The notes beneath the pieces are model-generated. The model was not told the DNA's origin and did not search any database. It worked only from the letters and a program-made list of their open reading frames with translations. Below, piece by piece: positions 1 to 35,032 of a stretch of DNA of 35,032 bases. Both the position numbers and the translations under genes were made by a program. Every line of letters begins with the position of its first letter. Within the stretch, counting starts at the first letter, position 1. Source of the DNA: a virus; IMG/VR virus record IMGVR_UViG_3300011270_000012, positions 1-35,032 of that record. One strand, 5' to 3'.

Positions 1-1
1 A

Positions 2-271
2 GAAGACGCTGCACACCGCGAACTGCACGAGGAGACAGGTGTTGAAGGCGTCACGATGCAATTCATCGGTATCTACGACGATCCAGAGCGTGATCCGCGT
101 GGCCGCTACGTGAGTGCGGCGTATGTGGCAGCAATCGGGGACAATGTGGTGCCGCGTGTCGAGGCGGGTGATGAGGCGGGTGATGCACGATGGTTTGCGC
201 TCAATGCGTTGCCAGCGGATCTGGCGTTTGATCACGCCGAAATTATTGGAATGGCAATGCGGCCATTTTAG
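2..271 (+). CDS. NUDIX hydrolase, C-terminal part (5' end outside window)
   Basis: The reading frame is open from base 2 and enters at the end of a Nudix box: residues read EDAAHRELHEETGVEG, matching the RE-x-x-EE-x-G core of the motif G-x5-E-x7-REUxEExGU. That helix carries the metal-binding glutamates that hydrolyse nucleoside diphosphates linked to another moiety. A following segment, RDPRGRYVSAAYVA, is typical of the ADP-ribose pyrophosphatase-like branch. About 89 residues are visible; the upstream half with the glycine and first glutamate is missing. The gene ends just before the noncoding block at 272-1119. It could be a host gene flanking a prophage or a phage gene; the substrate cannot be told from this fragment. 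Confidence 0.85.
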   Translation, partial: EDAAHRELHEETGVEGVTMQFIGIYDDPERDPRGRYVSAAYVAAIGDNVVPRVEAGDEAGDARWFALNALPADLAFDHAEIIGMAMRPF

Positions 272-303
272 TGCTCAGTTGCGGATAGCGGTACACTGAA
301 TGC

Positions 304-405
304 AGAGCATGCGATGTGTCCCTTCCGCAACTTCCCTTTCTTACTGGATACCTCAACGATCTCCTCAGTGACTTCCTCACCAAACACATCGCGTCTCTCT
401 TCGCT
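304..405 (+). ncRNA. Candidate structured small RNA, unit A
   Basis: A TACACT box at 292-297 would place transcription start near 304. From 304 a 5' arm (AGAG, bulged C, ATGCGATGTGT, to 319) pairs with ACACATCGC plus GTCTCT at 384-398, including a perfect 9-bp core GCGATGTGT/ACACATCGC. The enclosed loop is about 64 nt and pyrimidine-rich. The 3' arm is followed by CTTCGCTCG. No -35 better than a weak match is visible for this unit. Geometry matches units B-D. Function unknown; inferred from structure only. Confidence 0.4.
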
Positions 406-434
406 CGTATTGCGTACAGTGGTATACTACGGAT

Positions 435-520
435 GTGAGCGATTGAGGCTGAGAGTGCATTTTGCCTATCATCAAACAACACAACGTATCCACACCAACA
501 ATAATCGCTCACCTCTTCTT
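435..520 (+). ncRNA. Candidate structured small RNA, unit B
   Basis: TATACT at 423-428, with a weak -35 TTCGCT at 400-405 (17-bp spacer), predicts a start at about 435. GTGAGCGATT at 435-444 is exactly complementary to AATCGCTCAC at 503-512, a 10-bp terminal stem enclosing 58 nt. The 3' arm runs into CTCTTCTTT. The loop contains ATCAAACAACACA, close to the loop text ATCAACAACACA of unit C. This looks like a short RNA whose two ends pair; there is no coding signal in it. Confidence 0.45.
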
Positions 521-546
521 TGCTTGCGCCGCGTGCTATACTGCGC

Positions 547-607
547 GAAAGGGGCGTTTCCACGAATACATCAAGGGGGATCAACAACACACGCCTCTTT
601 TCTTTTT
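547..607 (+). ncRNA. Candidate structured small RNA, unit C
   Basis: TATACT at 537-542 predicts a start at about 549. GAAAGGGGCGT at 547-557 pairs with ACGCCTCTTTT at 591-601: 11 bp, including two G-U pairs, around a 33-nt loop. The 3' arm merges into TTTTCTTTTT, so the stem plus T-run also resembles an intrinsic terminator with an oversized loop. This is the clearest of the four units for RNA 3'-end formation. Confidence 0.45.
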
Positions 608-636
608 GCACACGAGACGAGCGGTATACTGAAAGG

Positions 637-697
637 GTGCAGTCTGATCTGGTTAATTTTCTCCATTCACGTTCCTGGGTTGGATTGCATACGTTTT
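637..697 (+). ncRNA. Candidate structured small RNA, unit D
   Basis: TATACT at 625-630 predicts a start at about 637. GTGCAGTC at 637-644 pairs with GATTGCAT at 683-690 (8 bp, two G-U) around a 38-nt loop, followed by ACGTTTTG. The stem is weaker than in A-C. The tail overlaps the -35 box (696-701) of the next promoter, so units are packed end to end. Confidence 0.35.
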
Positions 698-724
698 GCT
701 CGCATTATGAGCGCTTGGTATAAT
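696..724 (+). promoter_or_regulatory. Sigma70-like promoter TTGCTC-17-TATAAT
   Basis: The -35 TTGCTC lies at 696-701 and a consensus -10 TATAAT at 719-724 with a 17-bp spacer. It is the best-formed promoter of the block. No gene starts within 300 bases downstream. The expected transcript begins near 731, opens with TGTGTGTG at 728-735 (complementary to CACACACA at 783-790), and would run into the strong hairpin at 867-903. Confidence 0.6.
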
Positions 725-866
725 GACTGTGTGTGGCTTTGCATGGCGGTATTGAGGATGGTGGATGGTGGTGGCGCGAACTCACACACACGCCACAAGT
801 GAGAACCAGTAGACTACTTCATCACTTTCCCCACTTTCCACCTATGGTCCATGTCTTCACCTGATG

Positions 867-903
867 GTCAGCGCTATGGGATGCGTTCGCTTATGGCGCT
901 GAC
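867..903 (+). other. 11-bp stem-loop in noncoding block
   Basis: GTCAGCGCTAT at 867-877 pairs with ATGGCGCTGAC at 893-903 (11 bp, one G-U) around a 15-nt loop. No T-run follows, so it is not a standard terminator. It could be part of an RNA started at the 719-724 promoter, a protein-binding inverted repeat, or a processing site. Confidence 0.4.
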
Positions 904-1011
904 GGTCTGGTGGAGTCGCGTCGTGATGGCATGACAAACGGTGAGGCGGTAGTGGTGGCGAAAGATCCTCAAGCTTGTGTATCACAAATAGGCTTACAGA
1001 GCGGCTTTAGC

Positions 1012-1040
1012 TGTACATCCATGCTCAAAAGTGGTATAAT
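1012..1040 (+). promoter_or_regulatory. Promoter of the GIY-YIG nuclease gene
   Basis: TATAAT at 1035-1040 is preceded at 17 bp by TGTACA (1012-1017; four of six -35 consensus bases). A transcript from about 1047 would carry a leader of about 70 nt containing the hairpin at 1061-1090 and the ribosome site TTGGAGG at 1106-1112. Confidence 0.5.
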
Positions 1041-1060
1041 TGAGGAGTTAAAATTGTGGT

Positions 1061-1090
1061 GTCGGAGCGCTACTGTAAATAGCCCCCGAC
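1061..1090 (+). promoter_or_regulatory. Leader hairpin upstream of GIY-YIG gene
   Basis: GTCGG (1061-1065) pairs with CCGAC (1086-1090) and GCTA (1069-1072) with TAGC (1080-1083), leaving a 7-nt loop and a small internal bulge. It ends 15 bases before the ribosome site. Phage homing endonucleases such as T4 I-TevI are known to be controlled by leader hairpins. Here the hairpin does not cover the ribosome site, so any such control is inference. Confidence 0.35.
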
Positions 1091-1119
1091 GTGAGCATAA
1101 CCTTGTTGGAGGCCACGCT

Positions 1120-1995
1120 ATGGATAGTCTATCATCAAACACATCATCAAACAAGACTACACAAGAAACTACCTTCATTTATGGATTAGTCGATCCTAAT
1201 ACTCACTCGATCAGATACATCGGCAAAGCCAACGACCCCCATGTTCGCCTCTACCGCCATTTGAAGGAAAAATCTCACACTCACAAAAGTATGTGGCTAA
1301 GGAGTCTCAAAGAACGAGGACTTTCTCCTGAAATGCAGATCATCGAAGAAGTCCCCGTATTAGGGTGGCAGGCAAGTGAAAGGTACTGGATAAAGTATTA
1401 TCGTGAGCAGGGATGTGATCTCACCAACAGTACGGATGGTGGAGATGGTTTGCATGGATATGTCATCACAGAAGAGCATCGGGAGAAGCTAAGCAAGGCC
1501 GCTATCGGCAAAAAACGCGGACCTATGTCTGAGGAACAAAAGACTCTGTTTTCTTCAATTCGTAAAGGCAAGCCAAAACCAGCGCTATCAGTTTTATATA
1601 AAGGGAAACCTTTCCCAGATAAAGCATATGAAACGTTAAAAGAAAGACGTACAGGAAAACCTCTTTCGGAAGAGGTAAAACAAAAGATCAGTGACACTAA
1701 ACGAAGCAGGGGGATGCCTGAAGAAGAAAGGGCAAAATTGCGGGAAAGAAAACTTACAGAGGAGCATAAAGCAAAGTTGGCTGCATCCCGCCATGCTACC
1801 CCCGATTCCGAAGAAACCAGACTAAAGATGTCCCTCGCCCACAAGGGGCAACGCCACCCTCATTCAGAGCAGGCTAGAGAGAATATGAGATTGACTAGAC
1901 TTACGGCAAATGCGCGAAAGAGGGGCATGACCTTAGAGGAATATATGCTTGTAAGGAAGGAGTGTAACAAGAAGTATGTCAGTCGAGAACCCTGA
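1120..1995 (+). CDS. GIY-YIG homing-type endonuclease with NUMOD3 repeats
   Basis: A 291-residue DNA endonuclease of the GIY-YIG family, which makes site-specific nicks or breaks and often acts as a selfish gene in phages. The catalytic N-terminal domain (about 18-100) shows the GIY strand as IYGL (20-23), the YIG strand as YIGKANDP (33-40), the arginine in VRLYRHL, the metal-binding glutamate in ASERYW, and the asparagine of the LTNSTDGGDG end motif. Several NUMOD3-type DNA-binding units follow (TEEHREKLSKA, SEEQKTLFSS, SEEVKQKISDT, TEEHKAKLAAS). I chose ATG 1120 because TTGGAGG lies 7 bases before it; the longer frame upstream has no domain. It overlaps the small terminase by 20 bases, and its Lys-rich, AT-leaning codons suggest separate acquisition. 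Confidence 0.88.
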   Translation: MDSLSSNTSSNKTTQETTFIYGLVDPNTHSIRYIGKANDPHVRLYRHLKEKSHTHKSMWLRSLKERGLSPEMQIIEEVPVLGWQASERYWIKYYREQGCDLTNSTDGGDGLHGYVITEEHREKLSKAAIGKKRGPMSEEQKTLFSSIRKGKPKPALSVLYKGKPFPDKAYETLKERRTGKPLSEEVKQKISDTKRSRGMPEEERAKLRERKLTEEHKAKLAASRHATPDSEETRLKMSLAHKGQRHPHSEQARENMRLTRLTANARKRGMTLEEYMLVRKECNKKYVSREP

Positions 1996-2500
1996 CACCT
2001 TGACACCCTTACGCACGCGTAGAAGCGGTCAGCGTATGAATAGCCAGGAACGGAAACAGGTTCAGGATGTTTTTTTGATAGCATTCGCCGCGCATGCAAA
2101 TGTCTCTCGTGCGTGCGCGGTGGCAATGGTTAGTCGCACTCAAGTCTATGAGTGGATGAAGGACGCCAATTTTAAAACTCGGTATGGCATGGCGGAAGAG
2201 GATGCCAACGACGCGTTAGAGTACAGTGCGCATATCAGGGCCGTTGAAGGAGTCGATGAACCTCTTGTGTCAGTGGGCAAAATCGTCAGAGATGATAGCG
2301 GACAGCCAATAATGATGAAGAAATATAGTGATCAGTTATTAATTACTTTATTAAAAGCCAGATTACCACATAAATATAAAGACAAACAGCAGGTTGAATT
2401 ATCTGGCATAGCCACCTTAAAGACCGTTTGGGGCGGTGGAAGTGTTGATGATGTTGATGAGGTAAAAGGTGGCAGTGGCACAACTAAAACAATCGAATAG
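1976..2500 (+). CDS. Terminase small subunit
   Basis: A 174-residue protein just upstream of, and overlapping, the large terminase, with an N-terminal helix-turn-helix (about 25-60; NVSRACAVAMVSRTQVYEWM) of the kind that binds the packaging start site. The middle carries the sequence VDEPLVSVGKIVRDDSG and then YSDQLLITLLKARLPHKYKD, both typical of small terminases of the phage/Bacillus HTH type. The start at 1976 lies inside the end of the nuclease gene, with AAGGAAGGAG about 13 bases upstream; ATG 2036 is an alternative but lacks a good ribosome site. Family by domain and context. Confidence 0.82.
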   Translation: MSVENPDTLTPLRTRRSGQRMNSQERKQVQDVFLIAFAAHANVSRACAVAMVSRTQVYEWMKDANFKTRYGMAEEDANDALEYSAHIRAVEGVDEPLVSVGKIVRDDSGQPIMMKKYSDQLLITLLKARLPHKYKDKQQVELSGIATLKTVWGGGSVDDVDEVKGGSGTTKTIE

Positions 2501-3734
2501 ACCTATCACCATTGAACTATACACGCCCCACGCTGGACAGAAGCGCCTCCATCGCTCGCAGGCGCGGTTTCGCGTGGTCGCCTGTGGTCGTCGTTGGGGA
2601 AAAACGCTAGCATGCTGCAATGAAATAGTGAAATTTGCTTGTGAACGGCCCAATACCCTCTGTGCCTGGATCGCGCCAACTTATCGCCAGAGTAAGATTG
2701 CCTATCGCCTCATCAAAGCCGCACTCAAGGATATCATCGCACACACGTCGGATTCTGAACTACGCATTGAACTTCCGCAAGGTTCTGTGATGATGTTCTG
2801 CTCATCCGACAACTACGATGCCTTACGCGGGAACGGGTTACATCTCATTATCATCGACGAATGCGCAGATGTGGCAGAACAGGCATGGACTGAGGTGCTA
2901 CGTCCGTGTTTGAGTGATACACGCGGCAAGGCTATTTTTATTGGCACACCCAAAGGGCGCAATTTCTTCTATCGCTTATTCCTGCGTGGGCAAGATCCGA
3001 TGTACCCTGATTGGGAGTCGTTTACCGCGCCAACCTCGTCAAATCCCTATATTCCGCCAGAAGAACTCGTTGCTGTAAAGCGTGAATTACCAGCGAATTC
3101 CTACTTGCAGGAATATTGCGCCGCTTTCCTGGAGGAGAGCGCGGGTGTTTTTCGCAATATTGATGCGTGTGTACAGGGGGAGTTGTGTGGTCCCGAATCT
3201 CAGTATGACTATGTTCTTGGTTGGGACCCGGCCAAACACCAGGATTTTAGCGTGATGACGGTCCTCAACGCCCATACGATGCATGTGGATGCCTGGGAAC
3301 GCATGAACATCGTGGATTACACCGTGCAACTGGATCGAGTGCATAGCATGGCTACGCTCTACAACAATGCGCCAGTCATCATGGATGTTAGTGGCGTAGG
3401 TGATCCACTTCAAGAGCAGTTGAAGATGCGCGGCTTAACCGTTGAAGGCTATCTCTTTACCAATCTCAGTAAGAAGCTGCTGATCGAAGAGTTGGTGGTG
3501 AGTATTGAGCAGGTGGGCGTTACCTTCCCTGACTTGCCGATGCTTATTGGCGAATTGCGTACGATGGAGTACACGCTAACGCCCAGTCGGAATATTCAGT
3601 ATTCGGCCCCGCCTGGTCTGCATGATGATACGGTGATCTCTCTTGGTTTAGTCAATCATGCGGCTGGTAGGAGTAGTGGCGGCATGCTGCTCTTCAACGA
3701 TACCGATGTAACCGAAGCAAGCCCGTTCTGGTAG
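2469..3734 (+). CDS. Terminase large subunit (packaging ATPase-nuclease)
   Basis: The motor that pumps DNA into the head and cuts concatemers. The 421 residues show, in order, a Q-motif-like Gln24, Walker A GRRWGKT (40-46), Walker B LIIIDE (126-131, Asp130/Glu131 catalytic), coupling motif IGTPKGRNFFY (158-168), and the RNase H-like nuclease acidic residues Asp253 (LGWDPAKHQD), Asp306 (VIMDVSGVGD) and Asp386/387 (GLHDDTV). Length is usual for the family. GTG 2469 is the first start in frame; a second GTG six bases on (2475) is equally possible. It overlaps the small subunit by 32 bases, consistent with coupled translation of the holoenzyme. Confidence 0.95.
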   Translation: MAVAQLKQSNRPITIELYTPHAGQKRLHRSQARFRVVACGRRWGKTLACCNEIVKFACERPNTLCAWIAPTYRQSKIAYRLIKAALKDIIAHTSDSELRIELPQGSVMMFCSSDNYDALRGNGLHLIIIDECADVAEQAWTEVLRPCLSDTRGKAIFIGTPKGRNFFYRLFLRGQDPMYPDWESFTAPTSSNPYIPPEELVAVKRELPANSYLQEYCAAFLEESAGVFRNIDACVQGELCGPESQYDYVLGWDPAKHQDFSVMTVLNAHTMHVDAWERMNIVDYTVQLDRVHSMATLYNNAPVIMDVSGVGDPLQEQLKMRGLTVEGYLFTNLSKKLLIEELVVSIEQVGVTFPDLPMLIGELRTMEYTLTPSRNIQYSAPPGLHDDTVISLGLVNHAAGRSSGGMLLFNDTDVTEASPFW

Positions 3735-3771
3735 TCTCGTAATCTTGTAGTAGTGATGTGAGGTGGTGGTC

Positions 3772-5664
3772 ATGGCGAAATCATACGCGCAAATGTTGGC
3801 GCAATCGGAACCGCGTCGTACGCAGAATGCAGCGTCGTCGGAGTCGAAGCCGGTGATCGCGTTCCCTCGTGCCTCTGCATCTCACACAGCGTCACCAGCA
3901 CCATATACCTCGCATGCCTTCGAGTCGCATCTCCAGCGCGACATCCCATTCCACCGGCTTTCAGAGATGGCAGCGAACAAGTCATCGGCACCACGTAACT
4001 ATTCACTGGCATGGGACGAAAACGAAGCGTTTGGCATCTCATCGGATATGCGCAGGACACAGAATTCGGCGCTGTCTGAGCAGGAGCGCAAAGAGACACT
4101 CTACGATACCTATGTCTCCAATGTGTGGATTAGCGCATGCATCGATGTCATTGCTAAGCGCATCACGAGCGGCGGGTGGGAGATAGAGCCGATTGTGCAG
4201 GGCAAAGGGAACAAGAAGAATGTCGCTAAGCTAAAAGCGTTATTTGCCTATGTCAACGATGATGAAGATTGTTTGCAGTTACTACGGGCAATTATCACTG
4301 ATTTATTGATCTATGGTGAAGCCTACATTGAAGTGCTGCAAAAAGGTGGTGTGCCTTATCAACTTCACAAGATCGACTGCCAGACGATTACGTATGAGCT
4401 AGATCCGCATGGTCAGGTCACGGGCTACACGCAGCGTCTTCGCAGTTCACAGGATGAGATACATTTTGAGCCAGAAGAGATCATTCGCTGGTGGTTGCCG
4501 TCTCCTCGTGCTAGCAAAGTAGGATTGTCACCTATTGAGCGCATCCTTAACCCGGTCTACGCCGATCAGAGCATGGCAGGATGGGTTAACACATTTTTCA
4601 AAAAAGGCGCACGCCCGCCCTTTTGGATTGAGTTCCCAGGCTCGGAGAAGGAGGCGGCACGGTTTGTGCAGTGGATGAGGGAGAATTACACAGGAGCACA
4701 CAACGCGCATGTGCCGATGGTGCTGTACTCAGGAGCGACGCTGAAAGAGGTTGGTAGAGGCGCGGTAGATGTGGATTTCAAGGCAGGACGCTCCATCGCG
4801 CGGGATGAGATCCTGGCTGGCTATGGAGTGCCGCTCTCGATGATCGGGATACAGGAGACGGCGCATCTTGGTTCAGGATCGGGAGAAAGCGCGGCAAAGG
4901 TAATGCAACTGAATACCTGCGATCCGATAAAGCAAATAATATTAGAGAAGATTAACTATAGAATTGTTAATATCGGGTTTAACGTGCAAGACTATGTTTT
5001 TGCGACACGCTATGGTGATTTCAGATCAGATCTAGACATTGTAAAGATACAGGATACGCAGATCAAAAATGGATTGTCTACGCCGAACGAGGAGCGTCAA
5101 TCTACTGGCAAGCAGCCGTATACCGGGTATGGTGATACACCGATCATCGTTGCTGGCAAGGAGATCCTTGCTCTCCAGACGTTGGAGGACATTGCAGATA
5201 ACGCCCGCGCGACCAATGAGGTTGACCTTGCGACCAAGAAGGTACAATTGCAGGCACAGCAAAAACAGTTAGAGGCACCTGCTGCACCACCACCTAATCA
5301 AGCCAATCAAGGACAGGCACCACATCCGCTATCAAGACAGGGACCGCCCCAGAATGCTAAAGAGTCAGCGACATTATTGCACTGGCAGGACACGGATGAC
5401 GCCGTTCAAAAGCTGCTCAAGGAGCTAAAATCTCAGGGTGTGCAGACGATCACATGGGAAGCTGGCAAAGGTGCTTGCGAGGAATGCCTTGAAAACGACA
5501 AGCAGACGGTAAAAGCAGGATCACGCTTCAGGAATGGCTCGTATCTTCCACCAGAGCACGATCACTGTGAATGCGCTTGGATCGATAACACGGGGAAGAA
5601 ATATGCATGGACTGGAGTAGATGGCGATTATAAACAGTTGAAGGCTAGCGAAGAGGGAGAATGA
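3772..5664 (+). CDS. Portal protein with MuF-like Cys/His C-terminus
   Basis: A 630-residue portal, the twelve-subunit ring at one capsid vertex through which DNA passes. Portal features include the N-terminal DTYVSNVWISACIDVIAKRI segment, the ITDLLIYGEAYIEVL strand and the AGYGVPLSMIGI loop. Residues 480-540 are Gln/Pro-rich. The tail then carries CEEC (569-572), PPEHDHCEC (593-601) and a short basic end, a pattern seen in the C-terminus of Mu gpF-like minor head proteins (CxxC ... PPxHxxCxC). I see no separate minor head gene, so the fusion may supply that role. ATG 3772 is preferred over upstream GTG 3763 because GAGGTGG ends 6 bases before it. Confidence 0.88.
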   Translation: MAKSYAQMLAQSEPRRTQNAASSESKPVIAFPRASASHTASPAPYTSHAFESHLQRDIPFHRLSEMAANKSSAPRNYSLAWDENEAFGISSDMRRTQNSALSEQERKETLYDTYVSNVWISACIDVIAKRITSGGWEIEPIVQGKGNKKNVAKLKALFAYVNDDEDCLQLLRAIITDLLIYGEAYIEVLQKGGVPYQLHKIDCQTITYELDPHGQVTGYTQRLRSSQDEIHFEPEEIIRWWLPSPRASKVGLSPIERILNPVYADQSMAGWVNTFFKKGARPPFWIEFPGSEKEAARFVQWMRENYTGAHNAHVPMVLYSGATLKEVGRGAVDVDFKAGRSIARDEILAGYGVPLSMIGIQETAHLGSGSGESAAKVMQLNTCDPIKQIILEKINYRIVNIGFNVQDYVFATRYGDFRSDLDIVKIQDTQIKNGLSTPNEERQSTGKQPYTGYGDTPIIVAGKEILALQTLEDIADNARATNEVDLATKKVQLQAQQKQLEAPAAPPPNQANQGQAPHPLSRQGPPQNAKESATLLHWQDTDDAVQKLLKELKSQGVQTITWEAGKGACEECLENDKQTVKAGSRFRNGSYLPPEHDHCECAWIDNTGKKYAWTGVDGDYKQLKASEEGE

Positions 5665-5665
5665 G

Positions 5666-5692
5666 GATGTGGCACTGCCTGAGTGCCACATC
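5666..5692. terminator. Perfect hairpin between convergent genes, likely bidirectional terminator
   Basis: GATGTGGCACT (5666-5676) and AGTGCCACATC (5682-5692) form an 11-bp perfect stem with loop GCCTG, two bases after the portal stop and one base before the stop of the reverse-strand HTH gene. On the forward strand TCTACTTATCTTTG follows, which is T-rich but interrupted. Position between converging genes is the main support. Confidence 0.65.
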
Positions 5693-5693
5693 T

Positions 5694-5885
5694 CTACTTA
5701 TCTTTGTTTTTCGGTCTACCTTGCCCTCGACGCTCTCGCTTGAAGCGTTCAATTTCCTCTTCATTAATGAGATAATCACGTCCATGCTTCGTTGCCGCAA
5801 TTATCCCGCGCTCAATGTATCGTGTGATGGAACGAGGCTGCATTCCCAGAAGAGATGCAGCCTCGTTGGTGGTGAAATCCATCAT
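5694..5885 (-). CDS. MerR/excisionase-type helix-turn-helix protein
   Basis: A 63-residue DNA-binding protein. The segment FTTNEAASLLGMQPRSITRY (about 4-23) is a winged-helix HTH of the excisionase/MerR family. IERGIIAATKHGRDYLINEE follows as the wing, and the C-terminus is very basic (KRERRGQGRPKNKDK). Such small proteins act as transcription switches or as recombination directionality factors. Its ATG overlaps the stop of the upstream reverse gene (ATGA at 5882-5885), so the pair is cotranscribed. With no integrase visible, a regulator role for the neighbouring divergent promoters is as likely as excision. Confidence 0.8.
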   Translation of the reverse strand: MMDFTTNEAASLLGMQPRSITRYIERGIIAATKHGRDYLINEEEIERFKRERRGQGRPKNKDK

Positions 5886-6118
5886 GCCACCTTGTTGAAG
5901 GTGAAGCCTGATTTGGGATCAAATTCCTTCACCATCTTTTTGATAGCGGTTTGTGAAATTTGTTTGGTGGTGGTGAATGTCACCTCGTTATCCGCCTCAC
6001 CGGAAAAGCTAAACTCATTCTCCGTGACGGCTTCCGCATCTTTCACGAAGCAATCAACACGGTAAGCGGCATAGGACATGCCCTCGTTGTTTTTGAAGTT
6101 TAATGTATGTATGAACAT
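5882..6118 (-). CDS. Small hypothetical protein in the reverse-strand regulatory pair
   Basis: A 78-residue protein of no recognised family. It has a beta-rich look (MFIHTLNFKNNEGMSYAAYR, then NEFSFSGEADNEVTFTTTKQ) ending in a Lys-rich helix and FDPKSGFTFNKVA. AAGGAG lies about 10 bases before the ATG, and a good reverse promoter sits about 50 bases upstream. It is the first gene of a two-gene unit with the HTH protein; together they form the only reverse-strand unit of the window, in the position of a lysogeny or early-control switch. Function unknown. Confidence 0.7.
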   Translation of the reverse strand: MFIHTLNFKNNEGMSYAAYRVDCFVKDAEAVTENEFSFSGEADNEVTFTTTKQISQTAIKKMVKEFDPKSGFTFNKVA

Positions 6119-6166
6119 TGGTGTTTCTCCTTTATGCTTTATTATTGTACTCTCTTAACTGATTTA

Positions 6167-6195
6167 ATTGTACATCATACGCGACAAAATTGCAA
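6167..6195 (-). promoter_or_regulatory. Reverse promoter TTGCAA-17-TACAAT
   Basis: Read on the reverse strand, TTGCAA (6195-6190) and TACAAT (6172-6167) are separated by 17 bases. It drives the small protein and HTH gene. A second TACAAT occurs 23 bases further downstream at 6149-6144. The promoter is back to back with the forward promoter at 6215-6242, 19 bases apart, suiting joint control by the HTH protein. Confidence 0.65.
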
Positions 6196-6214
6196 GCGTT
6201 TTTGCTACCAATTT

Positions 6215-6242
6215 TTGAGAGTGTCGAAATCTCGTGTATACT
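6215..6242 (+). promoter_or_regulatory. Forward promoter TTGAGA-16-TATACT
   Basis: TTGAGA at 6215-6220 and TATACT at 6237-6242, 16-bp spacer. It would start the operon 6262-10404. The text CGTGTATACTGT is repeated exactly at 10421-10432, where another promoter is proposed. The expected start near 6249 leaves only about 13 bases before ATG 6262. Confidence 0.65.
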
Positions 6243-6261
6243 GTCTCTATTGCGTGCAAAC

Positions 6262-6672
6262 ATGAGCACTGATGAAGTGGTGGCAGTAGCAGAGGTGGCG
6301 ATGCTTAGTGATGGCACAGTGCAATCCTCTGGCGATCTCCCTACTCTCTCCAGCGAAGATAGAAAGCAAGATATGAGCGATAACGAATTTACCGGACCTA
6401 TGCCCAACAGTTACACGATGACCAGCAGCACACTGAGCAGTGATACCACCATTACACCGTCATTTTTCGATGCGGTTCACCTCCCCTATCCAGTGGTTTC
6501 CAGTGCTGACCTTGCCTTCAGCGCAACCCAACTTGCGCAAATCGAAGAGGTGACGCGTCGTGTGATCAGCGAGGAGTTGGCGAAGGCGCGAGAAGAGATG
6601 GTGCAGCAAGCGACTCTCGAATTAGCGAAGCGGCTACGCACTCAAGCATCAAGCAATCGAGGCATTCTATGA
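6262..6672 (+). CDS. Hypothetical acidic protein, first gene of the island operon
   Basis: A 136-residue protein from ATG 6262. The first 90 residues are Ser/Thr/Asp-rich and probably disordered; the last 40 form a strong amphipathic coiled-coil-like helix (SATQLAQIEEVTRRVISEEL and onward to AKRLR). No known domain. No ribosome site precedes ATG 6262, which lies about 13 bases after the predicted transcript start. ATG 6301, with AGAGGTGG just before it, is a reasonable alternative giving 123 residues. It ends in an ATGA overlap with the next gene. Confidence 0.6.
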   Translation: MSTDEVVAVAEVAMLSDGTVQSSGDLPTLSSEDRKQDMSDNEFTGPMPNSYTMTSSTLSSDTTITPSFFDAVHLPYPVVSSADLAFSATQLAQIEEVTRRVISEELAKAREEMVQQATLELAKRLRTQASSNRGIL

Positions 6673-6944
6673 GCGAGGAGAAAGGCTACATCCGCGTTCG
6701 CATACAGAATGATGGGCATCTGTCACGTCAGACGAAGGTGACGGATGTAGAGACTGGGCGTGAGTTTTACGGCGTGACCAAAGTGGTGATCGGCGATATC
6801 AATGATCCTGCTGCTCACCCATTCCCGTATGCCGAGATTACCATTGCCGATGCGATCTTTGACGTTATCGCGGATGCCCAGATCAAGCATATTTGTCCCT
6901 GCTGTGGAAGAGACGTGGTTTTGGAGGCGAATGAGCATCACTGA
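6669..6944 (+). CDS. Small protein with C-terminal Cys/His cluster
   Basis: A 91-residue protein of unknown function. Its body is beta-rich (YIRVRIQNDG, REFYGVTKVVIGD) and it ends in HICPCCGRDVVLEANEHH. Cys76, Cys78, Cys79 with His74 and His90/91 could hold one metal ion. The start overlaps the previous stop as ATGA, with GAGG 7 bases upstream. It belongs to the tightly packed island operon. Confidence 0.7.
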   Translation: MSEEKGYIRVRIQNDGHLSRQTKVTDVETGREFYGVTKVVIGDINDPAAHPFPYAEITIADAIFDVIADAQIKHICPCCGRDVVLEANEHH

Positions 6945-7113
6945 GCATGGGCTTCGTACGTGGCATGGCATCAAAGGCTATGACATCTATCTGTACGAGG
7001 ACAAATACACTATTACACGGAATGGTGAGGTTATTGAGACTTGCGACACCATAGAATCCGTAAGTAAGCGATATGTAGCGTTGGCATGGGGTAGCGAGGA
7101 GCATAATGGATAA
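6931..7113 (+). CDS. Small hypothetical protein
   Basis: Sixty residues from ATG 6931 with GGAGG at 6923-6927. The sequence reads as a compact beta-sheet fold (GIKGYDIYLYEDKYTITRNG, then a helix with SVSKRYVALAWGS). It overlaps its neighbours by 14 and 8 bases. The longer frame upstream is out of character and has no ribosome site. No family recognised. Confidence 0.6.
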   Translation: MSITEHGLRTWHGIKGYDIYLYEDKYTITRNGEVIETCDTIESVSKRYVALAWGSEEHNG

Positions 7114-7630
7114 AGCCATCAACGAGCATATCGACGGCGTACTTGAGCACAAGAAGCTCGTAGCCTCCTACATGGCACACATCGCCTCTGAGCTTTTCAT
7201 GCGATCCGCTGTGCATGATAACTCAAAGTTCTCACCAGAGGAGTTCGATGCGTTTGTCGAGGCGACACCGCAACTCAAACACCTGACGTATGGCTCAGAT
7301 GAGTACCGGCAAGCGTTGAAGCATATCAAGCCTGCACTGGAGCATCACTACCTCGTCAATAGACACCATCCAGAATACTACTCTCATGGCATCAACGGCA
7401 TGAGCCTCATTGACATTATCGAGATGGTGTGCGATTGGATGGCAGCCGTGAAGCGTGTTAAGGATGGCGATATTCACAAGAGCCTGGAGATCAACAAAGA
7501 GCGGTTTGGCATCGATGAGCAGTTACAGGCGATTATCAGAGGCACCGTGCAAGATATCGAGATGTACTACGGTAGAGAACACTTGCAATGGTTTGATCAG
7601 TCGGTGAAGAGTGAGGAACCCGGAGAATGA
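7106..7630 (+). CDS. DUF5662 family protein
   Basis: A 174-residue protein that matches the DUF5662 pattern I know from phages and Firmicutes: helical start (EHKKLVASYMAHIASELFMR), SAVHDNSKFSPEEFDAF, TYGSDEYRQALKHIKPALEH, NRHHPEYYSHG, then MSLIDIIEMVCDWMAAVKR and a terminal helical bundle. The conserved HD, HH and NRHHPEY residues suggest an HD-like metal site, possibly a nucleotide or phosphate hydrolase, but no activity is established for the family. GAGGAG precedes ATG 7106; the stop overlaps the next start (ATGATGG). Confidence 0.82.
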   Translation: MDKAINEHIDGVLEHKKLVASYMAHIASELFMRSAVHDNSKFSPEEFDAFVEATPQLKHLTYGSDEYRQALKHIKPALEHHYLVNRHHPEYYSHGINGMSLIDIIEMVCDWMAAVKRVKDGDIHKSLEINKERFGIDEQLQAIIRGTVQDIEMYYGREHLQWFDQSVKSEEPGE

Positions 7631-7998
7631 TGGATCTCAGTAGATTCGCATCTCAAGTAAAGCAAGCGAACGATACTTTCCCTGAGACGATTTCAGCCAT
7701 TGACTATGTGCTATTGCAGATGATTACCACGCCGAGTAGTGACCAAACCGGCATGGTCACTCTTGCCGATATGGACATCATGATAGACCATGTGCATCAG
7801 AGTAGCAGCGAGAATGCACCGTTCTTCACGATGTCACCCAGGATGTACCGACGCGTACGTACCCTTGCTCATCTCGGCAAGTTGCGACCGCTACCACGTC
7901 GTAAGTTGCGTAAGTGCCACATGCGGAAGATACACCGCTTTCTCAGACATGAGCGGACACGATATACATATGGAGGTGACCCATTCGCTACTTCATAG
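7627..7998 (+). CDS. Hypothetical basic protein
   Basis: A 123-residue protein starting in an ATGA overlap with the DUF5662 gene. The N-terminal 80 residues look helical (FASQVKQANDTFPETISAID, then LADMDIMIDHV and MSPRMYRRVRTLAHLGK). The C-terminus is strongly basic and His/Arg-rich (RKLRKCHMRKIHRFLRHERT), which suggests nucleic-acid contact. No family recognised. Its end overlaps the exoribonuclease start by 16 bases and contains that gene's strong ribosome site at 7972-7979. Confidence 0.65.
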   Translation: MMDLSRFASQVKQANDTFPETISAIDYVLLQMITTPSSDQTGMVTLADMDIMIDHVHQSSSENAPFFTMSPRMYRRVRTLAHLGKLRPLPRRKLRKCHMRKIHRFLRHERTRYTYGGDPFATS

Positions 7999-8564
7999 AC
8001 ACCGAGTTCATTGATGACGGACTGACTATCGACTTGATCAGCATTGGGATCGTTGCGGAAGACGGTAGAGAGTACTATGCGCAATCCTGTGAGTTTGAGC
8101 CTCGCAAGGCAAGTGAGTGGGTACAAAAGAAGGTGATTGCATGTTTAGATCCATGCCCTAATTACGGTCGCCCTATCTCTTCACATACGGCCTTACACAG
8201 AATGAGTGGTCAATGCCTTGACTATCCTACAGGCTTTTTACAAAGTTGCCATTGGCGAACACGCCAGCAGATCAAAGCCGAAATCCTAGCCTTTATGGAT
8301 GTTGAGGAATATGGCAAACCAGAGTTACACGGCTGGTGTTCGGGATACGACTGGGTTGCGCTCTGTCAACTCTTCGGCACCATGATGGATCTCCCCGATG
8401 GCTGGCCGCACTTTATCAATGATTTTCAGCAAGTGCTAGACGGTCGCGGTATCTCTGACGATGAATTGCCAGAACAAGAAGAGGGATTACATAACGCTCT
8501 TAGTGACGCTCTTCATTTGAAAAAGTTGTGGGGATATATCGTGCGCAACGATTGTTGGCAATAA
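7983..8564 (+). CDS. DEDDh 3'-5' exoribonuclease (Rv2179c-like), apparent AUU start
   Basis: A 193-residue RNA exonuclease like mycobacterial Rv2179c, which trims RNA 3' ends using two metal ions. Catalytic residues are Asp6 and Glu8 (YFIDTEF), Asp123 (HGWCSGYDW), and His170 with Asp175 (LHNALSDA). The family begins M-R-Y-F-x-D-T-E-F; here that frame starts with ATT CGC TAC TTC, and the frame is closed by TGA only six bases upstream. A near-perfect ribosome site GGAGGTGA (7972-7979) sits 3 bases before the ATT. The next possible start, TTG 8034, would remove Asp6 and Glu8. I therefore call ATT 7983 as start; a point change from ATG or a sequencing error is the alternative. Confidence 0.85.
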   Translation: MRYFIDTEFIDDGLTIDLISIGIVAEDGREYYAQSCEFEPRKASEWVQKKVIACLDPCPNYGRPISSHTALHRMSGQCLDYPTGFLQSCHWRTRQQIKAEILAFMDVEEYGKPELHGWCSGYDWVALCQLFGTMMDLPDGWPHFINDFQQVLDGRGISDDELPEQEEGLHNALSDALHLKKLWGYIVRNDCWQ

Positions 8565-8573
8565 GGAGCGCAA

Positions 8574-8927
8574 GTGAAGTCAACAGACCTATTTGTATGG
8601 GGATTTGTGCTCCACTTAATTGTTGATTGGCTGTTTCAGAATCAGTGGATGGCTGATAACAAATCATCACTACATCATCCTGCATCCTGGGTGCATAGCG
8701 GCATTCATCTCATCGGGTTGCTCTTGGTGTTCCCTGCACCTATCGCGCTCATCATCGCTACCACGCATCTGCTCATCGATACCAGGGTGCCGTTGCAGTG
8801 GTGGCGCAAGACGTTCAGGCAGACGACGGAGGGCCCGATGGCTGTCCATGTGGCAATCTGGACGGATCAAGTGGCGCATGTCGCAGTACTAGCTATAGCG
8901 GCATTTATGGTAGGGAGAGGTGTATAA
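8574..8927 (+). CDS. DUF3307-like membrane protein
   Basis: A 117-residue membrane protein. It opens with FVLHLIVDWLFQNQWMADNK, close to the DUF3307 signature of His-x3-Asp and Gln followed by a helix. Next come WVHSGIHLIGLLLVF (helix 2), ATTHLLIDTRVPLQWW and a final helix WTDQVAHVAVLAIAAFMV. Conserved His/Asp residues in three helices are characteristic. Start is GTG 8574 with AAGGAG five bases upstream. Function of the family is unknown; it occurs in phages and plasmids. Confidence 0.75.
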   Translation: MKSTDLFVWGFVLHLIVDWLFQNQWMADNKSSLHHPASWVHSGIHLIGLLLVFPAPIALIIATTHLLIDTRVPLQWWRKTFRQTTEGPMAVHVAIWTDQVAHVAVLAIAAFMVGRGV

Positions 8928-9377
8928 GTGACTGAGCACTCATCGTTATTCCGTCGTACGCCGCACCCACACATACCGGCAAACGTGAACTATCTCCTTC
9001 GACTGGAGCGGATGACGGGTAGCTTCAATCAACGTCTAGCGCTGCGCGTAACGCGGATCGTTGGCACTATGGCCTGTGGTTACCTCTTCATTACCATAGC
9101 CATCATCGGCTTCCCAGGCTTCCCGGCAACGCTACCGCAATATGTCCAGTGGTTCAGCGGTACCTTCTTGCAACTTGTCATGCTACCTATCCTCGCAGTA
9201 GGAACGGCACAACTGGGAAGACATCAGGAGGTGCAGGCTAATGAGGAATTCGATACGACAACGAAGATCTACGCCGATATCGAGACACTCGTCGAACAAA
9301 ACAACAGGATCATCGAGATGTTGCTGAGGTCAGACACCGGACCGTTTCTGTCACCAAGAGACACGCCGCATGATTAA
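8928..9377 (+). CDS. DUF1003-like two-helix membrane protein
   Basis: A 149-residue inner-membrane protein. After a 30-residue soluble start come FNQRLALRVTRIVGTMACGY and a first membrane helix (about 50-68), then a loop with PQYVQWFSGTFLQLVMLPIL as the second (about 78-96). A charged coiled tail (about 100-140, NEEFDTTTKIYADIETLVEQ) follows. The FN-x-x-ALxVTxxVGTM segment and tail resemble DUF1003 proteins. GTG 8928 directly follows the previous stop TAA, with GGGAGAGG upstream. Role unknown; not placed with the lysis genes. Confidence 0.65.
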   Translation: MTEHSSLFRRTPHPHIPANVNYLLRLERMTGSFNQRLALRVTRIVGTMACGYLFITIAIIGFPGFPATLPQYVQWFSGTFLQLVMLPILAVGTAQLGRHQEVQANEEFDTTTKIYADIETLVEQNNRIIEMLLRSDTGPFLSPRDTPHD

Positions 9378-9642
9378 TGCTCGACGTAAACTCATGCCGA
9401 AACTGCCAACAACACCAAATCCAACCATATTGCGCGGTATACGTCGGTTCCTCGTCGTGCATGACAACGCAAAAGTTCACGGGCGATTCCCGATCCAGAT
9501 ACGAACAAGCGAGGGCTGTTTATTTACGAGTGGTAGATGTGTCATCGATACTGATTTGGAGCGCAAGGGATTTATCGGCATGGGCGAGTTAGAGGATGTG
9601 TTAGGCGCGTGGGGTAATGTAACGGTGGAGTTCATCGATTGA
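9370..9642 (+). CDS. Hypothetical protein
   Basis: Ninety residues, or 82 from the second ATG at 9394. The visible pattern is RFLVVHDNAKVHGRFPIQIR, CLFTSGRCVIDTDLERKGF and a short helix GMGELEDVL, suggesting a small beta barrel. No family recognised. It overlaps the membrane protein by 8 bases and its stop overlaps the TTG start of the next gene. Confidence 0.6.
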   Translation: MINARRKLMPKLPTTPNPTILRGIRRFLVVHDNAKVHGRFPIQIRTSEGCLFTSGRCVIDTDLERKGFIGMGELEDVLGAWGNVTVEFID

Positions 9643-9884
9643 GCAAGCAGCGTTACATTGCACAACAACGCATTGCCAGGATCAAGCATCGCAACCTGCT
9701 GCGTTGGCGGTGCAAGCAGTGTCACGGCGTCCATCATGTGCCGCCAGAACGCAGCGATGAGATACCTCAAGAATTCGTCGGGTGGTATTGGTGTACCTGT
9801 GGTGATAGAGTGGCGTATCGAGAGTTCGTCGAAGCGTGGCGTAATTGGCTGATTGATCGAGGATACAGGATGGCTCCATTATGA
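9639..9884 (+). CDS. Small zinc-ribbon-like protein, TTG start
   Basis: An 81-residue basic protein with one probable metal site: Cys25 and Cys28 (WRCKQCHG), then Cys52 and Cys54 (YWCTCGD). Basic N-terminal helix (QRYIAQQRIARIKHRN) and a helical C-terminus (FVEAWRNWLIDRG). TTG 9639 overlaps the previous TGA (TTGA), and the gene ends in ATGA with the DUF1064 gene, so it is coupled on both sides. Function unknown; nucleic-acid binding is plausible. Confidence 0.65.
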   Translation: MSKQRYIAQQRIARIKHRNLLRWRCKQCHGVHHVPPERSDEIPQEFVGWYWCTCGDRVAYREFVEAWRNWLIDRGYRMAPL

Positions 9885-10210
9885 CAGCGAGATCGAAGTA
9901 CAATAATCGCATCACGGTGATCGATAACCACCGTTTTCACAGCTTGGCAGAAGCTCATCGATACGGTGAGTTGAAACTTCTGGCGCTCGCTGGCAAGATC
10001 CGCAACCTCACGCTGCAACCGTGCTACCCGATCCGCATCAATGGTGAGCATATCTGCAACTACATTGGCGACTTCGAGTATGTGGACTGCACGACCAATC
10101 AACGCGTGACGGAGGACGTAAAATCTGAGGCAACTGTTACACAAGTATATATTCTGAAACGCAAGCTCATGCTGGCGGTGCATCATATCAAGATTGTGGA
10201 GGTGATGTAG
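9881..10210 (+). CDS. DUF1064 PD-(D/E)XK nuclease-like protein
   Basis: A 109-residue protein of the DUF1064 family, thought to be a phage nuclease of the PD-(D/E)XK type. The start SKYNNRITVIDNHRFHSLAE with Glu24 and the helix AHRYGELKLLALAGKI are typical. The core residues are Asp64 (YIGDFEYVD) and Asp79-x-Lys81 (TEDVKS), followed by VYILKRKLML. Usual family length is 110-130. It lies in the island with other nucleic-acid enzymes and may process recombination or replication intermediates; that role is inference. Confidence 0.85.
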   Translation: MTARSKYNNRITVIDNHRFHSLAEAHRYGELKLLALAGKIRNLTLQPCYPIRINGEHICNYIGDFEYVDCTTNQRVTEDVKSEATVTQVYILKRKLMLAVHHIKIVEVM

Positions 10211-10404
10211 TGGTAGAGCAATCTGAGCAAGACAAGCGTGTGCCGATCCTCTGTCCTCGCACCAACAAAGTGCTAGCCTACATCGACAAGGATGGCATCT
10301 ATCTGTTTTGTCGTGAGCGAGGGTGCTACCAAGAGCATCGCTTTGCGCACAGTGCGATTAATAAGACGGTTACTGAGTTGGGGGCGGATGTGACTGTGCA
10401 GTAG
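10210..10404 (+). CDS. Small Com-like zinc-finger protein
   Basis: Sixty-four residues from GTG 10210, which overlaps the preceding TAG by one base. RVPILCPRTNKVLAYIDKDG, then IYLFCRERGCYQEHRF, has the layout of small phage zinc ribbons such as Mu Com. However, the first knuckle has only Cys15, with Cys34, Cys39 and His43 completing a possible site. Last gene of the island operon, ending 67 bases before a terminator. Confidence 0.6.
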   Translation: MVEQSEQDKRVPILCPRTNKVLAYIDKDGIYLFCRERGCYQEHRFAHSAINKTVTELGADVTVQ

Positions 10405-10430
10405 CCAAACTCTTGCACAGCGTGTATACT
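10402..10430 (+). promoter_or_regulatory. Promoter TAGCCA-17-TATACT before the head operon
   Basis: TATACT at 10425-10430 inside the exact repeat CGTGTATACTGT (also at 6233-6244). TAGCCA at 10402-10407 matches four of six -35 bases at a 17-bp spacing and overlaps the previous stop codon. A transcript from about 10437 meets the terminator at 10471-10509 after about 35 bases. Confidence 0.5.
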
Positions 10431-10470
10431 GTATGGTAGATTGACAATAGCAAGATAAAACATGGCATAT

Positions 10471-10509
10471 GAGCCGCTGAGCCGCCGAGTGTGGTCAGCG
10501 GCTCTTTTT
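10471..10509 (+). terminator. Intrinsic terminator before the capsid protease gene
   Basis: GAGCCGCTGA (10471-10480) and TCAGCGGCTC (10495-10504) form a perfect 10-bp GC-rich stem with a 14-nt loop, followed by TTTTTGTTTG. It can end the island operon, and also the transcript from the promoter at 10402-10430, making a leader or small RNA of about 73 nt. It lies inside the open frame that extends the protease gene upstream, which argues against the upstream ATG 10462 as start. Confidence 0.85.
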
Positions 10510-10539
10510 GTTTGTCTTTTAACTCGTGGGGTGGCAAGT

Positions 10540-12264
10540 GTGGATGTAGCAGTAGCCGAGGAGATTCGGCAACACCTCAATAATGCCGATGAAGCGGCGC
10601 AAGAAGAATACGAACGGTATTTCTCGCAGGATGATCGTAAGAAACTCGATGCCTCAGATTTTGCCGGACCTGGGATGTCATTCCCTGTGAATTCACAGCA
10701 AGATCTCGATAATGCGGCGCGACTTATTGGACATGCAGGCGATCCTGCTGCTGTCAAAAGCCGCTTAATCGCTATAGCAAAACGCAAAGGGCTAACACTG
10801 CCGAAGAGTTGGCAAGAAGCCACTGAGAGCATAGAGAGTACTAACGCCACAATATCACCAACCGCCTCCATGAAGTCGCGTGTAGCACGCATCAAGGTGC
10901 TCTGGCTCTATGATGATGCGATATCCCTCAACGGGCGCCAATATCCCCGTGAGGCAGTGGATAAGCTCATACAATCCGGTCAACTGGCACTCTCACAACC
11001 TGATGGACTCCCACTTACTTGCTACATCTCTCATGACATGGCTGACCAGGACAACAGCATCAAGATGACAGGGCGGGTAACACAACTCTGGCGTGAAGGT
11101 GTCAATGCAATGGCGAATGTGGACATCCCTGATACCCATGCAGGACGGGATGTTGCAGTGCTCACCTCTAACCGCTATCTCAACACGATGAGCCTGCGTG
11201 CTAGCGGGGCCGAGATGAAACTAGACAAGCAAAGAGGCATTCCACAGGTTTCAGGTAGCAACTTAACCTTGCAAGGCATCGATTTTACTGCCAGTCCCGG
11301 CATACCGCAAGCCCGCATCCAACAAGTTTTGCTAGAGTCGGCGGACCGCGCTGGCATCTGTGAGGTATTTGACCTTACGCCAGAGTCTATTCTGATCGAG
11401 ACACAGGAGAAACACATGGACATCCGTGAAGAAGTCATTCCCTCTACCACGAGCGGCAACACTGTCGGCATGACGAGCGATCCTACCGATGACGATTACC
11501 ACAAGAACAACTACGAGATACCGCCAATGTTGTCAGGCGATGTCACCGATCAGATGCAGAGTTACCTGCGTGAAGCCCACGATCACCTCGCTGCTGTGCA
11601 GGGACGAAGTTGTGCTGGTGGCATGGAGAGCACAAAACGCAAGACGCTTGAGGAAGCTGGACGCATGATCTCAGGCAAGAATGACAAGCATCTCGACGCC
11701 GCACATGACAACATTGCCCATGCACTCGGTATGGAGTGCGAATCTGCACAGAACAAACAACCGATGGCTGCGCAACCTGATGATAACACGAACAATATGG
11801 AGGCTAAGAAGCCAATGGAAGCAAAAATCACCACTGACGACGCATTGAAGTTGCTGGAGTCTCATGGCTTCAAAATTGAGCGTCCGAAAACTCGTGAGGA
11901 AGTATTACAAGAAGCGTTCGACCGTAAACTTGAGGCACAGCAAGCCGCAATGCAGGTGGCTATGGATGCCAAACTTACTGCACTCTCTGAGCAGTTCGCC
12001 ACTATCGCCGCAAAGAGTGAGCCAACCCCACAACGCAAAAGCCTGGTGGAAGGTGCAACCACGACGGGTACGAAGCCTGCACATCAGCGCCCATCGGCGC
12101 GTAAGAATGGCGATTACCTCAAGGAGCAACTCAAGGAAATTCCGCTTGACTATCTCGCCGACCGCTCTTTTCCCCTGCCCGACGGTGTTAACGTGGAGCG
12201 CTTGTTAGAAGAGATGAAATTGCCGCTTCTGGGGATGTACGACGACAAATACGGATTAGTGTAG
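10540..12264 (+). CDS. Capsid maturation protease-scaffold fusion
   Basis: A 574-residue head protein with several parts. Residues about 1-95 carry a KLDASDFAGPGMSFPVNS ... LIAIAKRKGLTLPKSW domain common at the front of siphovirus proteases. About 105-260 is the serine protease core, with ARIKVLWLYDDAISLNGRQY, His in CYISHDM, and YLNTMSLRASGAEM. A DYHKNNYEIPPMLSGDV linker and a helical His/Asp-rich unit (about 335-410) follow. The end is a coiled scaffold-like stretch (about 430-520). Phages often fuse scaffold and protease so that the scaffold is self-digested. I chose GTG 10540, preceded by GTGGGGTGG, because the longer frame from ATG 10462 runs through a terminator hairpin and has no ribosome site. 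Confidence 0.8.
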   Translation: MDVAVAEEIRQHLNNADEAAQEEYERYFSQDDRKKLDASDFAGPGMSFPVNSQQDLDNAARLIGHAGDPAAVKSRLIAIAKRKGLTLPKSWQEATESIESTNATISPTASMKSRVARIKVLWLYDDAISLNGRQYPREAVDKLIQSGQLALSQPDGLPLTCYISHDMADQDNSIKMTGRVTQLWREGVNAMANVDIPDTHAGRDVAVLTSNRYLNTMSLRASGAEMKLDKQRGIPQVSGSNLTLQGIDFTASPGIPQARIQQVLLESADRAGICEVFDLTPESILIETQEKHMDIREEVIPSTTSGNTVGMTSDPTDDDYHKNNYEIPPMLSGDVTDQMQSYLREAHDHLAAVQGRSCAGGMESTKRKTLEEAGRMISGKNDKHLDAAHDNIAHALGMECESAQNKQPMAAQPDDNTNNMEAKKPMEAKITTDDALKLLESHGFKIERPKTREEVLQEAFDRKLEAQQAAMQVAMDAKLTALSEQFATIAAKSEPTPQRKSLVEGATTTGTKPAHQRPSARKNGDYLKEQLKEIPLDYLADRSFPLPDGVNVERLLEEMKLPLLGMYDDKYGLV

Positions 12265-12319
12265 TAACGGTAAGTGACACGGCATGGCGGCTGTGTGGAT
12301 GTGATGTGAGGATGAAGAC

Positions 12320-13747
12320 ATGCCAATAAGCCTTGAGGAGCTTCGCGAAGCAACGTTTTCGTTAAGCACAACGGGAGCAACCAACCTTGTTCCTAAAATC
12401 ATTGATAGGTTGCTCCTGGAATATGTGCGCAAGTACGCACCACTGCGCAGGGCATTACCGCGCAAGACGTGGGGTACCAATACCTACTACTTCAACCAGC
12501 GAACAGCGCTACCGAAGTCTCAGGTGACTACAGAGGCACCTAGCACAACTGACGTAGCGGCCACAACGTCGACCTACAATCAGGTCAATTACCCGATCAA
12601 ACACTTACAGACTCAGATCGACATTTCCACTTTCAGCGCACAGGTGGCGGCGGTCAACGGTAACCTCTACGATCTGGAATTGGCGGGTGCTGCAAAATCT
12701 CTTGCATACCTCGAAGAGACGCTGCACATGTGGGGAAGTGCAGGAGCGACTGCGAATACCAAACGCCCACAATGGGACGGCATGGATATGCTGATTGCGT
12801 CTGGCAACAAGATTGATGCTGCGACACAAACGCTGAGCCTGAGCATGCTTGATGCCTGTATCGATAGCATTAAGGGTGTAGCCGCGCAGGAACTTGGTAC
12901 CGACTGGTTCTTCGTGATGAGTCCAAAGATGATGAGCAAGCTGAACGGGTTGTTCGTCAATCAACAGCGCTTTAACGCGGGTATGACCAAGATCTTCTCC
13001 CGTGATGACTATGGAATTCCCGGCGCGGATGTAGCCGATTCGCTGATTGACGCTGGCGTCGAAGTTGCGACGTACCGGTCGATCCCGTTCGTCCTGAGCA
13101 CCTTTATGAGCAGTGTTGGTGCAATGACCACCGTTTCCGCAAGTGACGCTGGCGGCTCCGGCTCTCAGCTTGCGAACCAGGCGTACTACTATGTTGTCGA
13201 GTGCTTAACGCGCTACGGTCTAACGACTGCCTCCAATGAGGTCACAGTCACACCAACCGCTGGTCACAATGTGACGGTCTCGTGGACCACACCGGCAGTT
13301 ACGGATGCATTTGGCAACACCATCGACGTATTAGCGTATCGCATTTTTCGTTCTAACGCGTCCTCATCGGCGATAGGGACCGAGAGCCTCTACGCAGTGG
13401 TACCGGCGTTTGATGCAAGTGACGTTGCGGTAACGTCCTTCAGTGACACCGGTATCCCAAGCATCAGTACGAGCCTGTACACCACTGTCAACTCATCGGG
13501 TAGTGCAGCCATTCCTGATACTGTTACCTTCCCGCGTGTACAGGCGACCGGACAGAACGTCGAGGACATCTACCTGTTCCCGCGCCATCCTGAGTACGCG
13601 ACGGTTGCGGTGGTCAACGAAGCCAAAACACAGATGTTGGCACCAGTGAATGCCCGAACAAGACAGTTTGCTATCACTGCTGATATGGCGCTTGCTCTGC
13701 GTGCTCCAGCATTTGCGGCGAAGCTCGGTAGAGTACGCACGGTCTAG
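12320..13747 (+). CDS. Major capsid protein, HK97 type, with inserted beta-sandwich
   Basis: A 475-residue shell protein. The N-terminal helix, YAPLRRALPRKTWGTNTYYF and ALPKSQVTTEA resemble the N-arm and E-loop region of HK97-fold capsids. LAYLEETLHMWGSAG and FFVMSPKMMSKLNGLF mark the P-domain. The fold is interrupted at about 272-385 by an Ig/FN3-like stretch (YYYVVECLTRYGLTTASNEV, VTVSWTTPAV, LAYRIFRS), after which capsid text resumes with VEDIYLFPRHPEYATVAVVN. Such insertions display surface beta-sandwiches on some phages. The upstream ribosome site is GAGGATG about 10 bases before the ATG. No delta domain is visible; scaffolding is supplied by the gene before it. Confidence 0.85.
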   Translation: MPISLEELREATFSLSTTGATNLVPKIIDRLLLEYVRKYAPLRRALPRKTWGTNTYYFNQRTALPKSQVTTEAPSTTDVAATTSTYNQVNYPIKHLQTQIDISTFSAQVAAVNGNLYDLELAGAAKSLAYLEETLHMWGSAGATANTKRPQWDGMDMLIASGNKIDAATQTLSLSMLDACIDSIKGVAAQELGTDWFFVMSPKMMSKLNGLFVNQQRFNAGMTKIFSRDDYGIPGADVADSLIDAGVEVATYRSIPFVLSTFMSSVGAMTTVSASDAGGSGSQLANQAYYYVVECLTRYGLTTASNEVTVTPTAGHNVTVSWTTPAVTDAFGNTIDVLAYRIFRSNASSSAIGTESLYAVVPAFDASDVAVTSFSDTGIPSISTSLYTTVNSSGSAAIPDTVTFPRVQATGQNVEDIYLFPRHPEYATVAVVNEAKTQMLAPVNARTRQFAITADMALALRAPAFAAKLGRVRTV

Positions 13748-13756
13748 AGGTGGCAC

Positions 13757-14056
13757 ATGATCTTGATTTACGCCAATGGCATCTCTGGACAAATTGGAAT
13801 GCAACCTACTATTGCAGAAGGTAGACAGGCTCCTGCACGTGTGTATGACATTGTGAACCATTGGGTTGAAGTCGATGGCACTGGCATCAATGAGGTGGCA
13901 CAACAGGACGCCGAAGAAATCTGTCGGTTGCCTGGGTATCGTCTCGCACTGCCAATTGAGCAGACTGAGTATCAAAAAGCAAAACGAAAAAGCAGCAGGC
14001 TTGTCGAGAAGATGGGCAATGTAGCGGTGGTGGAGGAAGACAATGGCGGGCAGTAG
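13757..14056 (+). CDS. Small head-region protein, unknown
   Basis: A 99-residue protein directly after the capsid gene, with AGAGGTGG before the ATG. It starts with MILIYANGISGQIGMQPTIA and has a conserved-looking core VYDIVNHWVEVDGTGINEVA, then a basic helix (QKAKRKSSRLVEKM) and acidic end. Proteins at this place are often minor head or decoration partners, but no family is recognised. It overlaps the next gene by 14 bases. Confidence 0.65.
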   Translation: MILIYANGISGQIGMQPTIAEGRQAPARVYDIVNHWVEVDGTGINEVAQQDAEEICRLPGYRLALPIEQTEYQKAKRKSSRLVEKMGNVAVVEEDNGGQ

Positions 14057-14531
14057 CACAGAGCCACGAGATGGCAATTATCAGCCAATTCAAAACGTAG
14101 TGTGTACCCCTGGTTCCGGTCTTGTCGTTGCGCAAGGTGGTCCTACTGGGACCGATAGCACAACTGGATTTACCTACGGCCCTGCTGTTATGCAACTTGT
14201 CGATAGCGCTGGCACGAACAAAGCTGGTGTGGATGTTGTACACACGCTGCTTGTTACGTCTGGTGGCACTACGGCGGTTTCCGTCGCATCGGCGACACCG
14301 GGCGCGGTCAAGGCTAGCGCGGGACGGCTCTGTAGGATTATCATCACGACGCTTGGTTCTGGCTCACAGGTCTTCTACGACAACGCAAGTGCAGCATCAG
14401 GGACCATTCTGTTTGCTACGGCTGCCTCTGCTGCTGTCGGCACGATCTATGATGTCCAGGCACCAGCAGTCAATGGCATCTATGCTGCTGGTGCGGCCAG
14501 TACGCCGGTCTGTACGGTGCTCTATAGCTAA
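14043..14531 (+). CDS. Probable head decoration or fibre-like beta protein
   Basis: A 162-residue beta-rich protein, poor in charged residues. It contains MQLVDSAGTNKAGVDVVHTL, a motif that recurs in the 15739-17493 protein as QLVDQAGTNVAGVDSGHRL. It ends in a segment of the type AGRLCRIIITTLGSGSQVFY, then NGIYA and CTVLYS, which resembles the terminal beta-cap found in several phage surface proteins. Its place after the capsid gene suggests a virion surface role; this is inference. Confidence 0.6.
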   Translation: MAGSSTEPRDGNYQPIQNVVCTPGSGLVVAQGGPTGTDSTTGFTYGPAVMQLVDSAGTNKAGVDVVHTLLVTSGGTTAVSVASATPGAVKASAGRLCRIIITTLGSGSQVFYDNASAASGTILFATAASAAVGTIYDVQAPAVNGIYAAGAASTPVCTVLYS

Positions 14532-14552
14532 CGAGGTGGTGTGGAGGCATGA

Positions 14553-14666
14553 TGGACACAAGACTACTTCATCTCCTCCCTTCCGCTTGCTTGGGTTCTG
14601 GGTTTGTTTGTTTCCCGCTCATGGATGGAGAGGTTGCACGTACCTCTCCATCTACGAGTGGAGTAG
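14553..14666 (+). CDS. 37-residue putative membrane mini-protein
   Basis: A short gene in an otherwise empty 150-base gap. GGAGG at 14544-14548 lies 4 bases before ATG 14553 (ATG 14550 is in frame but too close). The product opens with MDTRLLHLLLPLAWVLGLFV, one probable membrane helix, then SRSWMERLHVPLHLRVE. A strong hairpin (14624-14652) covers its 3' end. No homologue recalled. Confidence 0.45.
   Translation, partial: WTQDYFISSLPLAWVLGLFVSRSWMERLHVPLHLRVE
14624..14652 (+). other. 11-bp hairpin in head operon
   Basis: GATGGAGAGGT (14624-14634) and ACCTCTCCATC (14642-14652) form a perfect stem with loop TGCACGT. No T-run follows, so it may be an RNA processing or pausing site rather than a terminator. 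It overlaps the end of the mini-gene and lies 30 bases before the connector start. Confidence 0.5.
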
Positions 14667-14681
14667 GTAAGGGGGTATCAG

Positions 14682-15605
14682 GTGGCTAGAGTCTATCTAT
14701 CGCCCCTTGAACTCGCCGAAATGCCTATTGGCATCGCGCCACAAGTGCAGATGCTTCTCGGTCAACTTGGCACGGGTGTACTAGACAAATTACTTATGAG
14801 GGCGTCTGTGAGATGCGATGCCTACTGTCATAAGCGCTTGCAAGCACCGGGAAGTACAACGCTTACAAGCACCTATGGCTCAGGCACGAGCACCCTTTCG
14901 GTAGCCAGTACTTTAACACTCGATAACATGGATGAGCAGGTTGCCATCATCGGCAGTGGTGGCTCACAGGAAACCATACCGATCTTGTCTGGCGGGGTGA
15001 CCGTGACATCCTATGTTGCGCCCTATCCCGGCACCATCACACTTGTGACGCCAACGGCGTTCGGGCATAGTAGCGGGTCGCCAGTGCAATATGCCTATCA
15101 GGAGGTCACGGAGTCGCAAGGGACAGCAAGCGCAGATCCCTACAGTGAGGCACTCTTGCTAGAACAGCAGTCACAGATAGCCATTGCACATATGCCATCA
15201 CTCAAGGTTCCGTTGACACGCGACGTATTTCTAAGATGTTACCCGATTATCAATATTCTGAGTATAGAACATAGTTATTCATATAATAATCAATACTATA
15301 GCATCGATCCGACGACGGTATCTATTCAACCTAGTAATGGTATTTATCGGTTTCGACTGGCAACGGTGGTATTTCCTTATGGAAACGTCAGGACCACGTA
15401 TCAGGCGGGTTTCGCTACGGTGAATGACGATATTAAGCAAGCCACCTCTTATTATCTGGCTGATGAGTTAGTGAGGTTTACCAATCCATTTGGCGTGATT
15501 GAAGAGACGCTCGGCAAGCGGCGTATGAAGTACAAGCAAGACAAATTATCACCGAATGTGGAAATGGCAGAAGCAATACTTGCAGAATATCGACGGTTTA
15601 CCTGA
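14682..15605 (+). CDS. Head-tail connector (gp6-like adaptor) with inserted beta module
   Basis: A 307-residue protein. Its ends look like a helical connector: MARVYLSPLELAEMPIGIAP, RASVRCDAYCHKRL, and at the C-terminus TYQAGFATVNDDIKQATSYY, then ETLGKRRMKYK. This is the pattern of HK97 gp6-type adaptors that dock under the portal. Between about 60 and 140 lies an inserted beta module (STLSVASTLTLDNMDEQVAI ... GSPVQYAYQEV) resembling one in the 22064 gene. GTG 14682 is the start, with GGGGG upstream. The stop TGA shares a base with the next ATG. A short AT-rich patch occurs at about 15240-15310. Confidence 0.7.
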   Translation: MARVYLSPLELAEMPIGIAPQVQMLLGQLGTGVLDKLLMRASVRCDAYCHKRLQAPGSTTLTSTYGSGTSTLSVASTLTLDNMDEQVAIIGSGGSQETIPILSGGVTVTSYVAPYPGTITLVTPTAFGHSSGSPVQYAYQEVTESQGTASADPYSEALLLEQQSQIAIAHMPSLKVPLTRDVFLRCYPIINILSIEHSYSYNNQYYSIDPTTVSIQPSNGIYRFRLATVVFPYGNVRTTYQAGFATVNDDIKQATSYYLADELVRFTNPFGVIEETLGKRRMKYKQDKLSPNVEMAEAILAEYRRFT

Positions 15606-15724
15606 TGATGGCTAGACGACGGCAGCAGGACGGTGAGAGCGATGTCATATTGAGTGTTGGTGTTGTTCGGGTTGTGGGTTTGCATCGCTCAACCCGCCGT
15701 CTAGTACGGAAAATGTGGAAGTGA
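15605..15724 (+). CDS. 39-residue basic mini-protein, coupled to connector
   Basis: ATG 15605 overlaps the connector stop (TGATG), the usual layout for translational coupling. The product begins MMARRRQQDGESDVILSVGV, continues VRVVGLHRSTRRLVRK and ends MWK, with eleven Arg/Lys. It fills nearly the whole gap before the fibre gene and is followed by GAGGAGGAGG, that gene's ribosome site. No known family. Confidence 0.45.
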   Translation: MMARRRQQDGESDVILSVGVVRVVGLHRSTRRLVRKMWK

Positions 15725-15738
15725 GGAGGAGGAAGTAA

Positions 15739-17493
15739 ATGGGAGACGGGCAGATCATCCAGGATGACAATAACCGTGAACTGACTGGACTGTGGGATAG
15801 TGCAGGGCATCAGGTCGTCACGGCGCAGGCTGTCTCGGTTGCCACTGATACTCAGACCGGGCAGAAATACGGTGTGATGAACGTCAACGCCTCCTTTAGT
15901 GCCTCCTCACTGGCAATCAACGATCCAACCACTACCTCACAAAAGGCTGGCGTCAATGCGGGTGGTAGCCTCCAGGTCGCAGGACAGGGTGTAGCGGGGA
16001 CACCAGCAGGCGGTGTGATCAGCATTCAGGGTGTCGCCGGTGGTACGGCATTGCCAATTAGCGGCACGATCAGCGCCACCAATCCTTCGGTCGGTACGGA
16101 TGGGTCGGCAATCCCAACCTCCTCCACCCTCATTGGTGCCTCAGATGGCACCAATTTACAGCAATTGCTCGTGGAGTCCTCGTCGAACAGGAACTTACGA
16201 GCAGGCATCTATAGCGGCACAAATGAGGCGACGGTTACCGGCGCGAATGCACTCAAGGTGGACGGTTCAGGGGTCACGCAGCCGATAAGTGGCACCGTTA
16301 CCGCGAATGCCGGTACCGGTAGTTTTACTGTTGTGCAAGCAACGGGCAGTAATCTCCATGCCGTTCTTGATGCTAGTTCTGCTGTCATCGGACATGTTAT
16401 CGTCGATAGTTCAACCATAGCGGACACAATCGCAACCGGAAATCTCACTATTGCACAGGCGACCGTTGGAACGGTTGTTGCGGGAGGGACCGTATCGATT
16501 ACTCTGGGTGATGGACAATCCACGTTTGAGGTGCAACTCACTGGAACCTTTTCGAGTGGAACAACCGTGCAATTTGAAGGAACGGATGATAGTGGAACCA
16601 CTATCAACTGGTTCCCTGCCGTTGGTTATAACACGGCTATTGTCAATCCATCACCAATCACCTCAGTATCAGGTCCAGGGCCATTTATCATTCGCGGTTC
16701 AGCGGCAGGCTATCAGCAGCTACGCGTACGCGCAAGTGCATTTATGGCATTGGATAATGTGGCTGTGCGAATTGTTGGGACAACTGCGCCTCTTGGGATT
16801 GGCGGTTTGCTCACGAATGATGGAAGTTTTGCCAAAGAAACTGGCGGGAATCTCGCTAGCATCGCGACCAACACCGCAAATATCCCCGTCAAGGGACAGG
16901 CAACGATGGCAAATTCGTTGCCTGTAGCTATAGCAAGCAATCAAGGGGCGTTGGGTAGCGTTGTCGCTCAAGCCGTAGCAGGGACAGCACTTGCCGCTGA
17001 CCAATCGAACAGCGAGTTACGGGTATCTAACTATGGCAAGTCCTCAACCGCAGGCGACGTAGCGCTAGCAGTGAACGCCAATGGAGCGTTACAAATCCAG
17101 CTTGTGGATCAGGCTGGCACAAACGTTGCTGGCGTCGATTCTGGTCATCGCTTGCAAACCATTATCTCTTCTGCGATTCCGACTGGCACCAATAGCATCG
17201 GGGCGGTGACGTTCTCGACCTCGGCAACTGGCACGATTACTTCTGTGGTGAGTGCCGCATCCTCAACGCAGTTGCTTGCCTCGAATGCGAGTCGCAAAGG
17301 TGCCTACTTCTACAACGACAGCACGGCTATCTTATACCTTGCGCTCGCCACGAGCGCAAGTACGACTGCATACACGGTGCAGATACCTGCTAATGGTTTC
17401 TTTGAAATACCGTCGTATCCAATATTCACCGGAGCCGTTTTTGGAATATGGTCAGCCGCCAATGGCAATGTCAGAATCACCGAGTTGTCGTAA
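15739..17493 (+). CDS. Large beta-rich virion surface protein (fibre-like)
   Basis: A 584-residue protein almost devoid of helices, rich in Gly/Ala/Ser/Thr, with repeated strands such as LPISGTISATNPSVG and QPISGTVTANAGTGSF. It holds motifs shared with neighbours: QLVDQAGTNVAGVDSGHRL (as in the 14043 protein) and TMANSLPVAIASNQ (as in the 18007 protein). The last 100 residues (TQLLASNASRKGAYFYNDST ... PIFTGAVFGIWSAANGNVRI) are a cap domain I know from many phage tail or head fibre proteins. The ribosome site GAGGAGGAGG is very strong. It is probably a trimeric surface fibre; exact location on the virion is unknown. Confidence 0.65.
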   Translation: MGDGQIIQDDNNRELTGLWDSAGHQVVTAQAVSVATDTQTGQKYGVMNVNASFSASSLAINDPTTTSQKAGVNAGGSLQVAGQGVAGTPAGGVISIQGVAGGTALPISGTISATNPSVGTDGSAIPTSSTLIGASDGTNLQQLLVESSSNRNLRAGIYSGTNEATVTGANALKVDGSGVTQPISGTVTANAGTGSFTVVQATGSNLHAVLDASSAVIGHVIVDSSTIADTIATGNLTIAQATVGTVVAGGTVSITLGDGQSTFEVQLTGTFSSGTTVQFEGTDDSGTTINWFPAVGYNTAIVNPSPITSVSGPGPFIIRGSAAGYQQLRVRASAFMALDNVAVRIVGTTAPLGIGGLLTNDGSFAKETGGNLASIATNTANIPVKGQATMANSLPVAIASNQGALGSVVAQAVAGTALAADQSNSELRVSNYGKSSTAGDVALAVNANGALQIQLVDQAGTNVAGVDSGHRLQTIISSAIPTGTNSIGAVTFSTSATGTITSVVSAASSTQLLASNASRKGAYFYNDSTAILYLALATSASTTAYTVQIPANGFFEIPSYPIFTGAVFGIWSAANGNVRITELS

Positions 17494-17503
17494 GGAGAAG
17501 AAA

Positions 17504-18007
17504 ATGCCACTGTTTGCACCATTGCCCGCACCGTTGATTCTCTACACTCCTGGCATAGAGAACGCGAGCCAGATCGCGGCGATAACCGCTGGTGTTGGGT
17601 ATTTTACGCTCTTTCAGCTTCTAGCTCCGGTGACCGTCACGCAGATGCGCTGTTACTTCAGCGGTAGCCCAACCGGGAACTGCGATATGGGGATCTATGA
17701 CAGTACTGCTACCAATGGAGCACCGAATAACCTATTGGGACACACGGGCGCAAATGCGGCGGTCACATCCATGTTTACCAAGAGTCTGACCGCTAATTTG
17801 CTCTTGGCTCCTGGCAACTATTGGTTAGCGTTTTGTGATACGGTTGGAGATTCCGTCGCAAATCGGCAATCCTCACTGTCGGGACTAGGTCCGCAGTATA
17901 AGACCAGTGCCACCAACTTGACAGTATTACCCAATACGGCAGGGACTTTAAATGATATCAATTTCTTAATCACAATCCTTGCGCTGGTGAGTGGAGGCTA
18001 TTCTTAG
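17504..18007 (+). CDS. Beta-sandwich receptor-binding-type protein
   Basis: A 167-residue protein from ATG 17504, with AAGGAGAAG just upstream; the longer frame overlapping the fibre gene is spurious. The pattern FTLFQLLAPVTVTQMRCYFS, CDMGIYDSTATNGAPNNLLG, LLLAPGNYWLAFCD is a jelly-roll-like fold found in phage receptor-binding and fibre proteins. It sits in a four-gene surface-protein cassette and its stop shares one base with the next GTG start. Ligand unknown. Confidence 0.65.
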   Translation: MPLFAPLPAPLILYTPGIENASQIAAITAGVGYFTLFQLLAPVTVTQMRCYFSGSPTGNCDMGIYDSTATNGAPNNLLGHTGANAAVTSMFTKSLTANLLLAPGNYWLAFCDTVGDSVANRQSSLSGLGPQYKTSATNLTVLPNTAGTLNDINFLITILALVSGGYS

Positions 18008-18927
18008 TGGCTTTTGTCATTGCTTATACCGGCAAAACGTCGCCGCCCTATCGCAAGGTCTTTTCCGACCGAAACACGGGGCTACCACTCAATTTGACCG
18101 GGTTAGCTACCGCTAATTTCACGGCGTATGTCATCAACAGTGAGACAGGAGCGGAAACCCTGCTTGCTGGTACGTGGAGCATCGTGAACGCGGCACAAGG
18201 CATTGCGCAGTATCAGTGGAAGCTTGATGATCTTGCGCAGCCAAAAATGATTACCTTCTGGGTGTCTATACAGATGCCCGGTGAAGTCGGATCAAGGGAG
18301 TTTGACCCGGATACCATTGTAGTTCTACCGACACCAGAATATCTCGCAGGAGTGCTTATGACAGTACAACAAGTAAATGTTACCGATGCAAATGGCAATC
18401 AACTCACTGCAAGTACGGCCATACCTGTTGAAATTGCTACCACGCTCAGTACCGTCATTCTGAACACGCTCTTGATGATTAGCGGCAATCCGATTAGTAC
18501 CACAAATCCGGTCCCTGAGAACATTGCTCAGGTGGGAGGATCGACACTTGCACTCGGACAAAATACAATGGCGAACAGCCTACCGGTGACGCTTGCATCA
18601 AATCAGGCGACCAATGGCAATCCGTTGGGAATACAGGATATTGAGCAGGCGGGTTATATTGCACTGGTTTCTCCTCCGGTGAATACGAGCACTGGCAGTG
18701 ATACCGCACTCACCTTCAGCAGCCAAGTCAACCGCATCATTTTGCAGAATAACTATAGCGCAACGATCTACTTTGACTTTGATCAAGTAAGTAGCACATC
18801 CTCGTTTGCGCTTCTACCCGGCATGCTGCTGAGTTATCCTAAAAAATGCACAGTGTCACACATTTACACGTCTGTGGCTGTACCACTGAATGCAGCAAAC
18901 GGACTGATCGTGAGGGGAGCGCTATAA
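18007..18927 (+). CDS. Baseplate BppU-like / fibre protein with two parts
   Basis: A 306-residue protein from GTG 18007. Residues 1-108 look like the N-terminal Ig-like domain of phage BppU-type proteins: YRKVFSDRNTGLPLNL, NFTAYVINSETGAETLLAGT, ITFWVSIQMPGEVGSREFDP. The second part (118-306) starts MTVQQVNVTDANGNQLTAST, includes TMANSLPVTLASNQ, and ends in a fibre cap (FSSQVNRIILQNNYSATIYF and onward). An internal ATG at 18358, preceded by AGGAG at 5 bases, could make the second part alone. Its stop TAA overlaps the tailspike ATG. Confidence 0.6.
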   Translation: MAFVIAYTGKTSPPYRKVFSDRNTGLPLNLTGLATANFTAYVINSETGAETLLAGTWSIVNAAQGIAQYQWKLDDLAQPKMITFWVSIQMPGEVGSREFDPDTIVVLPTPEYLAGVLMTVQQVNVTDANGNQLTASTAIPVEIATTLSTVILNTLLMISGNPISTTNPVPENIAQVGGSTLALGQNTMANSLPVTLASNQATNGNPLGIQDIEQAGYIALVSPPVNTSTGSDTALTFSSQVNRIILQNNYSATIYFDFDQVSSTSSFALLPGMLLSYPKKCTVSHIYTSVAVPLNAANGLIVRGAL

Positions 18928-21323
18928 TGGGCATCACGGCTATACAGCAGCGCAACCGGCTTATGTATAATGTGCTGGATTTTGCGGGTGGGCTTATTCC
19001 AGACGGAACCAATGACTTTACGAATGCGATATTAGCAGCCATTAGTGCAGCAAGCGGGGGCGGTGGGACCGTGTTCTATCCCACTGGGAACTATCGGGCG
19101 AAAAATCTCCCTCTCTACAGCAATGTGGGTCATTTTGGAGCGGGGATCAATAGCACGGTCATTGAGCTAGTAGACAATGCCGGTACTGATCTTTTTGTTG
19201 GCACGGTGAACGGATATGTCAATGGTCAGAACGGATATACCGGATCAACAAAATTGATTGATATCGGCTCGCCAAGTGGTACCGGTGTGACCGGTGGCGT
19301 GAATACCTTTACCTTCAAAGATATGAGTTTAGATGGGAACCGAGGAAATCAGAGTAGCACCTCGTATGTGATGCGTGCCTACGGGTACGGCTACATTTTC
19401 GACAATGTGGATATCAGGAACGGCTATAGCGGCGGGGCTATTCTAGATTGGAATGGTGGGTCATCGATATTCCAGCAAGGGGTTGCACCAATTTCGGGTA
19501 CTGAGGGCAAGTGGAGTAATTGCCAAGTTCACAATAATGGTGGCATCGGGCTACAGCTTGGGGGTCCGCATGACTCGCAAATGTCCAATTGCATCCTGTT
19601 TTTCAACGACTCGCATAATATGCTTATCGGGCCGAATGCGCCGGGCGTGTTGGGAAGCAACTGCCATTTCTTTGGACCGAAGACCGCAACCAATTCCGTG
19701 AACCTGCTGGTAGAAGCCGGTTATTGTCAATTCTCTTCATCCGTTGCCGAGGGTGCTGATTGTGTCCAGATTGCGCTCCTAGCTTCAACCTTCGCATGGT
19801 CAGGTGGTCACATCTATATGGCAGTCGTATCATCGTATGCCTCTACTGCCATTCAGCTTGGTCAGGTGGCGAGTGCAACACTCAAGAGCGCGGCAACCAG
19901 TAGCCCGATCACACTGACTACAGCACCTACGACCATCGCGGCGGCCTGTTACTTGCAATTCGTGATAACAAGCGCATCGGCAAGTGGTGTTATCAGCGTG
20001 TCAGGCGTCAATTTTGCTGGTGGAAGCATCAATGAAACACTCTCTCCATCGGGGAATGGAACCTACACGACGACGAATGCTTATGCAGGGACGCCAACCA
20101 TTACCTATACCGGACTTACCAGCGCAAGCATCAATGTGAACGGTCTAGCGTTGCCCTACAGCGGATCAACCTGCCAGAGTGCAGGCGTGGCGACAGCGGC
20201 CATTGCAGCGGGATCATTGATCGATACGATGATTTCACGGTGCGAGGGTCCAAATGGGGCCATTTGGTTTGTAAACGATGCAGGGAACAACGATGTCCAC
20301 ATTAATGCCTACTTGACGGCTGGAGCCTACTGTAGCGGCACCATCAACCCACTTACCCAGTTCCGCTTTTCGCCAAACAACAACCTGACGCCAGATGGGA
20401 CAGTCGCCAAAGGTGGTGGCGTTCAGCACAGCATCAACTCTATTAATGCGCTCCGTGTGACCGACCGCGCCAACGACATTTTTAACGTCAATACGACGAA
20501 TAAGAAGGTGTCGTTAGCCAATACCTCTGCACTCTATCAATATACCGATAACTATGCGACTGAGGTATTGCGACTCAACAACGACGCGAATGGCACGATT
20601 TACTGGCACGCTGCTGATACCAATATCCAGTGGCGGGCGGCGGGCGTGCTCAAAAATAGCGGAGCATGGTGTACGGGCGTGAGCACGAGTGCGGCAGTGA
20701 TCGCCTCTTCTGGCACCATCACCACGAACTCTATCGGCGTTGCCAGAGTAGCACCAACTGCTAATGTGACCAGCATCATCATGCAAGCAGGGCAGATCAA
20801 TGGGCAAGAGGTCTGGGTTGCTAATGAGAGCGCATTCAGCATCACAATGGCCGTCTCAGGCACAAGTAATGTGTCGAGTGGCACGCTTGATGTGATCGGG
20901 CCAAACCAGGGGCGCATCTATAAATGGGACGGCGGCACAAACCTCTGGGTACCAGGCGGCACGCAGATCTATGCGCTCTCGCATCTGGTCACCAGTGGTG
21001 GGTCGGTTCCTGCTGTCGCTGCTCTCGGTTCCAACGGCACCTCACCACCCACGCCGACGAGCACCGGTAACGACACGCGAGGCAATGTGCAATTTGGCTC
21101 TGGCGGATCACCAGCTACCGGGTCACAGATCAGCGTGACCTTTGCTAACGCCTACGCTTCAGCGCCAATCGTCGTGATTACCGCCAATAATGGGGCAACG
21201 GCACTGCTTACGGTGTATGCAGCAAGTATTACTACAACGGGATTCAATATTTCGGCAGCAGTTGCGCCGACCGCAAGCCAGTCAGCAGGCACCTATAGCG
21301 TGGAATATATCGTGATTGGGTAG
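18927..21323 (+). CDS. Tailspike with right-handed beta-helix (pectate lyase superfamily)
   Basis: A 798-residue spike. The entry YNVLDFAGGLIPDGTNDFTN ... AASGGGGTVFYPTGNYRA is the classic start of pectate-lyase-3/phage depolymerase beta-helices that bind or cut surface polysaccharide. Helix coils continue to about 325 (DMSLDGNRGNQSSTSYVMRA, NVDIRNGYSGGAILDW, CQVHNNGGIGLQLGG). A foreign beta-sandwich (about 326-411) is inserted, then more coils, a MISRCEGPNGAIWFVNDAGN turn, and a terminal knob (APIVVITANNGATALLTVY). ATG 18927 follows GTGAGGGGA; the 27-residue upstream extension has no ribosome site. Enzyme activity cannot be proven: catalytic acids are not certain. Confidence 0.8.
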   Translation: MGITAIQQRNRLMYNVLDFAGGLIPDGTNDFTNAILAAISAASGGGGTVFYPTGNYRAKNLPLYSNVGHFGAGINSTVIELVDNAGTDLFVGTVNGYVNGQNGYTGSTKLIDIGSPSGTGVTGGVNTFTFKDMSLDGNRGNQSSTSYVMRAYGYGYIFDNVDIRNGYSGGAILDWNGGSSIFQQGVAPISGTEGKWSNCQVHNNGGIGLQLGGPHDSQMSNCILFFNDSHNMLIGPNAPGVLGSNCHFFGPKTATNSVNLLVEAGYCQFSSSVAEGADCVQIALLASTFAWSGGHIYMAVVSSYASTAIQLGQVASATLKSAATSSPITLTTAPTTIAAACYLQFVITSASASGVISVSGVNFAGGSINETLSPSGNGTYTTTNAYAGTPTITYTGLTSASINVNGLALPYSGSTCQSAGVATAAIAAGSLIDTMISRCEGPNGAIWFVNDAGNNDVHINAYLTAGAYCSGTINPLTQFRFSPNNNLTPDGTVAKGGGVQHSINSINALRVTDRANDIFNVNTTNKKVSLANTSALYQYTDNYATEVLRLNNDANGTIYWHAADTNIQWRAAGVLKNSGAWCTGVSTSAAVIASSGTITTNSIGVARVAPTANVTSIIMQAGQINGQEVWVANESAFSITMAVSGTSNVSSGTLDVIGPNQGRIYKWDGGTNLWVPGGTQIYALSHLVTSGGSVPAVAALGSNGTSPPTPTSTGNDTRGNVQFGSGGSPATGSQISVTFANAYASAPIVVITANNGATALLTVYAASITTTGFNISAAVAPTASQSAGTYSVEYIVIG
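19902..20160 (+). repeat. Beta-sandwich module copy 3 (inside tailspike)
   Basis: Encodes about 86 residues, starting SPITLTTAPTTIAAACYLQF and containing GVISVSGVNFAGGSINET and ITYTGLTSASINVNGLAL. It aligns along its full length with two modules of the tail tube protein (SLTTQP, GTIGITGVNQ, ATET, TITGLTGGSLAINGI). Protein-level repeat; the DNA has diverged. Confidence 0.7.
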
Positions 21324-21340
21324 AAGGGAGGCTAATGTAG

Positions 21341-21628
21341 ATGTCGAGAGATCTACTGGTAAATACGCAACGCCATCAAGTAGCGCATCTGACGAATGCG
21401 TTTGTCAGGCTAGACAACATCAGCCTGAGCGTGATCGCAGGATCAGGCGGTGCTATTCCTTATAACAGTTACACGCTGTACGCATTGGGTGTGCCAGATA
21501 TCGCACAAGGCGATTTGCTGCTCGACACCGCCTCTTCTGATCAGTACCGCGTATCGGGGAATCCAGAACAGTTTGACTCAGATCATCTGGAGGTAATGGT
21601 TGAGAAAGTGATGATGAAGACGCCATGA
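21341..21628 (+). CDS. Probable head-closure (stopper) protein
   Basis: A 95-residue beta-rich protein between the surface-protein cassette and a gp10-like gene. MSRDLLVNTQRHQVAHLTNA is followed by SYTLYALGVPDIAQGDLLLD, SSDQYRVSGNPEQFDSDHLE. A small barrel with a DQYRV-type strand is usual for head stoppers (SPP1 gp16/HK97 gp7-like). Assigned mainly from size and position. The stop overlaps the next start (ATGA at 21625). Confidence 0.55.
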   Translation: MSRDLLVNTQRHQVAHLTNAFVRLDNISLSVIAGSGGAIPYNSYTLYALGVPDIAQGDLLLDTASSDQYRVSGNPEQFDSDHLEVMVEKVMMKTP

Positions 21629-22062
21629 GCAACATGAAAATCAACTTCGATCCAATACTCAATGTTGCACGCACGATGCAGAACTGGCCTCCCGTGTTGG
21701 AAAAACACGTATTACAGGCGATGAAATTCGGCATCATGGGGTTGCAGTCGGACGCACAGAGTTATGCACCGTACCTATCTGGAGATTTACACGACAGCAT
21801 CCAGCAATATTATTTCTCATCGTTCAAAGCGATGGTTTACTCTGATCTTCCCTATAGTTTTCGGCAAGAGGAAGGTTACACAGGGATGACAGATAGCTTA
21901 GGTCGGTATTTCCCTGATTATCCCGGCTCACATTACATGCGCAAGTCACTCAGCAACAATAAGGGGATTATACGAGCAGCATTTGAAAGTGAAGTTTATG
22001 CAGCAATCAATGAGGTGACAGGCACGGGTAGTGCTAACGGAATCATGGATTGGATAGTATAG
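21625..22062 (+). CDS. HK97 gp10-like tail completion / neck protein
   Basis: A 145-residue protein with the gp10 layout: N-terminal helix VLEKHVLQAMKFGIMGLQSD, then AQSYAPYLSGDLHDSIQ, strands FKAMVYSDLPYSFRQEEGYT, and a C-terminal helix. The motif of APxxxGxLxxSI followed by aromatic Y-x-x-x-x-E-x-G is the family hallmark. It joins the tail terminator to the connector. ATG 21625 overlaps the stopper gene's stop. Confidence 0.8.
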   Translation: MSNMKINFDPILNVARTMQNWPPVLEKHVLQAMKFGIMGLQSDAQSYAPYLSGDLHDSIQQYYFSSFKAMVYSDLPYSFRQEEGYTGMTDSLGRYFPDYPGSHYMRKSLSNNKGIIRAAFESEVYAAINEVTGTGSANGIMDWIV

Positions 22063-22063
22063 C

Positions 22064-22747
22064 ATGAGTTACCCCAACGCCCCCGATTCCAATGCCATCG
22101 CAGGCGGTATCGCACTCATGCAACAGGGCATGCCGTCAAAGTTGCTGACATGGGCTACAACGCCTATCACCGCTAGTGCCAGCCCACAGGTAGTTACGGT
22201 TTCCAGCACTATCGGATTAAGCATTGGAATGACGCTCAATGTGGACGTGACCAATCCTGAGAATGTGGTGATCACAGCGGTTTCAGGATCAACGTTTAGC
22301 GCAATCTTTACAAAAAATCATGCGGCTACTGGCGGATCATGGACGATTGGTAGTGGTGTGCTCACCTATACGCTGGTCAAAGTCGGCGCGGTCACTGATC
22401 CAACGGACGTGACGACATACTGCTCAGTTACCTTTGACAAGGGCAAGACAGAGCGCAAAGCCGTAGGATGGCGCGTAAAAGCACATTCGGACTTCATGAT
22501 AGAGAGCGGATTTGAGATGAGCGATGCAACCATAGCGGAGCAAAACTTGATGACCACGCGTGATGTGCTTTTGCCTATCTACGCCGCTCAGATCTCGCTC
22601 AATAGCACTCCCGGCGTCTATCTGACAATGCTTGATACGGATGATGAGGCGAGATACAAGTTGTATCCGAATGGCCGCATATACCGCGTTCATCACCTTC
22701 CGGTCAGCGCGGTGCATGAATACAACATCACGGTTGGCAGTGTGTAG
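22064..22747 (+). CDS. Probable tail terminator with inserted beta module
   Basis: A 227-residue protein in the place of a tail terminator, between the gp10-like and tube genes. The N-terminal ALMQQGMPSKLLTWATTPI precedes an inserted module (about 38-95: VVTVSSTIGLSIGMTLNVDV ... TFSAIFTKNHAATGG) seen in many phage connector proteins and in the 14682 gene here. The rest has YTLVKVGAVTDPTDV, FDKGKTERKAVGWRVKAHSD and a final RIYRVHHLPVSAVHEYNITV. No exact family recognised; function from position. Confidence 0.55.
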   Translation: MSYPNAPDSNAIAGGIALMQQGMPSKLLTWATTPITASASPQVVTVSSTIGLSIGMTLNVDVTNPENVVITAVSGSTFSAIFTKNHAATGGSWTIGSGVLTYTLVKVGAVTDPTDVTTYCSVTFDKGKTERKAVGWRVKAHSDFMIESGFEMSDATIAEQNLMTTRDVLLPIYAAQISLNSTPGVYLTMLDTDDEARYKLYPNGRIYRVHHLPVSAVHEYNITVGSV

Positions 22748-22755
22748 GAGGTTCT

Positions 22756-22953
22756 ATGTGGATTGAAGAGTATAGCGGGAGCGGTTTTATTCCAGGGATA
22801 GCCGCTTCGGTGGCAACCGCTCCCTGTCGAATCAAATTTGATGACAATGGGGAAATCCTTGAAGTGGTGCCACCTGGGGGATTGTTTCGTGATGAGTTGC
22901 CACCTGAGACGAGTGGATCAACGCAATTCACACAAGTAGAGGAGGAGGTATAG
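22756..22953 (+). CDS. Small hypothetical protein before tail tube
   Basis: Sixty-five acidic residues (MWIEEYSGSGFIPGIAASVA ... DDNGEILEVVPPGG ... QFTQVEEEV) from ATG 22756, eight bases after the preceding stop, with AGGAGG upstream. The gene nearly abuts the tube gene, and GAGGAGGT at its own end supplies that gene's ribosome site. No family recognised. Confidence 0.6.
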   Translation: MWIEEYSGSGFIPGIAASVATAPCRIKFDDNGEILEVVPPGGLFRDELPPETSGSTQFTQVEEEV

Positions 22954-22956
22954 GAT

Positions 22957-24594
22957 ATGGGCGCGACACAGAGAGGAACGCTAGCACTCTTCGTAGAGCC
23001 AGCAGCGAACCAGGGGCGACAGGTATTATTACCTGAAACGGCCATAGGCACGCTCTCAATCACCACGCAGCCAAACACTATTCTTGCAGGCGTCCATATG
23101 CACCTGCTCATTATCGTCAAAGGGGCAACGGCGACAGGCACCGTCACCATCACCGGCAAGAAGAGCGATGGCAGCACCGCTGTTGCCGAGACGACGCCCA
23201 CTATTGCAGTAGCAACGCCAACACAGCCACAATCGGAGTACTGCACAAGCGGCACGTATAACACGATCAATGCTTCTGGTATCACGCTTGGTGGCTCTAA
23301 CCTGACCAATGCTACCATCACCGTCTACGGAATCTATGCAGGCACGAAACTGGTGCCGTGTAGTTACGAGACAAAAGAAAAGTTTGACTACGTTGACCCC
23401 AAAGACCAACGTGGATTGATGTATGGCACGACCAGGATGGCGCAGGAAATCAAGCACGTCACGCTTGATAAGTTCGACACGGAGAGCTTCTATCCTGACT
23501 CAGACTTGTGGTATGGCTACTCGGTGTGGGACAACAACCCAACGATCACGACCATACCAGCCACACCAACCGTAAAGATGGCGGCTACCGCTGTAACCAG
23601 TGCGCCATTCTCGCTCACCACGCAACCGGCTGCACCTGGAGAGATGTTGCAATTGGTCGTGACGGGAACTGCTGTCTATGGCACTATCGGCATTACTGGC
23701 GTCAATCAGTTTAACCAGGCAGCAACCGAAACTGTGGTTGCTTATGCTGGCGCTGGCACCTACTACTCTGCCAACATCTACTCAGCAGTCAACGCAACAG
23801 CGGTAACGATCACCGGACTCACTGGCGGATCACTGGCGATCAACGGTATATTCGGCACCAAGTGGGTATTCAAAATTGGCACGGCCACGCTCAACACACT
23901 GGCATTTGGGATCTTCAGTGGCACCGATTCGGCGGTCTATCCCTACGGTTTTGTCGATAGTGCCGATCTGGAAATGGATGCGTCCAAAGACATCAAGCTC
24001 ATCTGTAAATGTACGTCTCAGGACATGATCCCACTCGGCAACCGCGCAACCACGCTCCTGTCATCGTCTCGAATGCCGACACTTGGTCAGCCATTCGATA
24101 TGCCGACTGTTGGCTGGCAAAGCCTAATCTACATTGACTCGCTCTCAGGGACGGCGTTCACTACCGCGTACAACGACCTCCAGACGATCAAGATAGCCGT
24201 GCCGACAGGATGGAAGCCAACCTACACGGCCACCAATTCGCAGTTGTACAGTCGCGCTTATCAGGACGGTAGCATGATTAAAGTGAAGTTCGACGCATTA
24301 GTCGATTTCACCGATCTCATCCAATACGAGTTATGGCGACAGAATGTCAAGCAGTTAATCGGCGTCAAATTCATAAATCAGCAAACTGGCTACATTGGCA
24401 ATACATCAGGGACGCTCAACTACAAGTCATGGCAAATCACCATGCCAACAAAATACGAGATGTTTGAACGTGACCGCTCCAAAGAAAAAGTTGAAGCGAA
24501 GATAAGCGGCATTTGTGAGTATGAACCAACACTAGGGTACGCAGCGTTGCTAACGATAATCAACCAAGCGGCCCCAAATTATGCACTAACTTAG
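22957..24594 (+). CDS. Major tail (tube) protein with two inserted beta-sandwiches
   Basis: A 545-residue tube protein, much longer than the usual 150-250. Tube text is at 1-29, about 132-215, and 304-545 (KFDYVDPKDQRGLMYGTTRM, PYGFVDSADLEMDASKDIKL, FTTAYNDLQTIKIAVPTGWK, EVKAKISGICEYEPT-like end). Two homologous modules lie between, at about 30-131 and 216-303. Such modules on tail tubes stick out from the tail surface and are thought to aid attachment to glycans. Position just before the chaperone and tape measure supports the call. Confidence 0.75.
   Translation: MGATQRGTLALFVEPAANQGRQVLLPETAIGTLSITTQPNTILAGVHMHLLIIVKGATATGTVTITGKKSDGSTAVAETTPTIAVATPTQPQSEYCTSGTYNTINASGITLGGSNLTNATITVYGIYAGTKLVPCSYETKEKFDYVDPKDQRGLMYGTTRMAQEIKHVTLDKFDTESFYPDSDLWYGYSVWDNNPTITTIPATPTVKMAATAVTSAPFSLTTQPAAPGEMLQLVVTGTAVYGTIGITGVNQFNQAATETVVAYAGAGTYYSANIYSAVNATAVTITGLTGGSLAINGIFGTKWVFKIGTATLNTLAFGIFSGTDSAVYPYGFVDSADLEMDASKDIKLICKCTSQDMIPLGNRATTLLSSSRMPTLGQPFDMPTVGWQSLIYIDSLSGTAFTTAYNDLQTIKIAVPTGWKPTYTATNSQLYSRAYQDGSMIKVKFDALVDFTDLIQYELWRQNVKQLIGVKFINQQTGYIGNTSGTLNYKSWQITMPTKYEMFERDRSKEKVEAKISGICEYEPTLGYAALLTIINQAAPNYALT
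23044..23349 (+). repeat. Beta-sandwich module copy 1 (tail tube)
   Basis: Encodes about 100 residues beginning TLSITTQPNTILAG, with GTVTITGKKSDGSTAVAET and ATITVYGIYAG. Shares the pattern (S/T)-L/I-TTxP ... GTxxITG ... ET ... I-x-V-x-GI with copy 2 in the same gene and copy 3 in the tailspike; copy 1 has about 12 extra residues. Confidence 0.65.
23602..23863 (+). repeat. Beta-sandwich module copy 2 (tail tube)
   Basis: Encodes about 88 residues beginning APFSLTTQPAAPGEMLQLVV and ending TITGLTGGSLAINGIFG. It is closer to copy 3 in the tailspike (ITYTGLTSASINVNGL) than to copy 1 in its own gene, suggesting exchange between genes. Confidence 0.7.
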
Positions 24595-24609
24595 ATAAAA
24601 GGTAAAACA

Positions 24610-25077
24610 ATGGCAAGACGTAAACAAATACAAACCAAACAAATACAGGCGCCAAATTGGGATAACCATGAAATTGTGATTATCCGCTCAAAAACTGGCT
24701 ATGATGAAGAATGGGTACAGGACAAAAGCACCGTGATGACTGCTGGTCAGATGAACATGCAAATTCTGGGAGGTACTACCCAGAAACTGACGCTGATCAG
24801 ATGCATCGAATCGTGGACGTTCACCGATGCAAATAACCAACCGCTTCCCTGGCCTCCACTCTCGATGAGGGAAGCGGATAACGTGGCTATCTATCAGATT
24901 CGGGAGAAGAGCCTTGAGCACGTGTTTCCCGAAGATCGTAATTTCATTTTTACCGAGATCGGTGATCTCAGTCAGCCCATGAGCGAAGAGGAAAAAAAAC
25001 CGTCTTCACTGACTGCGCCGATTGGCTCTCAGGACGGACACGACGCCTACCTGAACCAATCATTGATTACTTCATGA
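24610..25077 (+). CDS. Tail assembly chaperone (gpG-like)
   Basis: A 155-residue protein directly before the tape measure, where siphoviruses keep their tail chaperones. The basic start (MARRKQIQTKQIQAPNW) precedes a core with EIVIIRSKTGYDEEWVQDKS, MTAGQMNMQILGGTTQKLTL, LIRCIESWTF and MREADNVAIYQIREKSLEHV, followed by an acidic tail. Near the end the message runs GAG GAA AAA AAA CCG, a run of eight A at 24992-24999. A -1 slip there opens a 68-codon extension to 25205. Chaperone by position and frameshift layout; sequence similarity not directly recalled. Confidence 0.7.
   Translation: MARRKQIQTKQIQAPNWDNHEIVIIRSKTGYDEEWVQDKSTVMTAGQMNMQILGGTTQKLTLIRCIESWTFTDANNQPLPWPPLSMREADNVAIYQIREKSLEHVFPEDRNFIFTEIGDLSQPMSEEEKKPSSLTAPIGSQDGHDAYLNQSLITS
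24992..24999 (+). promoter_or_regulatory. Candidate -1 ribosomal slippery run (A8)
   Basis: Zero frame reads GAA-AAA-AAA-CCG. A slip of one base back on A-AAA-AAA leads into ACC-GTC-TTC and an uninterrupted frame to TAA 25203-25205. This is the classical gpG/gpGT arrangement. The separate ATG at 25074 offers a coupling alternative. Confidence 0.5.
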
Positions 25078-25205
25078 TCAGACTTTTCGGGTGGGAGGCA
25101 TACCGTTTTCGCACTCCTGGGTGGGAGATCCAGGAGCAGATTGAGGTCTTGCGGGCGCGATTAGCAACGCACGTTGAACAAGAGGAATTTAGGGATTTTG
25201 TCTAA
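24999..25205 (+). CDS. Frameshifted chaperone extension (gpT-like)
   Basis: The -1 frame after the A8 run encodes 68 residues containing EPIIDYFMIRLFGWEAYRF and IEVLRARLATHVEQEEFRDF. The RLFGW and helical QEQIEVLRARL text resemble T-parts of tail chaperones, which recruit tape measure and tube protein. It may be reached by frameshift (product about 198 residues) or independently from ATG 25074, which overlaps the upstream stop as ATGA and would give 43 residues. No ribosome site is seen before 25074. Confidence 0.6.
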   Translation, partial: TVFTDCADWLSGRTRRLPEPIIDYFMIRLFGWEAYRFRTPGWEIQEQIEVLRARLATHVEQEEFRDFV

Positions 25206-25232
25206 CTGAAGTGGAAGAGGGGGGCGTGTGGT

Positions 25233-28115
25233 TTGACTGATCTTTCCTTAAATATTTTGCTGACCGCTTCGGATACGAGCATGTCATCAGCGGTGACCGC
25301 AGCAGGAAACGTCATTAAAAATCTTGCGTCCGGTAATGTGTTAGGTGCGGTTGCCGTCGCTGCTGCTGCTGCTGGCGCTGCTCTTGTTGGCATTGGCACG
25401 GTATCAGTGCAGGCGGCTGCCGATTTTCAGGCATCCACCACTAAAATCGCCTCCTATGCTGGACTTTCAGGCAAAGCTCTTGACCAAATGAAGCAAAGTT
25501 TGCTGGATATGTCTACACAGGTTGGGCAATCGCCAAAGGCGCTAGCTGATGCACTCTATCCGATTGTGAGTGCCGGCTATCAAGCGTCTGATGCGCTGAA
25601 TATCCTGAAACTCTCAGCACAGACGGCGGCGGCCAGTGGCGCTGATACCACAACGGTTGCCGATGGCTTAACAACGGTACTCAAAGCCTTTAACTTTCCG
25701 GCAAAAGATGCGGGGGCAGTGATGGATGTCTTAAACCAATCGGTCGCCAACGCAAAAACCACCTTCCCTGAACTCTCAAAGGTGATCGGCAAGCTCTCGC
25801 TTTCGGCGAACTCTGCGCATGTGCCGTTCGTGGATATGAATGCAGCGCTTGATGTGCTTACGACGCATGGTTTTCCATCTGTCGCACAGGCGAGTAACTC
25901 TCTCGGCAATCTTTTTACACAAGTTGGTGTCAAAACCGATGCACTACAAAAACACGCGCAGCAATTAGGATTACAGGGCTTCGATGCTGCAAAATTCTCA
26001 GCTATGAATCTTACTGACAAGATTGATTATTTGAACAAAGCCACTGGCGGCAATCAAGCAGAAATCCTAAAAATGCTAGGCGGGAGCACACTCGCACTCA
26101 AAGCATTCAACGCGCTCTCAGGGGGAGCAAAAGATTACAAGACTGACTTGGACCTCCTCAACAACTCACAAGGCAAGACCGCAGCCGTCTTTAAGAATGC
26201 CAGCGATACCTATAACTTCCATATGCAACAAATGGGTGCGGCCTTCGATAAAGTGAAGATCGCCATCGGTGACCAATTGCTTCCTATCCTCTCTCGGTTC
26301 ATGGGATGGTTGACTCCCATCGTTACCGGATTTGCCGATTGGTTCACGAAATCGAATGTGCTACAAAACTCCATACAAACGCTAGGCACATGGATAAACA
26401 ATACCGGCAACTTCCTAAAACCACTGGTGCCAGTTATTCAGAATGTGGTGGGTTGGTTTGGCCAAATGTTTAACTCCATAGGCTCCAACCAAACGCTGTG
26501 GACCACCTTATGGAACGCATTGCAGCAAATAGGGCAATTTCTACAAACCACCTTCCAACCCGTCTGGCAACAACTTGTCGATACGTTTAATACCCAACTC
26601 AAACCCGCTTGGACGGATTTCATGACGCAGATCAAGCCCATGATGCCAATGTTACAACAATTAGGGCAGATCATTGGTGGTGTGCTGGTTGCCGATTTCA
26701 TCTTCTGGATAGGCGTGATCGGTGGCACTCTCGGCGCACTGGCAGGATTCTGGGCAGGGGCCATTCGCGCCATAGGCGGGATCGTGCAGTTTATATCAGG
26801 CGCGATCCAGACGGTTATGGGAATCGTTGCCTTCTTCCATGATTTCGTTACGGGTGATTGGGATAAGCTCGGCTCGGATCTGGGGGTTATCTGGGGCGGA
26901 ATCGTGAGAATGGTGCAGGGTGCCTGGAATGTGATAGCTGGAATCAGCGAGGCCGGAGTGAACATGATCATTGGGTTCCTCAATGGGTTTACCCAGGCGG
27001 CTCTCGGACCAATCAATGCGCTGCTCAATGCCGCGCATCAGGCTCCCATCACCATCGGTAAAATACCAACGCTCCATATCTCGACTCAAGTAGGAGGCGC
27101 GGCTACCTTCCAACCTTATCAGGCTCCTGCGACGACCAAGACGGCCACCAGTGCAGCACAATCGACGGTGCAATCGGCAGTTGCCAAAGCACAGCAACAG
27201 GCAGCACAGGCACAATTAGATGCGGCCAAAGCACAGGTGCAAGCTTGGACCGATCAACGAAAACAGCAGATAGCACTGACAAACCAGCAACAGGCGGCTC
27301 AACAGCAGCAGCAACAAAACATGAGCCAAATTCTTGCCTCGACCAATACGCCCACGACGAACGCGGTCGCGGCGGCATCGAACACCGCAACCGCTCAATC
27401 ACTCAAGCAACAACAGGCGGCTCAAGTGGCGGCAATGAAATTAGCCGATACGCAAAGTAAAGCCATTGCTACATCGGGATCATCACAGGTGCAAGCGCTC
27501 GTCGATGCAAGCAAACAAGCAGCAGCACAAGGCAATACATCACTTGCCGCGTACGACGCTGGCAAAGCGGCTACCCTCGCCAATCAGCAAAAGGCGGCGG
27601 CCACGAAAGCGGCAAATGCGGCTAAAACAGCAGCAAAAGCCGCCGCGTCCCTCGCCGCGAAAGCTGCGAAAGCTAGCGCTTCCCAGAAGAAGCACGCGCA
27701 AGTCTTAGCGGATGCTGCGGCCCGCCATGCTGCGACGCTGGCGGCGCAGGCGACCAAACTTGCTCAGAACGCTTCAAACCACAAAGCACTTGTGGCGACT
27801 ATTCAGCAATCGACAACGCAACTCACGTCGCAGCAATGTCCTGGTGACACGGGCGCTTTACCTTCGGCTCTGGGGGTGGCACTCCCAGATTATGCCACAG
27901 GCACGGGCTATGCGCAGAATGCGCCAGTGGTACAACAGGCACCAGCGCAAAGTACCGGCACCGTGCATCATCACTACCATGTGACGATACAGACAGATAG
28001 CAAAGATCCACAGCAGCACGGCAAGCAAGCAGCCGATGAGATTCAGAAGCGTATGGCGAAAGCGCTCCGAGGACAGGGGAATGCACCACGTTACACGTCA
28101 GGAGGGAGCCACTGA
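25233..28115 (+). CDS. Tail tape measure protein (TP901 type)
   Basis: A 960-residue tape measure that sets tail length; at the usual 0.15 nm per residue the tail would be about 140 nm. Residues about 60-260 match the TP901 core domain: FQASTTKIASYAGLSGKALD, LADALYPIVSAGYQASDALN, TTTVADGLTTVLKAFNF, FPELSKVIGKLSLSANSA. Hydrophobic stretches lie at 35-60 and 480-540 (VADFIFWIGVIGGTLGALAG), consistent with membrane insertion during DNA entry. From about 640 the protein is Ala/Gln/Lys-rich coiled coil, ending HHHYHVTIQTDSKD and a basic tail. TTG 25233, with AGAGGGGGG upstream, is the only start that fits the spacing. Confidence 0.9.
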   Translation: MTDLSLNILLTASDTSMSSAVTAAGNVIKNLASGNVLGAVAVAAAAAGAALVGIGTVSVQAAADFQASTTKIASYAGLSGKALDQMKQSLLDMSTQVGQSPKALADALYPIVSAGYQASDALNILKLSAQTAAASGADTTTVADGLTTVLKAFNFPAKDAGAVMDVLNQSVANAKTTFPELSKVIGKLSLSANSAHVPFVDMNAALDVLTTHGFPSVAQASNSLGNLFTQVGVKTDALQKHAQQLGLQGFDAAKFSAMNLTDKIDYLNKATGGNQAEILKMLGGSTLALKAFNALSGGAKDYKTDLDLLNNSQGKTAAVFKNASDTYNFHMQQMGAAFDKVKIAIGDQLLPILSRFMGWLTPIVTGFADWFTKSNVLQNSIQTLGTWINNTGNFLKPLVPVIQNVVGWFGQMFNSIGSNQTLWTTLWNALQQIGQFLQTTFQPVWQQLVDTFNTQLKPAWTDFMTQIKPMMPMLQQLGQIIGGVLVADFIFWIGVIGGTLGALAGFWAGAIRAIGGIVQFISGAIQTVMGIVAFFHDFVTGDWDKLGSDLGVIWGGIVRMVQGAWNVIAGISEAGVNMIIGFLNGFTQAALGPINALLNAAHQAPITIGKIPTLHISTQVGGAATFQPYQAPATTKTATSAAQSTVQSAVAKAQQQAAQAQLDAAKAQVQAWTDQRKQQIALTNQQQAAQQQQQQNMSQILASTNTPTTNAVAAASNTATAQSLKQQQAAQVAAMKLADTQSKAIATSGSSQVQALVDASKQAAAQGNTSLAAYDAGKAATLANQQKAAATKAANAAKTAAKAAASLAAKAAKASASQKKHAQVLADAAARHAATLAAQATKLAQNASNHKALVATIQQSTTQLTSQQCPGDTGALPSALGVALPDYATGTGYAQNAPVVQQAPAQSTGTVHHHYHVTIQTDSKDPQQHGKQAADEIQKRMAKALRGQGNAPRYTSGGSH

Positions 28116-31100
28116 TGTTAACGCTCATCCAAAGAATTGATAGAACAGACAGCATTCCTCGCGCCTCGATTGGCATTAGCCAGGTGCAGGGCGACCCAAT
28201 AGGGAAATTGAGTTTTACCCTGGAAGATCCAGGGAGTCAGATTCAGCTTGCTAGCCAGCAAGAAGTCATCGTATTCGATGAGAACGTTGCCCTGACTCCG
28301 AGTTTTATCGTGCCTAGCCCCTTCTCGGACAATTATCTAACTGATGCGGCAAGCACGACGAGCAACTACGCCTCCACGAATAATCCAGCAGGATCACCCG
28401 CTACCTGGACGCAAAACTTGCAAAGTGGTGGTGGTACCACATCACTCACAACCTATGCCGCCAGTGCCGCTAGCTCCACTATAGCGACTGCGGATAAGCT
28501 CTATATCACCGCTGGCACACCAACCACCGTCAATGCACTGGTCACCTGCAACGGTAGCACTGGATGGGGTGAAATCGTCTCACAAAGCAGTGCTACAGCG
28601 TGGCCTGCCCTCGGTGCCATTGGGAATCCGTCGGGCAAGGGATTCTTCATGGATACCACTATCCTTGATGGCAAGAGTATTGCAGCAGGCAACTGGTCTG
28701 GCAATGTCCGCATTAGCGCTAATGGGACAGGAACGATCACGGCCAATTTGACGGTACGGGTTTATAGGTATCATCCAGGCACGACTACCTACACCCTTAT
28801 CACGTCCTGGGTACTTAATGCGCAGAGTTGGACCACGACGATTAACACCGTCGCCTTGCCGTCCACAGCCGCCTCTGCTCTTGCCTTCGCAGCCGGTGAC
28901 AAGCTCTACATTGACTATTGGGCTAATATCACGGCCAATACCAGTGGGGCGGGTCAGCGGGTGAGAATGAATCGCCTGAGCGCCGATACCTCTGGACTGA
29001 CAGGAGACACCAATACACAAATTGTCTCGCCTGGTTACGGTGCTCCTGTCGTTATTGGCAATATTACCGCCAGCGCGGGGGTATCGGCGCTCCTCTTACT
29101 GAGTACCTGGACCGCGCAATATGCGACGATCAGCGCGACCATGACAACCTCTGACTTTGGAGGATTGGCGTTCAACGTCGTCGATACGAGCAACTACTAC
29201 CAGCTAGCCGTACGCGACGCCTCTTCACCTGTGCCAAACAGCCTTCAGCTTTTTAAGACGGTGGCAGGGACAGGGAGTGCTATTGGCTCCTCTCCGTCCA
29301 TTAGCTTTACGCGTGGCACCAGCCATACCATCAGCGTTACCACCACCAACGACGGTAGCGGCAATATGGTGATTGCGGTGAGCTTTGATGGTATTCAGGT
29401 GCTCACCTATACGGATAGTACTTCGCCACTTGGCAGTGGGCAGGTCGGACTACGCAATGATACCAGTAGCGGACACTCTTCCAGTATTTACACGGCGTTC
29501 TCAGCAAGCAGTAATGATGTGCCAACGCTCGTGAAATCGGTGCCAGCGCACAATTATGTCACGAACAATGATTTTGTCTATGGCAACTCTGGATGGGGTA
29601 CCTCGGCACCTATTGGCACTGTCACCTTCCCCCCTGTCCTGACTTTTGGACCAGGGGCAAAACTCAGCCTTTCCGTCAGTAACGCCGTGACCGTTGATGC
29701 CAGCGTTGTTGTCCAGATTATCCCCGGTCGCTACACTGTCATCGGTCAGAAATACTGTTTTTCGGCCATGATGAACATTACCACTGCTTTTGTGAACGCC
29801 GACACCTTCCTCTACCTCACCTATCTCGATGTGAACAATACGTTCCTGGGAACATCTCAACAGTTCTACACGGCGCTCACCAACGGCTACCAACGGGTGA
29901 GCATCACCGGGACAGCACCAGCCAATACCGTCTCTATCGAGATAGGCATTGGTATAGAAAGTAATGTCGCCGGTACCAATAGTGGCGCGGTTTCCTGGAC
30001 GGCGGTGCAATTTGAACCGGTGTGGTTCCCGAATCTCTATAGTTATCCGTCGCCGATCTGTGACTTTTTGCAGTCGGATTGCATTACGCTCCCCGACGGG
30101 ACGGCAACGCGGCTTGACCGCATATTCACCGGATCGATCACACACCGCAAGGCATCATATGGAGGCACAACGCGTTATTGGGAAGTAGAAGCAACGGGGC
30201 TAGACGGCATGCTGGAAAATGTCACGCTGGTAAATGCCAGTTACACGAGTATCACCGATCACGACATCATCACGGGTATTGTCAATGCACTCTCTCCACG
30301 TTATCTCTTCGCAAGCGATCCCAATCTTGTCGTGAGTACGCCACTCGCACTCGCCTATCGCAATGTACCGGTATGCGTAGCGGGTATTTCCATTGATTCT
30401 ATTCAGTACGCAGACGCGACGCTTAGGGAGGTGCTCAACTCGCTAGTCAACATGACTGGATTCCTAGCGGGCGTGGACAACTACTACAATGTCTACTACT
30501 TCCCTCCCTTCACCAACCTTGCACCATACGGATTCAGTGACAATCCCGATAACATCACGACCTTCTCGTATTATGACTACGAAAAGGAGTATGACGGTAC
30601 GCAACTGCAAAACGATATAAAGGTAGCAGGGACGACCTATGAAGTACAAATTACCGAGAATTTCACTGCTGGTGACGGTAGCCATAATCAGTTCATTGTG
30701 ACCGGCAACAAGACAGCCGGATTCTATCTTACCTACACATCGGCAGGGGCACTTGCCATTCCGCAGGTCACATTCGGGGGAACGCTACAAAGCACCGCCC
30801 TCGATACTGGCGTCGGTTTCGGCACCTCGCAAACGCTGATCCAGTACACCAATACCCACATCGGGATCGCGACAGGGATCAATGCTGGCACCTCAATCAG
30901 CGTCACGTATACCTATGATCCGCTAGCCTATGTCGAAGTGCAAGCGCCTGACAGCATCGCGAAGTATGGACGGCCCTTCTATGGCAAGATCAATGACACG
31001 AATTTGGCGTCGAATGCAAGTGCAGTCGCACGAGGAGAGGCGGAACTAGAAGAATATTCGGACGACAGGATCACCATCAACTTCAAGACCTGGAAGCTGC

Positions 31101-31459
31101 TCACACCCGGACAAATTATCGAATTTACGAGTACACTCGACAGTTATCCACTCACATCGACCTATGTGCTCCGTACCTTTGGCGGCACCCTCATCCTTGA
31201 CGGCACACCGGTAACCAAACAGCACTATGTGGTGCAAAAAGTGGACATCAAAGACTTGGGCTTCGACCCGGTATTCGGACAGATCAACGAATATGCAGTG
31301 CAGGCGGGGACGTATGTTGATGACTTTCTGGATTTCTTCAGAAACACCCAGAAGGCGATCAATAGGCCGGACCATGATCCGAACACGGTTATACAGCAAA
31401 CCAATCTGCTGCAACTAGACACACTGAACATTACCGATAGCTTGAATATCCACACATAG
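28115..31459 (+). CDS. Tail tip / hub protein with glycan-binding-like inserts
   Basis: A 1114-residue protein after the tape measure, where Dit/Tal-type hub proteins are found. The N-terminus (MLTLIQRIDRTDSIPRASIG ... GKLSFTLEDPGSQIQLASQQ) and the C-terminal third (from about 650: RIFTGSITHRKASYGGTTRY, DHDIITGIVNALSPRYLF, LREVLNSLVNMTGFLAGV) look like hub domains. Between them are beta-rich inserts: a LamG-like unit at about 338-465 (DFGGLAFNVVDTSNYYQLAV, VSFDGIQVLTYTD) and a carbohydrate-binding-like unit at about 477-640 (NYVTNNDFVYGNSGWG). The start shares a base with the tape measure stop (TGATG). Binding targets are inferred. Confidence 0.7.
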   Translation: MLTLIQRIDRTDSIPRASIGISQVQGDPIGKLSFTLEDPGSQIQLASQQEVIVFDENVALTPSFIVPSPFSDNYLTDAASTTSNYASTNNPAGSPATWTQNLQSGGGTTSLTTYAASAASSTIATADKLYITAGTPTTVNALVTCNGSTGWGEIVSQSSATAWPALGAIGNPSGKGFFMDTTILDGKSIAAGNWSGNVRISANGTGTITANLTVRVYRYHPGTTTYTLITSWVLNAQSWTTTINTVALPSTAASALAFAAGDKLYIDYWANITANTSGAGQRVRMNRLSADTSGLTGDTNTQIVSPGYGAPVVIGNITASAGVSALLLLSTWTAQYATISATMTTSDFGGLAFNVVDTSNYYQLAVRDASSPVPNSLQLFKTVAGTGSAIGSSPSISFTRGTSHTISVTTTNDGSGNMVIAVSFDGIQVLTYTDSTSPLGSGQVGLRNDTSSGHSSSIYTAFSASSNDVPTLVKSVPAHNYVTNNDFVYGNSGWGTSAPIGTVTFPPVLTFGPGAKLSLSVSNAVTVDASVVVQIIPGRYTVIGQKYCFSAMMNITTAFVNADTFLYLTYLDVNNTFLGTSQQFYTALTNGYQRVSITGTAPANTVSIEIGIGIESNVAGTNSGAVSWTAVQFEPVWFPNLYSYPSPICDFLQSDCITLPDGTATRLDRIFTGSITHRKASYGGTTRYWEVEATGLDGMLENVTLVNASYTSITDHDIITGIVNALSPRYLFASDPNLVVSTPLALAYRNVPVCVAGISIDSIQYADATLREVLNSLVNMTGFLAGVDNYYNVYYFPPFTNLAPYGFSDNPDNITTFSYYDYEKEYDGTQLQNDIKVAGTTYEVQITENFTAGDGSHNQFIVTGNKTAGFYLTYTSAGALAIPQVTFGGTLQSTALDTGVGFGTSQTLIQYTNTHIGIATGINAGTSISVTYTYDPLAYVEVQAPDSIAKYGRPFYGKINDTNLASNASAVARGEAELEEYSDDRITINFKTWKLLTPGQIIEFTSTLDSYPLTSTYVLRTFGGTLILDGTPVTKQHYVVQKVDIKDLGFDPVFGQINEYAVQAGTYVDDFLDFFRNTQKAINRPDHDPNTVIQQTNLLQLDTLNITDSLNIHT

Positions 31460-31466
31460 GAAGAAT

Positions 31467-31973
31467 ATGAGCGACACGCTGACAATGAGCGGCCTATTGC
31501 GAATATACGAGATACCTGACGATCTGCTTGACGGCAAGCAGTGGCGGCGTCTCACGCTCAAAGAGAAGGAGCGTGAAGGCAGGCTGGTGGTCGAAGCGCA
31601 TAACATGATCATGAGCGCCGGACGCACACAAATTCTCTCCTTCATCGGCGCAAGTGGAAGTACGAATGCCTTTGCTCAATACTATGCAGTAGGCACCGGA
31701 ACCGTCTACTCCATCAATACTGGCGATGCCTCGCTTGCATCAGAACTGTTTCGGGCGATTCCCGCCTCCTTCAGCGTGGTGGGAAATGCGGTCACGATCA
31801 GCACGTCTTTTTCTACCAGTCAGGCGAATGGTGCGTACACGAACGCTGGCGTATTTGGCAACAATGCCACAAGTACCCCAGGCAGCGGTGTGCTCATGGC
31901 ACACGTGCTGTATTCCTATGTAAAAACAAGTTCTATAAATATCTTCAACGACTATACCATAACGGCGGCATAG
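31467..31973 (+). CDS. Distal tail protein
   Basis: A 168-residue protein with GGAAG just before its ATG. The first 55 residues are charged and helical (LLDGKQWRRLTLKEKEREGR ... VVEAHNMIMSAGRTQILSF). The rest is a beta domain (AQYYAVGTGTVYSINTGDAS, FSVVGNAVTISTSF, AYTNAGVFGNNATSTPGSGV, LYSYVKTSSINIFNDYTITA), a layout common to small phage tail proteins that describe a sample-to-sheet fold with GTG and NDYTI motifs. Eight bases after the hub gene. Function inferred from place. Confidence 0.65.
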   Translation: MSDTLTMSGLLRIYEIPDDLLDGKQWRRLTLKEKEREGRLVVEAHNMIMSAGRTQILSFIGASGSTNAFAQYYAVGTGTVYSINTGDASLASELFRAIPASFSVVGNAVTISTSFSTSQANGAYTNAGVFGNNATSTPGSGVLMAHVLYSYVKTSSINIFNDYTITAA

Positions 31974-31985
31974 GAGAGGTGAACG

Positions 31986-32483
31986 ATGGCAATTGGAAGC
32001 ACACCGAGGGGAACGGACAATATTCCACAGAGTAGCGCATTGGTGCCAAACACCATCACGCCGGTAGTGATACAAGGCAGTCCTATCACCACCACCGATG
32101 GCAACGGGAATACGTCGACTCCTGTCGTGTTCCATCACAGTGCGAGCACCGTATATCTATTCGCCTCGGCTGCAATCACGACCGGCGCAACGCATGGTCC
32201 TTTCAACGTCGGGCCGTTTGCAGAGCTAGCGCTTGACATCAATATTACGGCCAGGAGTGGAACCTCGCCAACCATTCAGTTTTTCATCGACCGGATCGGG
32301 GCTGATAACGTCGCCTACAACATCTATGCATCCGCAGCGATCTCAGCAACAGGACAAACCAGCACATCCATCGGCAGCGGCTTTGTGATCAATCAGTCGT
32401 TTGGCTCATCCATGCAAATTCGGTGGGTTACCGGTGGTACAACGCCCAGTTTCACGACAAGTGTTTCGATAGTAGGGAAATGA
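31986..32483 (+). CDS. Beta-rich tail surface protein
   Basis: A 165-residue protein with AGGAGAGGTG upstream of ATG 31986. Text such as STVYLFASAAITTGATHGPF, LALDINITARSGTSPTIQFF and SSMQIRWVTGGTTPSFTTSV suggests a jelly-roll fold of small phage fibre or decoration proteins. It shows similarity in style to the next gene's N-terminal part but no named family is recognised. Confidence 0.6.
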   Translation: MAIGSTPRGTDNIPQSSALVPNTITPVVIQGSPITTTDGNGNTSTPVVFHHSASTVYLFASAAITTGATHGPFNVGPFAELALDINITARSGTSPTIQFFIDRIGADNVAYNIYASAAISATGQTSTSIGSGFVINQSFGSSMQIRWVTGGTTPSFTTSVSIVGK

Positions 32484-32491
32484 GGTGAGGT

Positions 32492-33448
32492 ATGCCAACA
32501 GGCACAAGCGTTGACCAGAATGATCGCATACTCCTGCAAAATCTTTCAGCAGGCGTGCTCAATGCCTATCTGGTGCCACCAATGGATGTATCGAATTACG
32601 GCTGGATGAGCCTCTTTATTGATGCAAATGCCTATATCGGTACGCTGGCTTTCCTGCAAGGGCCAACCATCAGCGGACCCTGGGTGCCATGCACGCTCTA
32701 CCGACTTGGTAATCTAGATGGCAGATACTCAACAGACGGAGAGACGAGCGAGACAAGCGTCTACTTCGGTGGTCCAGTGCGTGGTGACTTCTTCGCGGTG
32801 CAGATGTCTGGGTACACCAGTGGGACCGCAACGGGGAGCTTCGTGCTCAAAAAGCAGGGACCATCCTCGCTCTTGCTTACCAACAATATCACGCAACTCT
32901 CCATCGTGGACTACAACCTGCGGACGCAAGGCATGGCGGTCCATCCAGACGGAAGCCTTACCGAACAGAGCCGGATCTGGGGTGGAGTCCTCAATGCGCA
33001 AGGGTACATCGGTACGACGGGCAATGTATCCACCAGTGGGGCCGCCACCGACGCAGCGTTCAGCCTCTACACGGACGCAACCAATACCCACGATATTCTC
33101 ATCTATGACATCAAGTTTTTCGGCGGGAATGGAACGAGTACTCACGAACTGCGCACCAGCACCTCGAATCTTGCGCTGACTGCCGCAACGGTGAGTAATC
33201 TCAAGTTAGGAGGTGCGTCCACGTCTCTCTCTGGCTCAACTGGCTCAGTTACCTACAGCAGTTCGACACAAACGGTTGCAGGAACGGCGCTGGACGCATT
33301 TGTCAGTCCAGCGAACGCGGTCTATTCGCCGTTTGAGAGCGATACGATCCTCTATTTACCAGCAGGGTTCAGTCGAAGTGTTACCCTCTACCTAAACATT
33401 GCTGGCGCTGGCAACTGGGCTGCAACCTTCAAGTGGCTAGAATTCTAA
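32492..33448 (+). CDS. Beta-rich tail protein, two domains
   Basis: A 318-residue protein, ATG eight bases after the previous stop, with GAGGTGAGG as ribosome site. Residues 1-125 form one beta domain (LSAGVLNAYLVPPMDVSNYG, WMSLFIDANAYIGTLAFLQG, FFAVQMSGYTSGTATGSFVL). A short linker leads to a second domain (about 170-318; HDILIYDIKFFGGNGTSTHE, LYLPAGFSRSVTLYLN, WAATFKWLEF). Probably the last virion protein before the lysis cassette. No family named. Confidence 0.6.
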   Translation: MPTGTSVDQNDRILLQNLSAGVLNAYLVPPMDVSNYGWMSLFIDANAYIGTLAFLQGPTISGPWVPCTLYRLGNLDGRYSTDGETSETSVYFGGPVRGDFFAVQMSGYTSGTATGSFVLKKQGPSSLLLTNNITQLSIVDYNLRTQGMAVHPDGSLTEQSRIWGGVLNAQGYIGTTGNVSTSGAATDAAFSLYTDATNTHDILIYDIKFFGGNGTSTHELRTSTSNLALTAATVSNLKLGGASTSLSGSTGSVTYSSSTQTVAGTALDAFVSPANAVYSPFESDTILYLPAGFSRSVTLYLNIAGAGNWAATFKWLEF

Positions 33449-33471
33449 CGGTTTCGATGAACAACTATACT
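33443..33471 (+). promoter_or_regulatory. Possible promoter of the lysis cassette, TTCTAA-17-TATACT
   Basis: TATACT at 33466-33471 in the 76-base gap before the glycosidase gene; the weak -35 TTCTAA (33443-33448) overlaps the previous stop codon. The same -10 hexamer appears in other gaps of this genome. No terminator precedes it, so read-through from the tail genes is also expected. Confidence 0.4.
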
Positions 33472-33524
33472 GCTCATAGTACGAGCGAAAAGAGATGTGA
33501 TGAAAGTGAGGAGGAGAAGACATC

Positions 33525-34571
33525 ATGGCACTACTACCGGGACAAACGCTTACGGCGAGTGGTTGCTCCAACTACATATTTGGTAGCAATATGGCACAAG
33601 AGGGTTGGGCCACCCATACCGTTCGCAATACGCCACAGATGCAGGCGCAGATAAAGGCTGGCGGCTTTACGCTCATGCGCTGTTCTATCGTGCAAGGATC
33701 TTCTGACACCTTTATTGACCAGACGGTGCAAGCTTGTGTAAATATGGGCTGTGCAATGCTCGTGATCCTCAATCATGGCGACCTCGCATGGAATCAGCAT
33801 TTGGTCACGCGTCTGGGAATTCATTGCAATCTCTATGAATTCTCGAATGAGCCAGATATTGCGAATCCCCCTATCCCCTGGTCGCAATATCTGAGCTTGT
33901 GGAACCAGCATATTCCAGCAATGAGGGCGATTAATTCCAATGCGGCGTATATAGGGCCAGTACTCGGAGTCTTTGATAACCTGAACTCCTACTTTGTACC
34001 CTGGCTGCAAGGATGCAAAGCAACTGGCGTGCTCCCTAATGCGGTGAGTTACCATATTTACCCCTGCACCGGTAACCAGTGGGATGTCTCATCATGTGCG
34101 CCTCGTGCAACCTCGTTTCAGGATGCTGCAAAAAAGGTTACGGTGGCAGTTACGGGCATACTTGGATATGATCTTCCTCAATGCCTAACAGAGTGGAACA
34201 TCGATGCAAATAACCCAGTGCATGTTTTTGCGAAGGACGCCACCTTTGTCACCAATTGGACGAAGCAGGCGCTCGACTCAATGGTAAGCGCTGGTCTTGC
34301 TATGGCTTGCCAATGGGACGCAGGCTCACAGGCTGCTAGTGGAGCGGTGGATCTGATCTCTACGAGTACGTTTCAACCTAATCCCAGTGGACAGTATCAG
34401 GCAATGGTTGAGCGGATACAGCATTATATGAGCGGTGCCGTCCCAACTCCTACACCTGTGCCTACGCCGACACCAATACCTACACCGCCACCTGTAACAG
34501 ATACGGCAACAGCCATAGGACAGGCGGTACTTGATTTCTTCGCAGCCCTCAAGAAAGCAGGTTTGCTATGA
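33525..34571 (+). CDS. Clan-A glycoside hydrolase with Pro-Thr linker
   Basis: A 348-residue enzyme likely to cleave a cell-wall or surface glycan. It has a TIM-barrel pattern: QIKAGGFTLMRCSIVQGSSD, MGCAMLVILNHGD, the acid/base YEFSNEPD (Asn108-Glu109-Pro110), NAVSYHIYP (175-180), and the nucleophile strand QCLTEWNID (Glu223). The spacing of these two glutamates on strands 4 and 7 is that of clan GH-A (GH5/GH39-like). A linker TPTPVPTPTPIPTPPP follows at about 305-322, ending in a short amphipathic helix (AIGQAVLDFFAALKKAGLL). There is no signal peptide. ATG 33525 follows GAGGAGGAG. Its place suggests lysis; a virion depolymerase is the alternative. Confidence 0.78.
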   Translation: MALLPGQTLTASGCSNYIFGSNMAQEGWATHTVRNTPQMQAQIKAGGFTLMRCSIVQGSSDTFIDQTVQACVNMGCAMLVILNHGDLAWNQHLVTRLGIHCNLYEFSNEPDIANPPIPWSQYLSLWNQHIPAMRAINSNAAYIGPVLGVFDNLNSYFVPWLQGCKATGVLPNAVSYHIYPCTGNQWDVSSCAPRATSFQDAAKKVTVAVTGILGYDLPQCLTEWNIDANNPVHVFAKDATFVTNWTKQALDSMVSAGLAMACQWDAGSQAASGAVDLISTSTFQPNPSGQYQAMVERIQHYMSGAVPTPTPVPTPTPIPTPPPVTDTATAIGQAVLDFFAALKKAGLL

Positions 34572-34693
34572 AGTGGTTTCTTACCCTGTTCAACTGGATA
34601 TTAGATATACCCTTTGGACCTGTCCCTGAATGGGGAGATGATGCAAAAGTGCAATACAGTCCAGAGGAATTGAGGAAAATCAATGTTTCATGA
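34568..34693 (+). CDS. 41-residue small protein of the lysis cassette
   Basis: ATG 34568 overlaps the glycosidase stop (ATGA). The product starts MKWFLTLFNWILDIPFGPVP, a hydrophobic, Trp-rich amphipathic helix, and continues EWGDDAKVQYSPEELRKINV with an acidic end. It overlaps the next gene by 11 bases. Such short proteins after a lysis enzyme are often holin-linked; no family recognised. Confidence 0.55.
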   Translation: MKWFLTLFNWILDIPFGPVPEWGDDAKVQYSPEELRKINVS

Positions 34694-34877
34694 AACCGTC
34701 TCATTATTTTATAGATCGTGGGACATGGGATTGCGTGTCGATCCCGGATTGATGTTGTACTTCATCGCCTACATTTCCCTGCTCAACATCCTTGCGATAG
34801 CGCCGGTGCTCTGGATTTTAGGTGAACAAACAACGGTTGATATTGTCCGGATGGAGTGGGAGGCGATTGTTGATTAG
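34683..34877 (+). CDS. Small membrane protein, holin candidate
   Basis: Sixty-four residues with one clear membrane helix (about 22-46: GLMLYFIAYISLLNILAIAP, then VLWILG), a short soluble N-terminus and an acidic C-terminus. The size, single helix and place among lysis genes fit a small holin or antiholin, but no family is recognised. GAGGAATTGAGG lies upstream, inside the previous gene. Overlaps both neighbours. Confidence 0.55.
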   Translation: MFHETVSLFYRSWDMGLRVDPGLMLYFIAYISLLNILAIAPVLWILGEQTTVDIVRMEWEAIVD

Positions 34878-34971
34878 ACGTATCTGGAAAGAGCATGGAC
34901 AACAAATAACGGCGGTCGCTGCGGTCATCTTCTTTGTGCTGCTCTTCTGGCTTGGCTTCCACCGGTATTAG
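34870..34971 (+). CDS. 33-residue membrane mini-protein, TTG start
   Basis: TTG 34870 is preceded by GGGAGG (34858-34863) at 6 bases. The product begins with RRIWKEHGQQITAVAAVIFF after the start pair and continues VLLFWLGFHRY: a basic N-terminus and one membrane helix, positive-inside. It overlaps the previous gene by 8 bases. With the preceding gene it forms a tandem of tiny membrane proteins, as in two-component holin systems. Confidence 0.5.
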   Translation: MIRRIWKEHGQQITAVAAVIFFVLLFWLGFHRY

Positions 34972-34986
34972 TCATTTGAGCACAAG

Positions 34987-35032
34987 ATGATGAGCATCGA
35001 TATCACTCAAGGTGTCAGCGATTCCACGTTAG
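34987..35032 (+). CDS. Start of a probable endolysin (runs off the window)
   Basis: ATG 34987 (or 34990) opens a frame MMSIDITQGVSDSTL that continues past the end. The opening S-x-D-I-T-Q-G-V-S resembles the beginning of GH25-type muramidases (IDVSxxQG), and the place after small membrane genes fits an endolysin. Fifteen residues are too few to be sure. Confidence 0.4.
   Translation, partial: MMSIDITQGVSDSTL

What the first reader, a model, noticed from the sequence alone, without database searches (positions are those of the whole stretch)
284..710. Tandem array of four short RNAs, each with its own -10 box and paired ends
Directly seen: -10-like boxes at 292, 423, 537 and 625 are each followed, 5-7 bases after the box, by the 5' arm of a stem: 304-319, 435-444, 547-557 and 637-644. 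The matching 3' arms lie 33-64 nt further on (384-398, 503-512, 591-601, 683-690). Each 3' arm is followed by pyrimidine- or T-rich text. Arm sequences differ between units, so pairing rather than sequence is kept, as expected for RNA genes. Two loops share ATCAA(A)CAACACA. The expected transcript starts fall at the base of each stem. Four successive units with the same geometry and no protein gene suggest an undescribed small-RNA cluster at the edge of a phage late region. Function (decoy, regulator, host interference, packaging) is open.
Basis: partly seen in the sequence, partly recalled or inferred. Interest (0 to 1): 0.78.

Follow-up and report, generated by a model that had tools for sequence, protein, structure and literature searches.

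The report
Tandem array of closed-end phage RNAs
Just upstream of this phage's DNA-packaging genes is a non-coding stretch with five (possibly six) short promoter-plus-folded-RNA units in a row, most likely a set of small RNA genes of unknown job; arrays of similar build, and clearly RNA genes, turned up in unrelated phages, so this may be a recurrent, overlooked phage feature.

Summary
Window 284-800 has five, not four, consecutive -10 boxes on the + strand (292, 423, 537, 625, 719). Each is followed within 11 nt by the 5' arm of a stem that closes a 54-95 nt stretch, and each 3' arm ends about 21-29 nt before the next box. Only 1.7% of 871 comparable boxes have such a stem; combined shuffle p is 4.5e-9. 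A sixth, weaker unit (843, 858-912) is possible. Units 3-5 pair well only as + strand RNA. No ORF there looks coding. No Rfam family matches.

Best reading: a tandem array of small-RNA genes between a NUDIX gene and a homing endonuclease/terS/terL. Function is not shown: the loops pair with this phage's own late ribosome-binding sites no better than shuffles do. No transcript evidence exists, the window units lack proper terminators, and related phages lack the array, so covariation could not be tested in this lineage.

A pattern scan of viral contigs found analogous arrays elsewhere. In Lacticaseibacillus phages (beside arpU), units carry terminators and closing stems with strong compensatory changes. 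L243 has four promoter/terminator units before groES. Rival reading: tandem promoters with structured leaders feeding the late operon.

The parts
2..271 (+). 3' end of a NUDIX hydrolase gene, upstream neighbour (runs off the contig)
   Evidence: Pfam NUDIX 4.9e-12; PHROG 1198
292..297 (+). -10 box of unit 1 (GCGG-TACACT)
   Evidence: sequence; box scan
304..398 (+). unit 1 RNA: closing stem 304-307/309-319 with 384-394/395-398; 64-nt C/U-rich, G-poor loop
   Evidence: fold -22.7 kcal/mol, z -2.6; stem p 0.002
423..428 (+). -10 box of unit 2 (extended, TGG-TATACT)
431..516 (+). unit 2 RNA: closing stem GTGAGCGATT/AATCGCTCAC plus flanking pairs; A/C-rich loop
   Evidence: stem p 0.0007
537..542 (+). 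-10 box of unit 3 (extended, TGC-TATACT)
547..601 (+). unit 3 RNA: closing stem GAAAGGGGCGT/ACGCCTCTTTT, followed by CTTTTT
   Evidence: stem p 0.013
625..630 (+). -10 box of unit 4 (GCGG-TATACT)
637..690 (+). unit 4 RNA: 16-pair closing stem 637-652/675-690 with G.U pairs (folds far less well as the minus strand)
   Evidence: stem p 0.003
728..790 (+). unit 5 RNA: closing stem 728-742/776-790; G-rich loop; no T tract after it
843..912 (+). possible unit 6: weak -10 (TATGGT 843-848) and strong imperfect hairpin 858-912
   Evidence: inferred
1012..1040 (+). ordinary promoter of the downstream gene (TGTACA-17-TGG TATAAT); no closing stem after it
1120..1995 (+). GIY-YIG / NUMOD3 homing endonuclease gene
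   Evidence: Pfam; PHROG 314
1976..2500 (+). terminase small subunit gene
   Evidence: PHROG 4044, 1.7e-28
2469..3734 (+). terminase large subunit gene
   Evidence: Pfam Terminase_6N 3.4e-11

Best explanation
Window 284-800 is a tandem array of five (possibly six) small-RNA genes, each about 55-95 nt, transcribed on the + strand from its own -10 / extended -10 promoter. In each RNA the 5' end, which falls at the base of the stem, pairs with the 3' end and displays a mostly G-poor, unstructured loop. Most likely the closing stem protects the RNA ends and, with the pyrimidine-rich tail, helps end or process the transcript, while the loop is the working part, base-pairing with RNAs or binding a protein outside the phage's late region. 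Shown: boxes, stems, their geometry, lack of coding signal, + strand preference of units 3-5. Inferred: transcription, RNA ends, stability role. Guess: that the loops act on host or early-phage RNAs.
For: Five consecutive boxes with closing stems scoring 25-30 against a 1.7% background rate; Fisher p 4.5e-9; unique among 7,909 boxes scanned. With a start about 7 nt after each box, the predicted 5' end falls at or within a few nt of the first paired base. G.U-dependent stems in units 3-5. The two long ORFs across the region score -0.17 and -0.16 in codon usage, against -0.06 to +0.21 for the phage's genes. Analogues: Lacticaseibacillus phages carry 1-4 units beside arpU, each with extended -10, closing stem 4-6 nt later, 38-50 nt loop and intrinsic terminator, with 7 of 10 stem pairs showing changes on both sides (0/500 shuffles). 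L243 has four promoter/hairpin/terminator units in tandem. A ~61%-identical TerL relative, L002, has a -10-like box directly before a strong terminator hairpin upstream of its terminase genes.
Against: No RNA data. No intrinsic terminator in the window array, so discrete 3' ends are unproven. -35 elements are poor. The array is absent from the related contigs fetched, so no covariation test in this lineage. Whole-unit folding z-scores are modest. Loops do not pair better than shuffles with the phage's own translation starts or with each other. No sequence homology to the analogous arrays was found.
Confidence: 0.5

Rival explanations
1. A run of tandem host-type promoters that together drive the endonuclease-terminase late operon; the stems are structured 5' leaders or attenuators on long mRNAs, not separate RNAs.
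For: The array reads toward terS/terL and has no terminator; a further, good promoter (1012-1040) precedes the endonuclease gene. Tandem sigma-70 promoters with short spacers before a gene occur in other phages, e.g. L162 and L040, and in contigs such as L211 and L212.
Against: Each closing stem spans almost exactly from one transcript start to shortly before the next promoter, for five units running. The promoter nearest the gene (1035) is the one without a closing stem. In the Lacticaseibacillus and L243 arrays each unit ends in a terminator.
Confidence: 0.27
2. The RNAs are decoys or inhibitors of a host defence or host RNA-binding protein (RNA-based counter-defence); the array diversifies because targets vary.
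For: Loops and stems differ between units; in Lacticaseibacillus phages the units vary in number and loop sequence at one conserved site, as expected of accessory cassettes; relatives of the window phage lack the array.
Against: No target, partner protein or defence system identified; the host is unknown; no Rfam similarity.
Confidence: 0.13
3. A DNA-level element: inverted repeats near the packaging genes serve as a packaging (pac/cos) or recombination site.
For: Location about 1.2 kb upstream of terS; several long-range inverted repeats.
Against: Arms differ in every unit, so no common protein-binding site; units 3-5 pair well only as + strand RNA; -10 boxes would be unexplained.
Confidence: 0.06
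4. Chance coincidence of AT-rich boxes and inverted repeats in an untranslated stretch.
For: Individual folds are not exceptional (z -2.6 to +0.1).
Against: Joint placement p 4.5e-9; nothing comparable among 7,909 boxes.
Confidence: 0.04

Closest known systems
Short-RNA arrays beside arpU in Lacticaseibacillus phages (Lc-Nu, Lrm1, iLp84, PLE3, phiAT3, A2, R29.1, P7.1...), found here; no literature or Rfam entry found
   Same: Tandem units at a middle/late boundary, G(C/T/G)TATACT-type extended -10 without a -35, closing stem starting 4-6 nt later, unstructured loop of 38-50 nt
   Different: Those units have intrinsic terminators and conserved GGAG/CTCC stem ends, and read divergently from arpU; the window units have neither, and no sequence similarity was detected
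Tandem promoter/terminator RNA units in viral contig L243 (found here)
   Same: Four successive short units, each -10, 5' hairpin, short RNA
   Different: Each ends in an intrinsic terminator; stems are local hairpins; unrelated phage, array ahead of a groES-like gene
Paired-termini antisense RNAs (synthetic design; named in e.g. PMC3694883)
   Same: An RNA whose two ends pair and which presents a single-stranded loop
   Different: Engineered; the window RNAs are natural and no target is known
phi29 packaging RNA (pRNA) (from my own knowledge)
   Same: Phage small RNA with paired 5'/3' ends, encoded near packaging functions
   Different: Single RNA with conserved fold; no Rfam match here, and this phage has ordinary terS/terL

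Membership tests
Known RNA family (Rfam 15, 4227 models) | match at or above gathering score, or E<=1 | tested here: not met
   no match for the window nor for 240-1130 at E<=1
tRNA / tmRNA array | ARAGORN-detectable genes | tested here: not met
   0 genes
Stand-alone bacterial/phage small-RNA gene | own promoter | tested here: inconclusive
   good -10/extended -10 boxes but weak -35; not transcript-mapped
Stand-alone bacterial/phage small-RNA gene | defined 3' end / intrinsic terminator | tested here: not met
   terminator scan 0 found in 200-1200; only T-rich tails after U1-U4
Stand-alone bacterial/phage small-RNA gene | no protein-coding signal | tested here: met
   codon scores -0.17 and -0.16, below every phage gene tested; no Pfam match for ORF 314-802
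Stand-alone bacterial/phage small-RNA gene | structure conserved with compensatory changes among homologues | not testable with these tools
   no homologous array in relatives; shown only for the analogous Lacticaseibacillus units
Lacticaseibacillus arpU-side RNA arrays | intrinsic terminator and GGAG/CTCC stem ends | tested here: not met
   stems of U1-U5 all differ; no terminators
phi29-type pRNA | conserved pRNA fold | tested here: not met
   no Rfam hit
RNA anti-CRISPR (repeat mimic) | similarity to a host CRISPR repeat | not testable with these tools
   host unknown; no related bacterial genome found

The most novel reading that the evidence does not exclude
Tandem arrays of short, closed-end RNA genes with rapidly exchanged loops are a recurrent but undescribed phage feature, often at the start of the late region (this phage, Lacticaseibacillus phages, L243), working as cassette-like RNA effectors against host RNAs or defences.
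Probability: 0.22. Interest if true: 0.78.

Novelty: new variant of a known kind. Interest (0 to 1): 0.52.

Why it matters
Phage genomes are read mainly for proteins; short non-coding stretches at module boundaries are ignored. If arrays of individually promoted, closed-end RNAs are common there, phages carry a class of RNA effectors that no current annotation pipeline finds. The Lacticaseibacillus phages, which have isolated lysogens, make this directly testable in the laboratory.

Tried and rejected
Protein-coding reading of ORFs 314-802 (+) and 243-611 (-): codon scores non-coding. tRNAs and Rfam families: none. Pairing between units: not above shuffles for any pair of different units. Loop pairing with phage mRNAs: one strong-looking site near 15621 for unit 1, but at translation starts no loop beats 200 shuffles (p 0.16-0.47). 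Shared loop motif: not significant. Relatives through TerL, major capsid, NUDIX, TerS and portal: TerL relatives at about 60% identity (and MCP relatives at 57%) lack the array; portal and TerS found none. Host search in bacterial genomes: none. Similar DNA in phage and plasmid collections: none. Many hits of the tandem-box pattern scans are coding repeats or AT-rich repeats and were discarded. Four-chains in L194, L072, L172 and L192 were set aside (L194 and L192 inspected).

Full report
What the window is. A 35,032-base virus contig from IMG/VR. It holds, on the + strand, the end of a NUDIX gene (2-271), an 850-bp untranslated stretch, a GIY-YIG/NUMOD3 homing endonuclease (1120-1995), terS, terL, portal and the rest of a long late operon with head protease, major head protein, head-tail adaptor and tape measure. 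Its terminase has no close match among named phages (best 38.5%). Host unknown: no related bacterial genome was found.

Checking the observation. A fifth follows (box 719; stem 728-742/776-790), found by the repeat search and the box/stem scan. A sixth is possible but has a weak box (843 TATGGT, hairpin 858-912). With a start about 7 nt after the box, predicted 5' ends fall at or within a few nt of the first paired base. The 3' arm of one unit ends 21-29 nt before the next -10 box, so the array is compact. Stem scores 25-30 were compared with (a) 871 boxes of the same pattern in the window and related loci: 1.7% reach 25; (b) dinucleotide shuffles of the 125 nt after each box: p 0.002, 0.0007, 0.013, 0.003, 0.003; Fisher 4.5e-9; (c) 7,909 boxes in 200 loci, most of them fetched because they have tandem boxes: the window is the only chain of five, and the 4-chains there are coding or simple repeats where inspected, or show repeat-like spacing. 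Overall folding energy is not remarkable; the signal is where the stems lie.

Strand and coding. Units 3, 4 and 5 fold much better as + strand RNA than as its complement (-15.0 against -10.9, -16.5 against -5.9, -22.2 against -11.3 kcal/mol), because their stems use G.U pairs; units 1 and 2 do not discriminate. The two ORFs of 122 and 162 codons over the region score -0.16 and -0.17 in codon usage, while the phage's genes score -0.06 to +0.21.

Promoters and ends. Boxes: GCGGTACACT, GTGGTATACT, GTGCTATACT, GCGGTATACT, TTGGTATAAT. Three of five have the TGN extension; -35 matches are poor except 719 (TTGCTC, 17 nt). The scan for intrinsic terminators finds none. U1-U4 are followed by T-rich text, U5 is not. 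So separate starts are plausible; separate ends are not shown.

Relatives. Eleven viral contigs with TerL relatives, five of them at about 60% identity, and four with capsid relatives at 57% lack the array in the stretches held. L002, a 61% TerL relative, has a -10-like box directly before a strong terminator hairpin upstream of its terminase genes, and L006 has a divergent box and strong hairpin just upstream of terS. Covariation therefore could not be tested for the window units.

Arrays elsewhere. A pattern for tandem -10 boxes run over viral contigs led to L044, a Lacticaseibacillus-type prophage, and by DNA similarity to 42 named phages. At the 5' side of arpU, those read here carry one to four units: extended -10 (GCTATACT and variants), 4-6 nt, closing stem, 38-50 nt loop, intrinsic terminator; the terminator scan of L044 gives 4 in 420 bp against 0.5 expected. 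Stems differ by matched changes (GGAGGCC/GGCCTCC, GGAGGCAG/CTGCCTCC, GGAGATGCTT/AAGCATCTCC, GGAGTGT/ACACTCC): 7 of 10 pairs have changes on both sides, covariation score 0.409 against 0.125 in shuffles, 0/500. The arms were picked because they pair, which favours this result, but position is also fixed by box and terminator. No Rfam match. L243 is a further case: four promoter/hairpin/terminator units before a groES-like gene (the groES reading is from the translated sequence by eye), no match among named phages. L040 and L162 show tandem TTGACA/TATAMT promoters with closing stems ahead of a gene; these favour the rival reading of tandem promoters. None of these shares detectable sequence with the window, so they are analogues, not proven relatives.

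Mechanism. The most economical account is a set of small RNAs whose closed ends give stability and whose G-poor loops (9, 14, 18 and 5% G in U1-U4; U5 is G-rich) are the working part. Tests for self-contained targets failed: no loop pairs with the phage's own translation starts better than shuffles, nor do different units pair with each other. Targets, if any, lie in the host or in early genes not on this contig. Long tandem promoters with leaders remain a serious rival because no terminators are present.

Novelty. Phage small RNAs are well known; a tandem array of non-homologous closed-end units is, as far as the held papers and Rfam show, not described (open-access papers only). I rate it a new variant of a known kind.

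Noticed in passing
L044 9540-9895; L103-L110, L195-L198: Lacticaseibacillus phages carry 1-4 tandem short-RNA units (extended -10, closing stem, variable loop, terminator) on the 5' side of arpU; some annotated ORFs overlap the units.
   Followed up: partly
L243 about 1037-1393, - strand: Four tandem promoter/hairpin/terminator RNA units directly before a groES-like gene; two share AAACAAGCAA before the terminator.
   Followed up: partly
L040 2095-2480 (+); L162 4449-4650 (+); L211, L212, L221, L230, L234: Tandem TTGACA/TATAMT promoters with short spacers ahead of a gene; in L162 and L040 the transcript's start pairs with sequence at or just before the next -35.
   Followed up: partly
window 15606-15738: A 133-nt untranslated gap between the head-tail adaptor gene and the next gene with nested inverted repeats (CTAGACG..CGTCTAG, GAGCGATG..CATCGCTC) but no -10 box; its MFE is not above shuffles.
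   Followed up: partly
window 852-920: Very stable imperfect hairpin (-40 kcal/mol, z -6.9) without a T tract, between the array and the homing endonuclease.
   Followed up: partly
window 467-483 and 1127-1158: Unit 2's loop and the start of the GIY-YIG gene share CTATCATCAAACA-like text; window-wide matches are not above chance.
   Followed up: partly
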